From Marinomonas sp. TW1 (GTDB lineage Bacteria; Pseudomonadota; Gammaproteobacteria; Pseudomonadales; Marinomonadaceae): DNA of 64,000 bases. The stretch spans positions 1 to 64,000 of the forward strand of contig NZ_JSEE01000002.1 in NCBI RefSeq assembly GCF_001625355.1. Reading direction: 5' to 3'. The notes under the pieces were generated by a model. The model ran no database searches, was not told where the DNA came from, and worked only from the letters and a program-made list of their open reading frames with translations. Numbering within the stretch: the stretch's first letter is position 1; every line of letters begins with the position of its first letter. Made by a program: the position numbers and the translations under genes. Below are positions 1 to 64,000 of the stretch, piece after piece.

Positions 1-183
1 ACACTCACAATTTTACTTAATAAAGCGAATTGACGTGTTTGACTCTCGTAAGACTTCAATTTCTTTTTTGAAGCCCCAGCGAGCGCCCACACAAATTATC
101 TGATTATCTATTTTAAAGAGCGTTGCCGTTACACTTAAGCTGCTTCGTTTCTCTTAGAGAGTGAAGCCCTGTCCGTGTCAGCG
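1..183 (-). other. rRNA operon leader (16S gene lies off the left edge)
   Basis: Read on the minus strand, this stretch resembles the leader of gammaproteobacterial 16S rRNA. It has a boxA-like antitermination element CGCTCTTTAAAA (111-122) followed by TCAGATAATTTGTGTGGGC, the conserved processing segment also present upstream of E. coli 16S. It then has the GAGAGTCAAACACGTC-type stretch found shortly before the mature 5' end. The 16S gene itself is not in the window. A 16S-23S spacer also carries boxA, but the strong promoter just upstream argues for the leader. Confidence 0.82.
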
Positions 184-235
184 AGGGCGTATATTAAGGA
201 TATACAGATTTAGTGCAACTCTTTTTTGCGTTTTT
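184..235 (-). promoter_or_regulatory. Stringent-type rRNA promoter
   Basis: On the minus strand there is a -35 TTGCAC (213-218), a 16-nt spacer and a -10 TAATAT (191-196). A GC-rich discriminator ACGCCCTCGC follows, which is the hallmark of ppGpp/DksA-controlled stable RNA promoters. An A/T-rich stretch just upstream (about 219-240) could act as an UP element. Transcription would start near 184 and run left through the leader. Confidence 0.78.
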
Positions 236-308
236 TTGATGTTTTGGTTAAGTTTTATTGTATAGGCATACTAAATCACCAAAATCGTTTAAAAAACAAC
301 CAAAAGAC

Positions 309-340
309 AATAAAAAAGGCGCATGAGCGCCTTTTTTATA
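309..340 (-). terminator. Rho-independent terminator after oadB
   Basis: GGCGC-atga-GCGCC stem flanked by A-runs and T-runs, so it can work on both strands. It lies 15-45 nt beyond the oadB stop and ends the oadGAB operon. Confidence 0.85.
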
Positions 341-354
341 ACGCAATAACAATC

Positions 355-1527
355 TTAACCACCAACATAACTCAGCATAACACCAGCCGCTACCGCAGAA
401 CCGATTACTCCTGCAACATTTGGCCCCATAGCATGCATTAGCAGGAAGTTTTGTTTATTGGCTTCCAAACCCACCTTGTTAGCAACACGCGCAGCCATCG
501 GTACAGCCGACACACCAGCTGCGCCAATCAATGGATTAATTGGATGCTCAGATACTTTGTTTAGCACTTTCGCCATTAGCACACCCGTTGCCGTACCAAT
601 TGCAAAGGCCACCAAGCCAAGAGACAAAATTCCCAGAGTCTCTATATTCAAAAATGCTTCTGAGCTGAGTTTAGAACCAACGCCTAGGCCGAGAAATATT
701 GTCACGGTATTGATCAAGGCATTTTGAGCGGTATCACTAAGACGATCAACCACACCAGACTCTTTCATTAAGTTACCAAAACAGAACATCCCCAGCAGAG
801 GCGCAGCAGAAGGCAAGAACGCCGCCGCCAATAAAGTCACAACAATTGGAAATACAATTTTTTCTGTTTTCGTGACGTGCCTCAATTGCACCATTTTAAT
901 CGCGCGCTCTTCTTGAGAGGTTAACGCCCTCATTATAGGCGGCTGAATCAATGGCACTAACGCCATATAAGAGTACGCTGCCACCGCAATAGCACCAAGT
1001 AAATCGGGAGCTAATCGGCTCGCCACGAAAATTGCCGTTGGACCATCCGCACCACCAATAATACCAATCGCGGCCGCATCTGCTAACGTAAAGTCCATAA
1101 TACCGCTCGCACCAAGCACCACCGCTCCGATTACCGTTGCGAAGATACCAAATTGAGCAGCCGCCCCCAGTAGCAAGGTTTTCGGATTGGCCAACATAGG
1201 GCCAAAGTCGGTCATTGCGCCAACACCCATAAAGATTAATAGCGGAAACAAACCAGTCTCAATACCACCATGATAAATGTAGTACTGCAGTCCGCCTGGC
1301 GACACCATATGTCCAGCAGCATCATAAACGGGCGCCGCCATAAAACCTGCACCAGGAATGTTAACCAAAATAGCCCCAACCCCTATTGGTAACAACAACA
1401 GCGGCTCGAAACCTTTCTTAATGGCAAGGTAGACAAGTAACAGCCCCACACACATCATCACAGCTTGACCGAACTCAAGCTGATATATGCCCGTATCGTG
1501 GTACAGATTTAATAATTTTTGTTCCAT
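355..1527 (-). CDS. oadB: Na+-pumping oxaloacetate decarboxylase, beta subunit
   Basis: 390-residue polytopic inner-membrane protein. This family decarboxylates carboxybiotin on the alpha subunit and couples that step to Na+ export. Many hydrophobic segments are visible. The conserved [12 protein letters not shown] stretch, with the Asp used in Na+/H+ handling, lies near residue 160, and the C-terminal helices are Gly-rich. Length is slightly below the usual 430 residues. It is last in the oadG-oadA-oadB order, 32 nt after oadA, with an AAGGG-type ribosome site. Identification as OadB rather than the methylmalonyl-CoA or glutaconyl-CoA decarboxylase paralogue rests on the adjacent OadA carboxyltransferase. 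Confidence 0.93.
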
Positions 1528-1559
1528 TTGGTTAAACCCTTTTTATTCTTGCAAATGAA

Positions 1560-3341
1560 TTAAAGTGACAGCAATGCTTGACCCACTTGTACAGCATCAC
1601 CTTCTTTAACGTGAATAGAACCAACCACACCCGCTTTAGGGGCAGAGATTTCGGTTTCCATTTTCATCGCCTCTAGAATCATAATGGTTTCACCTTCTTG
1701 AACCTGTTGCCCTGGCTTCACAAGCACTTTAAATATGTTACCCGCCAATGGCGCAGGAACATCTTCACCACCACTTGGTGCCGCTACCGATGAAGCAGCA
1801 GGAGCCGTTGATGATGCAGAAACAGGTTGAATCTGGCTAATATCACCCCCCTCTTCCACTTCAACAACATAACTTTGACCCGCAACACTAACCGTATAAA
1901 CCGCTGGCCCCTCAACACTTTGAGCCGCTTCCACTAACTCTTGACCCGTTGGGACAGGCTCGAAGACGTCTGGGTTATTTCGGTTTTCGAGGAATTTCAA
2001 ACCAATCTGCGGGAATAAGGCATAGGTTAAAACATCGTCAATCAAGTGTTCAGAAAGATCGATTTGCTTCTCCTTCGCCAAGTCCTGCAATTCTTGAGTC
2101 AGTTTTTCAACTTCAGGCTCAAGCAAGTCAGCAGGACGACAAGTAATCGGCTCAGCGCCATCCAATACCCGCTGCTGTAACTCTTTATTGAATTCAGCTG
2201 GTGCAGCACCGTATTCACCTTTTAAAATACCAGCCGTTTCTTTTGAAATCGATTTATAGCGCTCACCAGTCAACACATTCAGTACAGCCTGCGTCCCTAC
2301 AATCTGAGACGTCGGCGTTACCAAAGGAATCAAACCAAGATCCTCACGCACTTTTGGAATCTCTTTTAGCACATCGTCAAACTTATCCGCAGCGCCCTGT
2401 TCTTTCAGTTGACTTTCCATGTTCGTCAACATACCGCCAGGCACCTGGGCGATCAGAATACGTGAATCCGTACCACGCAACGAACCTTCAAACTTCGCAT
2501 ATTTCTTACGCACTTCTCGGAAGTAGGCTGCAATATCCTCCAGCGCTTCCAAATCTAAGCCTGTATCTCTATCCGTTCCCTGCAATGCCGCAACGACTGA
2601 CTCTGTTGAAGAATGCCCGTAAGTCATAGACATTGAAGAAATGGCGGTATCCACTCGATCAATTCCAGCTTCAATTGATTTCAGAATGGTCATATCAGAC
2701 AAACCTGAAGTCGCATGTGCATGCAACTGAACCTCAAGATCAGTCTGCTCCTTTAATAAAGACACGAGATCAAAGGCATCATAAGGCGTCAAAATACCCG
2801 ACATGTCTTTGATGGCAATGGAATCTGCCCCCATATCTTCAAGGGTTTTCGCATAATCCACCCAATTCTTAGTCGTGTGAACAGGGCTTTTAGTATAAGA
2901 AATCGTACCTTGCGCATGCTTGCCCATTTCTTTTACTGACTTAATGGCTTGCTCAAGGTTTCGAGGGTCGTTCATCGCATCAAAAATACGAAATACATCA
3001 ACACCATTGGCTGCGGCACGCTCCACAAATTTAGCAACCACATCGTCAGCATAATGACGATATCCTAATAAATTCTGTCCGCGCAAAAGCATTTGCTGAG
3101 GCGTTTTCGGCATAGCCTTTTTCAGCTCACGGATTCGATCCCAAGGATCCTCACCGATAAAACGAATACAAGAATCAAAGGTCGCCCCACCCCAAGACTC
3201 CAACGACCAAAAACCAACATTGTCTAGCTTTTCAGCAATGGGCAACATGTCATCAATTCGAAGACGAGTTGCAAATAATGATTGATGAGCATCACGTAAC
3301 ACGACGTCCGTAATACCAAGAGGTTGCTTAATTGTTGTCAT
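1560..3341 (-). CDS. oadA: Oxaloacetate decarboxylase, alpha subunit (biotin protein)
   Basis: 593 residues. The N-terminal half is a pyruvate-carboxylase-type carboxyltransferase TIM barrel with the [13 protein letters not shown] metal/substrate motif near residue 15. A conserved carboxylase domain follows, then an Ala/Pro/Ser-rich flexible linker near residue 505. The C-terminal biotinyl domain has the EAMKMETEI motif, with the biotin-accepting Lys near residue 560. It transfers CO2 from oxaloacetate to biotin, giving pyruvate. OadB then decarboxylates the carboxybiotin and pumps Na+. A clear GAGG site precedes the ATG. Second gene of the oad operon. Confidence 0.95.
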
Positions 3342-3378
3342 AGATCCAGCCTCTGCTATGTTCTGCGATTAAATGAGA

Positions 3379-3624
3379 TTATTTATTACGATGTTGATGG
3401 ATAGCAGCGGTAATTGCGGCCGCTATCTGTGGATCAACCGCCGCACTGGTTACGCTATCGGATACCGGAGTACTAGACTTAGCCACCGGAACGACTTCTG
3501 GAAAGAATTTATTAATAATGGACGACATGTAGCCAGTAGCAAAAATCAGCACGACTAGAAAGACGAAGACAAACCCCATCCCCAATACCATCAGGCCTAC
3601 ACCTTCACTTATCAATTCGTTCAT
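3379..3624 (-). CDS. oadG: Oxaloacetate decarboxylase, gamma subunit
   Basis: 81-residue protein with one strong membrane segment at about residues 10-32 and a short cytoplasmic tail ending HQHRNK. In the family, the His-rich tail binds Zn2+ and helps assemble the alpha-beta complex. It leads the operon, 37 nt before oadA, with a strong AGGGTAGGG ribosome site. Sequence conservation in OadG is low, so size, topology and position carry the call. Confidence 0.88.
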   Translation of the reverse strand: MNELISEGVGLMVLGMGFVFVFLVVLIFATGYMSSIINKFFPEVVPVAKSSTPVSDSVTSAAVDPQIAAAITAAIHQHRNK

Positions 3625-3671
3625 TACCCTACCCTTATGTGCACGAATTATTGCCTTGTTTAGAGGCAGCG

Positions 3672-3691
3672 AATGTGATCATATTCATTTT
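3672..3691 (-). promoter_or_regulatory. Candidate CRP-type site upstream of oadG
   Basis: AATGTGATC in the left half matches the Crp consensus perfectly. The right half (TCATT) is weak, giving about 14 of 20 positions overall. It sits 48-67 nt before the oadG start, a plausible activator position. It could instead serve dusC on the other strand, about 90 nt away. No experiment is implied. Confidence 0.35.
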
Positions 3692-3781
3692 TTGAACAGA
3701 TCTTCTTAATTTGGTAACTCTTTTTTTACCATAAACCAGAACAGTTTCATATTTTTTTTGCATAACAGTTAGACTTATTTC

Positions 3782-4789
3782 GTGAACAATTCCCTAGAAA
3801 ACAATCAAAATTTACACAAAGAACCCCAGCGTAGTGACATCATACTGGCCGTTGCTCCAATGGAAGGTGTCATGGATCACACTATGCGCGCCTTACTCTC
3901 AAAAATTGGCGGCATGAACTACCTTGTGTCGGAATTTGTTCGCGTCACTCAATACCCAATTCCGACATCCAGTTTTAAAAAGCTCATCCCTGAAAATAAA
4001 AATAGCGCAAAAACAGACTATCACCACCCAGTACACACACAACTACTAGGCAGCAATGCCGAACTCATGGCAGAAAGCGCTGTCAACGCCATTGCCGCAG
4101 GCGCTAATCATATTGATGTGAATTTTGGTTGCCCAGCAAAACGAGTCAATGGACACGGAGGCGGCTCAGTCTTACTACAAGACTCAGAAACCTTATTTCG
4201 CATCATGAATGCCATCCGCCAACAGGTTCCGGCACAGATCCCTGTGTCCGCCAAGATCCGACTAGGTTATGAAGATGAAGAAAAACTGTTTGATAATGTT
4301 GCCGCGATTGAAAGCGCTGGCACAAATGCACTAACAATACACGGTAGAACAAAGAAAGACGGCTATAAGCCACCAGCAAGATGGGAAAAAATTGGTTTAA
4401 TTCAAGACCGAACTCAAATGCGAGTCATTGCCAATGGCGACATCACAGACCTTGACTCACTCACCAAGTGCAAAACCATTACAGGCTGTACTGAGTTTAT
4501 GATTGGTCGAGGATCATTAAATAACCCTTTTATATTTCAGGATATTAGAAATGCTTCATACGAAGCTGGATGCACTCAACACAAAACCCAACTGGCTTTA
4601 CTCTTTGTAGAATACACACAAAGACTGCAACTCGAATACGATGAAGTAGCGACCCTAGGGCGATTAAAACAGTGGATTGGTCACTTACGCTTTGAATTCT
4701 CAGACATTCAACATCACTTAAAAATGTTGCGTCAAAGTAAAAGCGTTGCAGAATTCACTATGAAGATACAAAACATTTTGAAAGCTTAA
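3782..4789 (+). CDS. dusC: tRNA-dihydrouridine(16) synthase C
   Basis: 335 residues. FMN-dependent reductase that makes dihydrouridine at position 16 of tRNA. It shows the Dus signature APMEGVMD near residue 25, the catalytic-Cys stretch NFGCPAKRVNGHGGG, HGRTKKDGY and the FMN/phosphate region ANGDI...MIGRG. The DusC-type ITEFVRV-like element (VSEFVRV) separates it from DusA and DusB. The start is GTG with no obvious ribosome site, giving about 24 extra N-terminal residues compared with E. coli DusC. No ATG exists before the conserved core. Divergent from oadG. Confidence 0.9.
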   Translation: MNNSLENNQNLHKEPQRSDIILAVAPMEGVMDHTMRALLSKIGGMNYLVSEFVRVTQYPIPTSSFKKLIPENKNSAKTDYHHPVHTQLLGSNAELMAESAVNAIAAGANHIDVNFGCPAKRVNGHGGGSVLLQDSETLFRIMNAIRQQVPAQIPVSAKIRLGYEDEEKLFDNVAAIESAGTNALTIHGRTKKDGYKPPARWEKIGLIQDRTQMRVIANGDITDLDSLTKCKTITGCTEFMIGRGSLNNPFIFQDIRNASYEAGCTQHKTQLALLFVEYTQRLQLEYDEVATLGRLKQWIGHLRFEFSDIQHHLKMLRQSKSVAEFTMKIQNILKA

Positions 4790-4866
4790 TAACGTTTAGA
4801 TTTTAAGATATATCGACGACAAGAGAGAAGATTTTTTAGAACAAGGAAAAATAAGAAAGGCAGTAA

Positions 4867-4943
4867 TGGCGCATCCGAGAGGATTCGAACCTCTGACCGC
4901 TCGGTTCGTAGCCGAGTACTCTATCCAGCTGAGCTACGGATGC
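4867..4943 (-). tRNA. tRNA-Arg(ACG), copy 3
   Basis: 77 nt including an encoded CCA. Acceptor GCATCCG/CGGATGC, D-arm AGCTCAGCTGGATAGAG, anticodon stem-loop CTCGG-CTACGAA-CCGAG with anticodon ACG (read as ICG), and T-arm GGTTCGAATCC. Identical to the two copies upstream. Last gene of the serV-arg cluster; no clear terminator is visible after it. Confidence 0.97.
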
Positions 4944-4966
4944 GTAACTACTTGTTTGACATTAAA

Positions 4967-5043
4967 TGGCGCATCCGAGAGGATTCGAACCTCTGACCGC
5001 TCGGTTCGTAGCCGAGTACTCTATCCAGCTGAGCTACGGATGC
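4967..5043 (-). tRNA. tRNA-Arg(ACG), copy 2
   Basis: 77 nt with encoded CCA, identical to the flanking copies. 23 nt separate it from copy 3 and 54 nt from copy 1. Anticodon ACG in the loop CTACGAA. Confidence 0.97.
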
Positions 5044-5097
5044 GTATATAACGTCTAGAATGATTGTAAAACCATTTGCAGAAATTTTAAATTGAAG

Positions 5098-5174
5098 TGG
5101 CGCATCCGAGAGGATTCGAACCTCTGACCGCTCGGTTCGTAGCCGAGTACTCTATCCAGCTGAGCTACGGATGC
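5098..5174 (-). tRNA. tRNA-Arg(ACG), copy 1
   Basis: 77 nt with encoded CCA, identical to the other two. It follows tRNA-Ser by 60 nt in the same transcription direction, as in the E. coli serV-argVYZQ cluster next to csrA. Confidence 0.97.
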
Positions 5175-5234
5175 GTAACTACAATTTTCAACCTTACAAC
5201 TCAGAAAGGATAGTCTCTGAAAGGTTGACTTGAA

Positions 5235-5324
5235 TGGCGGAGAGTGAGGGATTCGAACCCTCGATGAGTGTTAACCCATACTCCCTTAGCAGGGGAGCGC
5301 CTTCGGCCACTCGGCCAACTCTCC
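5235..5324 (-). tRNA. serV: tRNA-Ser(GCT)
   Basis: 90 nt including CCA. Class II tRNA with a long variable arm, acceptor GGAGAGT/ACTCTCC, anticodon stem-loop CTCCC-CTGCTAA-GGGAG (anticodon GCT), and T-loop GGTTCGAATCC. First gene of the tRNA cluster. Confidence 0.97.
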
Positions 5325-5332
5325 AAACAAGT

Positions 5333-5367
5333 GCGGCGTAGTATATACTGCTCTAACGCCATGTAAA
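5333..5367 (-). promoter_or_regulatory. Promoter of the tRNA-Ser/Arg cluster
   Basis: Minus-strand -35 TTTACA (5362-5367), 16-nt spacer, -10 TATACT (5340-5345), then GC-rich discriminator ACGCCGCAC. This is the stable-RNA promoter design also seen at 184-218. It lies between the csrA stop and tRNA-Ser, so the tRNAs can be expressed independently of csrA. Confidence 0.75.
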
Positions 5368-5392
5368 GACTTTTTGGAAATTTTTTTAAAAA

Positions 5393-5581
5393 TTAATCCT
5401 CAGAATCTTGTCCATCTTGCTCTTTTTGAATTCGAAGATATATTTCTTCACGGTGAACAGAAACATCTTTTGGTGCATTGATACCAATACGCACCTGATT
5501 CCCTTTTACACCCAACACAGTAACGGACACTTCGTCACCAACCATCAAGGTCTCACCAACACGACGAGTCAAAATAAGCAT
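5393..5581 (-). CDS. csrA: Carbon storage regulator CsrA/RsmA
   Basis: 62 residues. Homodimeric RNA-binding protein that blocks or alters translation and stability of mRNAs carrying AGGA/GGA hairpin loops. It is titrated by CsrB/RsmZ-type RNAs. The first 49 residues are nearly those of E. coli CsrA, including the RNA-contacting Leu4 region and Arg44 in SVHREEIY. The start has a GGGAG ribosome site about 8 nt away. Unusually, a three-half-site operator identical in design to one upstream of a candidate CsrA-sequestering RNA (19581-19820) lies 53-80 nt upstream. Confidence 0.98.
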
Positions 5582-5606
5582 AAGAATATCTCCCTGTAAT
5601 TGCTAT

Positions 5607-5612
5607 ATTCTA
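5607..5612 (-). promoter_or_regulatory. Candidate -10 of the csrA promoter
   Basis: TAGAAT on the minus strand, with no convincing -35 hexamer 16-18 nt upstream; that place holds AT-rich DNA next to the TGTAGG operator. This is what an activator-dependent promoter looks like. Start of transcription would be near 5600. Confidence 0.35.
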
Positions 5613-5633
5613 AAATTTAATTGATAGATATTA

Positions 5634-5661
5634 CCTACAACATTGTAGGCTATTTCCTACA
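5634..5661 (-). promoter_or_regulatory. GacA/UvrY-like operator upstream of csrA
   Basis: On the minus strand: TGTAGG-N6-CCTACA-N4-TGTAGG, that is an 18-bp palindrome with 6-nt spacer (5644-5661) plus a third half-site (5634-5639). The published Pseudomonas GacA box is TGTAAG-N6-CTTACA; this differs at one symmetric base pair. The same element with the same spacings occurs at 19959-19986. Binding by a GacA/UvrY/VarA-type regulator is inferred. Confidence 0.7.
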
Positions 5662-5727
5662 AGGTATATTCTAGCCGCTCAATAAAAATTAAACCATCGC
5701 AAAAAACAAGGATTATGTATTCATTTG

Positions 5728-6969
5728 TTACGCTTCGCTAACACCTGCAGCAGAATCACTCAATTTGAAAGCAGAATGTAACGTACGTACTGCTAGCTCC
5801 ATGTATTTCTCATCAATAATAACCGACACTTTAATCTCTGATGTAGAGATGAGCTGGATATTAATCGACTCTTCCGCCAAGGCTTTAAACATCGTACTCG
5901 CCACACCAGCATGGGATCGCATACCAACACCAACAATAGACACCTTAGCAATCTTAGCATCAGACAAAACAGATTTTGCCCCTAACTCTTCAGCAATCTG
6001 ATGTAACGTCTTCAACGCCAACTCATACTCATTACGATGCACCGTAAAAGTAAAATCAGTGGTACCGTCTACCGATACGTTTTGCACAATCATATCCACT
6101 TCAACATTAGCGTCACTGATTGGCCCAAGGATTCTTGATGCCACACCAGGAATATCTGGAACGCCTTTTAGCGTCAGCTTCGCCTCATCGCGATTAAATG
6201 CAATACCAGAAACAGCGGCTTGTTCCATATCAAGTTCCCCATCAGTTGTAATTAACGTGCCTTCACCATCTTTAAAGCTGGACAGTACACGCAACGGCAC
6301 TTGGTACTTACCAGCAAACTCAACAGAACGAATCTGCAACACTTTAGAACCGAGACTCGCCATCTCTAACATTTCTTCAAAGGTAATCTTGTCCAATCGA
6401 CGAGCACTGTCTACTACACGAGGGTCAGTTGTATACACACCATCTACGTCGGTATATATTTGACACTCATCGGCTCCTAACGCGGCAGCCAACGCCACCC
6501 CCGTTGTATCAGAACCACCACGCCCTAAGGTCGTGATATTGCCAAATTCATCAGCGCCCTGAAAACCAGCAACCACCAGCACTTTACCTTCTGCCAGATC
6601 CGCCTTCATTGCCTCCGTATCAATTTCTTGAATACGAGCTTTACCATGAGCGCTGTCAGTCGTAATGCGCACTTGAGAACCCGTGTAAGAACGCGCAGCA
6701 ATACCTCGCTTCATTAGAGCCATAGATAACAAAGCAATCGTTACCTGCTCTCCCGTAGACAGCAACACATCCATCTCACGGGCATCAGGTGTAGACTGGA
6801 TACTTTTTGCAAGCTCAATCAAGCGATTCGTCTCACCACTCATTGCAGACACCGCGACAACAATATCATCACCTTGCTGCTTATGCTTCTGCACTCGATC
6901 AGCCACTGCTTCGATACGCTCTATTGTACCGACCGAAGTACCACCGTATTTCTGAACTAACAACGCCAT
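5728..6969 (-). CDS. lysC: Aspartate kinase (monofunctional)
   Basis: 413 residues. It phosphorylates L-aspartate at the head of the lysine, threonine and methionine pathways. The N-terminal kinase domain has KYGGTSVG at residues 7-14 and the GRGGSDTTGVALAAALGA nucleotide/aspartate region near residue 150. Two C-terminal ACT domains (about 265-400) carry the allosteric sites; this length and layout match the Pseudomonas-type feedback-inhibited enzyme. hom and thrC of the same pathway lie at 47452-50150. Transcribed after alaS, across a terminator-like hairpin. Confidence 0.95.
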   Translation of the reverse strand: MALLVQKYGGTSVGTIERIEAVADRVQKHKQQGDDIVVAVSAMSGETNRLIELAKSIQSTPDAREMDVLLSTGEQVTIALLSMALMKRGIAARSYTGSQVRITTDSAHGKARIQEIDTEAMKADLAEGKVLVVAGFQGADEFGNITTLGRGGSDTTGVALAAALGADECQIYTDVDGVYTTDPRVVDSARRLDKITFEEMLEMASLGSKVLQIRSVEFAGKYQVPLRVLSSFKDGEGTLITTDGELDMEQAAVSGIAFNRDEAKLTLKGVPDIPGVASRILGPISDANVEVDMIVQNVSVDGTTDFTFTVHRNEYELALKTLHQIAEELGAKSVLSDAKIAKVSIVGVGMRSHAGVASTMFKALAEESINIQLISTSEIKVSVIIDEKYMELAVRTLHSAFKLSDSAAGVSEA

Positions 6970-6985
6970 AGTCTTATCATTACCT

Positions 6986-7009
6986 AAAAAGAGCCCGACT
7001 CGTCGGGCT
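6986..7009 (-). terminator. Terminator after alaS
   Basis: AGCCCGA-CTCG-TCGGGCT stem followed on the minus strand by CTTTTTAGG. It sits between the alaS stop and the lysC start and probably gives partial termination. Confidence 0.7.
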
Positions 7010-7016
7010 AAACATT

Positions 7017-9632
7017 TTAAACTCGTTCAGCAACCCAATCCGGTACTGAAGCAAGAACACTTGGTAGCGCATCTGGATTATTACCGCCGGCCTGAGCCAT
7101 ATCAGGACGACCACCACCTTTACCATCGACTAAAGGTGCAACCATCTTAATAAGGTCACCCGCTTTTACTTGCTTTGTCAGTTCTTTAGTCACACCAGCA
7201 ATTAAACTCACCTTACCGTCGTTAACCGCAGCCAACAAAATAACCGCTGACTCTAGCTTGCTCTTCAGTTGATCTAACATATCGCGCAGCGCTTTTGGAT
7301 CCGCCTCTACTTGAGCAACCAACAGCTTGCCACCATTAATATCGACCGCCTGAGAAGCCAAATCGGCTCCCGCCATGGCAGCCAATTTGCCTTTAATCGC
7401 ATCTAACTCTTTCTGTAGCGTGCGGGCTTGGTCATTAAGTGCCGTCACTTTATCAAGGACAGAGTCTTTATTCCCTTTCACCAGTGACGCAATTTGTTGT
7501 AGGGTATTTTCCATCACTCGATTCACTTCAACAGCCGCTTTACCTGTCACCGCTTCGATACGGCGAACACCCGCTGCAATGCCGCTTTCCGTGATAATTT
7601 TGAACAAACCAATATCACCAGTGCGCTTAACGTGCGTACCGCCACATAATTCGATGGAATAGTCGGCACCCATAGTCAATACTCGCACTTGGCTATCGTA
7701 TTTCTCACCAAACAGCGCCATCGCACCTTTGTCTTTTGCTGCTTCAATATCCATGATATCGGTTTCAACAGCATGATTTAGGCGAATTTGCTCATTTACC
7801 ATGTCTTCAATTTGTTCAATTTCAGCGGCAGTTACACCTTCAAAATGAGAGAAATCGAAACGCAAACGCTCCGCATCCACCAAAGACCCTTTCTGCACAA
7901 CATGGTCACCAAGAACACGACGTAAGGCTTCGTGCATCAAGTGTGTTGCCGAGTGGTTCAATGCAGTGGCTTGACGCATGGAGCTATCCACTTGCGCAGT
8001 CACTTTATCCCCTACCGACAAAGTACCTTCTTTTAATTCGCCATGATGAAGATGCGCTTTACCTTGCTTGGTTGTATTGCTCACTTTAAAAGCCAAACCA
8101 CCACGCAACCAACCTTGATCACCAACTTGTCCACCAGACTCACCGTAGAAAGGTGTGTTTTTCAGTACTACTAACGCTTGTTGACCGGCTTCAAGTGTTT
8201 GTACTGACTGACCATCCAACAAAATGGTTTCAACCTGACATTCATCTTCAAGCTTGTCATAACCAGTAAACTCGGTTTCGGTATCCAAGCTCACACTGCC
8301 GGACATATCCATACTGAAGTTGCTTGCCGAACGCGCACGCGCACGCTGTGCTTCCATCGCAGCTTCAAAACCCACTTCGTCAATTTCCAAACCGTTTTCA
8401 CGAGCAACATCATTGGTTAGATCCGCTGGGAAACCATAGGTATCATAAAGCTTGAAAACCGTCTCACCAGGGAGCACTTTACTACCATCTAATTGCGCAA
8501 TGGCTTCTTCAAGAATGCGCATACCTTGGTCTAGAGTTTTAGCAAACTGCTCTTCTTCTTTTAACAGGATAGACGTCACACGATCTTTTAGCTTACGCAA
8601 TTCTGGGTAAGCATCACCCATTTCGACATCCAATGCGGCTACCAACTTGTGGAAGAAGGGTTTGTCCTGACCTAATTTATTGCCATGACGTACCGCACGG
8701 CGAACGATACGACGTAACACATAACCACGACCTTCATTCGACGGCACGACACCATCCACAATCATGAAAGAACAAGAACGAATATGGTCAGCGATAACAC
8801 GTAAAGATTGCGCTTCCAAATCCTCTGTACCAACAACGTCTGCAGAGGCTTTGATTAAATTTTGAAACAGATCAATCTCGTAGTTGCTGTGCACGCCTTG
8901 CAAAATGGCCGCAATACGCTCCAAGCCCATTCCCGTATCAACCGAAGGCTTAGGAAGCGTTGACATATCACCATTTGCAGATCGATTAAACTGCATGAAG
9001 ACAACGTTCCAGATTTCGATAAAACGATCACCATCTTCTTCTGGCGATCCTGGTGGCCCACCCCAAATGTGTTCACCATGATCATAGAAAACTTCAGAAC
9101 AAGGACCACACGGACCAGTGTCTCCCATAGCCCAGAAATTATCAGATTGATAACGACCACCTTTATTATCACCAATACGAATGATTTTTTCTGCTGGCAA
9201 ACCAATTTGTTTATGCCAAATATCAAAGGCTTCATCATCGTCTGCGTATATAGTAACCAAGAGCTTTTCAGTTGGTAGCTTTAATACTTGTGTTAAAAAC
9301 TCCCACGCATAACTGATGGCTTCAGTTTTAAAGTAATCACCAAAACTAAAGTTACCCAACATCTCGAAGAAAGTATGGTGACGCGCTGTATAACCGACGT
9401 TTTCCAAATCGTTATGCTTACCACCAGCACGGACACAGCGCTGAGACGTGGTCGCTCGCGTATAAGGACGCACATCGTCGCCAAGAAAAACATCTTTAAA
9501 CTGCACCATACCTGCGTTAGTAAACAGCAAAGTAGGGTCGTTACCTGGAATCAGTGAGCTGGATTCAACTATCTGATGTTGCTTACTTTCGAAGTAAGAC
9601 AAAAATGACTGACGTAACTCAGAACTCTTCAT
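7017..9632 (-). CDS. alaS: Alanine--tRNA ligase
   Basis: 871 residues, normal for the family. Class II synthetase catalytic core at about 1-240 ([24 protein letters not shown]), a tRNA-recognition region, and an editing domain with zinc-binding HSATH near residue 560 and CGGTH near 660. A C-terminal coiled coil and C-Ala domain end [12 protein letters not shown]. It charges tRNA-Ala and removes mischarged Ser or Gly. Lies upstream of lysC and csrA, as in many gammaproteobacteria. Confidence 0.97.
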
Positions 9633-9795
9633 AATGGGGTGAGTCTCTATCTCTATATTTCTGGGCGAATTAAGGCTGCGCTAGCCGCGGTAAACAAAAT
9701 GCGGCCACTATGCAACGAAAAGCACAAAATAGTACACGCAAAGGATAGGTTTTTTCAAAAGAAACCGCAGGAATTTTAAGCTTATTTTGTGCAAA

Positions 9796-9844
9796 TCCTA
9801 TACAAACACCTCTTTTTTGAATCAAAAGAGGTGTTTGTATAGGA
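9796..9844. other. Perfect 21-bp inverted repeat after dadX
   Basis: Arms 9796-9816 and 9824-9844 are exactly complementary with a 7-nt loop, starting 3 nt past the dadX stop. There is no U-tract outside the stem on either strand, so it is not a textbook terminator. It could stabilise the dadAX mRNA 3' end or terminate using the four U residues inside the stem. Confidence 0.85.
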
Positions 9845-9847
9845 AGA

Positions 9848-10948
9848 TTAGGTCGTTTTTGTTGTGGAACAATAACGATAATGAGGTCGAGAAGTCATAC
9901 GTGTCACCACTTCATATCCTATGGTGCCAGCATAATCCGCTACTTCTTCTACAGGAACGTCTCCTCCCCACAAAACCACTTCCTGACCGAGCTCCATCAC
10001 CATGTCAGAATCATCAGGCAAGCGAACCGTAATCATATCCATAGAAACACGACCCGCTAAATAACCCGCCTCGCCCGCGATACGAACCGGCGCACCGTTT
10101 TCCGTCACGCGAGGATAGCCATCGCCGTAACCTACAGCAATGGTCGCTAGCTGATGCGCTTGCTCCGCCTGATAAGTACGACCATAACCCACCTGATCAC
10201 CTTTCTGTAAATGACGAACAGAAATGATCTTTGACGATAAAGTCATGGCTGGTTTCAACCCCAACTGCACACCAGCAACACCCGCAAAAGGCGAAATGCC
10301 ATACAACATGATGCCTGGACGAATCCAGCCACCTTCTGGTACAGACCATTTCATGATGGCTGCCGAATTGGCCACGCTGGCTTCAATGTCACCAATATCA
10401 CGGCGCGCACTTTCGAAGTAGGCTAATTGCTCCATAGTGGTCAAATCAGACAAATCGTCGGCGCAAGAGAAATGCGTCATCAACAAGACATCATCCACCA
10501 AACCACTTTGACGCAATTGGACCACCAAATTGTTAGCTTCAGCTTTATCAACCCCCAAACGATGCATACCCGAATCCAGTTTGACAAACACCTTACCAAT
10601 CTTTGACTGACTTTCTAACAAACCAGCCAATTGCTGCTCATTCTCCAGAGCAGACCAAAATCCATGTTGCTCACACAACTGCCATTCCAAGGGTTCGAAC
10701 ACCCCTTCAAGCAACATAATTGGTGATTCTATGCCCGCGTCTCTAAGCTCAATCGCCTCTTCAATCGCCGCAACAGCAAACGCATCCACTTCTTTATCCA
10801 AATGCTGGGCTACAGGCACAGCACCATGCCCATAGGCATTACTTTTTACGACAGCAAATGCTTTACAGCTTGGCTGAAGTTTTTTAGCAAATTGATAATT
10901 GTATAAAATTGCATCCAAATCGATGCTGGCAACTAACGGCCTAGCCAT
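9848..10948 (-). CDS. dadX: Alanine racemase, catabolic type
   Basis: 366 residues, PLP-dependent. The PLP lysine lies in [11 protein letters not shown] (Lys35), and the second catalytic Tyr is in the VGYGRTY region. It interconverts L- and D-alanine. It follows dadA by only 12 nt on the same strand, so it is best read as the catabolic DadX feeding D-alanine to DadA. If no other racemase gene exists in the genome it would also supply D-Ala for peptidoglycan. AAGGA ribosome site before the ATG. Confidence 0.93.
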
Positions 10949-10960
10949 AGATGTTCCTTA

Positions 10961-12214
10961 CTACTGATAACGCTTAACCGACAAGTCAGATGAATCGACT
11001 TCCGTTTGATTGCCCGCCATGATATCCGCAATCACTGCTGCAGAACCACAACTCATTGTCCAGCCTAATGTTCCGTGACCAGTATTAAGATACAAGCCGG
11101 CCACATTTGTCGCTCCTACGACAGGAGTGCCATCCGGAGTCATAGGACGCAACCCCGTCCAATACTCAGCCTCCGCCAACTGACAACCTTGACCAAACAA
11201 GTCTTCCACCACATGACTAATGGTTTCGGTACGGGATTTTGGCAATTCAAGATTGTACCCTGTCAACTCAGCCGTACCCGCTGCACGAATACGATCACCA
11301 AGGCGAGTCACCGCCACCTTGTATGTTTCATCCATCACAGTCGAAACCGGAGCGTATTGCGTATCTGTAACAGGGACGGTCAGGGAGTATCCTTTTACTG
11401 GATAAACCGGAATATCAATATCACAAGCTTTTAATAGTTCTTTTGAATAACTGCCCAAGCTGACCAGCACATGATCAAAAGCTTGTAAGCCATTTTGCGT
11501 AATAACACCGCGAATTTTACCAGATTCAACAGACAAAGATTGAATATCGGTATTAAATTGAAACGTGACGCCTAACGCATCGCAATGCGCTTTCAAGGAT
11601 TGGCAAAATACATAACAGTCGCCCGTTTCATCACCGGTCAAACGAAGGCCACCTTTAAACTTATCGATGACAGGCACTAAGCCAGGCTCCACCTCAATAA
11701 TTTGCTCAGGCGTCAACATTTGATGCGGTACATTTAAGGCCTGCAGCACCTTGATGTCTTTAGCGGCAGCCTCTACTTGCTCTTCCTTACGAAACAACTG
11801 TAAAGTCCCGCCTTGACCATCATCGTAACGAATGCCGAGTTCCTTTCGCAAAGCAATGAATTGATCGCGACTGTATTCAGCAAGGGCCATCATGCGGGAT
11901 TTATTGGTGTTGTATGCTCCCTCAGTACATTGCGACAGCATCTTCCCCATCCACAGTAGCTTTTTCACTTCTGGATCAGGACTAATTTTCAGCGGCGCGT
12001 GTTTTTGCATTAACCATTTAATGGCTTTAAGCGGCACACCTGGCGCTGCCCAAGGTGCGGAATACCCTGGTGAAATTTGCCCAGCATTCGCAAAACTGGT
12101 TTCCAACGCAACACTGGGCTGACGATCAATTACCGTCACCTCAAACCCTTTTCGAGCCAAATAGTAAGCAGATGTTAAGCCAACAACGCCAGCACCCAAT
12201 ACGCAGACCTGCAT
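10961..12214 (-). CDS. dadA: D-amino acid dehydrogenase, small subunit
   Basis: 417 residues. FAD-dependent oxidation of D-alanine to pyruvate, passing electrons to the respiratory chain at the inner membrane. The N-terminal dinucleotide fold is MQVCVLGAGVVGLTSAYYLA. Family blocks NAGQISPGYSAPWAAPGVPLKAIKW, KGYSL and GLRPMTPDGTPVVG are all present, ending in LNTGHGTLGWTMSCGS. The start is placed at 12214 because GGAGG lies 8 nt before it. An upstream in-frame codon at 12262 would add 16 residues ahead of the FAD fold. First gene of dadA-dadX. Confidence 0.94.
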   Translation of the reverse strand: MQVCVLGAGVVGLTSAYYLARKGFEVTVIDRQPSVALETSFANAGQISPGYSAPWAAPGVPLKAIKWLMQKHAPLKISPDPEVKKLLWMGKMLSQCTEGAYNTNKSRMMALAEYSRDQFIALRKELGIRYDDGQGGTLQLFRKEEQVEAAAKDIKVLQALNVPHQMLTPEQIIEVEPGLVPVIDKFKGGLRLTGDETGDCYVFCQSLKAHCDALGVTFQFNTDIQSLSVESGKIRGVITQNGLQAFDHVLVSLGSYSKELLKACDIDIPVYPVKGYSLTVPVTDTQYAPVSTVMDETYKVAVTRLGDRIRAAGTAELTGYNLELPKSRTETISHVVEDLFGQGCQLAEAEYWTGLRPMTPDGTPVVGATNVAGLYLNTGHGTLGWTMSCGSAAVIADIMAGNQTEVDSSDLSVKRYQ

Positions 12215-12262
12215 ACAACCTCCAATAAACCAATAAGTCGTTTGAACTATGATTACATACAA

Positions 12263-12405
12263 AAACCAGTTTTATCATCTATTTTAATTTCAATTTAAAG
12301 ATATAAAAACCACTAAAATTGAATTTTAAAGACATTTAAACCATTTATATTAATGAATTTAGTTAATGACAATGGCACAATGCAAAAAACACAGAAGATA
12401 AAACT
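12263..12405. promoter_or_regulatory. AT-rich divergent control region dadA/recX
   Basis: About 75-80% A+T between two divergent genes. It holds an inverted repeat TTCAATTT (12289-12296) / AAATTGAA (12316-12323) and several A/T tracts. Such regions upstream of dadA are Lrp-controlled in enterobacteria. Lrp binding here is only a guess, and I see no LexA box for recX. Confidence 0.3.
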
Positions 12406-12855
12406 ATGAACACACCACAGCTAACCACTTATGACCACGCGTTACTCTTACTAAATCAGAGAGAGCACGCCTGCGCCGAGGTCGCGGTTAAACTAAAACA
12501 AAAGGGGCATTCAGAAGAGGACATTGACAACACCATTCAGCAACTAAAAGAATTGAACTACTTGAATGACGAACGATTTGCTGAAATTTATGTAAGAAGC
12601 AAAGCCAACCGATCACTTGGTCCGACTCGAATTAGACAAGAATTAATACAAAAAGGACTCTCTAGTGACATTATTAAAAACGCCATAGAAGAAGCCGAAT
12701 GCGATTGGTACGAATTGGCCAAAGACGCAAAGGTCAGAAAATTTGGCGAACAACCTGCCCAAGACTTTAAAGAAAAATCAAAACAGATGCGCCACTTACA
12801 ATACAAAGGCTTTGATTATGATCAAATCCAATATGCCGTCTCACAACCCGATTAG
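12406..12855 (+). CDS. recX: Regulatory protein RecX
   Basis: 149 residues of three-helix repeats typical of RecX: HALLLLNQREHACAEV, then the LNYLNDERFAEIYVRSKANRSLGPTRIRQEL core and a C-terminal repeat RHLQYKGFDYDQIQYAV. RecX caps and limits RecA filaments. Unusually it is not directly downstream of recA. It lies on the opposite strand, about 1.8 kb from the recA stop, with a coiled-coil gene between, and is divergent from dadA. Confidence 0.92.
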   Translation: MNTPQLTTYDHALLLLNQREHACAEVAVKLKQKGHSEEDIDNTIQQLKELNYLNDERFAEIYVRSKANRSLGPTRIRQELIQKGLSSDIIKNAIEEAECDWYELAKDAKVRKFGEQPAQDFKEKSKQMRHLQYKGFDYDQIQYAVSQPD

Positions 12856-12908
12856 AAAACTGACCTATTGACACATCAGAGCAGACCATCAAACACAAAC
12901 CTAAGGGG

Positions 12909-14480
12909 TTAGAAACCATCTTCACCGGCCATAATAGCATTGAGGTATTTCTCCTCCATCTCAACATAGCTTTGCTGAACCGAATCAATTTTTTTATCTA
13001 GCTCATCTACTTTATCGCGTAACTTTGAAAACTCTTCCGTCTGCGCCTGTCCATCATACAACTCAGTAATTAAGCGCTTTCGCTCAGCTTCAAGCTCATC
13101 GTTTATTTCTCGAAGGTTCTCAAGCTCTTCTAGCTCTTTTTCCAATAAAATATCACTGTCTTGAAACGCTGGATTGGCCAGTGACTCAGGGTGACTCAAT
13201 TTATACTCAAGGTTTTCTCGAAGCACTCGTGCCTTCTCTAAGTCCCGCTCCAAAGCCTCAACATAAAGCTCCGAATCATTTACCATTTGACGCAACTCTT
13301 TGATTTTAGAAGCTTGTTCCGTTGCGAACGCATCAGATGCTTCCGTTAAGTCACCTTGTGAAAGCAAGTCTTCCATATTTCTCATGGTACTTAACTCTTC
13401 ATCGATGACACTGTAAATATCTGCGCCGTTCGGTTCACTGCCCGTTAACTGAGCCGTCTTCTGTGCCAATGCTTCGTCGCGTTTAACAAGATCGATATTC
13501 AAGTTATGTTTAATATTATGCAGATTCTCAAGCTTTGACTCTAAACGCTTAATCACTCGACTGCTTTCCAACAGCGATTTCTCAAGTCTAGCCATAGCAA
13601 TATCATATTCACCAATATGATGTTGATCCCCATCACCTTTGAGCTGTCGCATTTGCGCTTTCAATTCTTCAATAATGGCTTTCTGATTGGCAGCAAGCTG
13701 CTTAAGATCAGCCACTTTGTCATCCATTTCAGAACCGACAGCATTCAAAAAGTCCGATTCGTCAACACCACCTAAAAAGTCCTCGAGCGCTTCTATGTAT
13801 TCAGGCGCCACACCGCTTTTTTTCACTTCTTCTAAGTGATGCTTTAGACGCTCCGCCAACTCAAACATACTGGCGATTTCAGATCGCAATAAACCCAGCG
13901 ATTCATCCAACTCGGCTTCTTTTGCGAGTTGTGCTTGTAGTTTATCCAGTTGAGCATTCAGATCAGCGGTAATATTGACTTGATTAAAAATTTTATCACC
14001 CGTTCGCTGAATAACTTTATTCAGCTCACGCAACACAGTTTGATTCACTTTGAGGGATTTCAATAAAGCATCAATCTCTTGCGCCTTATCTATTTTGTCG
14101 AGGATATTTTTGAACGCGCCTAACAAGGCTGTGACATCTATGTCGTCTAGCCCTTCTTCAATAATTTTAATTTCCACATCTAAAAAAATCGACCAGCAAG
14201 ATAAAGAAGCTCGCCCTTGAAAGTCCTCTTTCGCCAGTTTGCCTAATAGCTGACCACAAATTAATTTTTGCTGATTCAGTAACGCCAACCATTGCTCTTT
14301 TTCTGAAGGCGGAGCGGCATCAATTGAAGGCGTGTTATGGCTTTCATTTTGAGATCCATCCTCATCACCTTGGTCCGCATTCAATTGCTTTCTTAATGAT
14401 AAGTAGCGAACCACGAGCACAACAAAAGCCACGACTAACATCACACTGGTTGCAATTAATCCCCACTGCCAAACCAACAT
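12909..14480 (-). CDS. Membrane-anchored coiled-coil protein of unknown function
   Basis: 523 residues; family not recognised. One N-terminal membrane helix (about 5-27) with a very short outside end is followed by a basic RYLSLRKQ stretch, placing the rest in the cytoplasm. A short acidic/polar linker (35-60) comes next, then a helical region with WLALLNQQKLICGQLLGKL. From about 150 to the end there are long heptad-rich coiled coils with many E, K, L and Q. No ATPase or enzymatic motif is seen. It ends NAIMAGEDGF. It sits between recX and recA, 159 nt downstream of recA and after recA's terminator. A structural, tethering or scaffold role is only inferred from shape. Confidence 0.75.
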   Translation of the reverse strand: MLVWQWGLIATSVMLVVAFVVLVVRYLSLRKQLNADQGDEDGSQNESHNTPSIDAAPPSEKEQWLALLNQQKLICGQLLGKLAKEDFQGRASLSCWSIFLDVEIKIIEEGLDDIDVTALLGAFKNILDKIDKAQEIDALLKSLKVNQTVLRELNKVIQRTGDKIFNQVNITADLNAQLDKLQAQLAKEAELDESLGLLRSEIASMFELAERLKHHLEEVKKSGVAPEYIEALEDFLGGVDESDFLNAVGSEMDDKVADLKQLAANQKAIIEELKAQMRQLKGDGDQHHIGEYDIAMARLEKSLLESSRVIKRLESKLENLHNIKHNLNIDLVKRDEALAQKTAQLTGSEPNGADIYSVIDEELSTMRNMEDLLSQGDLTEASDAFATEQASKIKELRQMVNDSELYVEALERDLEKARVLRENLEYKLSHPESLANPAFQDSDILLEKELEELENLREINDELEAERKRLITELYDGQAQTEEFSKLRDKVDELDKKIDSVQQSYVEMEEKYLNAIMAGEDGF

Positions 14481-14589
14481 AGCACAATCTTCCTATTTAT
14501 CAGTGAATAACCCCTATTACTTATCATAGAAGTTTCTGACTCATGACACCATAAAACCTACATTTCTTAACTCATCTACCGCAAAAAAC

Positions 14590-14617
14590 AAAAAAGCAGG
14601 CACTAGGCCTGCTTTTC
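14590..14617 (-). terminator. Terminator after recA
   Basis: AAAAGCAGGC-actag-GCCTGCTTTT stem with T-rich sequence following on the minus strand, 25 nt beyond the recA stop. Confidence 0.85.
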
Positions 14618-14639
14618 TTAACCATACTCAAACTTCACA

Positions 14640-15695
14640 TTAGAAATCGAGCTGTTCAGCTTCTTCTTTTTCACTGGCCGCATCTTCTGCTTTAGTACGT
14701 TTTGGCAGCAATGCCTCACGAATCTTAGCTTCGATTTCAACCGCAATCTCAGGATTGTCGGATAAATATTGTGCCGCATTCGCTTTACCTTGACCGATTT
14801 TATTGCCGCCGTAAGCATACCAAGCACCAGATTTATCAACCAAACCTTGCTTCACACCAAGATCAATCACCTCGCCCATACGGTAAATACCGGCACCATA
14901 CATAATCTGGAATTCGGTTTGTTTGAATGGCGGTGCAATTTTATTTTTCACGACCTTCACACGGGTTTCATTACCAATGACCTCATCGCCCTGCTTAACA
15001 GAACCAATACGACGAATATCCAAACGTACCGAAGAATAGAATTTCAGTGCGTTACCACCTGTCGTGGTTTCTGGCGAACCGAACATGACACCAATCTTCA
15101 TACGAATTTGGTTAATGAAGACCACCAGACAGTTAGCGTTCTTAATAGAACCCGTCAATTTACGCATGGCTTGAGACAATAGACGAGCTTGAACACCAAC
15201 AGATGAACTGCCCATTTCACCTTCGATTTCAGATTTTGGCACCAACGCCGCCACCGAATCCACAATCACCACATCCACACTATTTGAACGAACCAACATG
15301 TCAACAATTTCAAGAGCTTGCTCACCAGTATCAGGCTGAGAAATCAACAAGTCTTCTAAGTTAACACCCAGTTTTTCAGCATAAGACGGATCCAAGGCAT
15401 GCTCAGCATCAATAAAAGCACATATCTTACCTTGTTTTTGCGCTTCGGCAATCACACTGAGTGTCAATGTGGTTTTACCAGAAGACTCTGGACCATAAAT
15501 TTCACAAATTCGACCAAAAGGAAGACCACCAGCACCCAAAGCAATATCCAAGCCCAAGGATCCTGTTGATACTGTCTCTATGTCCATCTTAGTGCCTTCA
15601 CCCATTTTCATGATGGCACCCTTACCAAATTGACGCTCAATTTGTGACAGCGCAGCGTCTAGCGCTTTTTTCTTGTTATCAGCAATAGATGACAT
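14640..15695 (-). CDS. recA: Recombinase A
   Basis: 351 residues. ATP-dependent strand-exchange protein and LexA co-protease. Walker A GPESSGKT near residue 67, DNA-binding loop L1 near [11 protein letters not shown]2 near [20 protein letters not shown], and an acidic C-terminal tail ending [10 protein letters not shown]. Strong AAGGAT ribosome site. A LexA box lies 78 nt upstream. The gene order pncC-recA is conserved, but recX is displaced. Confidence 0.98.
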
Positions 15696-15772
15696 AACGG
15701 GATCCTTAATGACTTAATCTTCAATTTTAATGTTGCTAACTCTATCGTTTTTTTTTCCGAAGCTCAAGAAAA

Positions 15773-15792
15773 TACTGTATAAAAAACCAGTA
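15773..15792 (-). promoter_or_regulatory. LexA (SOS) box of recA
   Basis: TACTGTATAAAAAACCAGTA fits CTG-N10-CAG exactly (CTG 15775-15777, CAG 15788-15790). It lies just past the pncC stop and 78-97 nt upstream of the recA start, so recA should be SOS-induced from its own promoter here. Confidence 0.85.
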
Positions 15793-15795
15793 AAA

Positions 15796-16293
15796 CTATC
15801 TTTCTGCTAAAATACGATTTTTCACTCCTTGTAACGCCTCCAAAACCACTAATTGTCGAATTTGTTTCCGGTCTCCCGAAAATTGAAAGCGGACGACCTC
15901 AGCCTCCTTTCCCAACAGTTGCCAACCAATGTAGACGCAACCTACAGGTTTTTCTGGCGAGCCACCACCAGGGCCAGCCACTCCGCTGACAGCAACGGCC
16001 ACATCACCACCCAACTGCAATGCGCCACCACACATTTCCTTTACCGTTGCCTCGGATACCGCCCCGTGCTCTGCTAACGTAGCTTCGGCAACAGACAACC
16101 CCTTTACTTTTGCGTCATTTGCATAACTAATAAGCCCACCAAAGAACCAAGCAGAACTTCCAGACAATTCCGTGCAAGTCGCACCAATCAACCCACCGGT
16201 ACAAGATTCAGCTGTGACCAACATTCGTTCCTGTTGTACTAACAAGTCCGCCACTTGCTGAGCGCTTTTTAGCATTTCTTGCTCATGATTCAT
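15796..16293 (-). CDS. pncC: Nicotinamide-nucleotide amidohydrolase (CinA C-terminal type)
   Basis: 165 residues, the stand-alone CinA C-terminal domain. It deamidates nicotinamide mononucleotide to nicotinate mononucleotide in NAD salvage. Family blocks seen: AESCTGGLIGATCTELSGSS with the catalytic Ser/Cys region, SYAN, LAEHGAVSEATVKEM, and AVSGVAGPGGGSPEKPVG. Immediately upstream of recA as in many gammaproteobacteria, and divergent from mutS. Confidence 0.93.
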   Translation of the reverse strand: MNHEQEMLKSAQQVADLLVQQERMLVTAESCTGGLIGATCTELSGSSAWFFGGLISYANDAKVKGLSVAEATLAEHGAVSEATVKEMCGGALQLGGDVAVAVSGVAGPGGGSPEKPVGCVYIGWQLLGKEAEVVRFQFSGDRKQIRQLVVLEALQGVKNRILAER

Positions 16294-16371
16294 TATGCTT
16301 ATCTCTTAAAACCTCGACAAATATCCCGTAGAATAACCCCCAATTTTTTGGATCACAATTGAGCAGTTTAA

Positions 16372-19005
16372 ATGAGCAAAACATCAGCCGATAATCATAC
16401 TCCCATGATGCGCCAATACTTTGGCCTTAAGTCACAACATCCAAATCAGCTGTTATTTTATCGCATGGGGGATTTCTATGAACTCTTTTATGACGATGCC
16501 AAACGCGCCGCTCAATTATTGGATATCACCTTAACGGCTCGAGGCCACTCTGGTGGGCAACCAATCCCAATGGCCGGCATCCCCTTTCATGCCGCCGAAA
16601 ACTACATTGCTCGCTTAGTGCGGATGGGGGAGTCAGTCGTGGTCGCCGAACAAACTGGTGACCCAGCCACCAGCAAAGGACCGGTTGAACGACAAATCGC
16701 TCGCATTGTTACACCCGGCACCATCAGTGACGAAGCCTTCCTAGAGGAAAAGCGTGAAAACCTTCTACTGTCGATTGCCCATCAATCTCGTAAAGGTTTA
16801 GACATTTTTGGCTTTTCTTATCTCGACATGGCCAGTGGTCGTTTTTGTCTTTTTGAAGTCGATGGACATGAAGCTTTGGCAAATGAGTTACAGCGACTGT
16901 CCCCAAGAGAAATTCTCATCTCAGAAGACTTTCCAGCTCGAAAAACACTGCAACTTGAGAAAGGCATTGCGGAACTCGGCCCATGGCACTTTGATTACGA
17001 ATCCAGCTATCGTCAACTCATACAACAGTTCAATACAAAAGACCTTTCCGGCTTTGGTTGTGAAGCCTTAACCGCTGCCATTGCATCAGCTGGTGCACTC
17101 TTACAATACGCAAAAGACACACAACGCTCGGCTTTACCGCACATACAATCCATTATGGTCGAGCATAAAGACGATTCTGTGCTGATTGATGCCGCCACAC
17201 GACGCAATCTCGAAATCGACATCAATTTAACCGGCGGCACCAGCAATACACTTAGCCAAGTATTAGATCAATGTGCCACTCCAATGGGAAGCCGACAGTT
17301 AAAACGTTGGCTTCATACACCAGTAAGAGATTTGAGTGAAATACAGTCTCGTCAAAGTGCCGTGGCAGAATTAAAAAGTCAATTTTATTACCAACCCTTA
17401 AACAGTGCTTTAAAAAAGGTCGGTGACTTAGAACGTATCTTGTCTCGCGTTGCCCTTCGATCGGCACGCCCGAGAGATCTGTTGCGCTTAAGATTCGCAC
17501 TAGAGATGATCCCACTGATCAACCAAGACTTAGAAAAGGTAAATTCAGCTCGACTGAGCCAATTAAATCATCGCATTGTGGCGCAACCGGAGATCACTGA
17601 GACCTTGACCAAAGCCTTGGTTGAAAACCCTCCATCCGTTGTAAGAGACGGTGGTATTTTTGCGACTGGCTACGATCCAGAATTAGACGAATTACTGTCT
17701 CTATCCAGCAACGCAACGGATTTCTTGGCCGAAATGGAACGCAGCGAGAAAGAACGTACCGGCATCAGCTCACTCAAAGTTGGTTTCAACCGAGTACACG
17801 GCTACTACATAGAAATTAGCCGTTTACACTCGGAACAGGCTCCGGTGGAATACATTCGTCGCCAGACACTTAAAAATGCCGAGCGCTTTATCACACCAGA
17901 GTTAAAAGCCTTTGAAGATAAAGCCTTGAGTGCTAAGTCCAAAGCACTTGCTCGTGAAAAAGAGCTTTACGAAACCTTATTGGACCTATTGAACCAACAT
18001 TTAGGAGAGCTACAAACCACCAGCCAAGCGCTCGCGCAACTTGACGTTCTAAATAACTTTGCAGAACGCGCTGATCAACTCAATTTAACACAGCCAGAAC
18101 TCCACACAGGACGCGGCATTGATATCACTGCTGGACGCCACCCTGTGGTCGAATCGGTCATTTCAGAGCCCTTCGTACCCAACGATTTAACCTTAAACGA
18201 TCAACGCTCCTTATTAATGATCACCGGCCCCAACATGGGGGGTAAATCCACTTATATGCGTCAGATTGCCTTGATCACGTTATTGGCACATACCGGTTGC
18301 TTCGTACCAGCAGAAGCCGCTTCTATTGCGATCGTCGATCGTATTTTTACGCGCATGGGATCATCAGATGATTTAGCCGGTGGCCGCTCTACCTTTATGG
18401 TGGAAATGACGGAAACCGCCAATATTTTGAACAATGCCACACAAAACAGTTTGGTCCTAATGGATGAAGTCGGACGTGGCACAAGTACTTTTGATGGCTT
18501 GTCATTAGCTTGGGCGGCGGTGGAACATTTAGCACAAAAATTAAAATGCTACGTCTTGTTTGCAACCCACTATTTTGAATTAACCGGCCTTGCTGAGCAG
18601 TTAGAGAATGCCGAAAACGTTCACCTCACTGCCACAGAGTATGAAGATGAAATTGTCTTCCTTCATAAAGTTCATAGCGGTCCAGCAAGTCAATCATATG
18701 GGCTGCAAGTGGCTCAGCTAGCGGGCGTGCCGAAAAATGTTATTCAACAAGCTAAATACAAACTCAAAGAGCTGGAAACCGTCACTGACATTGAATTAGG
18801 CGATACGACACAAAACTCTGTAGCAAACAACCTAGCCAGCTCAGTACCGCAAACTGCTATGCCTAATCACTCCCCACTACAAGCCGATTTATTTGTACAG
18901 GCCGAACAGAATAGTTTGAAAGACAGCATTGCGTCATTGGATTTAGACAACATGACGCCAATCGAAGCCATGAATCAGTTATATAAACTAAAATCAACGC
19001 TATGA
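16372..19005 (+). CDS. mutS: DNA mismatch repair protein MutS
   Basis: 877 residues, slightly longer than E. coli MutS (853). Mismatch-reading domain near the N-terminus with the Phe-x-Glu wedge context [13 protein letters not shown] (about residues 32-44). Connector, lever and clamp domains follow, then a C-terminal ABC-type ATPase with Walker [11 protein letters not shown] near residue 620 and [16 protein letters not shown]. The tail after about 800 is a low-conservation linker plus a short dimer/tetramer motif ([16 protein letters not shown]). Pairs with fdxA downstream. Confidence 0.97.
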
Positions 19006-19063
19006 GCATTGAAACGCGGTATAAGCTAATACCAGATAAATTTAGTCTATTTGGTATTCTGAC

Positions 19064-19110
19064 TTGCCGCCAAACTGCCTATGCCACTAAAATAGGCGGC
19101 AATATTTTTT
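19064..19110 (+). terminator. Terminator between mutS and fdxA
   Basis: TTGCCGCC (19064-19071) pairs with GGCGGCAA (19095-19102), with an alternative inner GCCTAT/ATAGGC stem, followed by TATTTTTT. It reduces read-through from mutS into fdxA. Confidence 0.7.
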
Positions 19111-19134
19111 GTAAAGCTTGTGAGGAGAAGTCGA

Positions 19135-19458
19135 ATGGCTTTCATCGTTACTGATAACTGCATTCGCTGTAAATACACCGACTGTGTGGAAGTCTGCCCA
19201 GTAGATTGCTTCTATGAAGGGCCAAATTTTCTGGCCATTAATCCAGACGAATGCATTGATTGTGCGCTTTGTGAACCAGAATGCCCTGCCAATGCTATTT
19301 TCTCAGAAGATGAATTACCAGAAGAGCAAGAAGTGTTTGTTGAACTGAACAAAGACCTTGCCATGATTTGGCCAAACATCACAGAGAAAAAAGATGCGTT
19401 AAGCGACGCAGCGGAATGGGATGGCGTAGAAGATAAACTAGAACACCTTGAGCGCTAG
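19135..19458 (+). CDS. fdxA: 7Fe ferredoxin (3Fe-4S/4Fe-4S), FdxA/FdI type
   Basis: 107 residues. The N-terminus [29 protein letters not shown] carries cluster cysteines, and a second [12 protein letters not shown] set completes a [3Fe-4S] and a [4Fe-4S] centre, as in Azotobacter ferredoxin I. A small electron carrier, often expressed with redox stress. The start at 19135 has GAGGAG 7 nt upstream; an in-frame TTG at 19120 would add five residues and is less likely. The mutS-fdxA order matches Pseudomonas. Confidence 0.95.
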
Positions 19459-19474
19459 AAATACAATTTAGAAC

Positions 19475-19502
19475 GAAAAAAAGCGACCACGGTCGCTTTT
19501 TT
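19475..19502. terminator. Bidirectional terminator between fdxA and the Csr-type RNA
   Basis: AAAAAAGCGACC-AC-GGTCGCTTTTTT, near-perfect stem with T-runs on both strands. It ends fdxA on the plus strand. On the minus strand it would terminate any transcript that reads through the 19581 hairpin of the candidate small RNA. Confidence 0.88.
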
Positions 19503-19580
19503 AATATCCTATTATTGACACCCTGTCTGGCCTAATCCTTGCTGGCCATATGTAACATCCTGTTTGACATCCTTCTCGTA

Positions 19581-19607
19581 AAAAAGACAGCCTAAGCTGC
19601 CCTTTTT
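19581..19607 (-). terminator. U-tract hairpin at the 3' end of the Csr-type RNA
   Basis: Minus strand: AGGGCAGC-TTAG-GCTGTCTT followed by a T-run (plus-strand A-run 19580-19585). The stem includes G-U pairs, so termination may be incomplete. CsrA-type motifs continue beyond it to the next terminator at 19475-19502. Confidence 0.65.
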
Positions 19608-19820
19608 ATGCTTAATTCCGTTTAAGCCACTCTTCCGATGAGTAAAACATCACTGTCTGTTTCATCATGAAACCCAAACAATCCTTAACACATGGTGCGA
19701 TCCTGAACCACAATATCCATTAGAACCATCCTTTGTTCTGAACATCCTAGTTCTGTCCTAAACGCCATCAGTGGCATTTTGCTCCTCAATGTGCTGATCA
19801 TCCTTGAACTCTGTTTGGAT
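19581..19820 (-). ncRNA. Candidate CsrB/RsmZ-type CsrA-sequestering small RNA
   Basis: On the minus strand this 240-nt stretch has ten GGA motifs (plus-strand TCC at 19801, 19783, 19756, 19745, 19729, 19716, 19701, 19682, 19634, 19617). Several are AAGGATG, TAGGATG or CAGGAT, close to the CsrA consensus ACARGGAUGU. Some sit in hairpin loops: GAAC[TAGGAT]GTTC (19740-19753), AGAAC[AAAGGATG]GTTCT (19722-19739), TGGT[..CAGGAT..]ACCA (19693-19710). It ends at a U6 hairpin. Four more motifs follow downstream (19570, 19558, 19536, 19506), so a longer RNA ending near 19475 is possible. No ORF. Pseudomonas rsmZ is also next to fdxA. The 5' end is uncertain. Confidence 0.82.
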
Positions 19821-19826
19821 AAGACT

Positions 19827-19854
19827 AATTTACCACTTATTTGACTAATTACAA
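19827..19854 (-). promoter_or_regulatory. Candidate promoter of the Csr-type RNA
   Basis: Minus-strand TTGTAA (19849-19854), 16-nt spacer, TAAATT (19827-19832); a start near 19820 puts the upstream operator at about -157, similar to rsmX/Y/Z. An alternative is a -10 TATACT at 19942-19947, 11 nt past the operator, which would give a longer 5' end. Sequence alone cannot decide. Confidence 0.4.
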
Positions 19855-19958
19855 TTTTTTACATTTCGAGAAAATCAATATTTTATAATTTAAATTCAAT
19901 AACTTAGACTATTTCCGGCAAGAAACATTACATTACAATACAGTATAAAGAGAAAAGA

Positions 19959-19986
19959 CCTACAGACTTGTAGGACTCCCCCTACA
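19959..19986 (-). promoter_or_regulatory. GacA/UvrY-like operator upstream of the Csr-type RNA
   Basis: Minus strand TGTAGG-N6-CCTACA-N4-TGTAGG: palindrome 19969-19986 plus a third half-site 19959-19964. Half-site sequence, spacings and orientation are identical to the csrA-upstream element at 5634-5661, while the spacer bases differ. It resembles the Pseudomonas upstream activating sequence TGTAAG-N6-CTTACA of rsm RNAs. It lies 30 nt past the stop of the EAL-HDOD gene. Confidence 0.75.
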
Positions 19987-20015
19987 TAAATAAGGAATAA
20001 AAAGAAAAAGGGAGG

Positions 20016-21236
20016 TTAAATTTGAGTTAGAAATTCATCAGACCATTTCAAAGCCGCTAAATAAGTTCCTTTCAGGTCACTAAGATCCTGATCACTGTCA
20101 ATGCTACGCTGGTTAGAATATCGATCTACCAAATCCAAGGTTTCTCCAACACGTCCAGCGCGATGGACAATGGCATTGATAAACTCATTAGGTAACGGCA
20201 GTTCCCCTAAAACCTCTTCTAAAGGCATGCCTGTGCACACATCCATCATGGATAACATGCCAGCTAAAAAGTATTTATCTTGATTGTCATAAGAACGGTA
20301 TATCGCCATTAACTCAGCGTGCTTGGCTCGAATAATAATCTGCTCAAGCAAAGCGTGTTGTTCGCCAACCATTTCTGACATCAAAAGCAGATTAGTCAGT
20401 GCCTTTAGTTTTTCCACACCAATTAACATAACCGCCAAACGAACAGAGTCAACTGACACCATTAATCCAGTCATGGGGGAATTCAAATAGCGTAGCAACT
20501 TATGAACTAACCCTGCGTCTTGACTAACAATTTGCTCAATATCATCCACATTTAGATTACTGGTATCTAAGAGCGACGACATTAACCTTAATAAGGTCAT
20601 GCTGTTCACACGAGATGATTTAGTCGTCATCAATTCAGGTTTTTCGAAGAAGTAACCTTGAAAGTACTCGACGCCTAACAAGCGGCAGAATTGATAATCT
20701 TCCCAAGTCTCCACCTTTTCCGCAATCAACTTAACATCAAAGCCTCTTAGTGCATCAACTTGCTGGTGAAAACCATCATGCCCCAAAGATAAAATATCCA
20801 GTTTGACGTAATCCACCAGTTCAACAAAAGGCGTTAACTTAGTTTCAAACACAAAGTCATCCAGTGCCAGTAAGCAACCAGCGCTTTTCCAACGTCTTAA
20901 CGCGGCCAATAAATTAGCATCGAAGCCAGCGGTTTCAAGTACTTCAACCACAAGGTTTTCACGACTGGTCGGTATGCCATTTGCGCTTAATAAGTAGGAG
21001 CGAGGGAAATTCACAAACGCTTTGTTGCTGCCGACTAAGTTTTCCATACCCAATTCAAATAAACTGGCCGAAATCACTTGAGCAGTCGCCCCCACCTCAT
21101 CCACCACATCCGCATGATGGGCAAGTGCACTCTTACGATACAATAGCTCGTAGCCCATGACGGCCAAATGCTCGTCTACAATCGGCTGTCGTGCTACAGC
21201 AACGTCAGAATAAACATAGGTTTCCTGCTCTGCCAT
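20016..21236 (-). CDS. EAL-HDOD signalling protein (degenerate EAL, YuxH/CdgJ type)
   Basis: 406 residues. N-terminal EAL-like domain (about 10-205) in which the catalytic E-x-L-x-R region reads ELLYR (30-34). Later metal-binding positions are also not standard (LALDDFVF, KLDIL, AEKVET). It is therefore probably not an active c-di-GMP phosphodiesterase. The C-terminal HDOD domain (about 205-400) has LLRYLNSP. Vibrio CdgJ-type proteins of this layout affect motility and biofilm. The gene ends 30 nt before the Csr-type RNA operator on the same strand; no terminator is visible between them. Confidence 0.85.
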   Translation of the reverse strand: MAEQETYVYSDVAVARQPIVDEHLAVMGYELLYRKSALAHHADVVDEVGATAQVISASLFELGMENLVGSNKAFVNFPRSYLLSANGIPTSRENLVVEVLETAGFDANLLAALRRWKSAGCLLALDDFVFETKLTPFVELVDYVKLDILSLGHDGFHQQVDALRGFDVKLIAEKVETWEDYQFCRLLGVEYFQGYFFEKPELMTTKSSRVNSMTLLRLMSSLLDTSNLNVDDIEQIVSQDAGLVHKLLRYLNSPMTGLMVSVDSVRLAVMLIGVEKLKALTNLLLMSEMVGEQHALLEQIIIRAKHAELMAIYRSYDNQDKYFLAGMLSMMDVCTGMPLEEVLGELPLPNEFINAIVHRAGRVGETLDLVDRYSNQRSIDSDQDLSDLKGTYLAALKWSDEFLTQI

Positions 21237-21373
21237 ACTTAATCCATCAGTTTCAATTTAGCTGGTGTAAACTCACAGTGTCTCAATATTGTCGCAAAAT
21301 TGCCATTGGGTGAAGACAATAATCTTGGTAAGATGGTCGGCTATATAAAGAAAAAAATCCTGTGGGGAAAATA

Positions 21374-23218
21374 ATGCCAGTCTACCGCTCCAAAACAACC
21401 ACCTCTGGCCGCAATATGGCTGGGGCTCGCGCCCTTTGGCGTGCAACCGGTATGAAAGACGACGACTTTCAAAAACCTATCATTGCCGTTGCTAACTCTT
21501 TTACGCAATTTGTACCCGGTCACGTACATCTAAAAGACCTAGGACAACTGGTCTGCCGAGAAATTGAAGAAGCCGGTGGTGTCGCCAAAGAATTTAACAC
21601 CATTGCGGTAGATGATGGTATCGCAATGGGCCATGACGGCATGCTATACAGTCTGCCATCACGAGACCTGATTGCAGACTCAGTGGAATACATGGTCAAT
21701 GCGCATTGTGCCGACGCGCTCGTCTGTATTTCTAACTGTGACAAAATCACCCCAGGAATGTTAATGGCCGCTATGCGCCTGAACATTCCCGTTATTTTCG
21801 TCTCCGGTGGCCCTATGGAAGCGGGCAAAACCAAACTATCAGAACATAAGTTAGACTTGGTTGACGCCATGGTCATTGCTGCGGATTCTTCTGCTTCAGA
21901 TGAAAAGGTTGCGGAATACGAGCGCTCTGCTTGTCCTACCTGTGGCTCTTGCTCTGGCATGTTTACGGCTAACTCTATGAACTGCTTGACCGAAGCTTTG
22001 GGCTTGAGTTTACCGGGTAACGGCACCACGTTGGCAACTCACTCAGATCGTCATCGTCTGTTTGTTGAAGCGGGTCGTCGCATTGTCGAGATTACCAAAC
22101 GCTATTACGAGAAGGATGAATTGCATTGGGCTCCTCGCGCCATTGCCAGTTTCGAAGCATTTGAAAACGCCATGACTCTGGACATCGCTATGGGTGGCTC
22201 CACCAACACCATTTTGCACTTGTTGGCGATTGCTCGTGAAGCAGGCGTAGACTTCACCATGGAAGACATCGACCATTTATCACGTCGCGTTCCTCAACTT
22301 TGTAAAGTTGCTCCGAATTCACCTCAATACCACATTGAAGACGTTCACAGAGCAGGCGGTATTTTCGGTCTGTTAGGCGAAATCGATCGCGCGGGTTTGC
22401 TGCATAACCAATGTCACACAGTGCATGCTGAGACGATGGAGAAAGCACTTCAATCTTGGGATATTATGCGTTCGCCAACCCCAGAAATTGTTGAGTTTTT
22501 CAAAGCCGGTCCAGCTGGCATTCCAACTCAAACCGCGTTTAGTCAATCCACTCGCTGGCCAACACTGGATGGCGACCGCGAGAATGGCTGTATTCGCTCA
22601 CTTGAAAATGCCTTTTCACTAGAAGGTGGCCTCGCCGTATTGTATGGCAATATCGCTCTAGACGGTTGTGTGGTTAAGAGTGCCGGTGTCGATGAGTCAT
22701 GTTTGGTCTTTGAAGGACCAGCACACATTACCGAATCGCAAGACGAAGCCGTTAAAAACATTCTTGATGACAAGGTTAAATCAGGCGAAGTCGTAATAGT
22801 TCGTTATGAAGGACCAAAAGGCGGTCCAGGTATGCAGGAAATGCTTTACCCGACGTCTTACATCAAGTCGAAAGGCTTGGGTAAAGCTTGCGCCCTACTA
22901 ACGGACGGTCGTTTCTCTGGCGGTACATCTGGTTTATCGATCGGTCACGTTTCGCCAGAAGCCGCAGCAGGCGGTGCTATTGGTCTAGTGGAAAATGGTG
23001 ACATTATTCGCATCGACATTCCAAACCGTACTATCAACGTACTTCTTAGCGATGAAGAACTGGCGACACGTCGTGCTGCTATGGAAGCCAAAGGTGCTGA
23101 AGCCTGGAAGCCTGTACAAGAGCGTCCTCGCAAAGTATCACCGGCTCTAAAAATCTATGCACACTTTGCAACCAGCGCAGACAAAGGTGCGATTCGAGAT
23201 CTGAGTAAACTCGACTAA
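21374..23218 (+). CDS. ilvD: Dihydroxy-acid dehydratase
   Basis: 614 residues. Dehydrates dihydroxy-isovalerate and dihydroxy-methylvalerate in valine, leucine and isoleucine synthesis. Fe-S cysteines lie in [12 protein letters not shown] and [11 protein letters not shown]. The C-terminal block [19 protein letters not shown] is intact. The start is set at the ATG of [10 protein letters not shown], the usual IlvD N-terminus, with GGGG about 8 nt before. A GTG at 21362 would add four residues. Monocistronic by its own terminator. Confidence 0.97.
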
Positions 23219-23236
23219 CTGTCTATCGACTCTTCT

Positions 23237-23274
23237 AAGGCCGCTTTGCCAATGTAACGGCGGCGGCCTTTTTT
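23237..23274 (+). terminator. Terminator after ilvD
   Basis: AAGGCCGC (23237-23244) pairs with GCGGCCTT (23263-23270) followed by TTTTTT; 19 nt past the stop. Confidence 0.8.
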
Positions 23275-23292
23275 AATCAATTAGGAAACAAC

Positions 23293-24135
23293 ATGCTGAG
23301 TTATCGCCATATATACCATGCGGGCAATCATGCTGACATTTTGAAGCACATTACGATGAGCCAGATTTGTCGCCATTTCATTAAGAAAGACACGCCTTTC
23401 TTTTACTTGGACACCCACGCGGGCATTGGTCAATACGAACTCAATTCAGAACAAGCACAGAAGAACAAAGAGTATCACTCAGGCATCAGCCGATTATTGT
23501 CTGAATCAAAAGTACCGGAAGCCGTAGAAGGGTTACTGGAGATTGTCCGAGAGATGAATCCAACGGATCAATTAGAATATTATCCTGGCAGTCCAAAAGT
23601 CGTGGATTATTACACTCGACAAAAAGACAAACTTCACTTATGTGAACTGCACCCAAACGACTATCCTTTATTAGCGGCCTTATTTCCTCAGAAACGAAAA
23701 GCCAATGTGGTAAAAGAAAATGGCTTCGCGGCGGTAAAAGCCATGCTGCCACCACCACAGAAGCGAGGGTTTGTCTTGATGGACCCGCCTTATGAGGTAA
23801 AAAAAGACTACCAATTTGTTGTGAAGTCCTTGGAAGAAGGCTATAAACGTTTTCCTCAAGGCACATTTGCAATCTGGTATCCTGTACTAGGTCGCCAACA
23901 AGCTGACCAGTTACTAAAGTCAGTGAAAGTAACGAATATCCGCAATATCTTGCTATTAGAGCTCAATGTTCGCGATACAGAAAAAGAGCGAGGCATGGCA
24001 GGAAGCGGTATGATCATTGTGAATCCACCTTGGACACTCGAACAAGATGCTAGGGAGTTTATGCCATTTTTGAGCAAAACACTGGCAGAAGATCAAGAGG
24101 CGAACTACCAAATCACATGGATTTCGCCTGAATAA
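23293..24135 (+). CDS. rlmJ: 23S rRNA (adenine2030-N6)-methyltransferase
   Basis: 280 residues, same length as E. coli RlmJ (YhiR). Characteristic start MLSYRHIYHAGNHADILKH, SAM-binding FYLDTHAGIGQYEL near residue 40, and the N6-adenine methylase motif MDPPYE near residue 162. It modifies A2030 of 23S rRNA. AGGAAA ribosome site. Confidence 0.95.
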   Translation: MLSYRHIYHAGNHADILKHITMSQICRHFIKKDTPFFYLDTHAGIGQYELNSEQAQKNKEYHSGISRLLSESKVPEAVEGLLEIVREMNPTDQLEYYPGSPKVVDYYTRQKDKLHLCELHPNDYPLLAALFPQKRKANVVKENGFAAVKAMLPPPQKRGFVLMDPPYEVKKDYQFVVKSLEEGYKRFPQGTFAIWYPVLGRQQADQLLKSVKVTNIRNILLLELNVRDTEKERGMAGSGMIIVNPPWTLEQDAREFMPFLSKTLAEDQEANYQITWISPE

Positions 24136-24161
24136 ACTGATTTTTCATAAGGAGAGCGTCA

Positions 24162-25385
24162 ATGAGCAACGCTTTTGAACAAGCTTTCAAACACATGCCG
24201 ACACCGGCTTTTATCATCGAAAGCGACACTGGGCACTTAATTTCTTATAATCGCAACTTCGAAGTATTGTTTGAAAATTGGAATGCGACACCGCCTGACT
24301 CTTGGTTAAAGTTAAGTGAAGAAGCCAATTCAGTTGAAGACTGGCAAAATCTGAATCATAAGATACAACAAGGTAGTATTGAGCGTTGTGAAACATTAAT
24401 TCATGTTGGCAACAAACTCATCAACATTCAGCTTGAATTACAACACTTAGGACAATCCGTATTAGCTTGTGTCTACCATACGGATCATATGGATTTATCC
24501 GCAGCTGAGAATACTTTGTTAAAATTTGCACTAACAGAATCTTCTGCTGGTTTGTGGATCTGGGAAACCGAATCCGACCTTGTATCATGCTCAAAATCCA
24601 TCGCTAACCTGTTAAAATGCAGCGTGGAAGACACCCCACGGTCTACGGCTGACTGGCACAAACTGGTTCATCCGGATGATGTCAAACAGCTAGCCGCGGT
24701 GGTCAATGAGCACGTGGCTTTAAATCAAGATTACTATGAAGCCGAATACCGAATTTTAAATGGTGACCAAGAATACCTTTGGGTCAAAGAACGAGGCCGT
24801 ACTTACACCAAAACACCTGACAGTAAGATCAAGAAAGTCATCGGCTTTGTCGTGGATATTAGCCATCAAAAAGCCTTAGAAGATCACTTACGAAACCAAG
24901 CCACCTTTGATGAATTAACCGGATTATTGACCCGCAGCTCTGCATTAACTCACTTCAAAAAGCAGCTCGGATTAGCCAAACGTCAATATACGCCATTAAC
25001 CATGGCAAAAATTCATTTAGATGCAAATGACAGGTTGAGCCATTTACCGATGGAATCTCGCAACATCGCCATCCAAACGTCAGCACGGTACATTTATAAA
25101 AAAATTCGTGAAGCGGACGTACTGGCGCGAGTAGAAGCGGATAAATTATTGCTACTCCTACCAAACACCAGTGTTAAAGATGCCAATAACTTATTAACCA
25201 ATCTAATCAATCCGAAAGAAGATGAAAGTGCAATATTGTCTGAAGGCAATTCAGACCCTGCGGATTTCTGTATTGGCATTGCTGCTTTTCCTGAAGACGG
25301 TGAAAGCATCGAAGAGCTGGCCTTAAGTGCCAATCAGGCGGTAGAAGAAGGGCAGAAAAAATGCGCGCAAATTATCGTCAATTAA
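24162..25385 (+). CDS. PAS-PAS-like sensor with degenerate GGDEF domain
   Basis: 407 residues, soluble. N-terminal PAS-like segment (about 5-110), then a second PAS with typical PAC end YRILNGDQEYLWVKERGR...VVDISHQK (about 120-240). The GGDEF-like domain starts with FDELTGLLTR at about 249. The signature loop reads VEADK (near 324-328) instead of GGDEF, so diguanylate cyclase activity is not expected; it may bind ligand or partner only. Good AAGGAG ribosome site, 26 nt after rlmJ, so probably cotranscribed. Confidence 0.85.
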   Translation: MSNAFEQAFKHMPTPAFIIESDTGHLISYNRNFEVLFENWNATPPDSWLKLSEEANSVEDWQNLNHKIQQGSIERCETLIHVGNKLINIQLELQHLGQSVLACVYHTDHMDLSAAENTLLKFALTESSAGLWIWETESDLVSCSKSIANLLKCSVEDTPRSTADWHKLVHPDDVKQLAAVVNEHVALNQDYYEAEYRILNGDQEYLWVKERGRTYTKTPDSKIKKVIGFVVDISHQKALEDHLRNQATFDELTGLLTRSSALTHFKKQLGLAKRQYTPLTMAKIHLDANDRLSHLPMESRNIAIQTSARYIYKKIREADVLARVEADKLLLLLPNTSVKDANNLLTNLINPKEDESAILSEGNSDPADFCIGIAAFPEDGESIEELALSANQAVEEGQKKCAQIIVN

Positions 25386-25402
25386 ACCTCAAATAGTACC
25401 GA

Positions 25403-25431
25403 AAAAACGTCGCCGATTGGTGACGTTTTAT
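25403..25431. terminator. Bidirectional terminator
   Basis: AAAACGTCGCC-gatt-GGTGACGTTTT stem between two convergent genes (PAS/GGDEF-like and yjbQ). Confidence 0.75.
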
Positions 25432-25446
25432 CTTCGCTCACACGGA

Positions 25447-25869
25447 CTAAGAGTCACCCTGAAGAGTCAATAGCAATCGACGAGCCCCCCCATAGTCCCG
25501 ATGTTCACCAAGGTAAATCCCTTGCCAAGTCCCTAAACGCAATTGCTGATTAGTGACAGGAATAGTCAAAGAAGACCCTAGCATGCTGGCTTTTATATGC
25601 GCTGGCATATCATCGCTGCCTTCGTATACATGCTCATAATAGGGCTGATTTTCAGGCACCATATGTGAAAAATGTCGCTCCATGTCTCGACGTACCGAAG
25701 GATCTGCATTCTCATTGATCGTCAAAGACGCTGAAGTATGCAGAAGTTGAAGATGTAGCAACCCCACCTTCACCGCCGTCAACTCACATAAAGCGTCTTC
25801 CACTTCTTGGGTAATCAGATGAAAACCCCGTGGATAGGGAGGTAATGTAAACTCAACTTGTTGCCACAT
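25447..25869 (-). CDS. yjbQ: YjbQ/UPF0047 family protein
   Basis: 140 residues, single compact domain. Family blocks: [23 protein letters not shown] with the His/Ser/Asn cluster near residue 45, [15 protein letters not shown] near 92, and [20 protein letters not shown]. In E. coli, YjbQ can act weakly as a thiamine-phosphate synthase, but its true role is unsettled. Follows folA by 6 nt, so cotranscribed. Confidence 0.9.
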
Positions 25870-25875
25870 GACCCA

Positions 25876-26385
25876 TTACTCTGCACTGGTTCTTTGATAC
25901 ACAGAAAAACGGTAGTCATAAGGATTATGACCTTCTGCGGCAAAACTTTCTTCGGCCAGTAAAGTAAAAGATGGCCAATCCACTTCAGGGAAAAAAGCAT
26001 CCCCCTCAACGTCAGCGTCTACATGAGTAATGTATAATCGATCGACTCTTGGTAATGCCAATTCATAAATCTGCGCACCGCCAATGACCATGACCTCTTC
26101 TTGCCCATTCACCAGACAAATATCTTCACCTAAGGTGATCGCCTGATCTAATGAGGACACCACATCAATGCCATCTGCCTGATAATTCACGTCTCGAGTA
26201 ATTACAATATTACGACGGCCCGGCAATGGCTTACCAATTGACTCAAAAGTCTTACGCCCCATCACAATTGGTTTGCCCATGGTTGCTTGCTTAAAGTATT
26301 TAAGGTCATTTGGCAGATGCCAAGGTAGCGAATTATTAATACCTATGGTTCGGTTCGTAGACATAGCAACAATAAGTGACAACAT
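25876..26385 (-). CDS. folA: Dihydrofolate reductase
   Basis: 169 residues. NADPH-dependent reduction of dihydrofolate to tetrahydrofolate. It starts MLSLIVAMSTNRTIGINNSLPWHLPNDLKYFK, with GRKTFESIGKPLPGRRNIVITR and VMVIGGAQIYELALP further on, all classic DHFR blocks. The start is placed at 26385 because the family begins here; the open frame extends to 26508 but those residues overlap the divergent thyA promoter and are not DHFR-like. Divergent from thyA, its partner in dTMP synthesis. Confidence 0.95.
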   Translation of the reverse strand: MLSLIVAMSTNRTIGINNSLPWHLPNDLKYFKQATMGKPIVMGRKTFESIGKPLPGRRNIVITRDVNYQADGIDVVSSLDQAITLGEDICLVNGQEEVMVIGGAQIYELALPRVDRLYITHVDADVEGDAFFPEVDWPSFTLLAEESFAAEGHNPYDYRFSVYQRTSAE

Positions 26386-26529
26386 ATATGGGTACCTTCT
26401 CAATCTATACTCGAATAGTCCAATCCAAGCCTGATATAATCTTTGCCAAACATTATACCTATGGCGACGTAGAATGCATTGTTCCTCAACCTTGCCAGTC
26501 ACCGCCATAGACTAACGAGAGTACATGGT

Positions 26530-27381
26530 ATGAAGCAATATTTAGATCTGTGCCAGCGCATCGTCAACGAAGGTGAGTGGGTCAACAATGAACGAACCGG
26601 CAAACGCTGCTTAACTGTCATTAATGCCGATCTTACCTATGATGTTAGCAAAGGCGAATTTCCGCTTGTAACCACACGCAAAAGTTACTGGAAATCGGCC
26701 ATTGCAGAAATCATTGGTTACTTACGTGGCTATGATAATGCGGCAGACTTTCGCACGCTGGGTACAAAAACATGGGATGCCAATGCCAACGAAAATCAGG
26801 TTTGGTTAAACAATCCCCACCGTAAAGGTGAAGATGACATGGGACTTTGTTACGGCGCCATTGGTCGCAACTTTCCCAAGCCAGATGGTGGCCATATTGA
26901 TCTATTAAAACAAATCATTGACGATCTAAGTCGTGGTGTGGATAACCGTGGTGAAATCCTCACCTTTTATCACCCTGGTGCATTTCACATGGCTTGTCTT
27001 CGTCCTTGTATGTACAGCCATCACTTTTCATTACTTGGCGATACGCTTTACCTAAACAGCACTCAACGCAGCTGCGATGTTCCCCTTGGATTGAATTTCA
27101 ATATGGTTCAGGTTTATGTATTACTGGCCATCGTTGCACAAATTACAGGCAAAAAAGCGGGCCAAGCATTCCATAAAATAGTAAACGCTCACATCTATGA
27201 AGATCAGCTAGAATTAATGCGTGATGTTCAACTAAAGCGTGAACCTTACCCATTACCAAGATTAAAAATCAACCCAGACATCAAATCTCTAAAAGACATA
27301 GAGACCTGGGTTACCATGGATGACTTTGAAGTAGAAGGCTATCAATTCCACGAACCTATTGCTTACCCATTCTCAGTGTAA
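26530..27381 (+). CDS. thyA: Thymidylate synthase
   Basis: 283 residues. Methylates dUMP to dTMP with methylene-tetrahydrofolate. NERTGKR near the N-terminus contacts phosphate, the nucleophilic Cys is in [10 protein letters not shown] near residue 160, and [18 protein letters not shown] binds phosphate. This is the longer Vibrio-like variant rather than the 264-residue E. coli one. The start at 26530 (MKQYLDLC) is preferred over an in-frame ATG at 26479. Divergent from folA, convergent with the lgt operon. Confidence 0.95.
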
Positions 27382-27408
27382 CTGAGCGTATACACAATCG
27401 ATCCAACG

Positions 27409-27439
27409 AAAAACGGCGAGTAATTTACTCGCCGTTTTT
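27409..27439. terminator. Bidirectional terminator
   Basis: AAAAACGGCGAGTAA/TTTACTCGCCGTTTTT stem between convergent thyA and the lgt operon, T-runs on both strands. Confidence 0.88.
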
Positions 27440-27446
27440 CTTTTTT

Positions 27447-27683
27447 TCAGTTTACAGGTTGCTCTAATTCTTGGATTAGATAGCTTATTTCTTCGGTTTT
27501 TTCGAGCAGAAGTTGACTGGCATCCGCCAACCCTTTGTTATAAAAATAAGGGCCTATTTCTTTGGCAAAAAACGCCAGTAAAAACTCTGCTTCAAAACCA
27601 CCTATATCTGAATCCAACTCATCCGTAAAATATTTTTTGATTTTACTAACAATGATGTCCGCCTCTTGTTGAGTAAATTCCAT
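27447..27683 (-). CDS. DUF2164 family protein
   Basis: 78 residues. Recalled DUF2164 features are present: SKIKKYFTDELDSDIGGFEAEFLLAFFAKEIGPYFYNKGLADA, in which the acidic/aromatic residues are conserved. No known function, no signal peptide or membrane segment. Last gene of rppH-ptsP-lgt, 24 nt after lgt. Confidence 0.8.
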   Translation of the reverse strand: MEFTQQEADIIVSKIKKYFTDELDSDIGGFEAEFLLAFFAKEIGPYFYNKGLADASQLLLEKTEEISYLIQELEQPVN

Positions 27684-27707
27684 CGCCCTTTCCTTGTCTC
27701 TGATTGT

Positions 27708-28505
27708 TTATTTTTGAGGATAAAGGTTGCGTTTGAAACCCATTACCAAAAGCACAGCACCCAACACAACCATAGGCAAAGACAATAATTGACCTTGCGT
27801 CAACCAACCCCAAGCAAGATAACCAATCTGAGCATCCGGCTCACGGACAAACTCAACCAAAATTCTAAATACACCATAGCAGAGTAAAAACATGCCAGAC
27901 ACACAGTAACGAGGCTTAGCACGTTGTGAGAAGAACCAAAGAATGGCAAACAACGCCACGCCCTCTAAAGCAAATTGGTACAACTGAGAAGGGTGGCGAG
28001 CCAATTGCAACGGATCATTCGGAAAAATCATTGCCCATGACACATCAGTTGGTTTACCCCAAAGTTCACCACCGATGAAATTACCAATACGCCCAGCCCC
28101 TAAACCAATTGGCACAAAAGGCGCCAAAAAATCTGTCACATCCACCAAATGCTTCTGGTATTTGCGAGCAAATACATACATGGCCACAATCACACCCAAC
28201 AAGCCACCATGAAAAGACATTCCACCTTCCCAAATGCGTACCATAATCAGCGGGTTATCCACAAAGGCGGGGAATTGGTAGAACAGGATATAACCAATAC
28301 GGCCACCTAGAATCACACCAAGTGCGCCATAAAATATCGCGTCACTGACCATATCTTTGGTCCACAAACCATTGGAACGTTTGGCGCGATATACACCAAA
28401 TGCATAGGCACCAGCAAAACCAATCAGGTACATAATGCCGTACCAATGCACAGCGATTGGCCCAACCGAAATGGCGATAGGATCAATATTAGGATAGGAA
28501 ATCAT
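27708..28505 (-). CDS. lgt: Prolipoprotein diacylglyceryl transferase
   Basis: 265 residues, about seven membrane helices. Transfers diacylglycerol from phosphatidylglycerol to the lipobox cysteine of prolipoproteins. The family signature GRIGNFIGGELWG (near 140) and HGGLLG (near 98) are present, with YGIMYLIGF at the start. Part of the rppH-ptsP-lgt operon; thyA is convergent instead of following as it does in E. coli. Confidence 0.96.
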   Translation of the reverse strand: MISYPNIDPIAISVGPIAVHWYGIMYLIGFAGAYAFGVYRAKRSNGLWTKDMVSDAIFYGALGVILGGRIGYILFYQFPAFVDNPLIMVRIWEGGMSFHGGLLGVIVAMYVFARKYQKHLVDVTDFLAPFVPIGLGAGRIGNFIGGELWGKPTDVSWAMIFPNDPLQLARHPSQLYQFALEGVALFAILWFFSQRAKPRYCVSGMFLLCYGVFRILVEFVREPDAQIGYLAWGWLTQGQLLSLPMVVLGAVLLVMGFKRNLYPQK

Positions 28506-28532
28506 AGAAAAGTACCAAACCTCTGGTAAAAA

Positions 28533-30821
28533 CTAGCCCACTCGAGTGGTCTTGGATGGTCGGATTAAACGTTCAATATTCGCTTCTCGCATCAAGCGAG
28601 TCATGGTTTGCACCACGGTTTCAGCGTGTGACAAGCTCATCACTTCGTTTAACATATCTTGTGATTGTGACAGGGAAATATTACGAATAACGGCTTTCAC
28701 CTTGGGCAAACTGGTAGAGCTCATGGATAACACGTCATACCCCATCGCCATGAGCAAAATGGCCCCCATTGGATCGCCGGCCATCTCGCCACAAACACTT
28801 AAGCCAACGCCTTCGTCCTTCACCTGATCGACAATACTGGCTAAGGCATGCAGTACCGATGGGTGAAAAGAGTTATACAAATCGGCAACCCGGGGATTGT
28901 TGCGATCAACGGCTAATAAATACTGAGTTAAATCATTACTACCAACCGATAGGAAATCCACCATTTTCGCCAAGGTTTTGGCCTGATAAACAGCAGCAGG
29001 AATCTCAATCATGACACCGACTTTCGGCATCTTAACGTCATAACCTTCTTCTTTGACTTCCGCATAAGCACGACGAATTAGCGCCAATGCTTCTTCCACT
29101 TCGGCCACATTAGAAATCATCGGCAACATAATTTTTAAGTTATGCAGCTCTGCACTGGCTTTGATCATGGCTCGAATTTGTGCCATAAAAATTTCTAAAT
29201 GATCGAGCGTAACCCGAATACCGCGCCAACCTAAGAAAGGGTTCGCCTCGGTAATAGGAAAATAAGGCAGCGCTTTATCACCACCAATATCCAAAGTTCG
29301 CACTGTAACCGGTGCAGGCGCAAAACCTTCAAGTTGCTGACGGTAAATGACCACTTGCTCTGCTTCAGTCGGAAAACGATCTCGCACCATAAAAGGCACT
29401 TCGGTTCGATACAAACCGATGCCTTCGGCGCCACGATCTAATGAACGTGCCACATCTGCTGACAAACCAGTATTCACAAACAAGGACAAACGTTGACCGT
29501 CTAACGTCTCACAAGGTAAGTCTTTAAGGCTTTCATACTCTTCTTCCAGCAAACGTTCTTCATCAACAATTTGCTGATAATTATCAATTAACGCTTCAGA
29601 AGGGTAAGTAAAGACCTGACCTTGGTAACCATCAACGATCAAATCGGCTTTATCCAATTGAGCATAGGGAAGATCTAACGCTCCCATGACCGTCGGTATG
29701 CCCATGGCACGAGCTAAGATCGCCACATGAGAGTTCCCTGATCCCATCACAGAGACCAACCCTTTGATCTTATCAATGGGGATTTCCCCTAACATGGAAG
29801 CGGTCAACTCTTCACCAATAATAATGGCCGGCTCGCTGAAACGCTCAACAATATTAGGGGCTTTTTCTTGCAAATGGGACAGAATACGACGCCCCAAATC
29901 TCGTAGATCCGACGCTCGTTCACGTAGGTATGGATCGTCCATACGATCAAATTGACGAATGTGAGCTTTAATCACTTGGCGCAATGCACCTTGAGCCCAC
30001 TGACCTTCTTTGATCTTTTTAACGACTTCTCCGGCAATCGAGTTGTCATCTAAGATTTTTAGATAAACATCGAATAACGCTTTTTCATCCGCCGATAAAT
30101 GCTGGCTAATGCGATTACTGGCCTCTCTGATATCACGCCTAACGGCGTCCAGAGCTTGGTAAAAGTCATCAATTTCTTGTTCTGGATTGGTGGTTTCACG
30201 ATCTGGAATCACATCCAGATCCGCAGGAGGGAACACCACCACACCGCGCCCAATCGCAACGCCCGAGCTACCAGGAACGCCTTTATATCGAAAGTCTGCG
30301 CCACGCGGTGTTGCGTTTGCATTCAGATTGGTTATAGCACCCGTCGCTTCGGCATGAGCAATAACACCGGCTAATTGCGCTGATAACGTGATTAGGAAAG
30401 CTTCCTCCCCCTCATCAAAACGACGCTTTTCTTCATGCTGAACCACCAGCACTCCCAGCACCTGTCGATGATGAATGATCGGCACACCCAGAAAAGAACG
30501 ATAACGCTCTTCTCCTGTACCTTGAAGGTAATGAAACGAAGGGTGAATATGGGCGTCTTCTAAGTTAACAGGCTCTGCACGACGACCGACTAAACTGACT
30601 AGGCCTTCATCTGACTTTAAACTTACGCTACCCGCCATATCAGCATTTAGACCTCGGGTTGCCATCAAGACATATTCCGAAGTGTTGCTGTCTACTAGAT
30701 AAATCGAACATACTTCAGCACGCATAGCACGGCGAACACGACGGACAATAATATCCAACGCGGCAGACAAAGACTGTGCAGCCGTCACCTCTTGAGTGAT
30801 ACGTCTTAATAAACCTAGCAT
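28533..30821 (-). CDS. ptsP: Phosphoenolpyruvate-protein phosphotransferase PtsP (EI-Ntr)
   Basis: 762 residues. N-terminal GAF domain (about 1-165) that senses the nitrogen signal in this family. A PTS enzyme I follows, with the phospho-His domain GSGNSHVAILARAMGIPTVMG near residue 355 and a PEP-binding barrel with GIGLYRTEVPF, GSNDLTQY and SVCGEMAG near 700. It phosphorylates NPr in the nitrogen PTS. Between rppH and lgt. Confidence 0.95.
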   Translation of the reverse strand: MLGLLRRITQEVTAAQSLSAALDIIVRRVRRAMRAEVCSIYLVDSNTSEYVLMATRGLNADMAGSVSLKSDEGLVSLVGRRAEPVNLEDAHIHPSFHYLQGTGEERYRSFLGVPIIHHRQVLGVLVVQHEEKRRFDEGEEAFLITLSAQLAGVIAHAEATGAITNLNANATPRGADFRYKGVPGSSGVAIGRGVVVFPPADLDVIPDRETTNPEQEIDDFYQALDAVRRDIREASNRISQHLSADEKALFDVYLKILDDNSIAGEVVKKIKEGQWAQGALRQVIKAHIRQFDRMDDPYLRERASDLRDLGRRILSHLQEKAPNIVERFSEPAIIIGEELTASMLGEIPIDKIKGLVSVMGSGNSHVAILARAMGIPTVMGALDLPYAQLDKADLIVDGYQGQVFTYPSEALIDNYQQIVDEERLLEEEYESLKDLPCETLDGQRLSLFVNTGLSADVARSLDRGAEGIGLYRTEVPFMVRDRFPTEAEQVVIYRQQLEGFAPAPVTVRTLDIGGDKALPYFPITEANPFLGWRGIRVTLDHLEIFMAQIRAMIKASAELHNLKIMLPMISNVAEVEEALALIRRAYAEVKEEGYDVKMPKVGVMIEIPAAVYQAKTLAKMVDFLSVGSNDLTQYLLAVDRNNPRVADLYNSFHPSVLHALASIVDQVKDEGVGLSVCGEMAGDPMGAILLMAMGYDVLSMSSTSLPKVKAVIRNISLSQSQDMLNEVMSLSHAETVVQTMTRLMREANIERLIRPSKTTRVG

Positions 30822-30866
30822 AGCTCTCCCATTGCGCTGATTACCTCCTCAAAATGATACACTTCA

Positions 30867-31352
30867 TCACTTATCTAATCGTCGATGCGCACTCTGGCTC
30901 AACTCTTTTAGAGCTCGCCTGTACACATCTTTCTTAAATGCGACTACTTGTCCAAGCGGGTACCAATAACTTACCCAGCGCCAGCCATCAAACTCAGGGC
31001 AATCTGTTCCATCCACACATACCGACGCGTCAGGGCATCGAATAGAGAGCAAAAACCATTTCTGTTTTTGCCCAATACACAAAGGTTTACTATTGTGTCT
31101 TAACATGCGCTTCGGGAGACGATAACGTAACCAACCCCTTGTTTTTCCGATAATTTCAACCTGATCTGGATTGAGACCTACTTCTTCTTTCAGTTCTCGA
31201 TACAAAGCTTCTTCAGGAGTTTCATCAGATTTGATACCGCCTTGGGGGAACTGCCACGCATTTTGTCCTACACGTCTCGCCCAAAGAAGTTGGCCACGCT
31301 CGTTCATCAGTATGATGCCCACATTCGGTCTATATCCGTCTGCATCAATCAC
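30867..31352 (-). CDS. rppH: RNA pyrophosphohydrolase
   Basis: 161 residues, Nudix. Removes pyrophosphate from mRNA 5' ends and so starts RNase E decay. It begins [17 protein letters not shown], with Nudix box [23 protein letters not shown] at about 38-60 and [10 protein letters not shown] afterwards. First gene of the rppH-ptsP-lgt operon, conserved in gammaproteobacteria. Confidence 0.95.
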
Positions 31353-31487
31353 GAGCTATCACCTTCTAATATAAGAATAAATTAGATTCATTGTTCCATA
31401 ATTCGCCCATTCGCACAATTAAGACTAATGTTATTTATTGTCTCTAAGGCTATAATTTCCGCACTTCATACCAATTAAGGACCAACC

Positions 31488-32144
31488 GTGACACTCGCAA
31501 TCTTTGATCTAGATGGCACCCTACTCAGTGGTGACAGTGATTATTCTTGGGGACAATTTTTAGTTGAAAAAGGCTTAGTGGATACACAAGTCTACCAGGC
31601 CGCTAATGACAAATTTTTCAAACAATATCAAGCTGGCACACTGGACATACATGAGTATCTCGCCTTCAGTTTGGCACCTTTAAAGGATTTCTCAGCACAA
31701 GAGTTAGCGCAGTTGCACCATGACTTCATGGTTGAGAAAGTACAGCCAATGATGCAACAGAAAGCCGCTGAATTGCTGAAACAACATAAAGAACAAGGAC
31801 ATTTCTTACTACTGATTACCGCAACCAATCAGTTTGTTACAGGTCCAATTTCCGAGGCCTTGGGGATGGATCACATCATCGCCCCTGTGCCCGAAGTTAT
31901 AGAAGGTCGCCACACTGGCAAAGTCGTTGGTGTACCTAGCTTTCAAGCCGGTAAAGTCACTCGCCTTAATGCGTGGCTAGCAGAGACAGGTCACAGTATG
32001 GAAGGCAGCTATTTTTACAGTGACTCGCGAAATGACTTACCACTGTTAGAGTTAGTGACTCACCCTGTGGCGGTCGATGCTGATGAAACCCTCAGCAAGA
32101 TTGCCAAAGAGCGTGGTTGGCCACACATTTCTTTGCGCGACTAA
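31488..32144 (+). CDS. HAD-IB family phosphatase (SerB-like)
   Basis: 218 residues. HAD motif I DLDGT at 7-11, motif II LLITATN near residue 107 and motif III with YSDSRNDLPLL near 183; helical cap between them. The family includes phosphoserine- and histidinol-phosphatases. Its position beside rppH-ptsP equals that of P. aeruginosa PA0335, which I recall being reported as a histidinol-phosphate phosphatase. Substrate here is therefore open, with histidinol phosphate a candidate. GTG start with AAGGA site. Confidence 0.85.
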   Translation: MTLAIFDLDGTLLSGDSDYSWGQFLVEKGLVDTQVYQAANDKFFKQYQAGTLDIHEYLAFSLAPLKDFSAQELAQLHHDFMVEKVQPMMQQKAAELLKQHKEQGHFLLLITATNQFVTGPISEALGMDHIIAPVPEVIEGRHTGKVVGVPSFQAGKVTRLNAWLAETGHSMEGSYFYSDSRNDLPLLELVTHPVAVDADETLSKIAKERGWPHISLRD

Positions 32145-32172
32145 GCCGCTTAGAAGTAAATAAACACCAATA

Positions 32173-32198
32173 AAAAAGCGCCTTTGAGGCGCTTTTTT
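32173..32198. terminator. Bidirectional terminator
   Basis: AAAAAAGCGCC-tttga-GGCGCTTTTTT between the convergent HAD phosphatase and rlmI. Confidence 0.88.
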
Positions 32199-32206
32199 AT
32201 GCGAAT

Positions 32207-33412
32207 TTACAGTCCCATATTATTGTGAATGCGATAAAACAAGGCTTTTAAATACTCGGTTTCCGCAATGGCTGGGTGAACTGGGTGATCTGGCGCTTGG
32301 GTACCACGGTAAATCAACTGCGAAAAACGCTCTAATTGACGACTGTTGCTGCGCACAATGTCATGCAGACGATTGGTTTCCAAGTGCATTGAACAAGAGC
32401 CCGTCACCAACACTCCACCTTTTGCCACCAAACGCATCGCCAACTGATTGGCTCTATGGTACGCCCCTTCACCAGCTTTAATGTCTTTGCGGCGAGCAAT
32501 GAAAGCCGGTGGGTCCATTATTACCACATCAAAACGCTCTTTGTCTTCAATCAGAGATTGCATAGCCTCAAACGCATCACCGTGCATTAAATTGGCATCG
32601 CCTTCATATTGGTTCAACTTGAGGTTCGCATCCACATGACTTAAAGCACTGTCAGACGCATCGATGAAAGTCACATCAGTGGCGCCAGCAGAAGCCGCTT
32701 GCACCCCCCAACCGCCGACATAGGAAAAGACATCTAATACACGCTTTCCGGCACAGAAACCTTGCATAGTCTTACGATTTTCTCTGTGATCATAAAACCA
32801 ACCCGTTTTTTGACCATCCCAAACCGGCGCTTGGAACAACACCTCATTTTCTTGCAAGAAGACCACTTCTGGCACCGTCCCAAAGGCTTCTTCGACATAA
32901 GAGTCAAGACCTTCGATCTGGCGCATCTTGCCATCATTCTTCACTAAAATTGCCGTCGGCTTGACCACATCTTGTAACGCTTCGATGATCTCCGACTTAA
33001 CACGTTCCATACCTGCCGTCGAAATTTGCACCACTAAAATATCAGCGAAACGATCCACCACCAAACCAGACAGGCCATCAGAGTCCCCAAATACCAAACG
33101 GTAATAAGGCGCAGGATAGGTCATTTCACGCAACGACAAAGCAATTTTAAGACGATGAACTAGCGTGGATTTATTCAGTACCGTATCAGTGCTACGGCTA
33201 ATTAAACGACCGCAAATCAGTGTGTTAGGATTAATCGTAGCAACGCCTAATGGCTTACCTTGAGCCGATTCAACAACCACTTGATCACCAGGCGAAAATT
33301 GCTTTAATGGCGTCTGCGATGTATTTACTTCGTTACTATAAATCCATTGATGCCCAGCTCTAATACGTCTGTCTACTTGACCTTTTAGTCGAATTACGCT
33401 CAAAATGCTCAC
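32207..33412 (-). CDS. rlmI: 23S rRNA (cytosine1962-C5)-methyltransferase
   Basis: 401 residues. N-terminal PUA domain (about 5-75, GHQWIYSNEV), then a Rossmann SAM methylase with VLDVFSYVGGWGVQAASAGA near residue 225, FDVVIMDPPAFIARRKD near 295 and TGSCSMH near 340 carrying the catalytic Cys. It methylates C1962 of 23S rRNA. Monocistronic. Confidence 0.93.
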   Translation of the reverse strand: MSILSVIRLKGQVDRRIRAGHQWIYSNEVNTSQTPLKQFSPGDQVVVESAQGKPLGVATINPNTLICGRLISRSTDTVLNKSTLVHRLKIALSLREMTYPAPYYRLVFGDSDGLSGLVVDRFADILVVQISTAGMERVKSEIIEALQDVVKPTAILVKNDGKMRQIEGLDSYVEEAFGTVPEVVFLQENEVLFQAPVWDGQKTGWFYDHRENRKTMQGFCAGKRVLDVFSYVGGWGVQAASAGATDVTFIDASDSALSHVDANLKLNQYEGDANLMHGDAFEAMQSLIEDKERFDVVIMDPPAFIARRKDIKAGEGAYHRANQLAMRLVAKGGVLVTGSCSMHLETNRLHDIVRSNSRQLERFSQLIYRGTQAPDHPVHPAIAETEYLKALFYRIHNNMGL

Positions 33413-33532
33413 CTACGTTGTTTAAAACGATTATTTAAAAACCGCTATTATAGTGACTCTAGGCGCAATTGCTATGGAATAGACGCCTATCGTTTGCTTT
33501 ACCTCATATAGCACCGTTGTAAAGAAGTTCGT

Positions 33533-34399
33533 ATGACATCATCTGTTAATGAAAACCAGCTAGGACGCATACTTCGAGGTATTAGCATTCCGCCACAACC
33601 TCAGGTAATGGTCGATCTTCACATGGAACAGGCGATGCCAGATCCAGATATGGAACGCATTGCGGAAATCATTGCGCAAGACGTGAGCCTCTCCGCCGCC
33701 GTTCTAAAATTGGTGAACTCTAACGCCTTTAACATCGAGCAAAAAATTGCATCGATTCAACAAGCCGTCACGTTGCTCGGCACCGACTGTGTCACTAACT
33801 TGGTTAATGGCCTTGCCGTAAAAAGTGAATTAACCGATGACGCCATACAAGCCTTGCACAGCTTTTGGGATACCGCCACTGACGTAGCCGCCATCAGTGC
33901 TAGCCTGGCCAACCAGCTCAACTTTAAATATCAAGATGAATGCTACGCGTTAGGACTTTTCCATAATGCCGGGATGCCATTGATGATGAGTCGCTTTGAA
34001 AATTATCAAAGTATCATTGAGGAAGCTTACCAAACGGCCGAATTCGCTTTAACGGATGTCGAAAACAGAGCCTTTAAGACCAATCATTCTGTCATCGGTT
34101 ATTATCTGGCAAAGTCTTGGGGCTTGCCGAAAAGCTGTTGTGCAGTGATTGCAGAACATCATAGAGTCGATCACTTATTCCGTAATCGTCTACCTGGGAG
34201 TCGTCTGCATTTGTCTTTCGCGGCGATTTTAAAAATGGCGGAGCACATCGCTTCCGCTTATCAGCACCTGGGCGGTGCTGACGAAGACCATGAATGGAAC
34301 TGTATCAAACATTATGCTTTAGATCACTTCGAACTCACTGAGTATGACTTCGATGGCTTGATCGAAATCTGTCACGAACAAGGCCTTGGTTTAAACTGA
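33533..34399 (+). CDS. HDOD domain protein
   Basis: 288 residues. HDOD domain over residues 20-220: ISIPPQPQVMVDL, DVSLSAAVLKLVNSNAF, then IQQAVTLLGTDCVTNLV and ALGLFHNAGMPLM. The catalytic HD pair of true HD phosphohydrolases is lost (HN). HDOD proteins act as signalling adaptors. Stand-alone, divergent from rlmI, convergent with the fbp operon. Confidence 0.85.
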   Translation: MTSSVNENQLGRILRGISIPPQPQVMVDLHMEQAMPDPDMERIAEIIAQDVSLSAAVLKLVNSNAFNIEQKIASIQQAVTLLGTDCVTNLVNGLAVKSELTDDAIQALHSFWDTATDVAAISASLANQLNFKYQDECYALGLFHNAGMPLMMSRFENYQSIIEEAYQTAEFALTDVENRAFKTNHSVIGYYLAKSWGLPKSCCAVIAEHHRVDHLFRNRLPGSRLHLSFAAILKMAEHIASAYQHLGGADEDHEWNCIKHYALDHFELTEYDFDGLIEICHEQGLGLN

Positions 34400-34425
34400 T
34401 GTTCAATGATATCAGCGATTGAACA
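34400..34425. other. Hairpin spanning convergent gene ends
   Basis: TGTTCAAT (34400-34407) and ATTGAACA (34418-34425) form a perfect 8-bp inverted repeat overlapping the fbpC stop and directly after the HDOD stop. No U-tract. Confidence 0.4.
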
Positions 34426-35479
34426 TTACCAGATGATCAAGATGAATGGTCAAACCAATACTCTGGCCAATCGAATGATTATGGTGTGAAGACGCAAAAC
34501 AATAGACCACTTTACCAGAAGCCAAACTCACACGATAAAGGAAATGTGAGCCTCGAAACCACTTACTCACAATGGTTCCCACAAACTCACTATCATCATC
34601 ATGCAAGATGTCATCCGGCCTGACCAGCAAATCCACTTCGGCCTGATCAGCAAAACCATGATTCAAATTTCCTTGGATTCTACCCAAGTCTGAATGAACA
34701 CAATTTGGTCCACATACCGTCGCAGGCAAGAAGTCCCCATGACCAATAAAGCTGGCAACAAAGCGGGTTGCAGGCTTGTGGTAAATTTCATAGCAGGTGC
34801 CTGTTTGATGAATCTCACCATCGAACATGACAGACACTTGATCTGCCATAGCAAACGCTTCCATTTGATCATGCGTCACCAAAATCGCACTCATCTCCTC
34901 ATGCAACAGAATGCTACGAATGTCAGGGACTAATTCTTCCCTCAGCTTAGCGTCCAACCCAGAGAAAGGCTCATCCATCAGTAATAACGTTGGCTTTGGC
35001 GCCATCGCCCGGGCTAATGCCACTCGCTGCTGCTGACCACCAGAAAGAGAATGAGGGTAACGAGATTGAAAGCCCGCCAGCCCCACCAGCGCTAGGAGTT
35101 CATCGACTCTAGCCTGCGCTTGTTGCTTGTTCCAAGAGGTTAAACCAAAGGCAATATTTTCCCCCACCGTGAGGTGTGGAAACAAAGCAATGTCTTGGAA
35201 TACCATACCGATTTGGCGACGCTCGGGTGGCAAACTGGTTTCAGCGGTTGAGATAACCTGTCCTGCCACGTCAATCTGACCCGACATCAATGGTTCAAAG
35301 CCAGCGATGGCCCGTAACAAGGTTGATTTACCACAACCACTTGGTCCTAGCAGACAACCAATTTCACCCGCCGCTAAGTGAAAACTCGTGGGGGCGACTA
35401 TTGGTTGACCATCATAGCCAACGGTCACATTCGAAAGCGTGAGATCAGAAGCCATATTTGAAGAAGATTCCTGAGTCAT
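34412..35479 (-). CDS. fbpC: Fe(3+) ABC transporter, ATP-binding protein
   Basis: 355 residues. ABC ATPase with Walker A GPSGCGKST near residue 41, signature LSGGQQQRVALARAMA near 145, Walker B LLLMDEPFSGLD near 165, and a C-terminal regulatory/OB-like domain (about 240-355) as in FbpC/PotA-type proteins. It energises the FbpB permease, 8 nt downstream of fbpB. Confidence 0.88.
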   Translation of the reverse strand: MTQESSSNMASDLTLSNVTVGYDGQPIVAPTSFHLAAGEIGCLLGPSGCGKSTLLRAIAGFEPLMSGQIDVAGQVISTAETSLPPERRQIGMVFQDIALFPHLTVGENIAFGLTSWNKQQAQARVDELLALVGLAGFQSRYPHSLSGGQQQRVALARAMAPKPTLLLMDEPFSGLDAKLREELVPDIRSILLHEEMSAILVTHDQMEAFAMADQVSVMFDGEIHQTGTCYEIYHKPATRFVASFIGHGDFLPATVCGPNCVHSDLGRIQGNLNHGFADQAEVDLLVRPDDILHDDDSEFVGTIVSKWFRGSHFLYRVSLASGKVVYCFASSHHNHSIGQSIGLTIHLDHLVMFNR

Positions 35480-35487
35480 ATATAGAC

Positions 35488-37134
35488 CTACTTAGACGAT
35501 GCAACATCAGATGAAATGGAACGACTTAATAAAATAACAGGCACAAGACTGACCAATACGATCATTAAAGACGCAGGTGCTGCGTCAACCAAACGCTCAT
35601 CTGAAGCCAATTCAAACGCTCGCACTGCCAAAGTATTAAAGTTAAACGGACGCAATACCAAGGTCGCTGGAAGCTCTTTGAGTACATCGACAAAAACGAT
35701 TAAAATGGCCGTTAAAATAGACCCTTTCAGCAGCGGCAAATGAATTCGGGTTAATACTTTCCATGAGTTCATGCCCAAGGTTCGTGCTGACATGTCCATA
35801 CTGGGTTTTATTTTTCCTAAACCATTCTGAACGGCCCCCAATGACACCGCCATAAAACGCACCGTATAAGCGAACAGCAAGGCAAATAAAGTTCCAGATA
35901 GCAATAAGCCGATTTTTTGTCCCGTATACTGCTGCACCAAATTAATGATTTGATGATCTAACCAGGCCAGTGGCACTAAGGTACCAATAGCAATAATGGT
36001 TCCTGGCAGAGCATAACCTAAACCAGACAAACCAACAGACGCACTCACAACTTTATGCTTATACAAGCGTCCAGCGTAACTTAATACCAAAGCAAAACTC
36101 ACTAAGATTAACGCGGCTAATGCCGCAAGGTAAAAGGAGTTCCAGGCCAATTGAAGGAAACGATCAGCGACAAATTCAGCCTTAAACATCGCCCAATACG
36201 CTAATACTATGGCAGGGACCAAAAACCCCAGCATAATTGGCAAAAGGCAAAACAGCAAAGCACAGACGCCTTGCCATCGGCCCAACTGAATGCGTCGACT
36301 GCTGGCTTTTTTAATGCCCGAATTATGATATCGGATACGATGCCTTGAATACCTTTCTAACACGATCAACACCGTCACAAACAGCAACAGGACACCCGCT
36401 AATTGAGAGGCAGCGGCGACATCACCAAAACCATAAAAAGTTCTTAGGATGCCAGTGGTGAACGTATTCACACTGAAATACTGTACCGTCCCATAATCAG
36501 CGAGCGTTTCCATTAAGGCTAAGGTTAATCCAGTTACAATCGCAGGACGCGCCAGAGGCAAAGCCAGTTTCCGAAAGGCTTGAGGGTTCGAATAACCTAA
36601 AGTCCGCGCCACCTCTAAGGTATTAGCAGATTGCTCTAAAAACGCCGCACGAGTCATTAAGTAGACATAAGGGTACAACACCAAAATCAACATGGTCATG
36701 GCGCCCCCTAGGGAACGTATTTCAAAAAACCAATAGTCCCCATAACGCCAACCGGTTAGTTCTCGAATAAAGGTTTGAACTGGCCCCGCAAAATCCAATA
36801 TACCAGTGTAGGTATAGGCAATGATGTAAGCAGGAAAAGCCATCGGTAACAATAAGGCCCAAGCTAAAAACTGACGTCCAGGGAAATTGCACATACTGGT
36901 TAACCAAGCAGCAGGCACACCAACACAAAGCACACCAATTCCCACTCCAACCATAAGCAGCAAAGAATTATGGACGTATTCCACCAATACGGTTTGATAC
37001 AAGTGCTGCCAAACCTGACCATCTCCGATCACCACATTGACCAGAACCACCAAGATAGGCAAAGACAACAGCGCAGCGATAAATACCGCCGCGCCGAATA
37101 GAGGAGAGAAATTAGATGTTTTGAACCCGTTCAA
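35488..37134 (-). CDS. fbpB: Fe(3+) ABC transporter, fused permease
   Basis: 548 residues, about 12 membrane helices; two tandem permease halves in one chain, as in Neisseria FbpB and Haemophilus HitB. The EAA loops are seen at EVARTLGYSNPQAFRKLALPLARP (near 178) and MSARTLGMNSWKVLTRIHLPLLKG (near 447). Imports ferric iron delivered by FbpA. Middle gene of fbpABC. Confidence 0.9.
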   Translation of the reverse strand: MNGFKTSNFSPLFGAAVFIAALLSLPILVVLVNVVIGDGQVWQHLYQTVLVEYVHNSLLLMVGVGIGVLCVGVPAAWLTSMCNFPGRQFLAWALLLPMAFPAYIIAYTYTGILDFAGPVQTFIRELTGWRYGDYWFFEIRSLGGAMTMLILVLYPYVYLMTRAAFLEQSANTLEVARTLGYSNPQAFRKLALPLARPAIVTGLTLALMETLADYGTVQYFSVNTFTTGILRTFYGFGDVAAASQLAGVLLLFVTVLIVLERYSRHRIRYHNSGIKKASSRRIQLGRWQGVCALLFCLLPIMLGFLVPAIVLAYWAMFKAEFVADRFLQLAWNSFYLAALAALILVSFALVLSYAGRLYKHKVVSASVGLSGLGYALPGTIIAIGTLVPLAWLDHQIINLVQQYTGQKIGLLLSGTLFALLFAYTVRFMAVSLGAVQNGLGKIKPSMDMSARTLGMNSWKVLTRIHLPLLKGSILTAILIVFVDVLKELPATLVLRPFNFNTLAVRAFELASDERLVDAAPASLMIVLVSLVPVILLSRSISSDVASSK

Positions 37135-37176
37135 TGACTCGTTACAACCTGTAATTCGTTCTGTTCAAATGAGCCG

Positions 37177-38250
37177 TTACTTCCAGCCGCCGATGTCCAT
37201 GAGCTCAACCGCTTGACGGTTATTCTCACCCAATTTACTTAGCGACAGACTATCAGCATGAAAAGTACCATAAGGTGCCAACATTTCAGGTGCACCAACA
37301 CCCTTAACAACCGGATATTCGTTATTCACATGAGCGTACCATTCTTGTGCCGTTTGACTGGTGAGAAACTCAAGTAAACGTTTCGCATTTTCCACATTTG
37401 TCGCGGCTGACGTAAGACCAGCACCACTCACGTTAACATGAGCACCACGCTCACCTTCGCCTTGATTCGGCCAAAAAGGTTTTACTTTGGCATAAACGTC
37501 ACGATCGCTCGCCAAATCACTTTGCCCTAATCGACCATAGTAGTAAGTGTTTGCCAAGGTCACATCACACACACCCGCAGCAACCGCTTTTAATAGATCC
37601 ACATCACCACCAAACGGAGGACGGGCAAGATTTGCCATCAGCCCCTTAATCCATGCCTGAGTCTGTTCAGCACCATCGGCCTCAATCATCGAGGCAACGA
37701 GTGATTGGTTATAAATATTGGCAGAAGAACGCACGCAAACGCGACCTTGCCATTGATCATCCACCAAGTCTTCGTAACGAGATAACTCACTAGGATCGAC
37801 CGTTTCAGGATTGTAGAAGATGACACGAGCACGTTGAGATAAACCAAACCAATAGTTATCGTTGTCTCTCAAATGACTTGGAATATTGGTCTCGAGAACC
37901 TCACTTTGTAATGGCTGCAATACACCAGCGGCTTTAGCACGGTGCAATCGACCAGCATCAACGGTAATAAAAACATCCGCGGGACTAGCATCCCCCTCAG
38001 CTCTTAACCGACTTAACAAAGCATCTGCCGAGCCTGTGATCAAATTAACAACCACATCATTCTGATCAGAGAACGTCTCTAGAATGGGGGCTATTAATGA
38101 CTCTTTGCGAGCCGAATAGATATTTACTTCACCTTCTGCTTGAGCGCTTAAAGGCATTAAAATTGAACATGAAAGCAGAGCTAAACCTGCATTTTTGATA
38201 TAAGAACCGAGCTTATTGCGCTTCAGAGAGCGCTGAGAAATTACTGCCAT
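37177..38250 (-). CDS. fbpA: Fe(3+) ABC transporter, periplasmic binding protein
   Basis: 357 residues. Signal peptide with basic N-region (SLKRNKL) and hydrophobic core ending SAQA (about residue 38). Mature protein begins EGEVNIYSARKE, typical of FbpA/FutA/HitA. The consecutive tyrosines in LANTYYYGR (near 240) are the iron ligands of this class. Promoter-proximal gene of the transporter; a weak Fur-like site lies about 135 nt upstream. Confidence 0.92.
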   Translation of the reverse strand: MAVISQRSLKRNKLGSYIKNAGLALLSCSILMPLSAQAEGEVNIYSARKESLIAPILETFSDQNDVVVNLITGSADALLSRLRAEGDASPADVFITVDAGRLHRAKAAGVLQPLQSEVLETNIPSHLRDNDNYWFGLSQRARVIFYNPETVDPSELSRYEDLVDDQWQGRVCVRSSANIYNQSLVASMIEADGAEQTQAWIKGLMANLARPPFGGDVDLLKAVAAGVCDVTLANTYYYGRLGQSDLASDRDVYAKVKPFWPNQGEGERGAHVNVSGAGLTSAATNVENAKRLLEFLTSQTAQEWYAHVNNEYPVVKGVGAPEMLAPYGTFHADSLSLSKLGENNRQAVELMDIGGWK

Positions 38251-38381
38251 TATTCACCTTCCAAAACTTGAAAACATTTTCTCGTATCTCAGATACTTCC
38301 GTGCATCAAAGCATAGAAAATAAGGCCTTTGGGGAATTAGTCAAAATTGAAAGAAGAAATTAGCACAAGCACAGCACAAAC

Positions 38382-38400
38382 ACTAGCGATTCTCATTCCA
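38382..38400 (-). promoter_or_regulatory. Weak Fur-like site upstream of fbpA
   Basis: Minus-strand AATGAGAATC matches 9 of 10 bases of the left Fur core AATGATAATC. Over the full 19-mer about 11 positions agree. Iron control of fbpABC is expected from the family. Confidence 0.3.
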
Positions 38401-38433
38401 TTGAGCCTGTGTTATTTCTATGAAAACACCCAC

Positions 38434-39261
38434 CTATATTATAAGCTGATTTAAACCATCGCCAATAATTAGAGCGTCATCCAACTCAAAAAGAATGCCC
38501 TCACCTAAACCCGCCCCCTTAGCAACAGCCATGGGAAAGCCTTCTCTAACCAAGTCAGAATCCCGTTCATTGCGGATACAAGCATTTAAATAGCAAGCCA
38601 AATTGAGTACGCAAGCCAATGCCTGAGGCTCATCATTCATAAACGGACGCTTATGCTGCTGCACGGCATCTCCCATAGCAGCAGGAAACTTCCACATATC
38701 CATCAAGGTTTTACCGGCCTCTTGAGTGGTAAAACCCAAAAGGTCCTGCTCCGCTTTCACTCGGCTTGCTTTGCGATTATTGACTAACGCCTGGATCTCT
38801 AGGGCAAGGTCTGGCTGAGTTAGATGCAGCAACAGGCGTCCAATGTTATGGACAATCCCAACGGTAAACGCTTCGTCTTCGTCGACTAACTCCGTTCGCT
38901 TCGCGACCCACTTCGCTAACTCCGCCACTCGAAAAGAATCCGCCCAGAAAGCGGGTAAATCAATGCCTTCCACTTTTTCAACGGAACTGGCAAAACCGGA
39001 GGCAATCACCAGAGTTTTTAGTTTGGACATGCCAAGCAAAACAGTCGCTTCATCAATAGACGAGATCTTACGAGACAAACCAAAGTAGGCTGAATTCACC
39101 ATGCGCAGAATTTTCAGGGAAATGGTTTGGTCATGGGCCACTCGTTGACTGATGTCAGAATAATTGGCATCAGGATCATTAAGCAGTTGAATGAGCTCAC
39201 GAACCACATCCGGTACATTAGGAAGTTTGTCGGTTTGCTTTAAAAGCGCTTCTACACGCAT
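38434..39261 (-). CDS. HDOD domain protein
   Basis: 275 residues. HDOD domain: LPNVPDVVRELIQLLNDPDANYSDISQRVAHDQTISLKILRMVNSAYFGL, IDEATVLLGMSKLKTLVIASGF, TVGIVHNIGRLLL. The HD pair is replaced (HN). The start at 39261 has an AAGGG site; an upstream in-frame TTG at 39285 would add eight residues. Different from the 33533 protein in spacing and C-terminus. Unlinked to obvious signalling partners. Confidence 0.83.
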   Translation of the reverse strand: MRVEALLKQTDKLPNVPDVVRELIQLLNDPDANYSDISQRVAHDQTISLKILRMVNSAYFGLSRKISSIDEATVLLGMSKLKTLVIASGFASSVEKVEGIDLPAFWADSFRVAELAKWVAKRTELVDEDEAFTVGIVHNIGRLLLHLTQPDLALEIQALVNNRKASRVKAEQDLLGFTTQEAGKTLMDMWKFPAAMGDAVQQHKRPFMNDEPQALACVLNLACYLNACIRNERDSDLVREGFPMAVAKGAGLGEGILFELDDALIIGDGLNQLII

Positions 39262-39378
39262 AGGAGGCGACCCTTCAGTAATCAAAAAAATACCATTAAG
39301 CAGGATAAGGTAGCCAAATGTTTTTGCAACCGGAAATAAGTAGCGTTTTGAAAAGCCTGTCTTCTGTCTCCGTTAATA

Positions 39379-40587
39379 TCAAGAAAAAGAAGACAAACCA
39401 GCAGCACGTGCCACGACCTTATCTTTTAAAAAACGATTTTGATTAAAGCACTTCATACCCACATTACGAACCCCTACCACCGCAGGATGATGACTTGCGA
39501 ATAAACGCTTAAAGGTTTCCATGCCAGCCGCCATAGCAATGTTATCTAACATACGAGCCCGTTGATAACGTCGTAATACTTTTAACGATCCTAACGCTTC
39601 TCCGCGGCGCTGTGCTTTGGATAATACTGCCACTAAAGCCTTGACATCACCAAAGCCAAGGTTGGCCCCCTGACCTGCTAAAGGATGAATAGTATGAGCC
39701 GCATCACCGATCAAAGCTAAACCGGCCTTCACATATTGTTTGGCATGACGTTGACGTAATGGAATCGCTTGGCGTTCACGAGTCACCGAAAGGACATCAA
39801 ATTTACGATTAATCGCATAGTGTAAACGCTGGCAAAATGCCTCATCCGATAAGCTCATTAAGGCTTCAGCATCGCTAGGAGGAACAGACCAAACAATGGA
39901 GATATACTCTTTACCATCCACACTGGGCATGGGTAAAAAGGCCAAAATACCTTCTTCACCAAAACTTTGCCAAGCGGTATTTTGATGACTTTGACCTATT
40001 TCTATGGTGGCGACGATGGCCGTATGGCCATAATCCCATTCGACCGTATCAAAGTCATTGTCTTGCCTTAGCTTAGACATAGCGCCATCTGCCGCGATAA
40101 TGGCCTGAGCATTCAATTGATGGCCAGAGAGCAAGCTTGCCGTCACTCCAGACTCGTTTAGTTCATAGCTATCTAGCTGGTCACCCAAATAAAGATCAAC
40201 ATTAGCATTGTCTTTAAGCTGAGCCATCAGTTGCTCATTTAAGACCGCATTTTCAATTAAGTGGCCTAACTCGAGCATGTCACTATTATGAGCATTAAAA
40301 TCGACCATGCCCTCACCCAAGCCATCCCAAACCACCATATTGTCATAAGAAGCAATTCGGTTTTTAGGGATATTTTGCCAAACCCCAGCGTCTTCTAATA
40401 AGCTTTTAGATTGACTGGAAATGGCACTGACTCGAGCATCGTAAGCAGGCGGTGTCGAAAGTGTGTATAACCCTGTATGTTTATCCACAAGCGCAATTCG
40501 CAGGGACGACTTTGCCAACAATATTGCAGATAAGCCTCCAACCATACCAGCACCGACAAGGATCAAATCATAGGATTTTGCCATCAC
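39379..40587 (-). CDS. ubiI: Ubiquinone-biosynthesis FAD hydroxylase, UbiI type
   Basis: 402 residues. FAD/NAD fold at the N-terminus (LILVGAGMVGGLSAILLA), a DG motif IIAADGAMSKLR near 165, and GDAAHTIHPLAGQGANLGF near 295. The ARVSAIS, MVVWDG and LGHLIENAVL blocks are closest to E. coli UbiI (C5 hydroxylation), not UbiH. The usual neighbour UbiH, expected between pepP and this gene, is absent. This enzyme may be UbiI, or one enzyme covering more than one position. Downstream of pepP by 11 nt. Confidence 0.83.
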   Translation of the reverse strand: MMAKSYDLILVGAGMVGGLSAILLAKSSLRIALVDKHTGLYTLSTPPAYDARVSAISSQSKSLLEDAGVWQNIPKNRIASYDNMVVWDGLGEGMVDFNAHNSDMLELGHLIENAVLNEQLMAQLKDNANVDLYLGDQLDSYELNESGVTASLLSGHQLNAQAIIAADGAMSKLRQDNDFDTVEWDYGHTAIVATIEIGQSHQNTAWQSFGEEGILAFLPMPSVDGKEYISIVWSVPPSDAEALMSLSDEAFCQRLHYAINRKFDVLSVTRERQAIPLRQRHAKQYVKAGLALIGDAAHTIHPLAGQGANLGFGDVKALVAVLSKAQRRGEALGSLKVLRRYQRARMLDNIAMAAGMETFKRLFASHHPAVVGVRNVGMKCFNQNRFLKDKVVARAAGLSSFS

Positions 40588-40598
40588 ACTTTCTCCAA

Positions 40599-41915
40599 TT
40601 AACTAATAGAATGAGCCTCAGCCATTAAAGCTTCGATCTCACTTATTTCTTTCGCTAAACCATGGGTTAGAACATAGGGACCAGATGCCGTAATCAACAC
40701 ATCGTCTTCAATACGAATGCCAATGCCACGCCACTTGGGATCTACCTTTAAATTGTCTTCTGACACATACAAGCCCGGCTCTATGGTCAATACCATACCT
40801 TCTTCTAAGGCACGCGACTCACCTGCTAGCTTATAAGCGCCACAATCGTGTACATCTAACCCTAACCAGTGCCCTGTATTGTGCATATAAAAGTCGCGAT
40901 ATGCCTTGCTCTCGATCAGGGTATCCACTTCTCCGGATAACAACCCTAGCTGAACCAAACCTGTGGTTAGTGTCTTTACTGCCGCATTGTGACAAGCCTC
41001 ATAAGGGTTGCCCACTGTCAGTTCTTGCATCCCATCCTGATAGGCATCAAGTACCAATTGATACAGCGCAGCCTGAGGCTCACTAAATTTACCGTTAGCC
41101 GGAAAGGTTCGTGTGATATCAGACGCATAACATGACAACTCAGCACCGGCATCGATTAACACCAAATCGCCATCTTTAATGTCTTCATCATTTTTAATGT
41201 AATGTAGAACACAGGCATTTGAACCAGACGCCACAATGTTGTTATACGCAGGCTGGCGTGCACCAGATTTCATGAAGACATAGTTAAGTTCGGCTTCTAG
41301 CTGATATTCTTTCATACCAGGCTTCACTGAGCGCATCGCTTGTTTATGAGCCTCAACGCTAATTTGAGCAGCGGCTTCCATGATCGCAATTTCTTCAGCG
41401 TCTTTCCGCAGACGCATTTCCGCCACATAATTGGTTACATCAAGCAATTGCACAGGCGCTTGCGCACCCAGTCGAACTCGCGCGGCTAAACCATCGCGAC
41501 ATACGGCTAGCTGCTCACGTAACGCTTGATCTGCAAAACGATAGACTAGGCAATCCGCACCATCCAGTGCTGTCGATAACACCTCATCCAGTGCCTCTAA
41601 AGCAAAAGCCTGAGTGGCGCCAAACTCTTGAATGGCGCCATCAATACCATAACGGAAACCATCCCATTGTTCTTTTTCTGGGTCTTTTGGCAGACTCACT
41701 AGAGTCAAATCACCTTGTCCCGAGATAATGGCGTACGCACTGGGCTCTGGAAACCCCGTTAAATAATAGAAACTGCTGTCAGATCGAAATTCATAATCAC
41801 AATCATTATTACGCACCGCCAACTCGCCATTACGAATGACCACAACACTGTTATCAGGCAAAGCTGCCATTAAACGCTCACGACGGGATTGATAGGTTTG
41901 CAAGGTGATTTTCAT
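40599..41915 (-). CDS. pepP: Xaa-Pro aminopeptidase
   Basis: 438 residues. Creatinase-like N-domain, then pita-bread metallopeptidase with Mn ligands in LIDAGAELSCYASDITRTFPANG (two Asp), HNTGHWLGLDVHD (His), TIEPGLY (Glu) and GIRIEDDVLIT (Glu). Removes N-terminal residues before proline. Order ygfB-pepP-ubi is the classic gammaproteobacterial cluster. Confidence 0.95.
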   Translation of the reverse strand: MKITLQTYQSRRERLMAALPDNSVVVIRNGELAVRNNDCDYEFRSDSSFYYLTGFPEPSAYAIISGQGDLTLVSLPKDPEKEQWDGFRYGIDGAIQEFGATQAFALEALDEVLSTALDGADCLVYRFADQALREQLAVCRDGLAARVRLGAQAPVQLLDVTNYVAEMRLRKDAEEIAIMEAAAQISVEAHKQAMRSVKPGMKEYQLEAELNYVFMKSGARQPAYNNIVASGSNACVLHYIKNDEDIKDGDLVLIDAGAELSCYASDITRTFPANGKFSEPQAALYQLVLDAYQDGMQELTVGNPYEACHNAAVKTLTTGLVQLGLLSGEVDTLIESKAYRDFYMHNTGHWLGLDVHDCGAYKLAGESRALEEGMVLTIEPGLYVSEDNLKVDPKWRGIGIRIEDDVLITASGPYVLTHGLAKEISEIEALMAEAHSIS

Positions 41916-41959
41916 AGTGACCTCATTTCATCTGTATCAAGTTGTCCATTAAGTGGGGA

Positions 41960-42550
41960 TTAATGAAGTGCGTTTTGCTTCGAATGATCGGCATCTGGAT
42001 TAATATCATGATGCTCTGAGTACATCATCATGGCAGACAAACGAACATACTCAACCAATTCGGTCAAATCCGCTTCATTATCATTATTTTCTTCGAGACT
42101 GCGCATTTCAGACTGCATGCCCGAGATGTTTGCGAAGTCACGTAATATCTGCTTAGTTTCTTCTGATAAGTCTTTTTTCTGACCAGATAAACCATAACCG
42201 GCCAAGAAGCCATGAGCCCATTGGGACAAAGTTACACCACGCTCACATAATTCGGCATCGTCGTCCGCAATGCTGGGCACAAGTGCATATTCACCATTTT
42301 GGAACAAGGTTAAAGTGGCGTTATACAAGTCAACAATGGCCACTCGACTGGCCTCTTCTTTCCAGCTTTCGATGTCGCAAAACTCCACCACCATGGTAAG
42401 CCAATCTTCTAATGGCAAGGTTACCCCAGAGGCTAAATAACCGCATAACTGACCATGTAATTCAGCTGGTGATGCCGTAATAGACTCCGACACAAACACA
42501 TCCGCAATGAGATCAAAATCCAATGCGTCTTTTAACATTTCTGTAGACAT
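41960..42550 (-). CDS. ygfB: UPF0149/YgfB family protein
   Basis: 196 residues, predicted all-helical. Family blocks AELHGQLCGYLASG near 28, WAHGFLAGYGLSG near 88, and LTELVEYVRLSAMMMYSE near 160. Function is poorly known; in Pseudomonas YgfB is reported to affect beta-lactamase expression. First gene of ygfB-pepP-ubi. zapA and 6S RNA, which flank it in E. coli, are not here. Confidence 0.92.
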   Translation of the reverse strand: MSTEMLKDALDFDLIADVFVSESITASPAELHGQLCGYLASGVTLPLEDWLTMVVEFCDIESWKEEASRVAIVDLYNATLTLFQNGEYALVPSIADDDAELCERGVTLSQWAHGFLAGYGLSGQKKDLSEETKQILRDFANISGMQSEMRSLEENNDNEADLTELVEYVRLSAMMMYSEHHDINPDADHSKQNALH

Positions 42551-42588
42551 AGCCTACCTCGTATCATCTCTACTCTGCTTAAAAAAGA

Positions 42589-42612
42589 AGCCGCACCTAT
42601 GACAGTGCGGCT
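42589..42612 (-). terminator. Terminator after folD
   Basis: AGCCGCAC-N8-GTGCGGCT stem followed on the minus strand by TTCTTTTTT. Confidence 0.85.
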
Positions 42613-42632
42613 CGATCGTTCAATCTATCGTT

Positions 42633-43475
42633 TTAGGCCAGTTGTTTCAAACCAGATTCTAAGGTTTGCAAAATAAGCGTGTTAATTGTCATTGGCCCCA
42701 CACCACCAGGCACAGGTGTATAAGCGGATACTCGATCAGTAAGAGGACCAAGTTCAATGTCACCAACACCGCCTGGGTGATAACCCGCATCAACCACCAC
42801 GGCACCGTCTTTGATCCATTCCGCTTTGATGAATTCTGGCTTACCAACCGCACCGACAATGACGTCTGCTTGTTTTACGTAATCAGCCAAATTCTGTGTG
42901 CGAGAATGACAAATGGTCACTGTCGCATTGGCATTCAACATCATCATGGCCATAGGCTTACCTAAAATTGGACTGCGCCCAACGACCACCACATGCTTAC
43001 CTTCCAAGTTCACATCGTACTCAGCTAACAGACGCATAATACCCGCTGGCGTGGCCGCGCCATAAGCTGGCTCTTGCATCGCCATACGACCAAAGCCAAG
43101 ACAAGTCACACCATCAACGTCTTTGTGTGCCGCAATTGCATCAAAACACAAACGCTCATCGATTTGTTCTGGTACCGGATGTTGCAACAAAATACCGTGC
43201 ACATCAGGGTTATCATTCAACTCATGAATCTTGCTTAGTAACTGTTCAGTGGTGGTGGTCTCATCAAGCTCAATGGCCATTGAGTCCATACCAACACGAC
43301 GACAAGCATTGCCTTTCATTTTTACATACGTCGCTGATGCCGGATCAGCACCAACCAAAATGGTCGCTAAAATCGGGGTGCCGCCAGTACGCTCTTTAAG
43401 CTCCGCCACTTGAGCCTGTAAGCGAGTTTCGGTTTCTTTGGCGCATAATTTGCCATCAAGAACCAATGCTGTCAT
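42633..43475 (-). CDS. folD: Methylene-THF dehydrogenase/cyclohydrolase
   Basis: 280 residues. Bifunctional NADP enzyme interconverting methylene-, methenyl- and formyl-tetrahydrofolate. Catalytic [15 protein letters not shown] (Tyr, Lys near 50-55), GILLQHPVP near 95, CTPAG-like CLGF...[24 protein letters not shown] near 165, and [10 protein letters not shown] near 258. Monocistronic. Confidence 0.96.
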
Positions 43476-43584
43476 GAATGAACTCCAGTATAATTAGGTG
43501 ATGTTTGAGGGAGGCACATTGTACCTCAAGTTTGCATTCGATGGGCAATCAATGGCTGGATTTGTTAAGCAAATTTATACACCA

Positions 43585-45309
43585 CTAAACGGCTTCCAGA
43601 TAATCCACTAGCAATTGTAAATTGCGCTGACCACGGAATTCATTGATATCCAGCTTATACACTAAGCGCACTTGGCTGGCTTTTTCATTCGGCCACTTAT
43701 CCAGATCAACAAAGAAACTAATTGCATCCAACAACAAGCCGCTGTTTGGCTCTCGCACCATGAGCTTTAGATGTTTTTCACCGACAATGCGTTGTTGCAA
43801 AACATCAAATACACCATCAAAACAAGGCTCAGGAAACGCTTGCCCCCAAGGACCAGACAATCTCACTAATTCAGCAAAGCTCAAGCTGAAATCTTCGGCG
43901 GCCAATTCACCATCCGTCATGATCCGCGCCTCTAACTGATCCGCCGTTACCCACTCAGCGATGATGGCATCAAACGCCAATCGAAAAGCCTCATAATGAG
44001 ACTCTTTAATGGACATGCCTGCCGCCATCGCATGGCCGCCAAATTTGCTTAATAACTGAGGGTAGCGCTTGGCTAAAAGATCCAGAGCATCTCGAATATG
44101 AACACCTGGAATGGAACGAGCCGAGCCCTTTAATTCATCTTCACCAACACGAGCAAAAGCAATCACAGGGCGGTGGCACTTCTCTTTCATGCGAGATGCC
44201 AGGATACCAATCACCCCCTGATGCCAATCCGCATCATAAAAACACATACCATGAGGCATACTCTGTTCATCGTCTAATAATGACTCAAGCAATAATTCAG
44301 CCTGCTCTTTCATATCGGACTCAATGGCTTTTCGCTCACGATTAAACTGATCTAATTGCTGTGCATATTGCTGAGCTTGATGTGGCTGGGTAGCCAATAA
44401 ACATTCAATACCTACCGACATGTCATCCAATCGACCTGCAGCATTCAGCCTTGGCCCTACCACAAAACCAAGATCAGAGGCTTTGAGCTGACGATAGTCA
44501 CGACGCCCCACTTCCAACAAAGCCAAAATACCAGGACGCGCCAAACCGGCTTGAATACGCTTAATCCCTTGCTGAACCAAGATACGATTGTTGTTATCCA
44601 GCGGCACCACATCAGCCACTGTGCCCAGCGCCACCAGATCTAAAAAATCCGCCATTTTAGGTTCGGGAATATGCTGCTCAACAAACCAATTCCGTTGATT
44701 CAACTCAGCCCTTAAGGCCGACATAACATAAAAAATCACCCCAACACCGGCTAGATTCTTACTCAAAAACTGACAACTAGGGTGGTTTGGATTCACAATG
44801 GCATCCGCGTTTGGCAATTGATCTCCAGGTAAATGATGGTCAGTGACCACCACTTTCATGCCATGAGATTTTGCCGCCTGAACACCATCAATACTGGCAA
44901 TGCCATTATCAACCGTTACCAGTACATCAGGGGAATACTGTTGCGCAACGGCTACAATTTCTGGCGTCAATCCATAACCAAATTCAAAACGATTGGGCAC
45001 CAAGTAAGTCGGTTCGACGGCCCCCATCGCTTCTAACGCCAAAATGCCTAAGCTAGTGCTGGTTGCGCCGTCCGCATCAAAATCACCGACAATCAGAATT
45101 TTTTCACCTACCACAATGGCATCGGCTAAAATAGAGGCCGCCTTGGGCAAATCAAACAAGGCATTCGGTCTCAAAAGATGAGGCAAGCGATAGTCAATTT
45201 GCTCCGTACTAAAGACCTCTCTCGCCATAAAGATACGCTGTAAACTGACGGGCATACTGGTAGGAAATTGGCAAGGTGCCGATGGCACTAGACGACGCTC
45301 GATACGCAT
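43585..45309 (-). CDS. recJ: Single-stranded-DNA exonuclease RecJ
   Basis: 574 residues. 5'-3' ssDNA exonuclease. DHH family: GDFDADGATSTSL near 75, TVDNG near 133, VTDHHLPGDQLPNADAIVNP near 154, then DHHA1 with the GGHAMAAGMSIKE motif near 435 and a C-terminal OB-like domain. The start is taken at the ATG (MRIERRLVP); a TTG four codons upstream is possible but weak. Monocistronic. Confidence 0.95.
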   Translation of the reverse strand: MRIERRLVPSAPCQFPTSMPVSLQRIFMAREVFSTEQIDYRLPHLLRPNALFDLPKAASILADAIVVGEKILIVGDFDADGATSTSLGILALEAMGAVEPTYLVPNRFEFGYGLTPEIVAVAQQYSPDVLVTVDNGIASIDGVQAAKSHGMKVVVTDHHLPGDQLPNADAIVNPNHPSCQFLSKNLAGVGVIFYVMSALRAELNQRNWFVEQHIPEPKMADFLDLVALGTVADVVPLDNNNRILVQQGIKRIQAGLARPGILALLEVGRRDYRQLKASDLGFVVGPRLNAAGRLDDMSVGIECLLATQPHQAQQYAQQLDQFNRERKAIESDMKEQAELLLESLLDDEQSMPHGMCFYDADWHQGVIGILASRMKEKCHRPVIAFARVGEDELKGSARSIPGVHIRDALDLLAKRYPQLLSKFGGHAMAAGMSIKESHYEAFRLAFDAIIAEWVTADQLEARIMTDGELAAEDFSLSFAELVRLSGPWGQAFPEPCFDGVFDVLQQRIVGEKHLKLMVREPNSGLLLDAISFFVDLDKWPNEKASQVRLVYKLDINEFRGQRNLQLLVDYLEAV

Positions 45310-45382
45310 AAGGTCACTCAAAGAAAATCACTGAGGCGCAAGAATAACACGAATTAATTTAAGGCAGGCAAAGACCGTCAAA

Positions 45383-46480
45383 TTAGTCTTTACGAGTTTG
45401 ATTTCGACCGGCACGCTTAGCATTGTATAAATGACTGTCTGCTAAAGTAATCGCTTCACGTAAAGAAACCGTTTCATTCATCGTTGCGACACCAAAGCTC
45501 AAAGTAACGCGGAAACTTTGATCCAGATAATTGAATTCATAGTCGGCCACTAGGTTACGGATAGACTCTGCGACTTCATAGGCGTCATGCGATGAACAGT
45601 CAAATACAGCAAGAAGAAACTCTTCCCCTCCCCAACGTGACGATAAAGCCCCTTTGGGCAATCCTGAGGCCATAATTTGGGCGATTTTTTCTAACGCATA
45701 ATCTCCGGCATCATGTCCATATTCATCATTTACACGTTTAAAAAAGTCCACATCCGCCAACAACAAATGAGCCTGTTGTCGCTTCTCAAGTTTTTGATAA
45801 ATACCACGACGGTTCAAGAGGTTCGTTAACATGTCGGTATAAGCCACCAATTTTAGCTTCGCCGACGTGCGCTTTAATTCATCATTAAAACGAGACATAG
45901 AGAATTCATAAATACCGGATAAAAAGACCACGACAGCAAAGGCAAAGAGGATTCGAGACTTTAATGATGAGTGATAACCAAACTGTGAAAAATGATTATC
46001 GGTATAAAACATTAGCGCCGTTAACAGCAGAGTAAAAATGCCCAGCTCAATCAGCCCTTTCTTTAAACCGTGTAAAAACAACGCCACAGCAGGCACACAA
46101 AAAAGCCACACATGCCCTGTTCCATTAACGCCTCCCGTGTAAATCAGGTAAAGCATTAAGGCATATAAAGGGTATATCACAAAATTTCCGGACATGGCGT
46201 GATGATGAGTACGCCTGAGGTACAGATGGTTAGCGGCATACAAAAAAGCAATACTGATTAGCACCACGCCTAACAGTAACTTACCCTGAAAAAACGAAGC
46301 AATCCCCAAAGGAAAAGTAAAAAGGATACCAACACTGGCAAACAGATTAATGATCAACACTCGACGAATGTCATCTGGAGACAACTTAGATACATCGCCC
46401 ACATAAAAGCGAGTAATAAAATGAAGTTTTGACTTTAAACTTGTTGGTCTCTGTAAAGCAGCTGAATCTTTATCTGACAT
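45383..46480 (-). CDS. Membrane diguanylate cyclase (GGEEF)
   Basis: 365 residues. About six membrane helices in residues 40-195 and a C-terminal GGDEF domain starting YTDMLTNLLNRRG (near 215). Active-site loop RWGGEEF (about 282-288) is intact, so it should make c-di-GMP from two GTP. The RxxD inhibitory site five residues before the loop is missing. No recognisable input domain other than the membrane part. Monocistronic, between recJ and rsmE. Confidence 0.88.
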   Translation of the reverse strand: MSDKDSAALQRPTSLKSKLHFITRFYVGDVSKLSPDDIRRVLIINLFASVGILFTFPLGIASFFQGKLLLGVVLISIAFLYAANHLYLRRTHHHAMSGNFVIYPLYALMLYLIYTGGVNGTGHVWLFCVPAVALFLHGLKKGLIELGIFTLLLTALMFYTDNHFSQFGYHSSLKSRILFAFAVVVFLSGIYEFSMSRFNDELKRTSAKLKLVAYTDMLTNLLNRRGIYQKLEKRQQAHLLLADVDFFKRVNDEYGHDAGDYALEKIAQIMASGLPKGALSSRWGGEEFLLAVFDCSSHDAYEVAESIRNLVADYEFNYLDQSFRVTLSFGVATMNETVSLREAITLADSHLYNAKRAGRNQTRKD

Positions 46481-46621
46481 GCCGTAACCCTGACTTATTA
46501 CCCTTAATCTAGTTAAGGTTATTTAAGAAAGATATTACCCTAAAGACCCAAACACCTCTTCCCAAAAAGCACTTTAGTTACAAATAACAACAATTGAAGG
46601 AGTTTAAGCTAAATATAAGTA

Positions 46622-46653
46622 AGATTAAGAGATTAAGAGATTAAGAGATTAAG
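46622..46653. repeat. 8-bp tandem repeat, four copies, at the rsmE stop
   Basis: Plus-strand AGATTAAG repeated four times without mismatch. The rsmE stop codon (46649-46651) lies in the copy nearest the gene, so copy-number change would leave the protein unaltered. Confidence 0.92.
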
Positions 46654-47368
46654 CTGGGTATAAGCGAGACAAAAGAACAGGGACAACCGTTTCTACTTTC
46701 AAAATTCGCTCACCTAAATGCACACTCGACATTCCCGCCTCTAACCACTTGCTGACCTCAAACTCGTTCCAACCACCTTCTGGCCCCAATGCCAAGACAC
46801 ATGACTCCTGCAAATCCACTGGACACGATTTAGCTTGATAAGGGTGAGCCAATAGGCCTAATTTCCCACTTAATATATGTGGCAGTTGGTCTTCCACAAA
46901 AGGACGGAATCTTGGCACCATAGTATAATTTGGCATGATGGTATCTTTTGCTTGCTCAAGCCCTTCTAACAAAGTCTGGCGAATTGACTCCGGCTGCAAC
47001 ACAGGGCTTTGCCAATAACTTTTTTCTACTTTGGATGAATGGATTAAATACAGTTCTTTGACGCCCATCGCGGTAATATTATGCAAAGTCCGTTTCAACA
47101 TATTAGGACGAGGCAATGCCATCACTAATACCATAGGCAAGGCTTTAGGTGGCTTTTGCGTAAGCTGCAAAGAATGAATGTGTGCCGGTAAATCGGCACT
47201 TGCCGCTTGGTACACGCCTTCTCCTAAATCACCACCCAATAGACCGACTCGTAATACATTCCCCGATTCCGCCTTAATCACTTGATTAATATGTGACTGC
47301 TGACGTTCCGTCAGTGCATAACGCCCTTCGGACAATGTCAGGGCAGGCTCTAGTATAATCAGGTTCAT
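46649..47368 (-). CDS. rsmE: 16S rRNA (uracil1498-N3)-methyltransferase
   Basis: 239 residues. N-terminal PUA-like domain and C-terminal SPOUT knot with ALPRPNMLKRTLHNITAMGVKELYLIHS (near 90) and the knot ALGPEGGWNEFEVSKWLEAGMSSVHLGERILKVETV (near 195). Modifies U1498 in the decoding centre. Its 3' end runs into an 8-bp tandem repeat. Confidence 0.94.
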   Translation of the reverse strand: MNLIILEPALTLSEGRYALTERQQSHINQVIKAESGNVLRVGLLGGDLGEGVYQAASADLPAHIHSLQLTQKPPKALPMVLVMALPRPNMLKRTLHNITAMGVKELYLIHSSKVEKSYWQSPVLQPESIRQTLLEGLEQAKDTIMPNYTMVPRFRPFVEDQLPHILSGKLGLLAHPYQAKSCPVDLQESCVLALGPEGGWNEFEVSKWLEAGMSSVHLGERILKVETVVPVLLSRLYPA

Positions 47369-47404
47369 ATAATAAGGTTTAAAACTAAGAGGAATGATGA
47401 AAGA

Positions 47405-47429
47405 TCGCGGTCAAAACTCGACCGCGATA
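47405..47429 (-). terminator. Terminator-like hairpin after thrC
   Basis: ATCGCGGTC-AAAACTC-GACCGCGAT, a 9-bp perfect stem 23 nt past the thrC stop. The following minus-strand sequence CTTTCATC is only weakly U-rich. Confidence 0.5.
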
Positions 47430-47451
47430 ACAAGGCAATTTACTACGTTAC

Positions 47452-48837
47452 TTAGATACGATCAGCCACAAAAGACTGAACTTGCGCCAGTTCATTGTCC
47501 AACACAGTATAAGACTCTTCACGCTCGAACAAGTCTTTCATATGTTCAGGCAAACTAGGCGATTCACAGCCAGCTTTTTCTACTGCTTCAGGGAATTTCA
47601 CAGGGTGAGCTGTCGCCAAAGTAATCATAGGCACAGACTTATCTTTCCAGCATTGGCGTGCCGCTTCCAGACCAATCGCCGTATGCGGATCCAACAAATA
47701 CTGAGTATTGGCATGGACTTCAGCAATGACATCACAAGTGCGCTTATCATCCACTTTGTAACTGTCAAAGTTCTCTTTTACATAAGACCAAGCTTGATCA
47801 TTTAACGATACATCACCCTGATTGAAACGCGCCATTAACTCATCAATTGCGGCACCATCACGGCCATGAGCATCAAACAACAAACGCTCAAAGTTACTCG
47901 ATACCATGATATCCATACTGGGTGACAAGGTTACATTTAAGGCTTGGCGACTCATATCATTTTCACCAATCACACGATGTAAAATGTCATTCTGGTTAGT
48001 AGCAACAACCAGCTGATCCACTGGCAAGCCCATCTGCTTGGCTAAATAACCCGCAAAGATATCACCAAAGTTTCCCGTTGGAACCGAGAAAGACACTTTA
48101 CGATGTGGCGCACCAACAGCCAGAGCCGAAGAGAAGTAATAAACGATTTGAGCCATAATACGCGCCCAGTTAATCGAATTCACCGCACCAAGTTTCGCAC
48201 CTTTCAGGAAAGATTGATCCGCAAAGCTGGATTTCACCATGCCTTGGCAATCGTCAAAGTTACCTTTCACAGCCACATTAAACACATTATTATCAATTAC
48301 CGTTGTCATTTGACGACGCTGTACTTCGGACACACGTTGATAAGGGTGCAAAATAAAGATATTCAGATGTTCTGAATGACGGCAACCTTCAATCGCCGCC
48401 GACCCTGTATCACCCGAAGTGGCACCAAGGATAACCAGTTTTTCTTTACGTTCAGACAGAACATAGTCCATTAAACGACCTAGCAATTGTAATGCAAAAT
48501 CTTTAAAGGCCAAGGTTGGACCACGGAATAATTCCAGTATCCACTCGTTATTACCGACCTGAACCATAGGCGCGATAGAAGTATGATTAAAGCTCGCGTA
48601 TGCCTCATTAATCATGTCCTTAAAGGCATCAGCAGGAATGTCACCTTCTACAAAAGGCCACATTACTTTGAAGGCTAAGTCTTGGTAACTAAGGTTCGCC
48701 CAAGACGCAATCTCTTCTTTGCTGTAATGAGGTAGGCTTTCTGGCACATACAAGCCACCATCGTTTGCCAAACCGGCCAATAAAACGTCACCAAAGGACA
48801 AGGCCGGTGCTTTACCACGAGTTGAAATGTATTTCAT
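47452..48837 (-). CDS. thrC: Threonine synthase
   Basis: 461 residues. PLP enzyme converting phosphohomoserine to threonine. It starts MKYISTRGKAPALSFGDVLLAGLANDGGLYVPE. The PLP lysine is in GPTLAFKDFALQLLG near residue 113, with GATSGDTGSAAIEG near 140. Proteobacterial long type. Cotranscribed with hom, 11 nt after it. Confidence 0.96.
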   Translation of the reverse strand: MKYISTRGKAPALSFGDVLLAGLANDGGLYVPESLPHYSKEEIASWANLSYQDLAFKVMWPFVEGDIPADAFKDMINEAYASFNHTSIAPMVQVGNNEWILELFRGPTLAFKDFALQLLGRLMDYVLSERKEKLVILGATSGDTGSAAIEGCRHSEHLNIFILHPYQRVSEVQRRQMTTVIDNNVFNVAVKGNFDDCQGMVKSSFADQSFLKGAKLGAVNSINWARIMAQIVYYFSSALAVGAPHRKVSFSVPTGNFGDIFAGYLAKQMGLPVDQLVVATNQNDILHRVIGENDMSRQALNVTLSPSMDIMVSSNFERLLFDAHGRDGAAIDELMARFNQGDVSLNDQAWSYVKENFDSYKVDDKRTCDVIAEVHANTQYLLDPHTAIGLEAARQCWKDKSVPMITLATAHPVKFPEAVEKAGCESPSLPEHMKDLFEREESYTVLDNELAQVQSFVADRI

Positions 48838-48848
48838 ATAATTCTCTC

Positions 48849-50150
48849 TTAAGCCAAGTTTTCGACACGAATACGTTGCACAGAACCCGCAACGTCCGGT
48901 AAGGCTTCAATGGCTGCAATGGCAGCATTCATATTGCGTTCTTTTACTTCATGCGTCATAACAACCAAAGGCACAAGGTCACTGCCTTCACGCTCACGCT
49001 GAATCAGAGATTCGATACTGATATCATTATTGGATAAAATTTGCGTAATGTTTGCCAAGACACCAGCACGATCTTGAATCGTCATGTTAAGGAAGAAACC
49101 ACACTCAATTTCTTCGACTGGCAGAACCTCAACATCTGACAAGGCATCCGCCTGAAACGCCAAATGTGGGACACGATTCGTTGGATCTGCGGTCAGCGTA
49201 CGTGCCACATCAATCACATCAGCAACAACAGAAGAGCCCGTTGGCAACGCCCCAGCACCAGCACCGTAGGTCAATGTTGGACCCACTGCGTCCCCCTGCA
49301 CCATAATGGCATTCATCACACCATTGACACTTGCCAACAAGTGTTTACGAGCAATCAAGGTCGGGTGAACACGCAACTCAATACCCTGTTTAGTTCGGCG
49401 AGCAATACCTAAATGTTTAACCGCATAACCAAGCTCATCGGCAAAAGCAACATCTTCAGACGTGACACGACTGATTCCCTCGGTATATGTCTTTTCAAAC
49501 TGCAATGGAATGCCAAACGCGATGGACGCTAGAATAGTCAGCTTATGCGCAGCATCAATGCCTTCAACATCAAACGTCGGATCCGCTTCCGCATAGCCTA
49601 GGGCTTGCGCTTCGGCCAACACATCATCAAAGTTACGCTGCTTTTCGCTCATTTCTGTCAGAATAAAATTGCCAGTACCATTAATGATGCCAGCCAACCA
49701 ATCAATGCGATTCGCAGAAAGTCCTTCACGTACCGCTTTGATAATCGGAATACCGCCAGCAACAGCCGCTTCAAAGGCAACGATGACGCCTTTTTCCTGT
49801 GCTTTGGCAAAAATCTCGTTGCCATGTTCGGCGATTAACGCTTTATTCGCTGTAACAACGTGCTTACCATTTTCAAGCGCCGTCATTACCAGCTCTTTAG
49901 CAACGCTGGTACCACCAATCAATTCAAGAACAATATCAATCTCTGGATTGTTAACCACGTCGAAAATATCACGGGTTACGTTAATACCTGTGGTATCACA
50001 TGTATCATTGTCACGACGAGCACCCACCTGCTCAATAACAATGCTACGTCCAACACGTCGCGTAATTTCTTCTGCATTTTTCAAAAGAATATTAAAACTA
50101 CCGGATCCTACTGTTCCCAGCCCACAAATTCCGACTTTTACCGGTTTCAA
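48849..50150 (-). CDS. hom: Homoserine dehydrogenase
   Basis: 433 residues, monofunctional. Reduces aspartate semialdehyde to homoserine. NAD(P) fold VKVGICGLGTVGSG at the start, catalytic GTGNFILTEM and EADPTFDVEGIDAAHKLTILASIAFG (near 200), and a C-terminal ACT domain (about 350-425) for threonine feedback. First gene of hom-thrC. Confidence 0.96.
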   Translation of the reverse strand: MKPVKVGICGLGTVGSGSFNILLKNAEEITRRVGRSIVIEQVGARRDNDTCDTTGINVTRDIFDVVNNPEIDIVLELIGGTSVAKELVMTALENGKHVVTANKALIAEHGNEIFAKAQEKGVIVAFEAAVAGGIPIIKAVREGLSANRIDWLAGIINGTGNFILTEMSEKQRNFDDVLAEAQALGYAEADPTFDVEGIDAAHKLTILASIAFGIPLQFEKTYTEGISRVTSEDVAFADELGYAVKHLGIARRTKQGIELRVHPTLIARKHLLASVNGVMNAIMVQGDAVGPTLTYGAGAGALPTGSSVVADVIDVARTLTADPTNRVPHLAFQADALSDVEVLPVEEIECGFFLNMTIQDRAGVLANITQILSNNDISIESLIQREREGSDLVPLVVMTHEVKERNMNAAIAAIEALPDVAGSVQRIRVENLA

Positions 50151-50288
50151 AACGTTACCCCACAGAGATGATTTAATTATTTGTTATTTCGCCACTAAAA
50201 ACGCTTCATTATAACGCCTGAACCACATAAACCCAACGAAGAAAAGGCTGAACTAGGCTCATGTTAAGTGGAATATTTTGCAATAAGA

Positions 50289-51005
50289 CTATAACCCAAG
50301 TTTACTAGCCAGCTCTTTCGGTGGCAGATAACCTGGCAAAAACACACCATCTTTAGAGATTATGGTCGGCGTGCCTCGGACACCCAGCTCACTCCCTAAC
50401 TGATACTGATCAGCGACAGGATTAACACATTTGTTTTCTGGCACATCTGCACCTGTTTTCGCTTCTGTCATCCACTTTTTAGGGTCATCAGAACACCAGA
50501 TACTCACCATCTTACGATAAGAAAAAGAACCAATTCCCGCTCTTGGGTAAGCCAAATAACGCACCGTAATTCCCATCTCATTCAAACTTGCGACATCGTT
50601 ATGCAACATACGGCAATAACCACAATCGACATCGGTAAAAACCGTGATGTGTGTTTTTTCATTTTCCGCTTTGAACACCACCATGTCTGACTCTGGTAAC
50701 GATTCCAACTTAGCGCGTTTGGCTTGCTCAGTTTCATTCACCAGACCATCCGCGTCTATTCGATATAAATTACCAACAACAAAGTATTGAGCATTTTTCG
50801 TCATGTAAAGAGTTGGGCCACCCTCTACTTCCACTGAGTAGATACCAGCCTGCTCATGCCACTCTATCGAGCCAATAGTGTATTGAGGTAACGCGGTTTG
50901 AAGCGATTGACGAACTTGGTCTTGGTCAGCAAAAGTAGAGGTATAAGGAAGGGAAAGTCCGACAATGCAAAACGCACGAACCAAGAAAGAAAAGATGTGT
51001 TTCAT
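50289..51005 (-). CDS. dsbC: Periplasmic disulfide isomerase DsbC
   Basis: 238 residues. Signal peptide of about 26 residues ending TFA, dimerisation domain to about residue 85, then thioredoxin fold with DVDCGYCRMLH (active site CGYC, near 128) and cis-Pro RGTPTII near 218. Corrects wrong disulfides. Placed before hom-thrC as in pseudomonads. Confidence 0.94.
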   Translation of the reverse strand: MKHIFSFLVRAFCIVGLSLPYTSTFADQDQVRQSLQTALPQYTIGSIEWHEQAGIYSVEVEGGPTLYMTKNAQYFVVGNLYRIDADGLVNETEQAKRAKLESLPESDMVVFKAENEKTHITVFTDVDCGYCRMLHNDVASLNEMGITVRYLAYPRAGIGSFSYRKMVSIWCSDDPKKWMTEAKTGADVPENKCVNPVADQYQLGSELGVRGTPTIISKDGVFLPGYLPPKELASKLGL

Positions 51006-51066
51006 GAAAACCTCAAAGACAAATGAATTGTCTCTATTAGGCCATACGAAAGGGAGTTAGTTCCAC

Positions 51067-51095
51067 AAAAAAAGGCGACTTACGTCGCCTTTTTA
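51067..51095 (-). terminator. Terminator after rplS
   Basis: AAAAAGGCGAC-tta-cGTCGCCTTTTT stem 12 nt past the rplS stop. Confidence 0.88.
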
Positions 51096-51106
51096 AGGAA
51101 GATAAA

Positions 51107-51469
51107 TTAGCGTTTAGCCAACTTCTCTTTAATACGTGCAGATTTACCAGAACGCTCGCGTAGGTAGTAGATCTTAGCTTGACGCACGTCACCGCGGCGT
51201 TTCACTTCAACACTCTCAACCAATGGGCTGTAAGTTTGGAAAGCACGCTCAACACCGATACCGCTCGAAATTTTACGAACAGTAAATGCTGAGTTTAGAC
51301 CACGGTTACGCTTAGAGATTACAACACCTTCATAGGCCTGTAGACGCTCGCGTGAACCTTCTTTAACTTTAACTTGTACGACAACCGTGTCACCAGGACC
51401 AAATGCTGGGACTTCTTTTGTCATCTGTTCAGCTTCTAGTTGCTGAATCAGTTTAGTTTTATTACTCAT
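51107..51469 (-). CDS. rplS: 50S ribosomal protein L19
   Basis: 120 residues, standard size. [29 protein letters not shown] and [37 protein letters not shown] are L19 blocks. Sits at the 30S-50S interface. Last gene of rpsP-rimM-trmD-rplS. Confidence 0.98.
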
Positions 51470-51538
51470 GGATGTGACTCCTAATAATATGGTTTCTTAT
51501 CAGTTCGAAGGTTCTTCTATCTGATAAGCTCGCAATTC

Positions 51539-52291
51539 CTACTCTGCCGAGGTTGAATCTTCAGTTTCGCGAATAAACTCTTCTAACAACTTCTGCTGTT
51601 CCTTGTCCAACTCAAGGTTCTGCAAAAGGTCTGGCCGGCGTTGCCAAGTTCTTCCGAGCTTCTGCTTTAATCGCCAGCGCCTTATCGCCTCATGGTTGCC
51701 GCTAAGTAGTACCGGTGGCACAGGCTCACCGTTAAGCACTTCGGGGCGAGTATAATGCGGGCAATCCAACAAACCATCAGCAAACGAATCCTCTTCTGCT
51801 GAAGCCTGCTTTCCTAGTACTCCTGGCACCATCCGAAAGACAGAATCCATAAGCACCATAGCCGGCAACTCACCACCACTTAGGACAAAATCACCGATTG
51901 ACCATTCTTCATCAATCTCAGATTGAATCAAACGCTCATCGACGCCTTCATAACGACCTGCTACCAGAATAAATTCTGCTTGTTTAGCAAGTTGCTGCAC
52001 ACCTTCTTGCGTCAGTGTACGCCCTTGAGGGGATAAAAAAATAACTTTTGCGTTGGGCACTTTTTGCTTAGCGCACTCAATCGCATCTTTGAGAGGCTGA
52101 ACTTTCATCAACATCCCAGGACCACCACCATAAGGTCGATCATCCACAGTCTTATGTTTATCCTGAGTAAAATCGCGGGGATTAATATAATCCACCTCAA
52201 CCAACCCAGACTTAATGGCTCTGCCCGTTACACCGTATTGGGTAATGGCTTGAAACATTTCCGGAAAGAGCGATATAACGCTTACCTTCAC
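51539..52291 (-). CDS. trmD: tRNA (guanine37-N1)-methyltransferase
   Basis: 250 residues. SPOUT methylase making m1G37, which prevents frameshifting. [25 protein letters not shown] at the start, [18 protein letters not shown] near 50, and the knot region [38 protein letters not shown] near 112. Third gene of the operon. Confidence 0.97.
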
Positions 52292-52312
52292 GTGATGACC
52301 TCAGCTTGTTAG

Positions 52313-52858
52313 TTAAAATTCCGGATCCCAATCAACGACCATTTCCTTTTGTTCCAAATCGATGTTTAGAACATAAGTGTCTGGTACATAAGGAATCAGG
52401 CGTTCTTCACGATCAAAACTACCTTCACACGCACTGACAACCACAACATCATTCGCACCGGTTTCCATAAGTTGCGAAACCTTCCCCAAGAGGACACCCT
52501 CTTTGGTAATTACCCTTAGACCTTCTAGTTGACTCCAGTAATAATCACCGTCATCTAAATCAGGAAGATCCTGCGCATCAATGTAAATATCCAAACCACA
52601 GATTTCTTTAACTTGATCTCTGTCATTATAGCCATTCACCGATGCCACCAAACCTCGCCCTTGCAAGCGACCTTGGCTTAACTCTAGCGTTTTCCACCCA
52701 CTTGGGGTTTTCAACCACCAATGCTTGTAATCAAAGATCCCTTGCATTGGGTCGGTGTGCGAATACAACTTCACCCACCCTTTAACACCATAAACAGATG
52801 TAATGCGTCCAACCACAAGGGCTTGCTCAGGAGCGGCCGCTTGCTTTACTTTAGACAT
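52313..52858 (-). CDS. rimM: Ribosome maturation factor RimM
   Basis: 181 residues. N-terminal RimM domain VVGRITSVYGVKGWVKLYSHTDP and C-terminal PRC barrel ending RLIPYVPDTYVLNIDLEQKEMVVDWDPEF. Helps 30S head maturation. Between rpsP and trmD. Confidence 0.96.
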   Translation of the reverse strand: MSKVKQAAAPEQALVVGRITSVYGVKGWVKLYSHTDPMQGIFDYKHWWLKTPSGWKTLELSQGRLQGRGLVASVNGYNDRDQVKEICGLDIYIDAQDLPDLDDGDYYWSQLEGLRVITKEGVLLGKVSQLMETGANDVVVVSACEGSFDREERLIPYVPDTYVLNIDLEQKEMVVDWDPEF

Positions 52859-52872
52859 AGCACTACCTCTGA

Positions 52873-53121
52873 TTAAGCGTTTTTGCTAGCTTCTTTAACA
52901 AGCTGAGCAGCACGGTCAGATAGCTGAGCGCCTTGGCTAACCCAGTGATTTACACGATCTAAATCGACGCGTAAACGTTCTTCTTGACCACGAGCAACAG
53001 GATTAAAGAAACCCAAGCGCTCGATATAACGACCATCACGAGCACGACGGCTATCAGCCACGTTCAAGTGATAGAATGGGCGCTTCTTAGAGCCACCACG
53101 AGAAAGACGAATAGTTACCAT
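52873..53121 (-). CDS. rpsP: 30S ribosomal protein S16
   Basis: 82 residues. It starts [41 protein letters not shown], classic S16. First gene of rpsP-rimM-trmD-rplS, preceded by the ffh terminator, so it has its own promoter. Confidence 0.98.
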
Positions 53122-53222
53122 ATGATTGGTTCCTTATTGCTTAACGAAACACCTCTTGCCGAGTCGATTTTTGACTCATACTACAAGAAGGCGGCATATT
53201 CTAGTCGATAAACTAGAAAAAC

Positions 53223-53247
53223 GAAAGGGCGAATTGCTCGCCCTTTC
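53223..53247 (-). terminator. Terminator after ffh
   Basis: GAAAGGGCGA-attgc-TCGCCCTTTC followed on the minus strand by GTTTTTC; separates ffh from rpsP. Confidence 0.85.
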
Positions 53248-53298
53248 AATAAAATCGGCACTTTTTTTGCTAATGCCTGTAAAAACAACTAAATAGTG

Positions 53299-54678
53299 CT
53301 ACAGCTTAGGAAATCCGCCACCACCAGGAAGACCGCCAGGCATCATTCCACCTAGTTCGCGCATCATTTTTTTCATGCCGCCTTTGCTGCTGAACTTCTT
53401 CATCATCTTCTGCATCTGTTTATGCTGCTTTAATAATCGATTCAAATCCTGAATCTGTAAACCCGCACCAGTGGAGATACGTTTTTTACGAGAACCATTA
53501 ATCACATCCGGATTCCGACGTTCTGCTGGGGTCATTGAGTTAATCAAAGCCTCCATTCGCACAAACATCTTGTCATCCACTTGATCTTGAATATTACCTA
53601 ACTGCCCCATGCCTGGCAGCTTATCCAACATAGAGCTCATTCCGCCCATGTTTTTCATCTGCTGAAGCTGCTCTTTAAAGTCTTCTAAGTCAAAGCCTTT
53701 GCCTTTCTTTAATTTACCGGCCAGTTTTTCGGCTTTATCTTTATCAATCTTTTGCTCGGCTTCCTCGATCAAGGACAACATGTCGCCCATGCCCAGGATA
53801 CGAGACGCCAAACGATCAGGGTGGAATGGTTCTAATGCGTCGGTTTTTTCCCCTACACCCAAGAACTTGATCGGCTTACCGGTAATATGACGGACAGACA
53901 GAGCCGCACCACCACGAGCATCACCATCGGTCTTAGTCAACACAACACCGGTCAGTGGCAATACATCGCCGAAAGCCTTGGCTGTATTAGCGGCATCTTG
54001 ACCTGTCATGGCATCCACAACAAATAAGGTCTCGATTGGATTAATGGCCGCGTGAAGCAACTTAATCTCAGCCATCATGTCTTCATCAATCGCCAAACGA
54101 CCCGCTGTATCGACAATAACGACGTCTTTATGAGCCTTTTTAGCGTAATCAATCGCATTATTCACAATGTCGATTGGTTTTTGTGACAGATCACTGGGAA
54201 TGAAGTCCACATCAATTTCATTTGCCAGCGTTTCTAACTGCTTAATCGCCGCTGGACGGTAAACGTCAGCACTGACCACAGAGACAGATTTTTTCTCACG
54301 TTCTTTTAAATATTTAGCCAGTTTAGCCGTTGAGGTTGTTTTACCCGCCCCTTGCAAACCCGCCATTAAAATCACGGCTGGACGAGCAACGCGCAGATTC
54401 AAGCCATCATTGGCTTGACCCATAACCGCTTCCAGTTCCTGTTTAACAATCTTTAAAAAAACCTGCCCAGGACTAAGGCTTTTTGAGACTTCTGTACCCA
54501 CAGCGCGTTCTTTAACGGCGGCAATAAAGTCTTTGACAACAGGAAGCGCCACATCCGCTTCTAATAAAGCCATGCGTACTTCACGTAGCACATCTTTAAT
54601 GTTGTCTTCGGTTAATTTGGCTCTTCCTCGAATTCGATCAAGGGAGGAGGTTAAGCGTTCTGATAAACTGTCGAACAT
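53299..54678 (-). CDS. ffh: Signal recognition particle protein Ffh
   Basis: 459 residues. NG GTPase domain with GLQGAGKTTSTAKLA near 107, DTAGR near 190 and TKTDGDARGG near 247. The Met-rich M domain (about 325-435, MKNMGGMSSM, KKRISTGAGLQ) binds 4.5S RNA and signal sequences. C-terminal Gly/Pro tail. Directs membrane proteins to FtsY/SecYEG. Confidence 0.97.
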   Translation of the reverse strand: MFDSLSERLTSSLDRIRGRAKLTEDNIKDVLREVRMALLEADVALPVVKDFIAAVKERAVGTEVSKSLSPGQVFLKIVKQELEAVMGQANDGLNLRVARPAVILMAGLQGAGKTTSTAKLAKYLKEREKKSVSVVSADVYRPAAIKQLETLANEIDVDFIPSDLSQKPIDIVNNAIDYAKKAHKDVVIVDTAGRLAIDEDMMAEIKLLHAAINPIETLFVVDAMTGQDAANTAKAFGDVLPLTGVVLTKTDGDARGGAALSVRHITGKPIKFLGVGEKTDALEPFHPDRLASRILGMGDMLSLIEEAEQKIDKDKAEKLAGKLKKGKGFDLEDFKEQLQQMKNMGGMSSMLDKLPGMGQLGNIQDQVDDKMFVRMEALINSMTPAERRNPDVINGSRKKRISTGAGLQIQDLNRLLKQHKQMQKMMKKFSSKGGMKKMMRELGGMMPGGLPGGGGFPKL

Positions 54679-54807
54679 ATTGCCCTCGAATTTGGCTCAA
54701 AAATAGAAAAAAACTGACGCTATCAGTTTATCCAAGGTGAAATTGGTTTTATTATAACGGATAAATGATTATCACCCTATACCTTTACTAAGCGGACATC
54801 CTAGTTC

Positions 54808-55575
54808 ATGACTCAAATATCGCTTTGGTTAGCTTGCACAGCCTGCTTAATTGCTGGTGCGGTTTACTTTTTTCGCCCCCACAACCGCTTCACACAGCTG
54901 ATTGGCGCGCTTGCCATTGCGGTACATACATTTTCATTAATGCAATTATTGCTTAATCGTGATGGCTTCAATTTTTTAACCATTGGCTTATTAATCGCCT
55001 TAATTGGCAACACCTTGCTGTGGTTTAGTAACAGAGACAAAGATTTATCCCTACTAATCGGCACAGCGTTCCCTCTTAGCGCCATTATTTTGGCTCTCAA
55101 TGCCATTGAACCTTGGGATTTGAAGCCGCTTCACAGCAATTCATGGGGCACCAGCGCTCACATTCTTATCGCTTCCGTTGCTTACAGCTTATTTGCCACC
55201 GCTTGCGGGGTCGGGATTTTGCTGGCCATGCAAGAATACCAACTTAAACACCACAAACTAAAGCAACTGCTGCGCGTCCCTCCACTGCAGGTTTTGGAAA
55301 GCTTAATGTTTGAATTCATTTGGGCCGCTTTTATTCTATTGACCATCACCATACTGACTGGCTTCTACTTTATAGAAGACATGTTTGCACAACACTTAGT
55401 ACACAAAACCTTTTTCACTATAGCGTCTTGGTTTGTGTTCGCAGGCCTATTGCTTGGCCGACATTTAGCGGGCTGGCGCGGGCAACTTGCCGTCAAATTA
55501 ACCCTTAGCGGCTTCTTCTTGTTAATGCTAGGCTACTTTGGTAGCCGCATTGCATTACAAATCCTATTGCAATAA
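54808..55575 (+). CDS. ypjD: CcsA/YpjD-type cytochrome c assembly membrane protein
   Basis: 255 residues, about eight membrane helices. Family block SWGTSAHILIASVAYSLFATACGVGILLAMQEYQLK near 115-150, and a second conserved His segment VHKTFFTIASWFVFAGLLLGRHLAGWRG near 200. It resembles the haem-handling part of CcsA/CcmC, but YpjD has no confirmed function. Divergent from ffh, as in most gammaproteobacteria. Confidence 0.88.
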   Translation: MTQISLWLACTACLIAGAVYFFRPHNRFTQLIGALAIAVHTFSLMQLLLNRDGFNFLTIGLLIALIGNTLLWFSNRDKDLSLLIGTAFPLSAIILALNAIEPWDLKPLHSNSWGTSAHILIASVAYSLFATACGVGILLAMQEYQLKHHKLKQLLRVPPLQVLESLMFEFIWAAFILLTITILTGFYFIEDMFAQHLVHKTFFTIASWFVFAGLLLGRHLAGWRGQLAVKLTLSGFFLLMLGYFGSRIALQILLQ

Positions 55576-55658
55576 TGATCGAATTCACAAAGTATGTTTG
55601 ACAGTCGGTTCGTAAGAACTAATAATTCCACTATCATAATTATTGAGGCGATCCATTT

Positions 55659-56915
55659 TTGAACGAAGTCCCCTTAAGTATTCTCGGCGGAATACTGTTT
55701 TTTCTCATTCTATTCTCTGCTTTCTTTTCAAGCTCAGAAACAAGCATGCTGTCTTTAAATAAATACCGACTAAAGCATCTTGTGAAGAACAAGCATAAAT
55801 CAGCGATTAAAGTCAGCTCTTTACTTGAACGCCCAGATCGCCTTATTGGCGTAATTTTGATTGGCAATAATTTTGTCAATATCCTCGCTTCCGCCATTGC
55901 GACCATCATTGCGGTAAGATTATGGGGAGACGCAGGGGTTGCCATTGCAACAGCAGCGCTCACTTTGGTCATTCTTATCTTTGCTGAAGTCACACCAAAA
56001 ACCTTTGCCGCCTTGTATCCAGAAAAGTTGGCTTTTCCATTCTCATGGATTCTTGCGATTATATTAAAATTACTTTATCCACTGGTATTGCTCGTCAACA
56101 CCTTATCCAATGGTTTATTACGTATTTTTGGCGTACAAGCACACCACAACAATCAAGACACATTGGACTCTGAAGAACTTCGCACCGTGGTAAACGAAGC
56201 CAGCGGACTTATTCCAGCCGCTCACCAAGAAATGCTGCTATCCATTTTAGACTTAGAAAAAGTCTCTGTGGAAGACATTATGATTCCACGAAATGATGTT
56301 GTTGGCATTGATATTGAAGACTCTATCGAAGAGATCATTGAACAAATCTGCCAAACACGCCACACCCGTATGCCCGTCTATAATGGCGAGATCAACAAGG
56401 TGATTGGCATCCTACATGCTCGCCATGCCGCCATGTTCTTACGCGATCCAACCCCTTCTAAAGCCGCATTACTAAAAGCGACCGTTGAACCCTACTTCAT
56501 CCCAGAAAGCACCTCGTTAAATACGGTTCTATTAAATTTCCAAAAGGACCATCAACAGATGGGGATCGTGGTCGACGAATACGGTGACGTTCAAGGCATA
56601 GCGGCATTAGAAGACGTTCTTGAAGAAATTGTTGGCGAGTTCACGCCACCAACCCAAGACGAAGAAGAAGAGATTCAAACACTGGATGATGGCTCCTTCC
56701 GCATCGAAGGCTCAACTCACATTCGAGAGATCAACAAGGCGCTAGATTGGCACTTGCCAACCGATGGGCCAAAAACCCTAAACGGTTTGATCATAGAAAC
56801 ACTTGAATTTATCCCTGAACACCCAATCAGCCTTTGGGTAGAACATTACCAAATTGAAATCCAAGAAATCGAAGACAAGGTTGTGAAATTCGCCAAGCTT
56901 CAATTAAAGCGGTAA
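55659..56915 (+). CDS. CNNM/CorC-family transporter (DUF21-CBS-CorC)
   Basis: 418 residues. DUF21 membrane domain with SAFFSSSETSMLSLNKYRLKHL near 22, about four helices to residue 160. Two CBS domains follow (SVEDIMIPRNDVVGIDIEDS, MPVYNGEINKVIGILHARH, FQKDHQQMGIVVDEYGDVQGIAALEDVLEEIVGEF). A CorC_HlyC C-terminal domain starts near 345. The relatives (YfjD, CorB) are implicated in Mg2+/Co2+ export or tolerance. TTG start with GAGGC site. Follows ypjD. Confidence 0.92.
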   Translation: MNEVPLSILGGILFFLILFSAFFSSSETSMLSLNKYRLKHLVKNKHKSAIKVSSLLERPDRLIGVILIGNNFVNILASAIATIIAVRLWGDAGVAIATAALTLVILIFAEVTPKTFAALYPEKLAFPFSWILAIILKLLYPLVLLVNTLSNGLLRIFGVQAHHNNQDTLDSEELRTVVNEASGLIPAAHQEMLLSILDLEKVSVEDIMIPRNDVVGIDIEDSIEEIIEQICQTRHTRMPVYNGEINKVIGILHARHAAMFLRDPTPSKAALLKATVEPYFIPESTSLNTVLLNFQKDHQQMGIVVDEYGDVQGIAALEDVLEEIVGEFTPPTQDEEEEIQTLDDGSFRIEGSTHIREINKALDWHLPTDGPKTLNGLIIETLEFIPEHPISLWVEHYQIEIQEIEDKVVKFAKLQLKR

Positions 56916-56925
56916 AGGATACGTC

Positions 56926-57471
56926 ATGAGATACTGCCCTAAATGTGGTCACCAAGTTGAAATGACCATCCCACAAGGTGATAACCGCACACGAGCAGTC
57001 TGTCCGAATTGCGCTCATATTGATTATGATAATCCGAGGATGATCACCGGCACCATTCCACTTTATCAGGGCAAAATCCTTCTATGTCGTCGTAACATTG
57101 AGCCACAGTTTGGATTCTGGACCTTACCTGCTGGCTTCATGGAAAATCAAGAAACCACCAGCGAAGGCGCTCTTCGCGAGACATTAGAAGAGTCCGGTTC
57201 GGTAGCCAAATGCCGGCAAGCCTTTAGCATGATCAGCATCCCAAGAATTAATCAGGTACACCTTTTCTACCTTGCAGAACTGGAAAAAGACGACTTTCAC
57301 CCAACAGAAGAGAGCTCCGAAGTCGCACTCTTCGACTTAAAAGACATTCCATGGGAGGAGTTGGCCTTTAGTAGCGTCACCAAAACCTTGGAATTTTTTA
57401 TCGAAGACCACAAAACAGGACAATACGGTTTTCACGAAGACGTCATACTACTTAACTCTGTGCCAGATTAA
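56926..57471 (+). CDS. Nudix hydrolase with N-terminal zinc ribbon
   Basis: 181 residues. Zinc ribbon YCPKCG (4-7) and VCPNCAH near 25-30, like the NudC start but shorter. Nudix box GFMENQETTSEGALRETLEESGS near 68-90. Substrate unknown; relatives act on nucleotide or NAD-type pyrophosphates. 10 nt after the CorC-family gene, so probably cotranscribed. Confidence 0.88.
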   Translation: MRYCPKCGHQVEMTIPQGDNRTRAVCPNCAHIDYDNPRMITGTIPLYQGKILLCRRNIEPQFGFWTLPAGFMENQETTSEGALRETLEESGSVAKCRQAFSMISIPRINQVHLFYLAELEKDDFHPTEESSEVALFDLKDIPWEELAFSSVTKTLEFFIEDHKTGQYGFHEDVILLNSVPD

Positions 57472-57480
57472 ACCAACACA

Positions 57481-57789
57481 TCAAGATTCTAAGTGAATCA
57501 AATGATAAGCCACTTCCTCATAGGGATGAGCTAAACGCAAAGCAGCGACGACCGCTTCTTTATATTGCTCCAACAACACCATTTCTACTCGGTACTCTTC
57601 AACCCGCTCAGCCTTGCCCACCTCACCAAGAAAAGGTTGAGCACCAGACATAGGACGAAACTGCCCTTGCCCAAGCACCTGCCAGCAACACGCCTCATAA
57701 TTTCCCATTCGACCAGCGCCAGCAGCAAAAACCGCACTCTTTACCGCCTCAAGATGCGTTGCAGGAACATAAAACACTAACGAATACAT
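57481..57789 (-). CDS. YqfO/NIF3-like small protein
   Basis: 102 residues. Starts MYSLVFYVPATHLEAVKSAVFAAGAGRMGNYEACCWQ and ends AHPYEEVAYHLIHL, the NIF3-associated YqfO ferredoxin-like fold. Function unknown. The start at 57789 has AAGGA 8 nt upstream; an in-frame ATG at 57804 would add five residues and lacks a site. Confidence 0.85.
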   Translation of the reverse strand: MYSLVFYVPATHLEAVKSAVFAAGAGRMGNYEACCWQVLGQGQFRPMSGAQPFLGEVGKAERVEEYRVEMVLLEQYKEAVVAALRLAHPYEEVAYHLIHLES

Positions 57790-57824
57790 AAACACGTCCT
57801 TCATTTCAAAGAGAGCATTAATCG

Positions 57825-58688
57825 CTAAATCAAACTCATTTGTTCTAAAGTATCAGGCAAAACCAGTTGTTTATGGGGTAAAGCACCATTCGCCACCAGC
57901 TTATCATCCAACCAAGACGCCAAAGTCGGCGCGGCAATATTGTCGGAAGAATGCACAAAGACGATAGGACATAACCCCAGCTCTAACCATTGCTTTATTT
58001 TGACCGCCCATTGATCGAGCCAGACATGATTACGCTGCAGATCTGGATGACCAATATAGCGCACGACAGGAGCTGTCGCCGTCGCAATAGGATGACACGG
58101 CACTCTTGGCTTCTTTTGTTGAGCCTCCACAAGACTCTCATTATAGGCTGGTGTTGAAAACACAGGGCGCGAATCCATAACGACTCGATCAACTTGGCGC
58201 TCAGATAAAGCTTTCATGAAAATCATTTCATGTTCGCCTTTATCAAAAAAATCCAAATGACGAACCTCCACACTTAACGGTGTACTCAACTGCCACTCAT
58301 CCATTAAGGCTAAAATGTATGGCAAACGCTCCGCTGCCAATCGCCCAGGAAGCTGCAACATGGTTGGCCCTAGCTTAGCGATAAGCGGCACCAATGTTTT
58401 CTGAAAAGCCATCCAATCATCACGTACGGCTTGCCATGGACGTTGCGCTGACGCATGCGAAATTTGTTGCGGCACTTTAAAACAAAAGCGAAACTCCGCT
58501 CCAACCTGCCGGTACCAGCGCATTAATTGCTCATCCGCCACTGGCGCATAAAAGGTACTGCCCACCTCTACCGAAGAAAAGACTTTTGCATATTCTGCCA
58601 ACCGCTCACCACCAGGCACCGCAGACGAATACAGCCAATCGATCCAAGCCGGATGCTGCCACTGCGCCATGCCGTACAAAACAGTCAT
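57825..58688 (-). CDS. DUF72 (YecE-like) family protein
   Basis: 287 residues, TIM-barrel family. Y-AKVFSSVEVGSTFYAPV near 33, FRFCFKVPQQISHA near 65, LQLPGRL near 112, SVEVRHLDFF near 138, and RYIGHPDLQRNHVWLDQWAVKI near 205. Function unknown. Its ATG overlaps the greB stop by 4 nt, so translation is coupled. Confidence 0.9.
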   Translation of the reverse strand: MTVLYGMAQWQHPAWIDWLYSSAVPGGERLAEYAKVFSSVEVGSTFYAPVADEQLMRWYRQVGAEFRFCFKVPQQISHASAQRPWQAVRDDWMAFQKTLVPLIAKLGPTMLQLPGRLAAERLPYILALMDEWQLSTPLSVEVRHLDFFDKGEHEMIFMKALSERQVDRVVMDSRPVFSTPAYNESLVEAQQKKPRVPCHPIATATAPVVRYIGHPDLQRNHVWLDQWAVKIKQWLELGLCPIVFVHSSDNIAAPTLASWLDDKLVANGALPHKQLVLPDTLEQMSLI

Positions 58689-59194
58689 AAACTGACCGGA
58701 CGATATTCAACACGCTCAATGAAGTAGAGTTTTTCCCCTTGAGCTCGACGAATCGTTACCTCATCACCCTCTTCTTTTTTCAACAACGCCTTTGCCACTG
58801 GCGAATCCATGCTGATGTAATCTGCCTGATGATCCAACTCATCAGGCCCAACAATACGAAAACACTCTTGTTGCCCGTCCTCATCTTCTAAAGTGACCCA
58901 AGCACCAAAAAACACCTTACTTTGATCATCAGGGATGCGATCAACCACTTTGCAATGATCCAGACGTTTTTCTAAATAACGCACTCGACGATCAATTTCA
59001 CGCAGCTGTTTCTTTCCGTATATGTATTCTGCATTTTCCGACCTATCCCCTTGTGCAGCAGCCTCACGGACAGACTCCGTCACAGCCGGACGCTTTTCTT
59101 TCCAAAGATACTTAAGCTCCGCCAATAATGTTTGCGAACCCTCATAAGTAATGTAATTCGATTTAGGTGGTGCAGGAGGTCGATAACGACTCAT
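58685..59194 (-). CDS. greB: Transcription elongation factor GreB
   Basis: 169 residues. N-terminal coiled coil with GDRSENAEYIYGKKQLREIDRRVRYLEKRL; its acidic tip enters the RNA polymerase secondary channel and stimulates cleavage of backtracked RNA. C-terminal FKBP-like domain (VFFGAWVTLEDEDGQQECFRIVGPDE). The N-terminus and the ENAEYIYGKK block point to GreB rather than GreA. Confidence 0.94.
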   Translation of the reverse strand: MSRYRPPAPPKSNYITYEGSQTLLAELKYLWKEKRPAVTESVREAAAQGDRSENAEYIYGKKQLREIDRRVRYLEKRLDHCKVVDRIPDDQSKVFFGAWVTLEDEDGQQECFRIVGPDELDHQADYISMDSPVAKALLKKEEGDEVTIRRAQGEKLYFIERVEYRPVSL

Positions 59195-59230
59195 GTAAAA
59201 GCCTCAAATGGATAACAGCAGCCATAAAAA

Positions 59231-59260
59231 ATGCCGCTAAGTAAACGTACTTAGCGGCAT
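59231..59260 (-). terminator. Terminator after mscS
   Basis: ATGCCGCTAAGTA-aacg-TACTTAGCGGCAT, 13-bp perfect stem followed by TTTTTTA on the minus strand. Confidence 0.9.
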
Positions 59261-59283
59261 TTTAATCTTAATTGGTAAAAAAA

Positions 59284-60114
59284 TTAAGATTCTTGTTTGT
59301 GCACATGAACGTCCATTTGCGGGTAAGGAATACCAACACCACGTTCATCAAAGGCATATTTGATTTTTTCTAACAAATCCGCACGTACCGTCCAATAGTC
59401 TGCCGACGCAACCCAAGGACGCAGATTAAAGTTCACGGAACTGTCCGCCAGTTCTGCAACAGCAATCACGCAAGCTGGATCTTTTAAAATGCGCTCATCA
59501 GCTTCCACAATTTCTTCCATAATCTGCTTTGCCAAACGAATGTCCGCATCGTAACTGATCCCAACCACGAGATCCAAACGACGAGTCGATTCACGAGAGA
59601 AATTCACGATAGCACCGTTCATTATCGCTGAATTAGGTACGATGATGACACGGTTATCCGGTGTGGTTAGATGCGTATGAAACAGCTCAATACGATTCAC
59701 AGTTCCCATTTGACCACCCGCATCCACAAAATCACCCGAACGAAATGGACGCAATAGGATAATCAACACACCAGAGGCAAAATTAGACAAAGAGCCTTGC
59801 AGAGCCAAACCAACAGCCAGACCAGCCGCACCTAAAATGGCAATGAAAGAGGTCGTTTCCACCCCGATTTGACCCAACGCCATCAATACAACACCAGCAA
59901 ACATCAAAGCATATAAGATGCTTGAGGCAAAACCGGCTACGGCTTTGTCCACAGAAGATTTCAATAAACGCTTTTCACACCAACCAGAAATCTTTGCCGC
60001 AATAAATTTACCCACAAAGAAAATAACCAAGCCAACCGCTAGATTAAGTGCGATGTCCATTACCCAAGGCATCCACTCAGCACCCTGATCAAATACCGCC
60101 TGTATATCATTCAT
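59284..60114 (-). CDS. mscS: Small-conductance mechanosensitive channel
   Basis: 276 residues, standard MscS length. Three N-terminal membrane helices. The pore helix GAAGLAVGLALQGSLSNFASGVLIILLRPFRSGDFV (near 95-130) holds the Ala/Gly packing pattern, followed by the cytoplasmic beta and alpha/beta domains. Releases solutes under hypo-osmotic shock, useful in a marine organism. Confidence 0.95.
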   Translation of the reverse strand: MNDIQAVFDQGAEWMPWVMDIALNLAVGLVIFFVGKFIAAKISGWCEKRLLKSSVDKAVAGFASSILYALMFAGVVLMALGQIGVETTSFIAILGAAGLAVGLALQGSLSNFASGVLIILLRPFRSGDFVDAGGQMGTVNRIELFHTHLTTPDNRVIIVPNSAIMNGAIVNFSRESTRRLDLVVGISYDADIRLAKQIMEEIVEADERILKDPACVIAVAELADSSVNFNLRPWVASADYWTVRADLLEKIKYAFDERGVGIPYPQMDVHVHKQES

Positions 60115-60143
60115 AATCTAAACCCTATCCTTAAAAAATTTCA

Positions 60144-60515
60144 TCAGACCAAATAATCTGCCTTATGCTGCCACTCATCTAACAATTTTTCTAATTCTTT
60201 CCGCCCTTCGTTACTAAAAGACACACAAAGTCGCCCCTTTACCAACTGAGTTCCTTTCGTTTCGAATTCATCAATCCAGCAACATTGCTCCCTGAGGGCA
60301 TCCAAACTTTCATTATCACGGATACTCAAACCAATAAAGGCATGCCATTCATACTCAGGCAAACTTCCCGCAAGTGCTTTTTCTAACATAGCAACCCAAT
60401 CCGCCTGACTTTGTCTATAATAAGGTAATTTGGACTGATGACGAACAAAGAAAAGCATCAACCCCACCAATAAAACAAAAAAGACAAACGCAGACAGCAG
60501 AAGCTCTAACATCAT
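60144..60515 (-). CDS. Small membrane-anchored protein, unknown
   Basis: 123 residues; not recognised. One N-terminal membrane helix (about 3-24), then a soluble 100-residue domain with LPEYEWHAFIGLSIRDNESLDALREQCCWIDEFE and a basic/acidic C-terminal helix. The sequence pattern suggests a compact alpha/beta domain. Its ATG overlaps the stop of the upstream gene by 4 nt, so the two are translationally coupled. Confidence 0.7.
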   Translation of the reverse strand: MMLELLLSAFVFFVLLVGLMLFFVRHQSKLPYYRQSQADWVAMLEKALAGSLPEYEWHAFIGLSIRDNESLDALREQCCWIDEFETKGTQLVKGRLCVSFSNEGRKELEKLLDEWQHKADYLV

Positions 60516-60973
60516 TCTGAAAAATCAAACGCCAACAATGACACTTTGGCTTTTTTGAGATCGTCTAAATGCGTCTTTTCATACCCATCCATTTCTTTTT
60601 GAAATTTATTTTTAGCTTGTTTCGGCAGAGTTCGCCATTGTTCATGGGTTGGGATATGTTCGGTTTTCTCGGTAACCAGATAAAATACCGAAATGTCTTC
60701 ATGCTCCGATAAATCGATACTCAGCCTGTCTAATAAATTTTTAATTCGAATGCTTGCTTCAATCCAATTCACTTCATCCGTGCCAGCCACTTTCAGCAAC
60801 ACTCGGATGCTGTCCACCGCTTTTTGACGCTCTTCTTGATAACGCGCTTCACCCGCTTGAATGCGCTCCGCTCTCAATTGATTGGCCTGCAATTGTTGGC
60901 GAATAAACCAAAGTGAAACACCCATTACGACAACACAAGCTAGCAACACTAAGAAAAATACGGTCAGAGACAT
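60512..60973 (-). CDS. Membrane-anchored protein, probable DUF2489
   Basis: 153 residues. N-terminal membrane helix (about 3-25), a coiled helix rich in Q, R and E, then a domain with WIEASIRIKNLLDRLSIDLSEHEDISVFYLVTEKTEHIPTHEQWRTLPKQ. This looks like the DUF2489 family, recalled not searched. Function unknown. Overlaps the 60144 gene start. Confidence 0.72.
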   Translation of the reverse strand: MSLTVFFLVLLACVVVMGVSLWFIRQQLQANQLRAERIQAGEARYQEERQKAVDSIRVLLKVAGTDEVNWIEASIRIKNLLDRLSIDLSEHEDISVFYLVTEKTEHIPTHEQWRTLPKQAKNKFQKEMDGYEKTHLDDLKKAKVSLLAFDFSE

Positions 60974-61070
60974 ACAAAACCTTCAAACTTAATCTATACA
61001 AATAAAACACCCAATTATGTCAATCAAATAACAACGGGGTGACATTCCAACAATACTTGTCGCTTACTAA

Positions 61071-61871
61071 TTAAAGCAACGCCTTTAAATCATCATATAA
61101 ATCCGGTGTCGATACCAACAGCCCTTCTCCATTGACCGCTTCAGGCCAAGCCGCCTGAGGCGCGGAAAAATACCCTAACTGAGCACCAGCTTCTTCCGCA
61201 ATCAAAGCACCAGCCGCCATATCCCAAGGCTTCACCGTCTCGTAATAAGCGTCTAATCGACCCGCTGCCACCCAACACAAATCCAATGCCGCAGAACCAT
61301 TTCGCCTGACATCCTGACAAGCATGAAGCACTCGACTTAATCGCTCAATCAAACTTGGCAATGATGTTTTCTGATACGGAAAGCCTGTTGCAACCAGCGC
61401 ATTGCGAAGCGTTGTAGCTCCGGAAACAGCGAGCTTTTTATCATTACAATAAGCACCTCTTCCCCGCAATGCAGAATAGCATTCAGCCAAAAAAGGCGCA
61501 TAAACCACGCCTAAAATACGCACCGAACCAATAAACAGACCAATCGAAACCACCACATGGTGATGGCCATGAGCAAAATTGACCGTACCATCAATCGGAT
61601 CAATTACCCAAACAGGCACATCTTCGATCAAGTTATCAACATCAAGCTCAGGAAAAGACTCTTCTGAAAGTATTTTATGATGTGGAAAAGTCGCCGTAAT
61701 TTTCTCACATATAAAAGCATCCACCGCAATGTCTGTCGAAGTTACCAATTCATGATGCAACTTATAGTTACAATCAAACATCGCCGTTTCACGAGCCTCA
61801 ATGATAAGGTTACCTGCGTCTTGAGCTAACTGCTTAGCGAAATTCAACCATTGATCATAATCAGACGACAT
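61071..61871 (-). CDS. Inositol-monophosphatase family phosphatase
   Basis: 266 residues. Metal and substrate motifs: ILSEESF (Glu-Glu), VWVIDPIDGTVNFAHG near residue 88, and the C-terminal VKPWDMAAGALIAEEAGA. The family covers inositol-1-phosphatase and the SuhB antitermination factor. This protein lacks obvious extra SuhB features and is best called an IMPase-like phosphatase. Follows the esterase by 18 nt. Confidence 0.88.
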   Translation of the reverse strand: MSSDYDQWLNFAKQLAQDAGNLIIEARETAMFDCNYKLHHELVTSTDIAVDAFICEKITATFPHHKILSEESFPELDVDNLIEDVPVWVIDPIDGTVNFAHGHHHVVVSIGLFIGSVRILGVVYAPFLAECYSALRGRGAYCNDKKLAVSGATTLRNALVATGFPYQKTSLPSLIERLSRVLHACQDVRRNGSAALDLCWVAAGRLDAYYETVKPWDMAAGALIAEEAGAQLGYFSAPQAAWPEAVNGEGLLVSTPDLYDDLKALL

Positions 61872-61889
61872 ATCATTTCCTTTTACTAA

Positions 61890-62558
61890 TTATCCCAGCT
61901 GCGCATTGAGCCAAGTCGAAATATCTTGCACCTGCTCAGGACAAACCGCATGAGGCATATCATAGGTTTGATAAGTCACAAGATAACCTTTAGCCGCTAA
62001 ATTAGCTTGCGCTTGCGCTCCCAAAGTCGGTGCGACGACAGGGTCCTGAGAGCCATGATGAATTAAAAATGAGGTTTTTCCGTTTGGGCAAAATTCAGCC
62101 TGAGGCACCTTGTCACTGCTCACCAAATAAGTAGACAAAGCCATTACACCACCCAACACATGAGGAGTGTGAAGCCCCACCTGATATGCAATGACGCCGC
62201 CTTGTGAAAAACCAGCCAAAATAATGCGGTCAGCAGAGATACCTTTACCAATTTGATCTTCAATGAGGTCTTCGACTTGCTGCGCAGACTCTTGAATATT
62301 CGCCATGTCGACTTTGCGCTCCAACGTCATTTCCAAAATATCGTACCAAGCGCGCATTGGCATCCCACCATTAATGGTAACTGGACGCTGTGGCGCATGA
62401 GGAAACACAAATCGTATCGCCAAACCATCTTGCAAGGACAATGCAGGGACCAAGGCTTCAAAATCATGACCATCAGCCCCCAATCCATGCAACCAAATTA
62501 CCGCTGCATCCGGTTTAGCGGCGGTTTCTACTTCTACTGTTGGCAGCAAATCTGTCAT
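61890..62558 (-). CDS. Carboxylesterase/lysophospholipase-like hydrolase
   Basis: 222 residues, alpha/beta hydrolase. Early VIWLHGLGADGHDFEALVP (oxyanion side), nucleophile ILAGFSQGGVIAYQ near 112, then Asp in HHGSQDPVV near 168 and His in YDMPHAVCP near 202. Family of small bacterial carboxylesterases (EstB/acyl-protein thioesterase type). Confidence 0.92.
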   Translation of the reverse strand: MTDLLPTVEVETAAKPDAAVIWLHGLGADGHDFEALVPALSLQDGLAIRFVFPHAPQRPVTINGGMPMRAWYDILEMTLERKVDMANIQESAQQVEDLIEDQIGKGISADRIILAGFSQGGVIAYQVGLHTPHVLGGVMALSTYLVSSDKVPQAEFCPNGKTSFLIHHGSQDPVVAPTLGAQAQANLAAKGYLVTYQTYDMPHAVCPEQVQDISTWLNAQLG

Positions 62559-62630
62559 TCTCTAAACTCTCCCAAAAAACATCATAAAGCGTTAAATACA
62601 AAAATGGCTCTAGTACCTAAGCCAAAAAAA

Positions 62631-62659
62631 ATAGGCTATCGCGAATCGCTATAGCCTAT
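62631..62659 (-). terminator. Terminator after the D-glycerate kinase gene
   Basis: ATAGGCTAT...ATAGCCTAT stem with inner GCG/CGC pairs and a T8 tract on the minus strand. Confidence 0.85.
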
Positions 62660-62696
62660 CATATTGATGCTCTTACCGTGCTGCTTAAGACATTTT

Positions 62697-63677
62697 TTAG
62701 TGCTCGGTTGGGTACCGAACCTCTTGCACACCTTGATTTTCATCCAAACGCATAAGCACATCGGCCCGCTCCGGCATCACCGCCAACATATGACGCGTAA
62801 GGCGCTCATAATATTGCATAAACCCCTTTAACTCTTCCGGTGACATGACTTTTAAATCTAAGGTATCTAACAGCACACCGTGAATATCATGCAAGTGCGC
62901 CTCCAATAGCCGCTCTTGCTTATTGCGCCATTCATAGACGATGTCATAATTTGGCGCCTGCATCCAAACCATTAAATCCAACATGGAAAACAACTCGCGA
63001 TATTCATTTTTTAACAATTCATTGACCGATTGTCGCCAAACCTCCTGCCCATCTCTATCGCGTTCTAAGGCATTCAGTGGTGAATGCAGATCCCCCGTCA
63101 TCTCAGGCGCACCAACACACCAACCTTCAAATAAAATCACATCAATCGGGCCCCGAACCTCCTTCCAAAGATGCACCGGCTTTCTTTCATCAATGGACTT
63201 ATCAAAGCATGGAAACATCATCACTTCACCGTCCTTTAATTGTCTCGCACGCTGGAATAGATTCATGGCCAAAGAGACATCGTGCGTCCCTGGCACTCCG
63301 CGCACTGAAAATAGGGACGTGGTCTGATCAGCAAAATTCAACCGGTCCTGACGAGTACTGTACAAATCATCCAAACTAATCACGACTGCATTTAATTCAA
63401 ACCCTTTCACCAAGACTCGACTAACAATGCTCGCAAAAGTGGTTTTACCGCAACCCTGTGCACCGCCTAGCCCCACAATCATAGGCCCTTCTCGATGACC
63501 CACTTTATTACTTAACCAACTCGCGAAAGGCAAATACAAACGATCAAGCTGATCAATTAAAGATACATCGGCATACAATGCATGTAATGTTTGCTCAACT
63601 TCGAATCTCAAACGCTGGGACAAAGGATCTGGTAAGCTGGAATGAATCACATGAGATTTTGCTTGCTGCTCTAACAT
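62697..63677 (-). CDS. D-glycerate 3-kinase (plant-type GLYK)
   Basis: 326 residues. P-loop kinase: Walker A GLGGAQGCGKTTFASIVS near 70, SLDDLYSTRQDR, GVPGTHDVSL near 128, PCFDKSIDERKP near 155, and ILFEGWCVG near 185. These blocks are those of D-glycerate 3-kinase, which makes 3-phosphoglycerate. The start at 63677 has GGAGG 8 nt before; an ATG 15 nt upstream lacks such a site. Confidence 0.85.
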   Translation of the reverse strand: MLEQQAKSHVIHSSLPDPLSQRLRFEVEQTLHALYADVSLIDQLDRLYLPFASWLSNKVGHREGPMIVGLGGAQGCGKTTFASIVSRVLVKGFELNAVVISLDDLYSTRQDRLNFADQTTSLFSVRGVPGTHDVSLAMNLFQRARQLKDGEVMMFPCFDKSIDERKPVHLWKEVRGPIDVILFEGWCVGAPEMTGDLHSPLNALERDRDGQEVWRQSVNELLKNEYRELFSMLDLMVWMQAPNYDIVYEWRNKQERLLEAHLHDIHGVLLDTLDLKVMSPEELKGFMQYYERLTRHMLAVMPERADVLMRLDENQGVQEVRYPTEH

Positions 63678-63751
63678 AATAAACACCTCCATACCGTTGG
63701 CCTTAAAGTATAGTCAGAGATATTCAGAGCTGTACAAATTTTACACAGAAA

Positions 63752-64000
63752 TTAAAAAGGCAATAACAATTGCGAAGAAATCACATTGGATAAACGGTAG
63801 CCAACACCAATCAAACGCACAGGCCGCTTCGAACGTGAATGAGCTTGCCGCAACAACTCAGAAAAAACGGCCGTAGAAAGTTTTTTTTGGATCGGTTGCT
63901 CTATCGTGGTTTGTTTAAAATCATCAAACTTAAGCTTCAGATAATATTTGCTCAAACGCGCTTCATACCCTCGTCCAGCCATACGCTTTTGTAACGCATC
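63752..64000 (-). CDS. dinB: DNA polymerase IV, C-terminal fragment (runs off the right edge)
   Basis: Last 82 residues of an open frame that continues past the window edge. DALQKRMAGRGYEARLSKYYLKLKFDDFKQTTIEQ and the RPVRLIGVGYRLSNV end match the little-finger domain of Y-family polymerase DinB. Upstream part not in this window, so promoter and LexA control are unseen. Confidence 0.88.
   Translation of the reverse strand, partial: DALQKRMAGRGYEARLSKYYLKLKFDDFKQTTIEQPIQKKLSTAVFSELLRQAHSRSKRPVRLIGVGYRLSNVISSQLLLPF

Follow-up and report, generated by a model that had tools for sequence, protein, structure and literature searches.

Of the described RNAs that resemble the one treated here, CsrB and CsrC of the Enterobacterales (RF00018/RF00084) are of the same size class and likewise carry many GGA hairpins; they have a UvrY box far upstream, but lie at another genomic place. 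Pseudomonas RsmZ (PrrB, RF00166) is similarly convergent with fdxA and GGA-dense, and its GacA box is at a comparable distance (163 nt in one order member, L190, versus 162-175 nt in Marinomonas). However, RsmZ measures 119-135 nt in three Rfam matches, against a core of about 240 nt in the present RNA, and its other neighbor, rpoS in Pseudomonas, differs from the EAL-HDOD gene of Marinomonas. In Alcanivorax dieselolei, CsrR2 is described (PMC9788540) as a CsrA-related sRNA with six unpaired GGA beside a ferredoxin gene, antisense to fdx and flanked by hpt. The likeness to the fdxA-rsmZ arrangement was pointed out there, so that the fdx link had been noted earlier for Alcanivorax and Pseudomonas. 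CsrR2 shares the adjoining ferredoxin gene with our RNA, but not the antisense placement or the hpt flank, and its description mentions no GacA dependence. For Marinomonas mediterranea, PMC8523701 reports two predicted CsrA-regulating sRNAs, CsrB between MARME_RS03610 and RS03615 and CsrC upstream of RS17890, both expressed above the surrounding genes in RNA-seq, CsrB strongly so, and lower in ppoS and ppoR mutants. A literature search that left subscription papers mostly outside returned no report of a link between the Marinomonas RNA and fdxA.

Here we propose that the gap between fdxA and the EAL-HDOD gene in the window (the whole 64-kb stretch of DNA analysed) almost certainly encodes the CsrB of this Marinomonas lineage, a CsrA-sequestering sRNA whose transcription and CsrA binding are deduced from sequence. 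The type of RNA is already known and an ortholog has been published, so its kind is not new; our comparison suggests as a new detail a clade-specific second GGA module behind a weakened terminator. The features of the locus are the following.

19969-19986, minus strand: GacA/UvrY box TGTAGG-N6-CCTACA, an exact match to TGTARGN6CYTACA
19964-19959, minus strand: further TGTAGG half site near the GacA box
19906-19894, minus strand: IHF-like site TAAGTTATTGAAT, 1 mismatch, near the usual position
19885-19873, minus strand: IHF-like site TAAAATATTGATT, 0 mismatches; both IHF-like sites (19873-19906) sit between GacA box and promoter
19854-19827, minus strand: promoter-like sequence with a -35-like TTGTAA (19854-19849), a 16-nt spacer and an extended -10 TGG-TAAATT (-10 at 19832-19827)
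about 19820-19580, minus strand: core CsrB-type RNA, about 240 nt, 10 GGA, 5' end placed from the -10
19602-19580, minus strand: first intrinsic terminator GGGCAGC-TTAG-GCTGTC-T6, closing the core, -8.1 kcal/mol without the U tract
19579-19503, minus strand: second GGA module, 4 GGA, confined to the window clade among the 36 gaps compared
19502-19476, both strands: fdxA terminator, with U tracts on both strands, which would end a long form
19135-19458, plus strand: fdxA ferredoxin gene, convergent with the RNA (Pfam DUF3470 and Fer4)
20016-21236, minus strand: EAL-HDOD protein gene, upstream of the RNA (Pfam HDOD and EAL)
5393-5581, minus strand: csrA, encoding the expected target protein (PF02599)
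5644-5661, minus strand: GacA box upstream of csrA, exact match

The putative 5' end at about 19820 follows from the position of the extended -10 (TGGTAAATT, 3' end at 19827 on the minus strand). Comparable promoter elements stand at the same columns in most of 36 aligned genomes, and a terminator adjoining fdxA recurs in most of them; a generic sigma-70 promoter scan gave no listing for 19854-19827. An initial annotation of this DNA had drawn a single RNA gene at 19475-19830. The RNA is indeed predicted there, but the GacA box and the greater part of the promoter region, reaching to 19986, fall outside that extent, and the main RNA probably ends near 19580 rather than at 19475, with 19579-19503 being a clade-specific extension. 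The annotated total of about 14 GGA on one strand was accurate, the minus strand of 19475-19830 holding exactly 14 and the plus strand 1, but the statement that most of them read AAGGATG, TAGGATG or CAGGATG was too strong: 5 of 14 do, and 9 of 14 lie in AGGAT. It was also right in finding no ORF (none of at least 60 aa in 19459-20015) and in seeing U-tract hairpins, of which that at 19602-19580 ends the core genus-wide and that at 19502-19476 also ends fdxA. Judged by sequence, the unit is non-coding, with its own promoter and a Rho-independent terminator. On the minus strand of 19475-19830, AGGA occurs 11 times where 3.0 are expected, a count attained by a single one of 5000 dinucleotide shuffles, and AGGAT 9 times where 0.8 are expected (0 of 5000), while GGA alone is a weaker signal, 14 being reached in 64 of 5000 shuffles. 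The AGGA maximum of the window on either strand falls at the locus (11, the next being 6, in 300- and 356-nt windows), and the minus-strand fold of 19475-19830 has a minimum free energy z of -5.4.

fdxA was found in all 48 genomes of the genus, and an EAL-HDOD relative borders the other side of the gap in 46 of them, on a second contig in G015, G024 and G043; the two misses are G008 (contig end) and G034 (another neighbor). BLASTN of the window DNA matched 34 of the 48 genomes, several matches being short and some lying on contigs without fdxA, and the comparison was therefore moved to the fdxA gap itself. Single-copy gaps from 36 of the 48 genomes were aligned; those left out were contig-cut (G008, G015, G024, G043), long (G004, G011, G014, G021, G022, G036, G044) or from G034. 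The core of about 240 nt and the promoter region are conserved in this alignment. Alignment A1, the model R1 and the covariation count use 29 of the 36 rows, and the dropping beforehand of the seven rows most diverged by eye (G003, G009, G016, G020, G023, G042, G046) favors a clean structure. R1, built from the 29 cores, matches all 48 genomes at E <= 0.001, 29 by construction and 19 from outside the model. In G009 the R1 matches lie elsewhere and the fdxA gap is unmatched at E 0.001; an nhmmer profile including G009 and G020 recovers the fdxA-gap copies of both, by construction. A family-level search gave the same 48 genomes with no additions. The order-level R1 search, which hit 92 of 244 genomes including 10 from the genus, was set aside as evidence: outside the genus the best match reached 38.7 bits, and most were short and were taken, short of one-by-one inspection, for terminator-like, with a few lying at fdxA (G092, G158, G071, G163). 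As a side observation, an ORF resembling part of a transposase by eye lies beyond the RNA terminator in G024 (contig C5, after 59467; L211).

That the GGA loops are kept by covariation within Marinomonas, as the initial annotation anticipated, was borne out. Changes on both sides occur at 19 of 49 pairs, a number that none of 500 shuffles reaches (6.9 pairs), cells with such changes number 38 against 10.1, and RNAalifold alone gives 34 pairs, 14 with double changes. Over 11 local helices in the 29-row alignment, 91.6% of cells pair, against 37.6-45.7% with the partners slid, a percentage that leans towards the structure because the helices were placed by eye, guided by what RNAalifold gave for this very alignment. 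Three of the previously proposed GGA hairpins (19740-19753, 19722-19739 and 19693-19710) correspond to alignment helices 4, 5 and 6, with both-sided changes in some genomes, and the fourth, 19528-19548, falls within the clade-specific tail, where four sequences are too few for covariation. Each of the 36 cores carries 8-17 GGA, and in all 36 the G of GGA is predicted to be unpaired more often than other G (0.63 versus 0.27). The difference in openness, 0.37, compares with 0.05 in shuffled cores, and 27 of the 36 exceed all 30 of their own shuffles. In the window core the GGA at 19718, 19747 and 19785 are predicted to be mostly paired, which counts against exposure; by prediction and covariation, many of the 14 GGA appear to be displayed in loops or bulges.

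A GacA/UvrY box stands upstream of the RNA not only in the window. Of the 36 genomes, 32 have it, with up to 2 mismatches, at a distance of 162-175 nt before the reference point 19822, whereas 1.7% of plain letter shuffles contain one; G002 was scored as a miss since the ORF call shortened its gap, and a box is seen at L236. An IHF-like site with at most 1 mismatch occurs in 30 of the 36 at a median of 85 nt upstream (range 63-192), which is weak evidence alone, since 29% of plain letter shuffles reach the same. The expected partners are encoded in the same genome: csrA, 14 kb from the RNA, and a UvrY/GacA ortholog followed by uvrC (261.8 bits, below the NCBIfam cut-off of 280; next best 139.5). 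The exact GacA box before csrA (5644-5661) makes it probable that the two-component system acts on csrA directly, and such a box also precedes csrA1 of M. mediterranea (PMC8523701). Four further exact GacA boxes occur in the genome (G000:C3:101910, C12:270279, C59:141482 and C60:43901), that at C12:270279 about 80 nt before a gene resembling a PAS sensor by eye; no GGA-rich RNA was found within 450 nt of the four (at most 7 GGA). In a search for a second CsrB-like RNA in this genome, R1 gave a single match, and the surroundings of further GacA boxes, 5 exact ones and 8 with one mismatch, held at most 5 AGGA or 8 GGA per 250 nt, below the core; a more diverged second sRNA may exist outside the stretches scanned. 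The genome has five CsrA matches in all. At L314 388-699 (G000:C9:42787-43098) a CsrA-like protein of about 100 aa is made of two fused CsrA parts, one truncated to about 36 residues and the other without its first residues, and G005 has the same pair of matches in one 104-aa frame. Decay of E. coli CsrB requires the EAL-GGDEF protein CsrD, and csrB of Enterobacterales has IHF input (PMC7652899); by analogy with CsrD, a partner role is conceivable for the EAL-HDOD gene that adjoins the RNA in 46 of the 48 genomes.

The published CsrB of M. mediterranea can be placed at the same locus. The main text of PMC8523701 mentions fdxA 0 times; the match was made by gene order. The genome G020 (M. mediterranea MMB-1) carries the csrA1-upstream string quoted in that paper. 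From mutS, next to fdxA, to csrA1 it has 35 mechanical ORFs, 33 after two small ones (73 and 62 aa) are dropped as spurious, the slot of fdxA itself being filled in this count by an antisense ORF. As 3615 + 33 x 5 = 3780, which is the number of csrA1 in PMC8523701, fdxA would be RS03615 and the EAL-HDOD gene RS03610. The fdxA gap of G020 is moreover the GGA maximum of the 55 kb examined (14 in 250 nt, the next 11). Gene count, csrA1 string and GGA maximum agree in placing the RNA of the window in the same interval, between the same two genes, as the M. mediterranea CsrB, of which it is, as matched by gene order, the ortholog. Another gap of G020 (G020:C1:764190-764587, in L119) contains repeats of TTGTATCTGAG and is not CsrB-like; it was rejected as a candidate, since it ties on AGGA (6 each) but has 6 GGA only and no core match, and no GacA box within 3 mismatches was found in it. 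The two CsrB share the locus by gene order, the GacA box, GGA in a predicted structure and the terminator. They are far diverged in sequence, G020 giving no BLASTN match and its fdxA gap an R1 match of only E 7.5e-7, and the second GGA module of the window clade is absent from that gap. G020 also has a dispersed copy, presumably the published CsrC, that is nearer to the window RNA (E 2.3e-40). This presumed CsrC (L209, G020:C1:3922437-3922691) is closer to the CsrB of the window than is M. mediterranea's own CsrB, which hints that paralogs were swapped or lost. Behind the dispersed copy of both G020 and G009 there seems to be part of a second one, with weak matches (E 0.004 and 0.0008), and the intervening hairpin lacks a U tract.

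The Rfam CsrB, CsrC, PrrB_RsmZ and RsmY models, which the initial annotation had named as a check, gave no match at threshold at the locus, and in the window only tRNAs pass the gathering threshold. For CsrB (RF00018, threshold 71 bits) the genome of the window gave no match here at E values up to 1; CsrC (RF00084, threshold 61 bits) scored 15.5 bits at 19465-19736, and PrrB_RsmZ (RF00166, threshold 44 bits) 15.5 bits at 19578-19712 (E 0.5). Four genus loci scanned with Rfam gave no match either. Relaxed matches to STnc130 and MicX were set aside as resting mainly on the terminator hairpin, and an RF00018 match at G000:C8 (13.1 bits) was dropped as it resembles a coding end plus terminator. 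When 16 order loci were scanned with the four genus loci, two PrrB_RsmZ matches appeared (L190, L191), both opposite fdxA just after it, and 20 named loci gave one more, in P. protegens (L263). The rsmZ-like position beside fdxA claimed at the outset fits these matches opposite fdxA in three loci; L190 has its GacA box 163 nt upstream of the RsmZ 5' end. With GGA-dense defined as at least 7 GGA in 150 nt, reached in at most 2.5-5% of shuffles, same-orientation GGA-dense stretches occur in 5 of 40 order members (L171, L185, L190, L191, L199). Among 42 named loci selected out of 80, there are 10 with such stretches: 3 Marinomonas, 5 Pseudomonas, Halomonas lysinitropha and Modicisalibacter tunisiensis, the last two with exact GacA boxes. 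No GGA-dense flag was given in the named set to the two Stutzerimonas and seven other Halomonadaceae.

The locus also varies in copy number. Multiple units are present at fdxA in 9 of the 48 genomes: two in G004, G011, G014, G015, G022, G036, G043 and G044, with placement in G015 and G043 inferred across contig ends, and three in G021, where the third was recognized by eye. Tandem arrays occupy the fdxA gap in G021 (L097), G036 (L105), G014 (L104) and G004 (L107); in the units inspected, each has by eye its own terminator and box-like site. Duplication seems, from the copy tree, to have happened several times independently.

The segment from the first to the fdxA terminator holds 4, 8, 7 and 11 GGA in G000 (the genome of the window), G005, G028 and G040, all on the RNA strand, against 0-1 in the 32 other genomes of the 36 aligned; its length differs among the four species (75-136 nt). 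These four form one branch on the copy tree (support 98/98), and the second module therefore counts as one gain. Their first-terminator hairpins, at -7.0 to -8.3 kcal/mol, are four of the five weakest of the 35 measured (range -7.0 to -14.1 kcal/mol, U-tract pairs excluded; G016 could not be measured). A second GGA module behind a weakened terminator suggests that short and long forms exist, by read-through. We therefore entertain, tentatively and at somewhat less than even confidence, that CsrB of the window clade is a sponge built of two modules, with a weakened internal terminator as the gate between them and a CsrA-binding capacity tunable by termination. If so, the short form would carry 9-12 GGA and the read-through form 14-23, and read-through could itself depend on CsrA bound to the core hairpin that immediately precedes the terminator. 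A similar path may have been followed to its end by the presumed M. mediterranea CsrC, with its apparent partial second copy and its internal hairpin devoid of a U tract. It seems to us equally possible that only the 240-nt core works as the RNA, and that 19579-19503 is either a relic without transcription or yields a short RNA of its own: the first terminator retains six U and a stem that its A and U tracts can extend, and the tail's own fold is modest, with some GGA half paired. The strand bias of the GGA (none on the other strand), their near absence from the 32 other genomes and the weakness of the clade's terminator hairpins speak against this reading, as do the best sub-threshold matches of the Rfam CsrB model at the locus, which cover the second module in G005 (19.7 bits) and G040 (17.2 bits, against 71); no such match exists in the window itself. 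The high-affinity CsrA motif ACAGGATGT is found a single time in the window, within module 2, which is not above chance.

Taken as a CsrB, the locus would work as follows. Minus-strand transcription of a non-coding RNA would begin near 19820 and stop at the terminator at 19602-19580. The phosphorylated UvrY/GacA ortholog would activate it from the box at 19969-19986, with IHF possibly bending the DNA between box and promoter. Its GGA loops and bulges would bind CsrA dimers, so releasing CsrA-repressed mRNAs. In the window clade, the weakened first terminator would probably let part of the transcripts reach the fdxA terminator, adding the second GGA module. Gac dependence of expression has been published for the positional ortholog in M. 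mediterranea (PMC8523701) and may by analogy apply here. The role of CsrA antagonist put forward in the initial annotation is supported by covarying, predictedly open GGA, the GacA box, the presence of csrA and uvrY/gacA, the rsmZ position and the gene order of the M. mediterranea CsrB. Could the RNA instead be a base-pairing sRNA or an antisense regulator of fdxA, and no protein sponge? It is convergent with fdxA, and for CsrR2 of Alcanivorax, described as antisense to fdx, a dual role has been proposed (PMC9788540). However, the predicted RNA stops before the fdxA coding region and so has no antisense overlap with the coding sequence, and what is conserved is the GGA predicted to be exposed, as expected for CsrA binding; we consider this reading very improbable. 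Least credible of all is that the region is no more than the 3' UTR or terminator of one of its neighbors, fdxA or the EAL-HDOD gene, and owes its GGA to base composition. The fdxA terminator does lie at 19502-19476, and the EAL-HDOD gene reads into the gap on the strand of the RNA. Yet AGGA and AGGAT are more frequent than in dinucleotide shuffles, conservation of the core and the promoter columns extends across the genus, covariation is seen, and the tandem units inspected have, by eye, a terminator and a box-like site each.

For Marinomonas, the CsrB reading provides a CsrB that can be aligned genus-wide and has a steady promoter layout, together with a covariance model where no Rfam model fires. 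A CsrB/CsrC cascade has been proposed to control CRISPR-Cas in one Marinomonas species. The finding of a CsrB-sized RNA at the fdxA position of rsmZ means that the two may be one inherited locus, and the variable copy number, together with the extra GGA module, hints at ways in which a cell may set the amount of a protein sponge.
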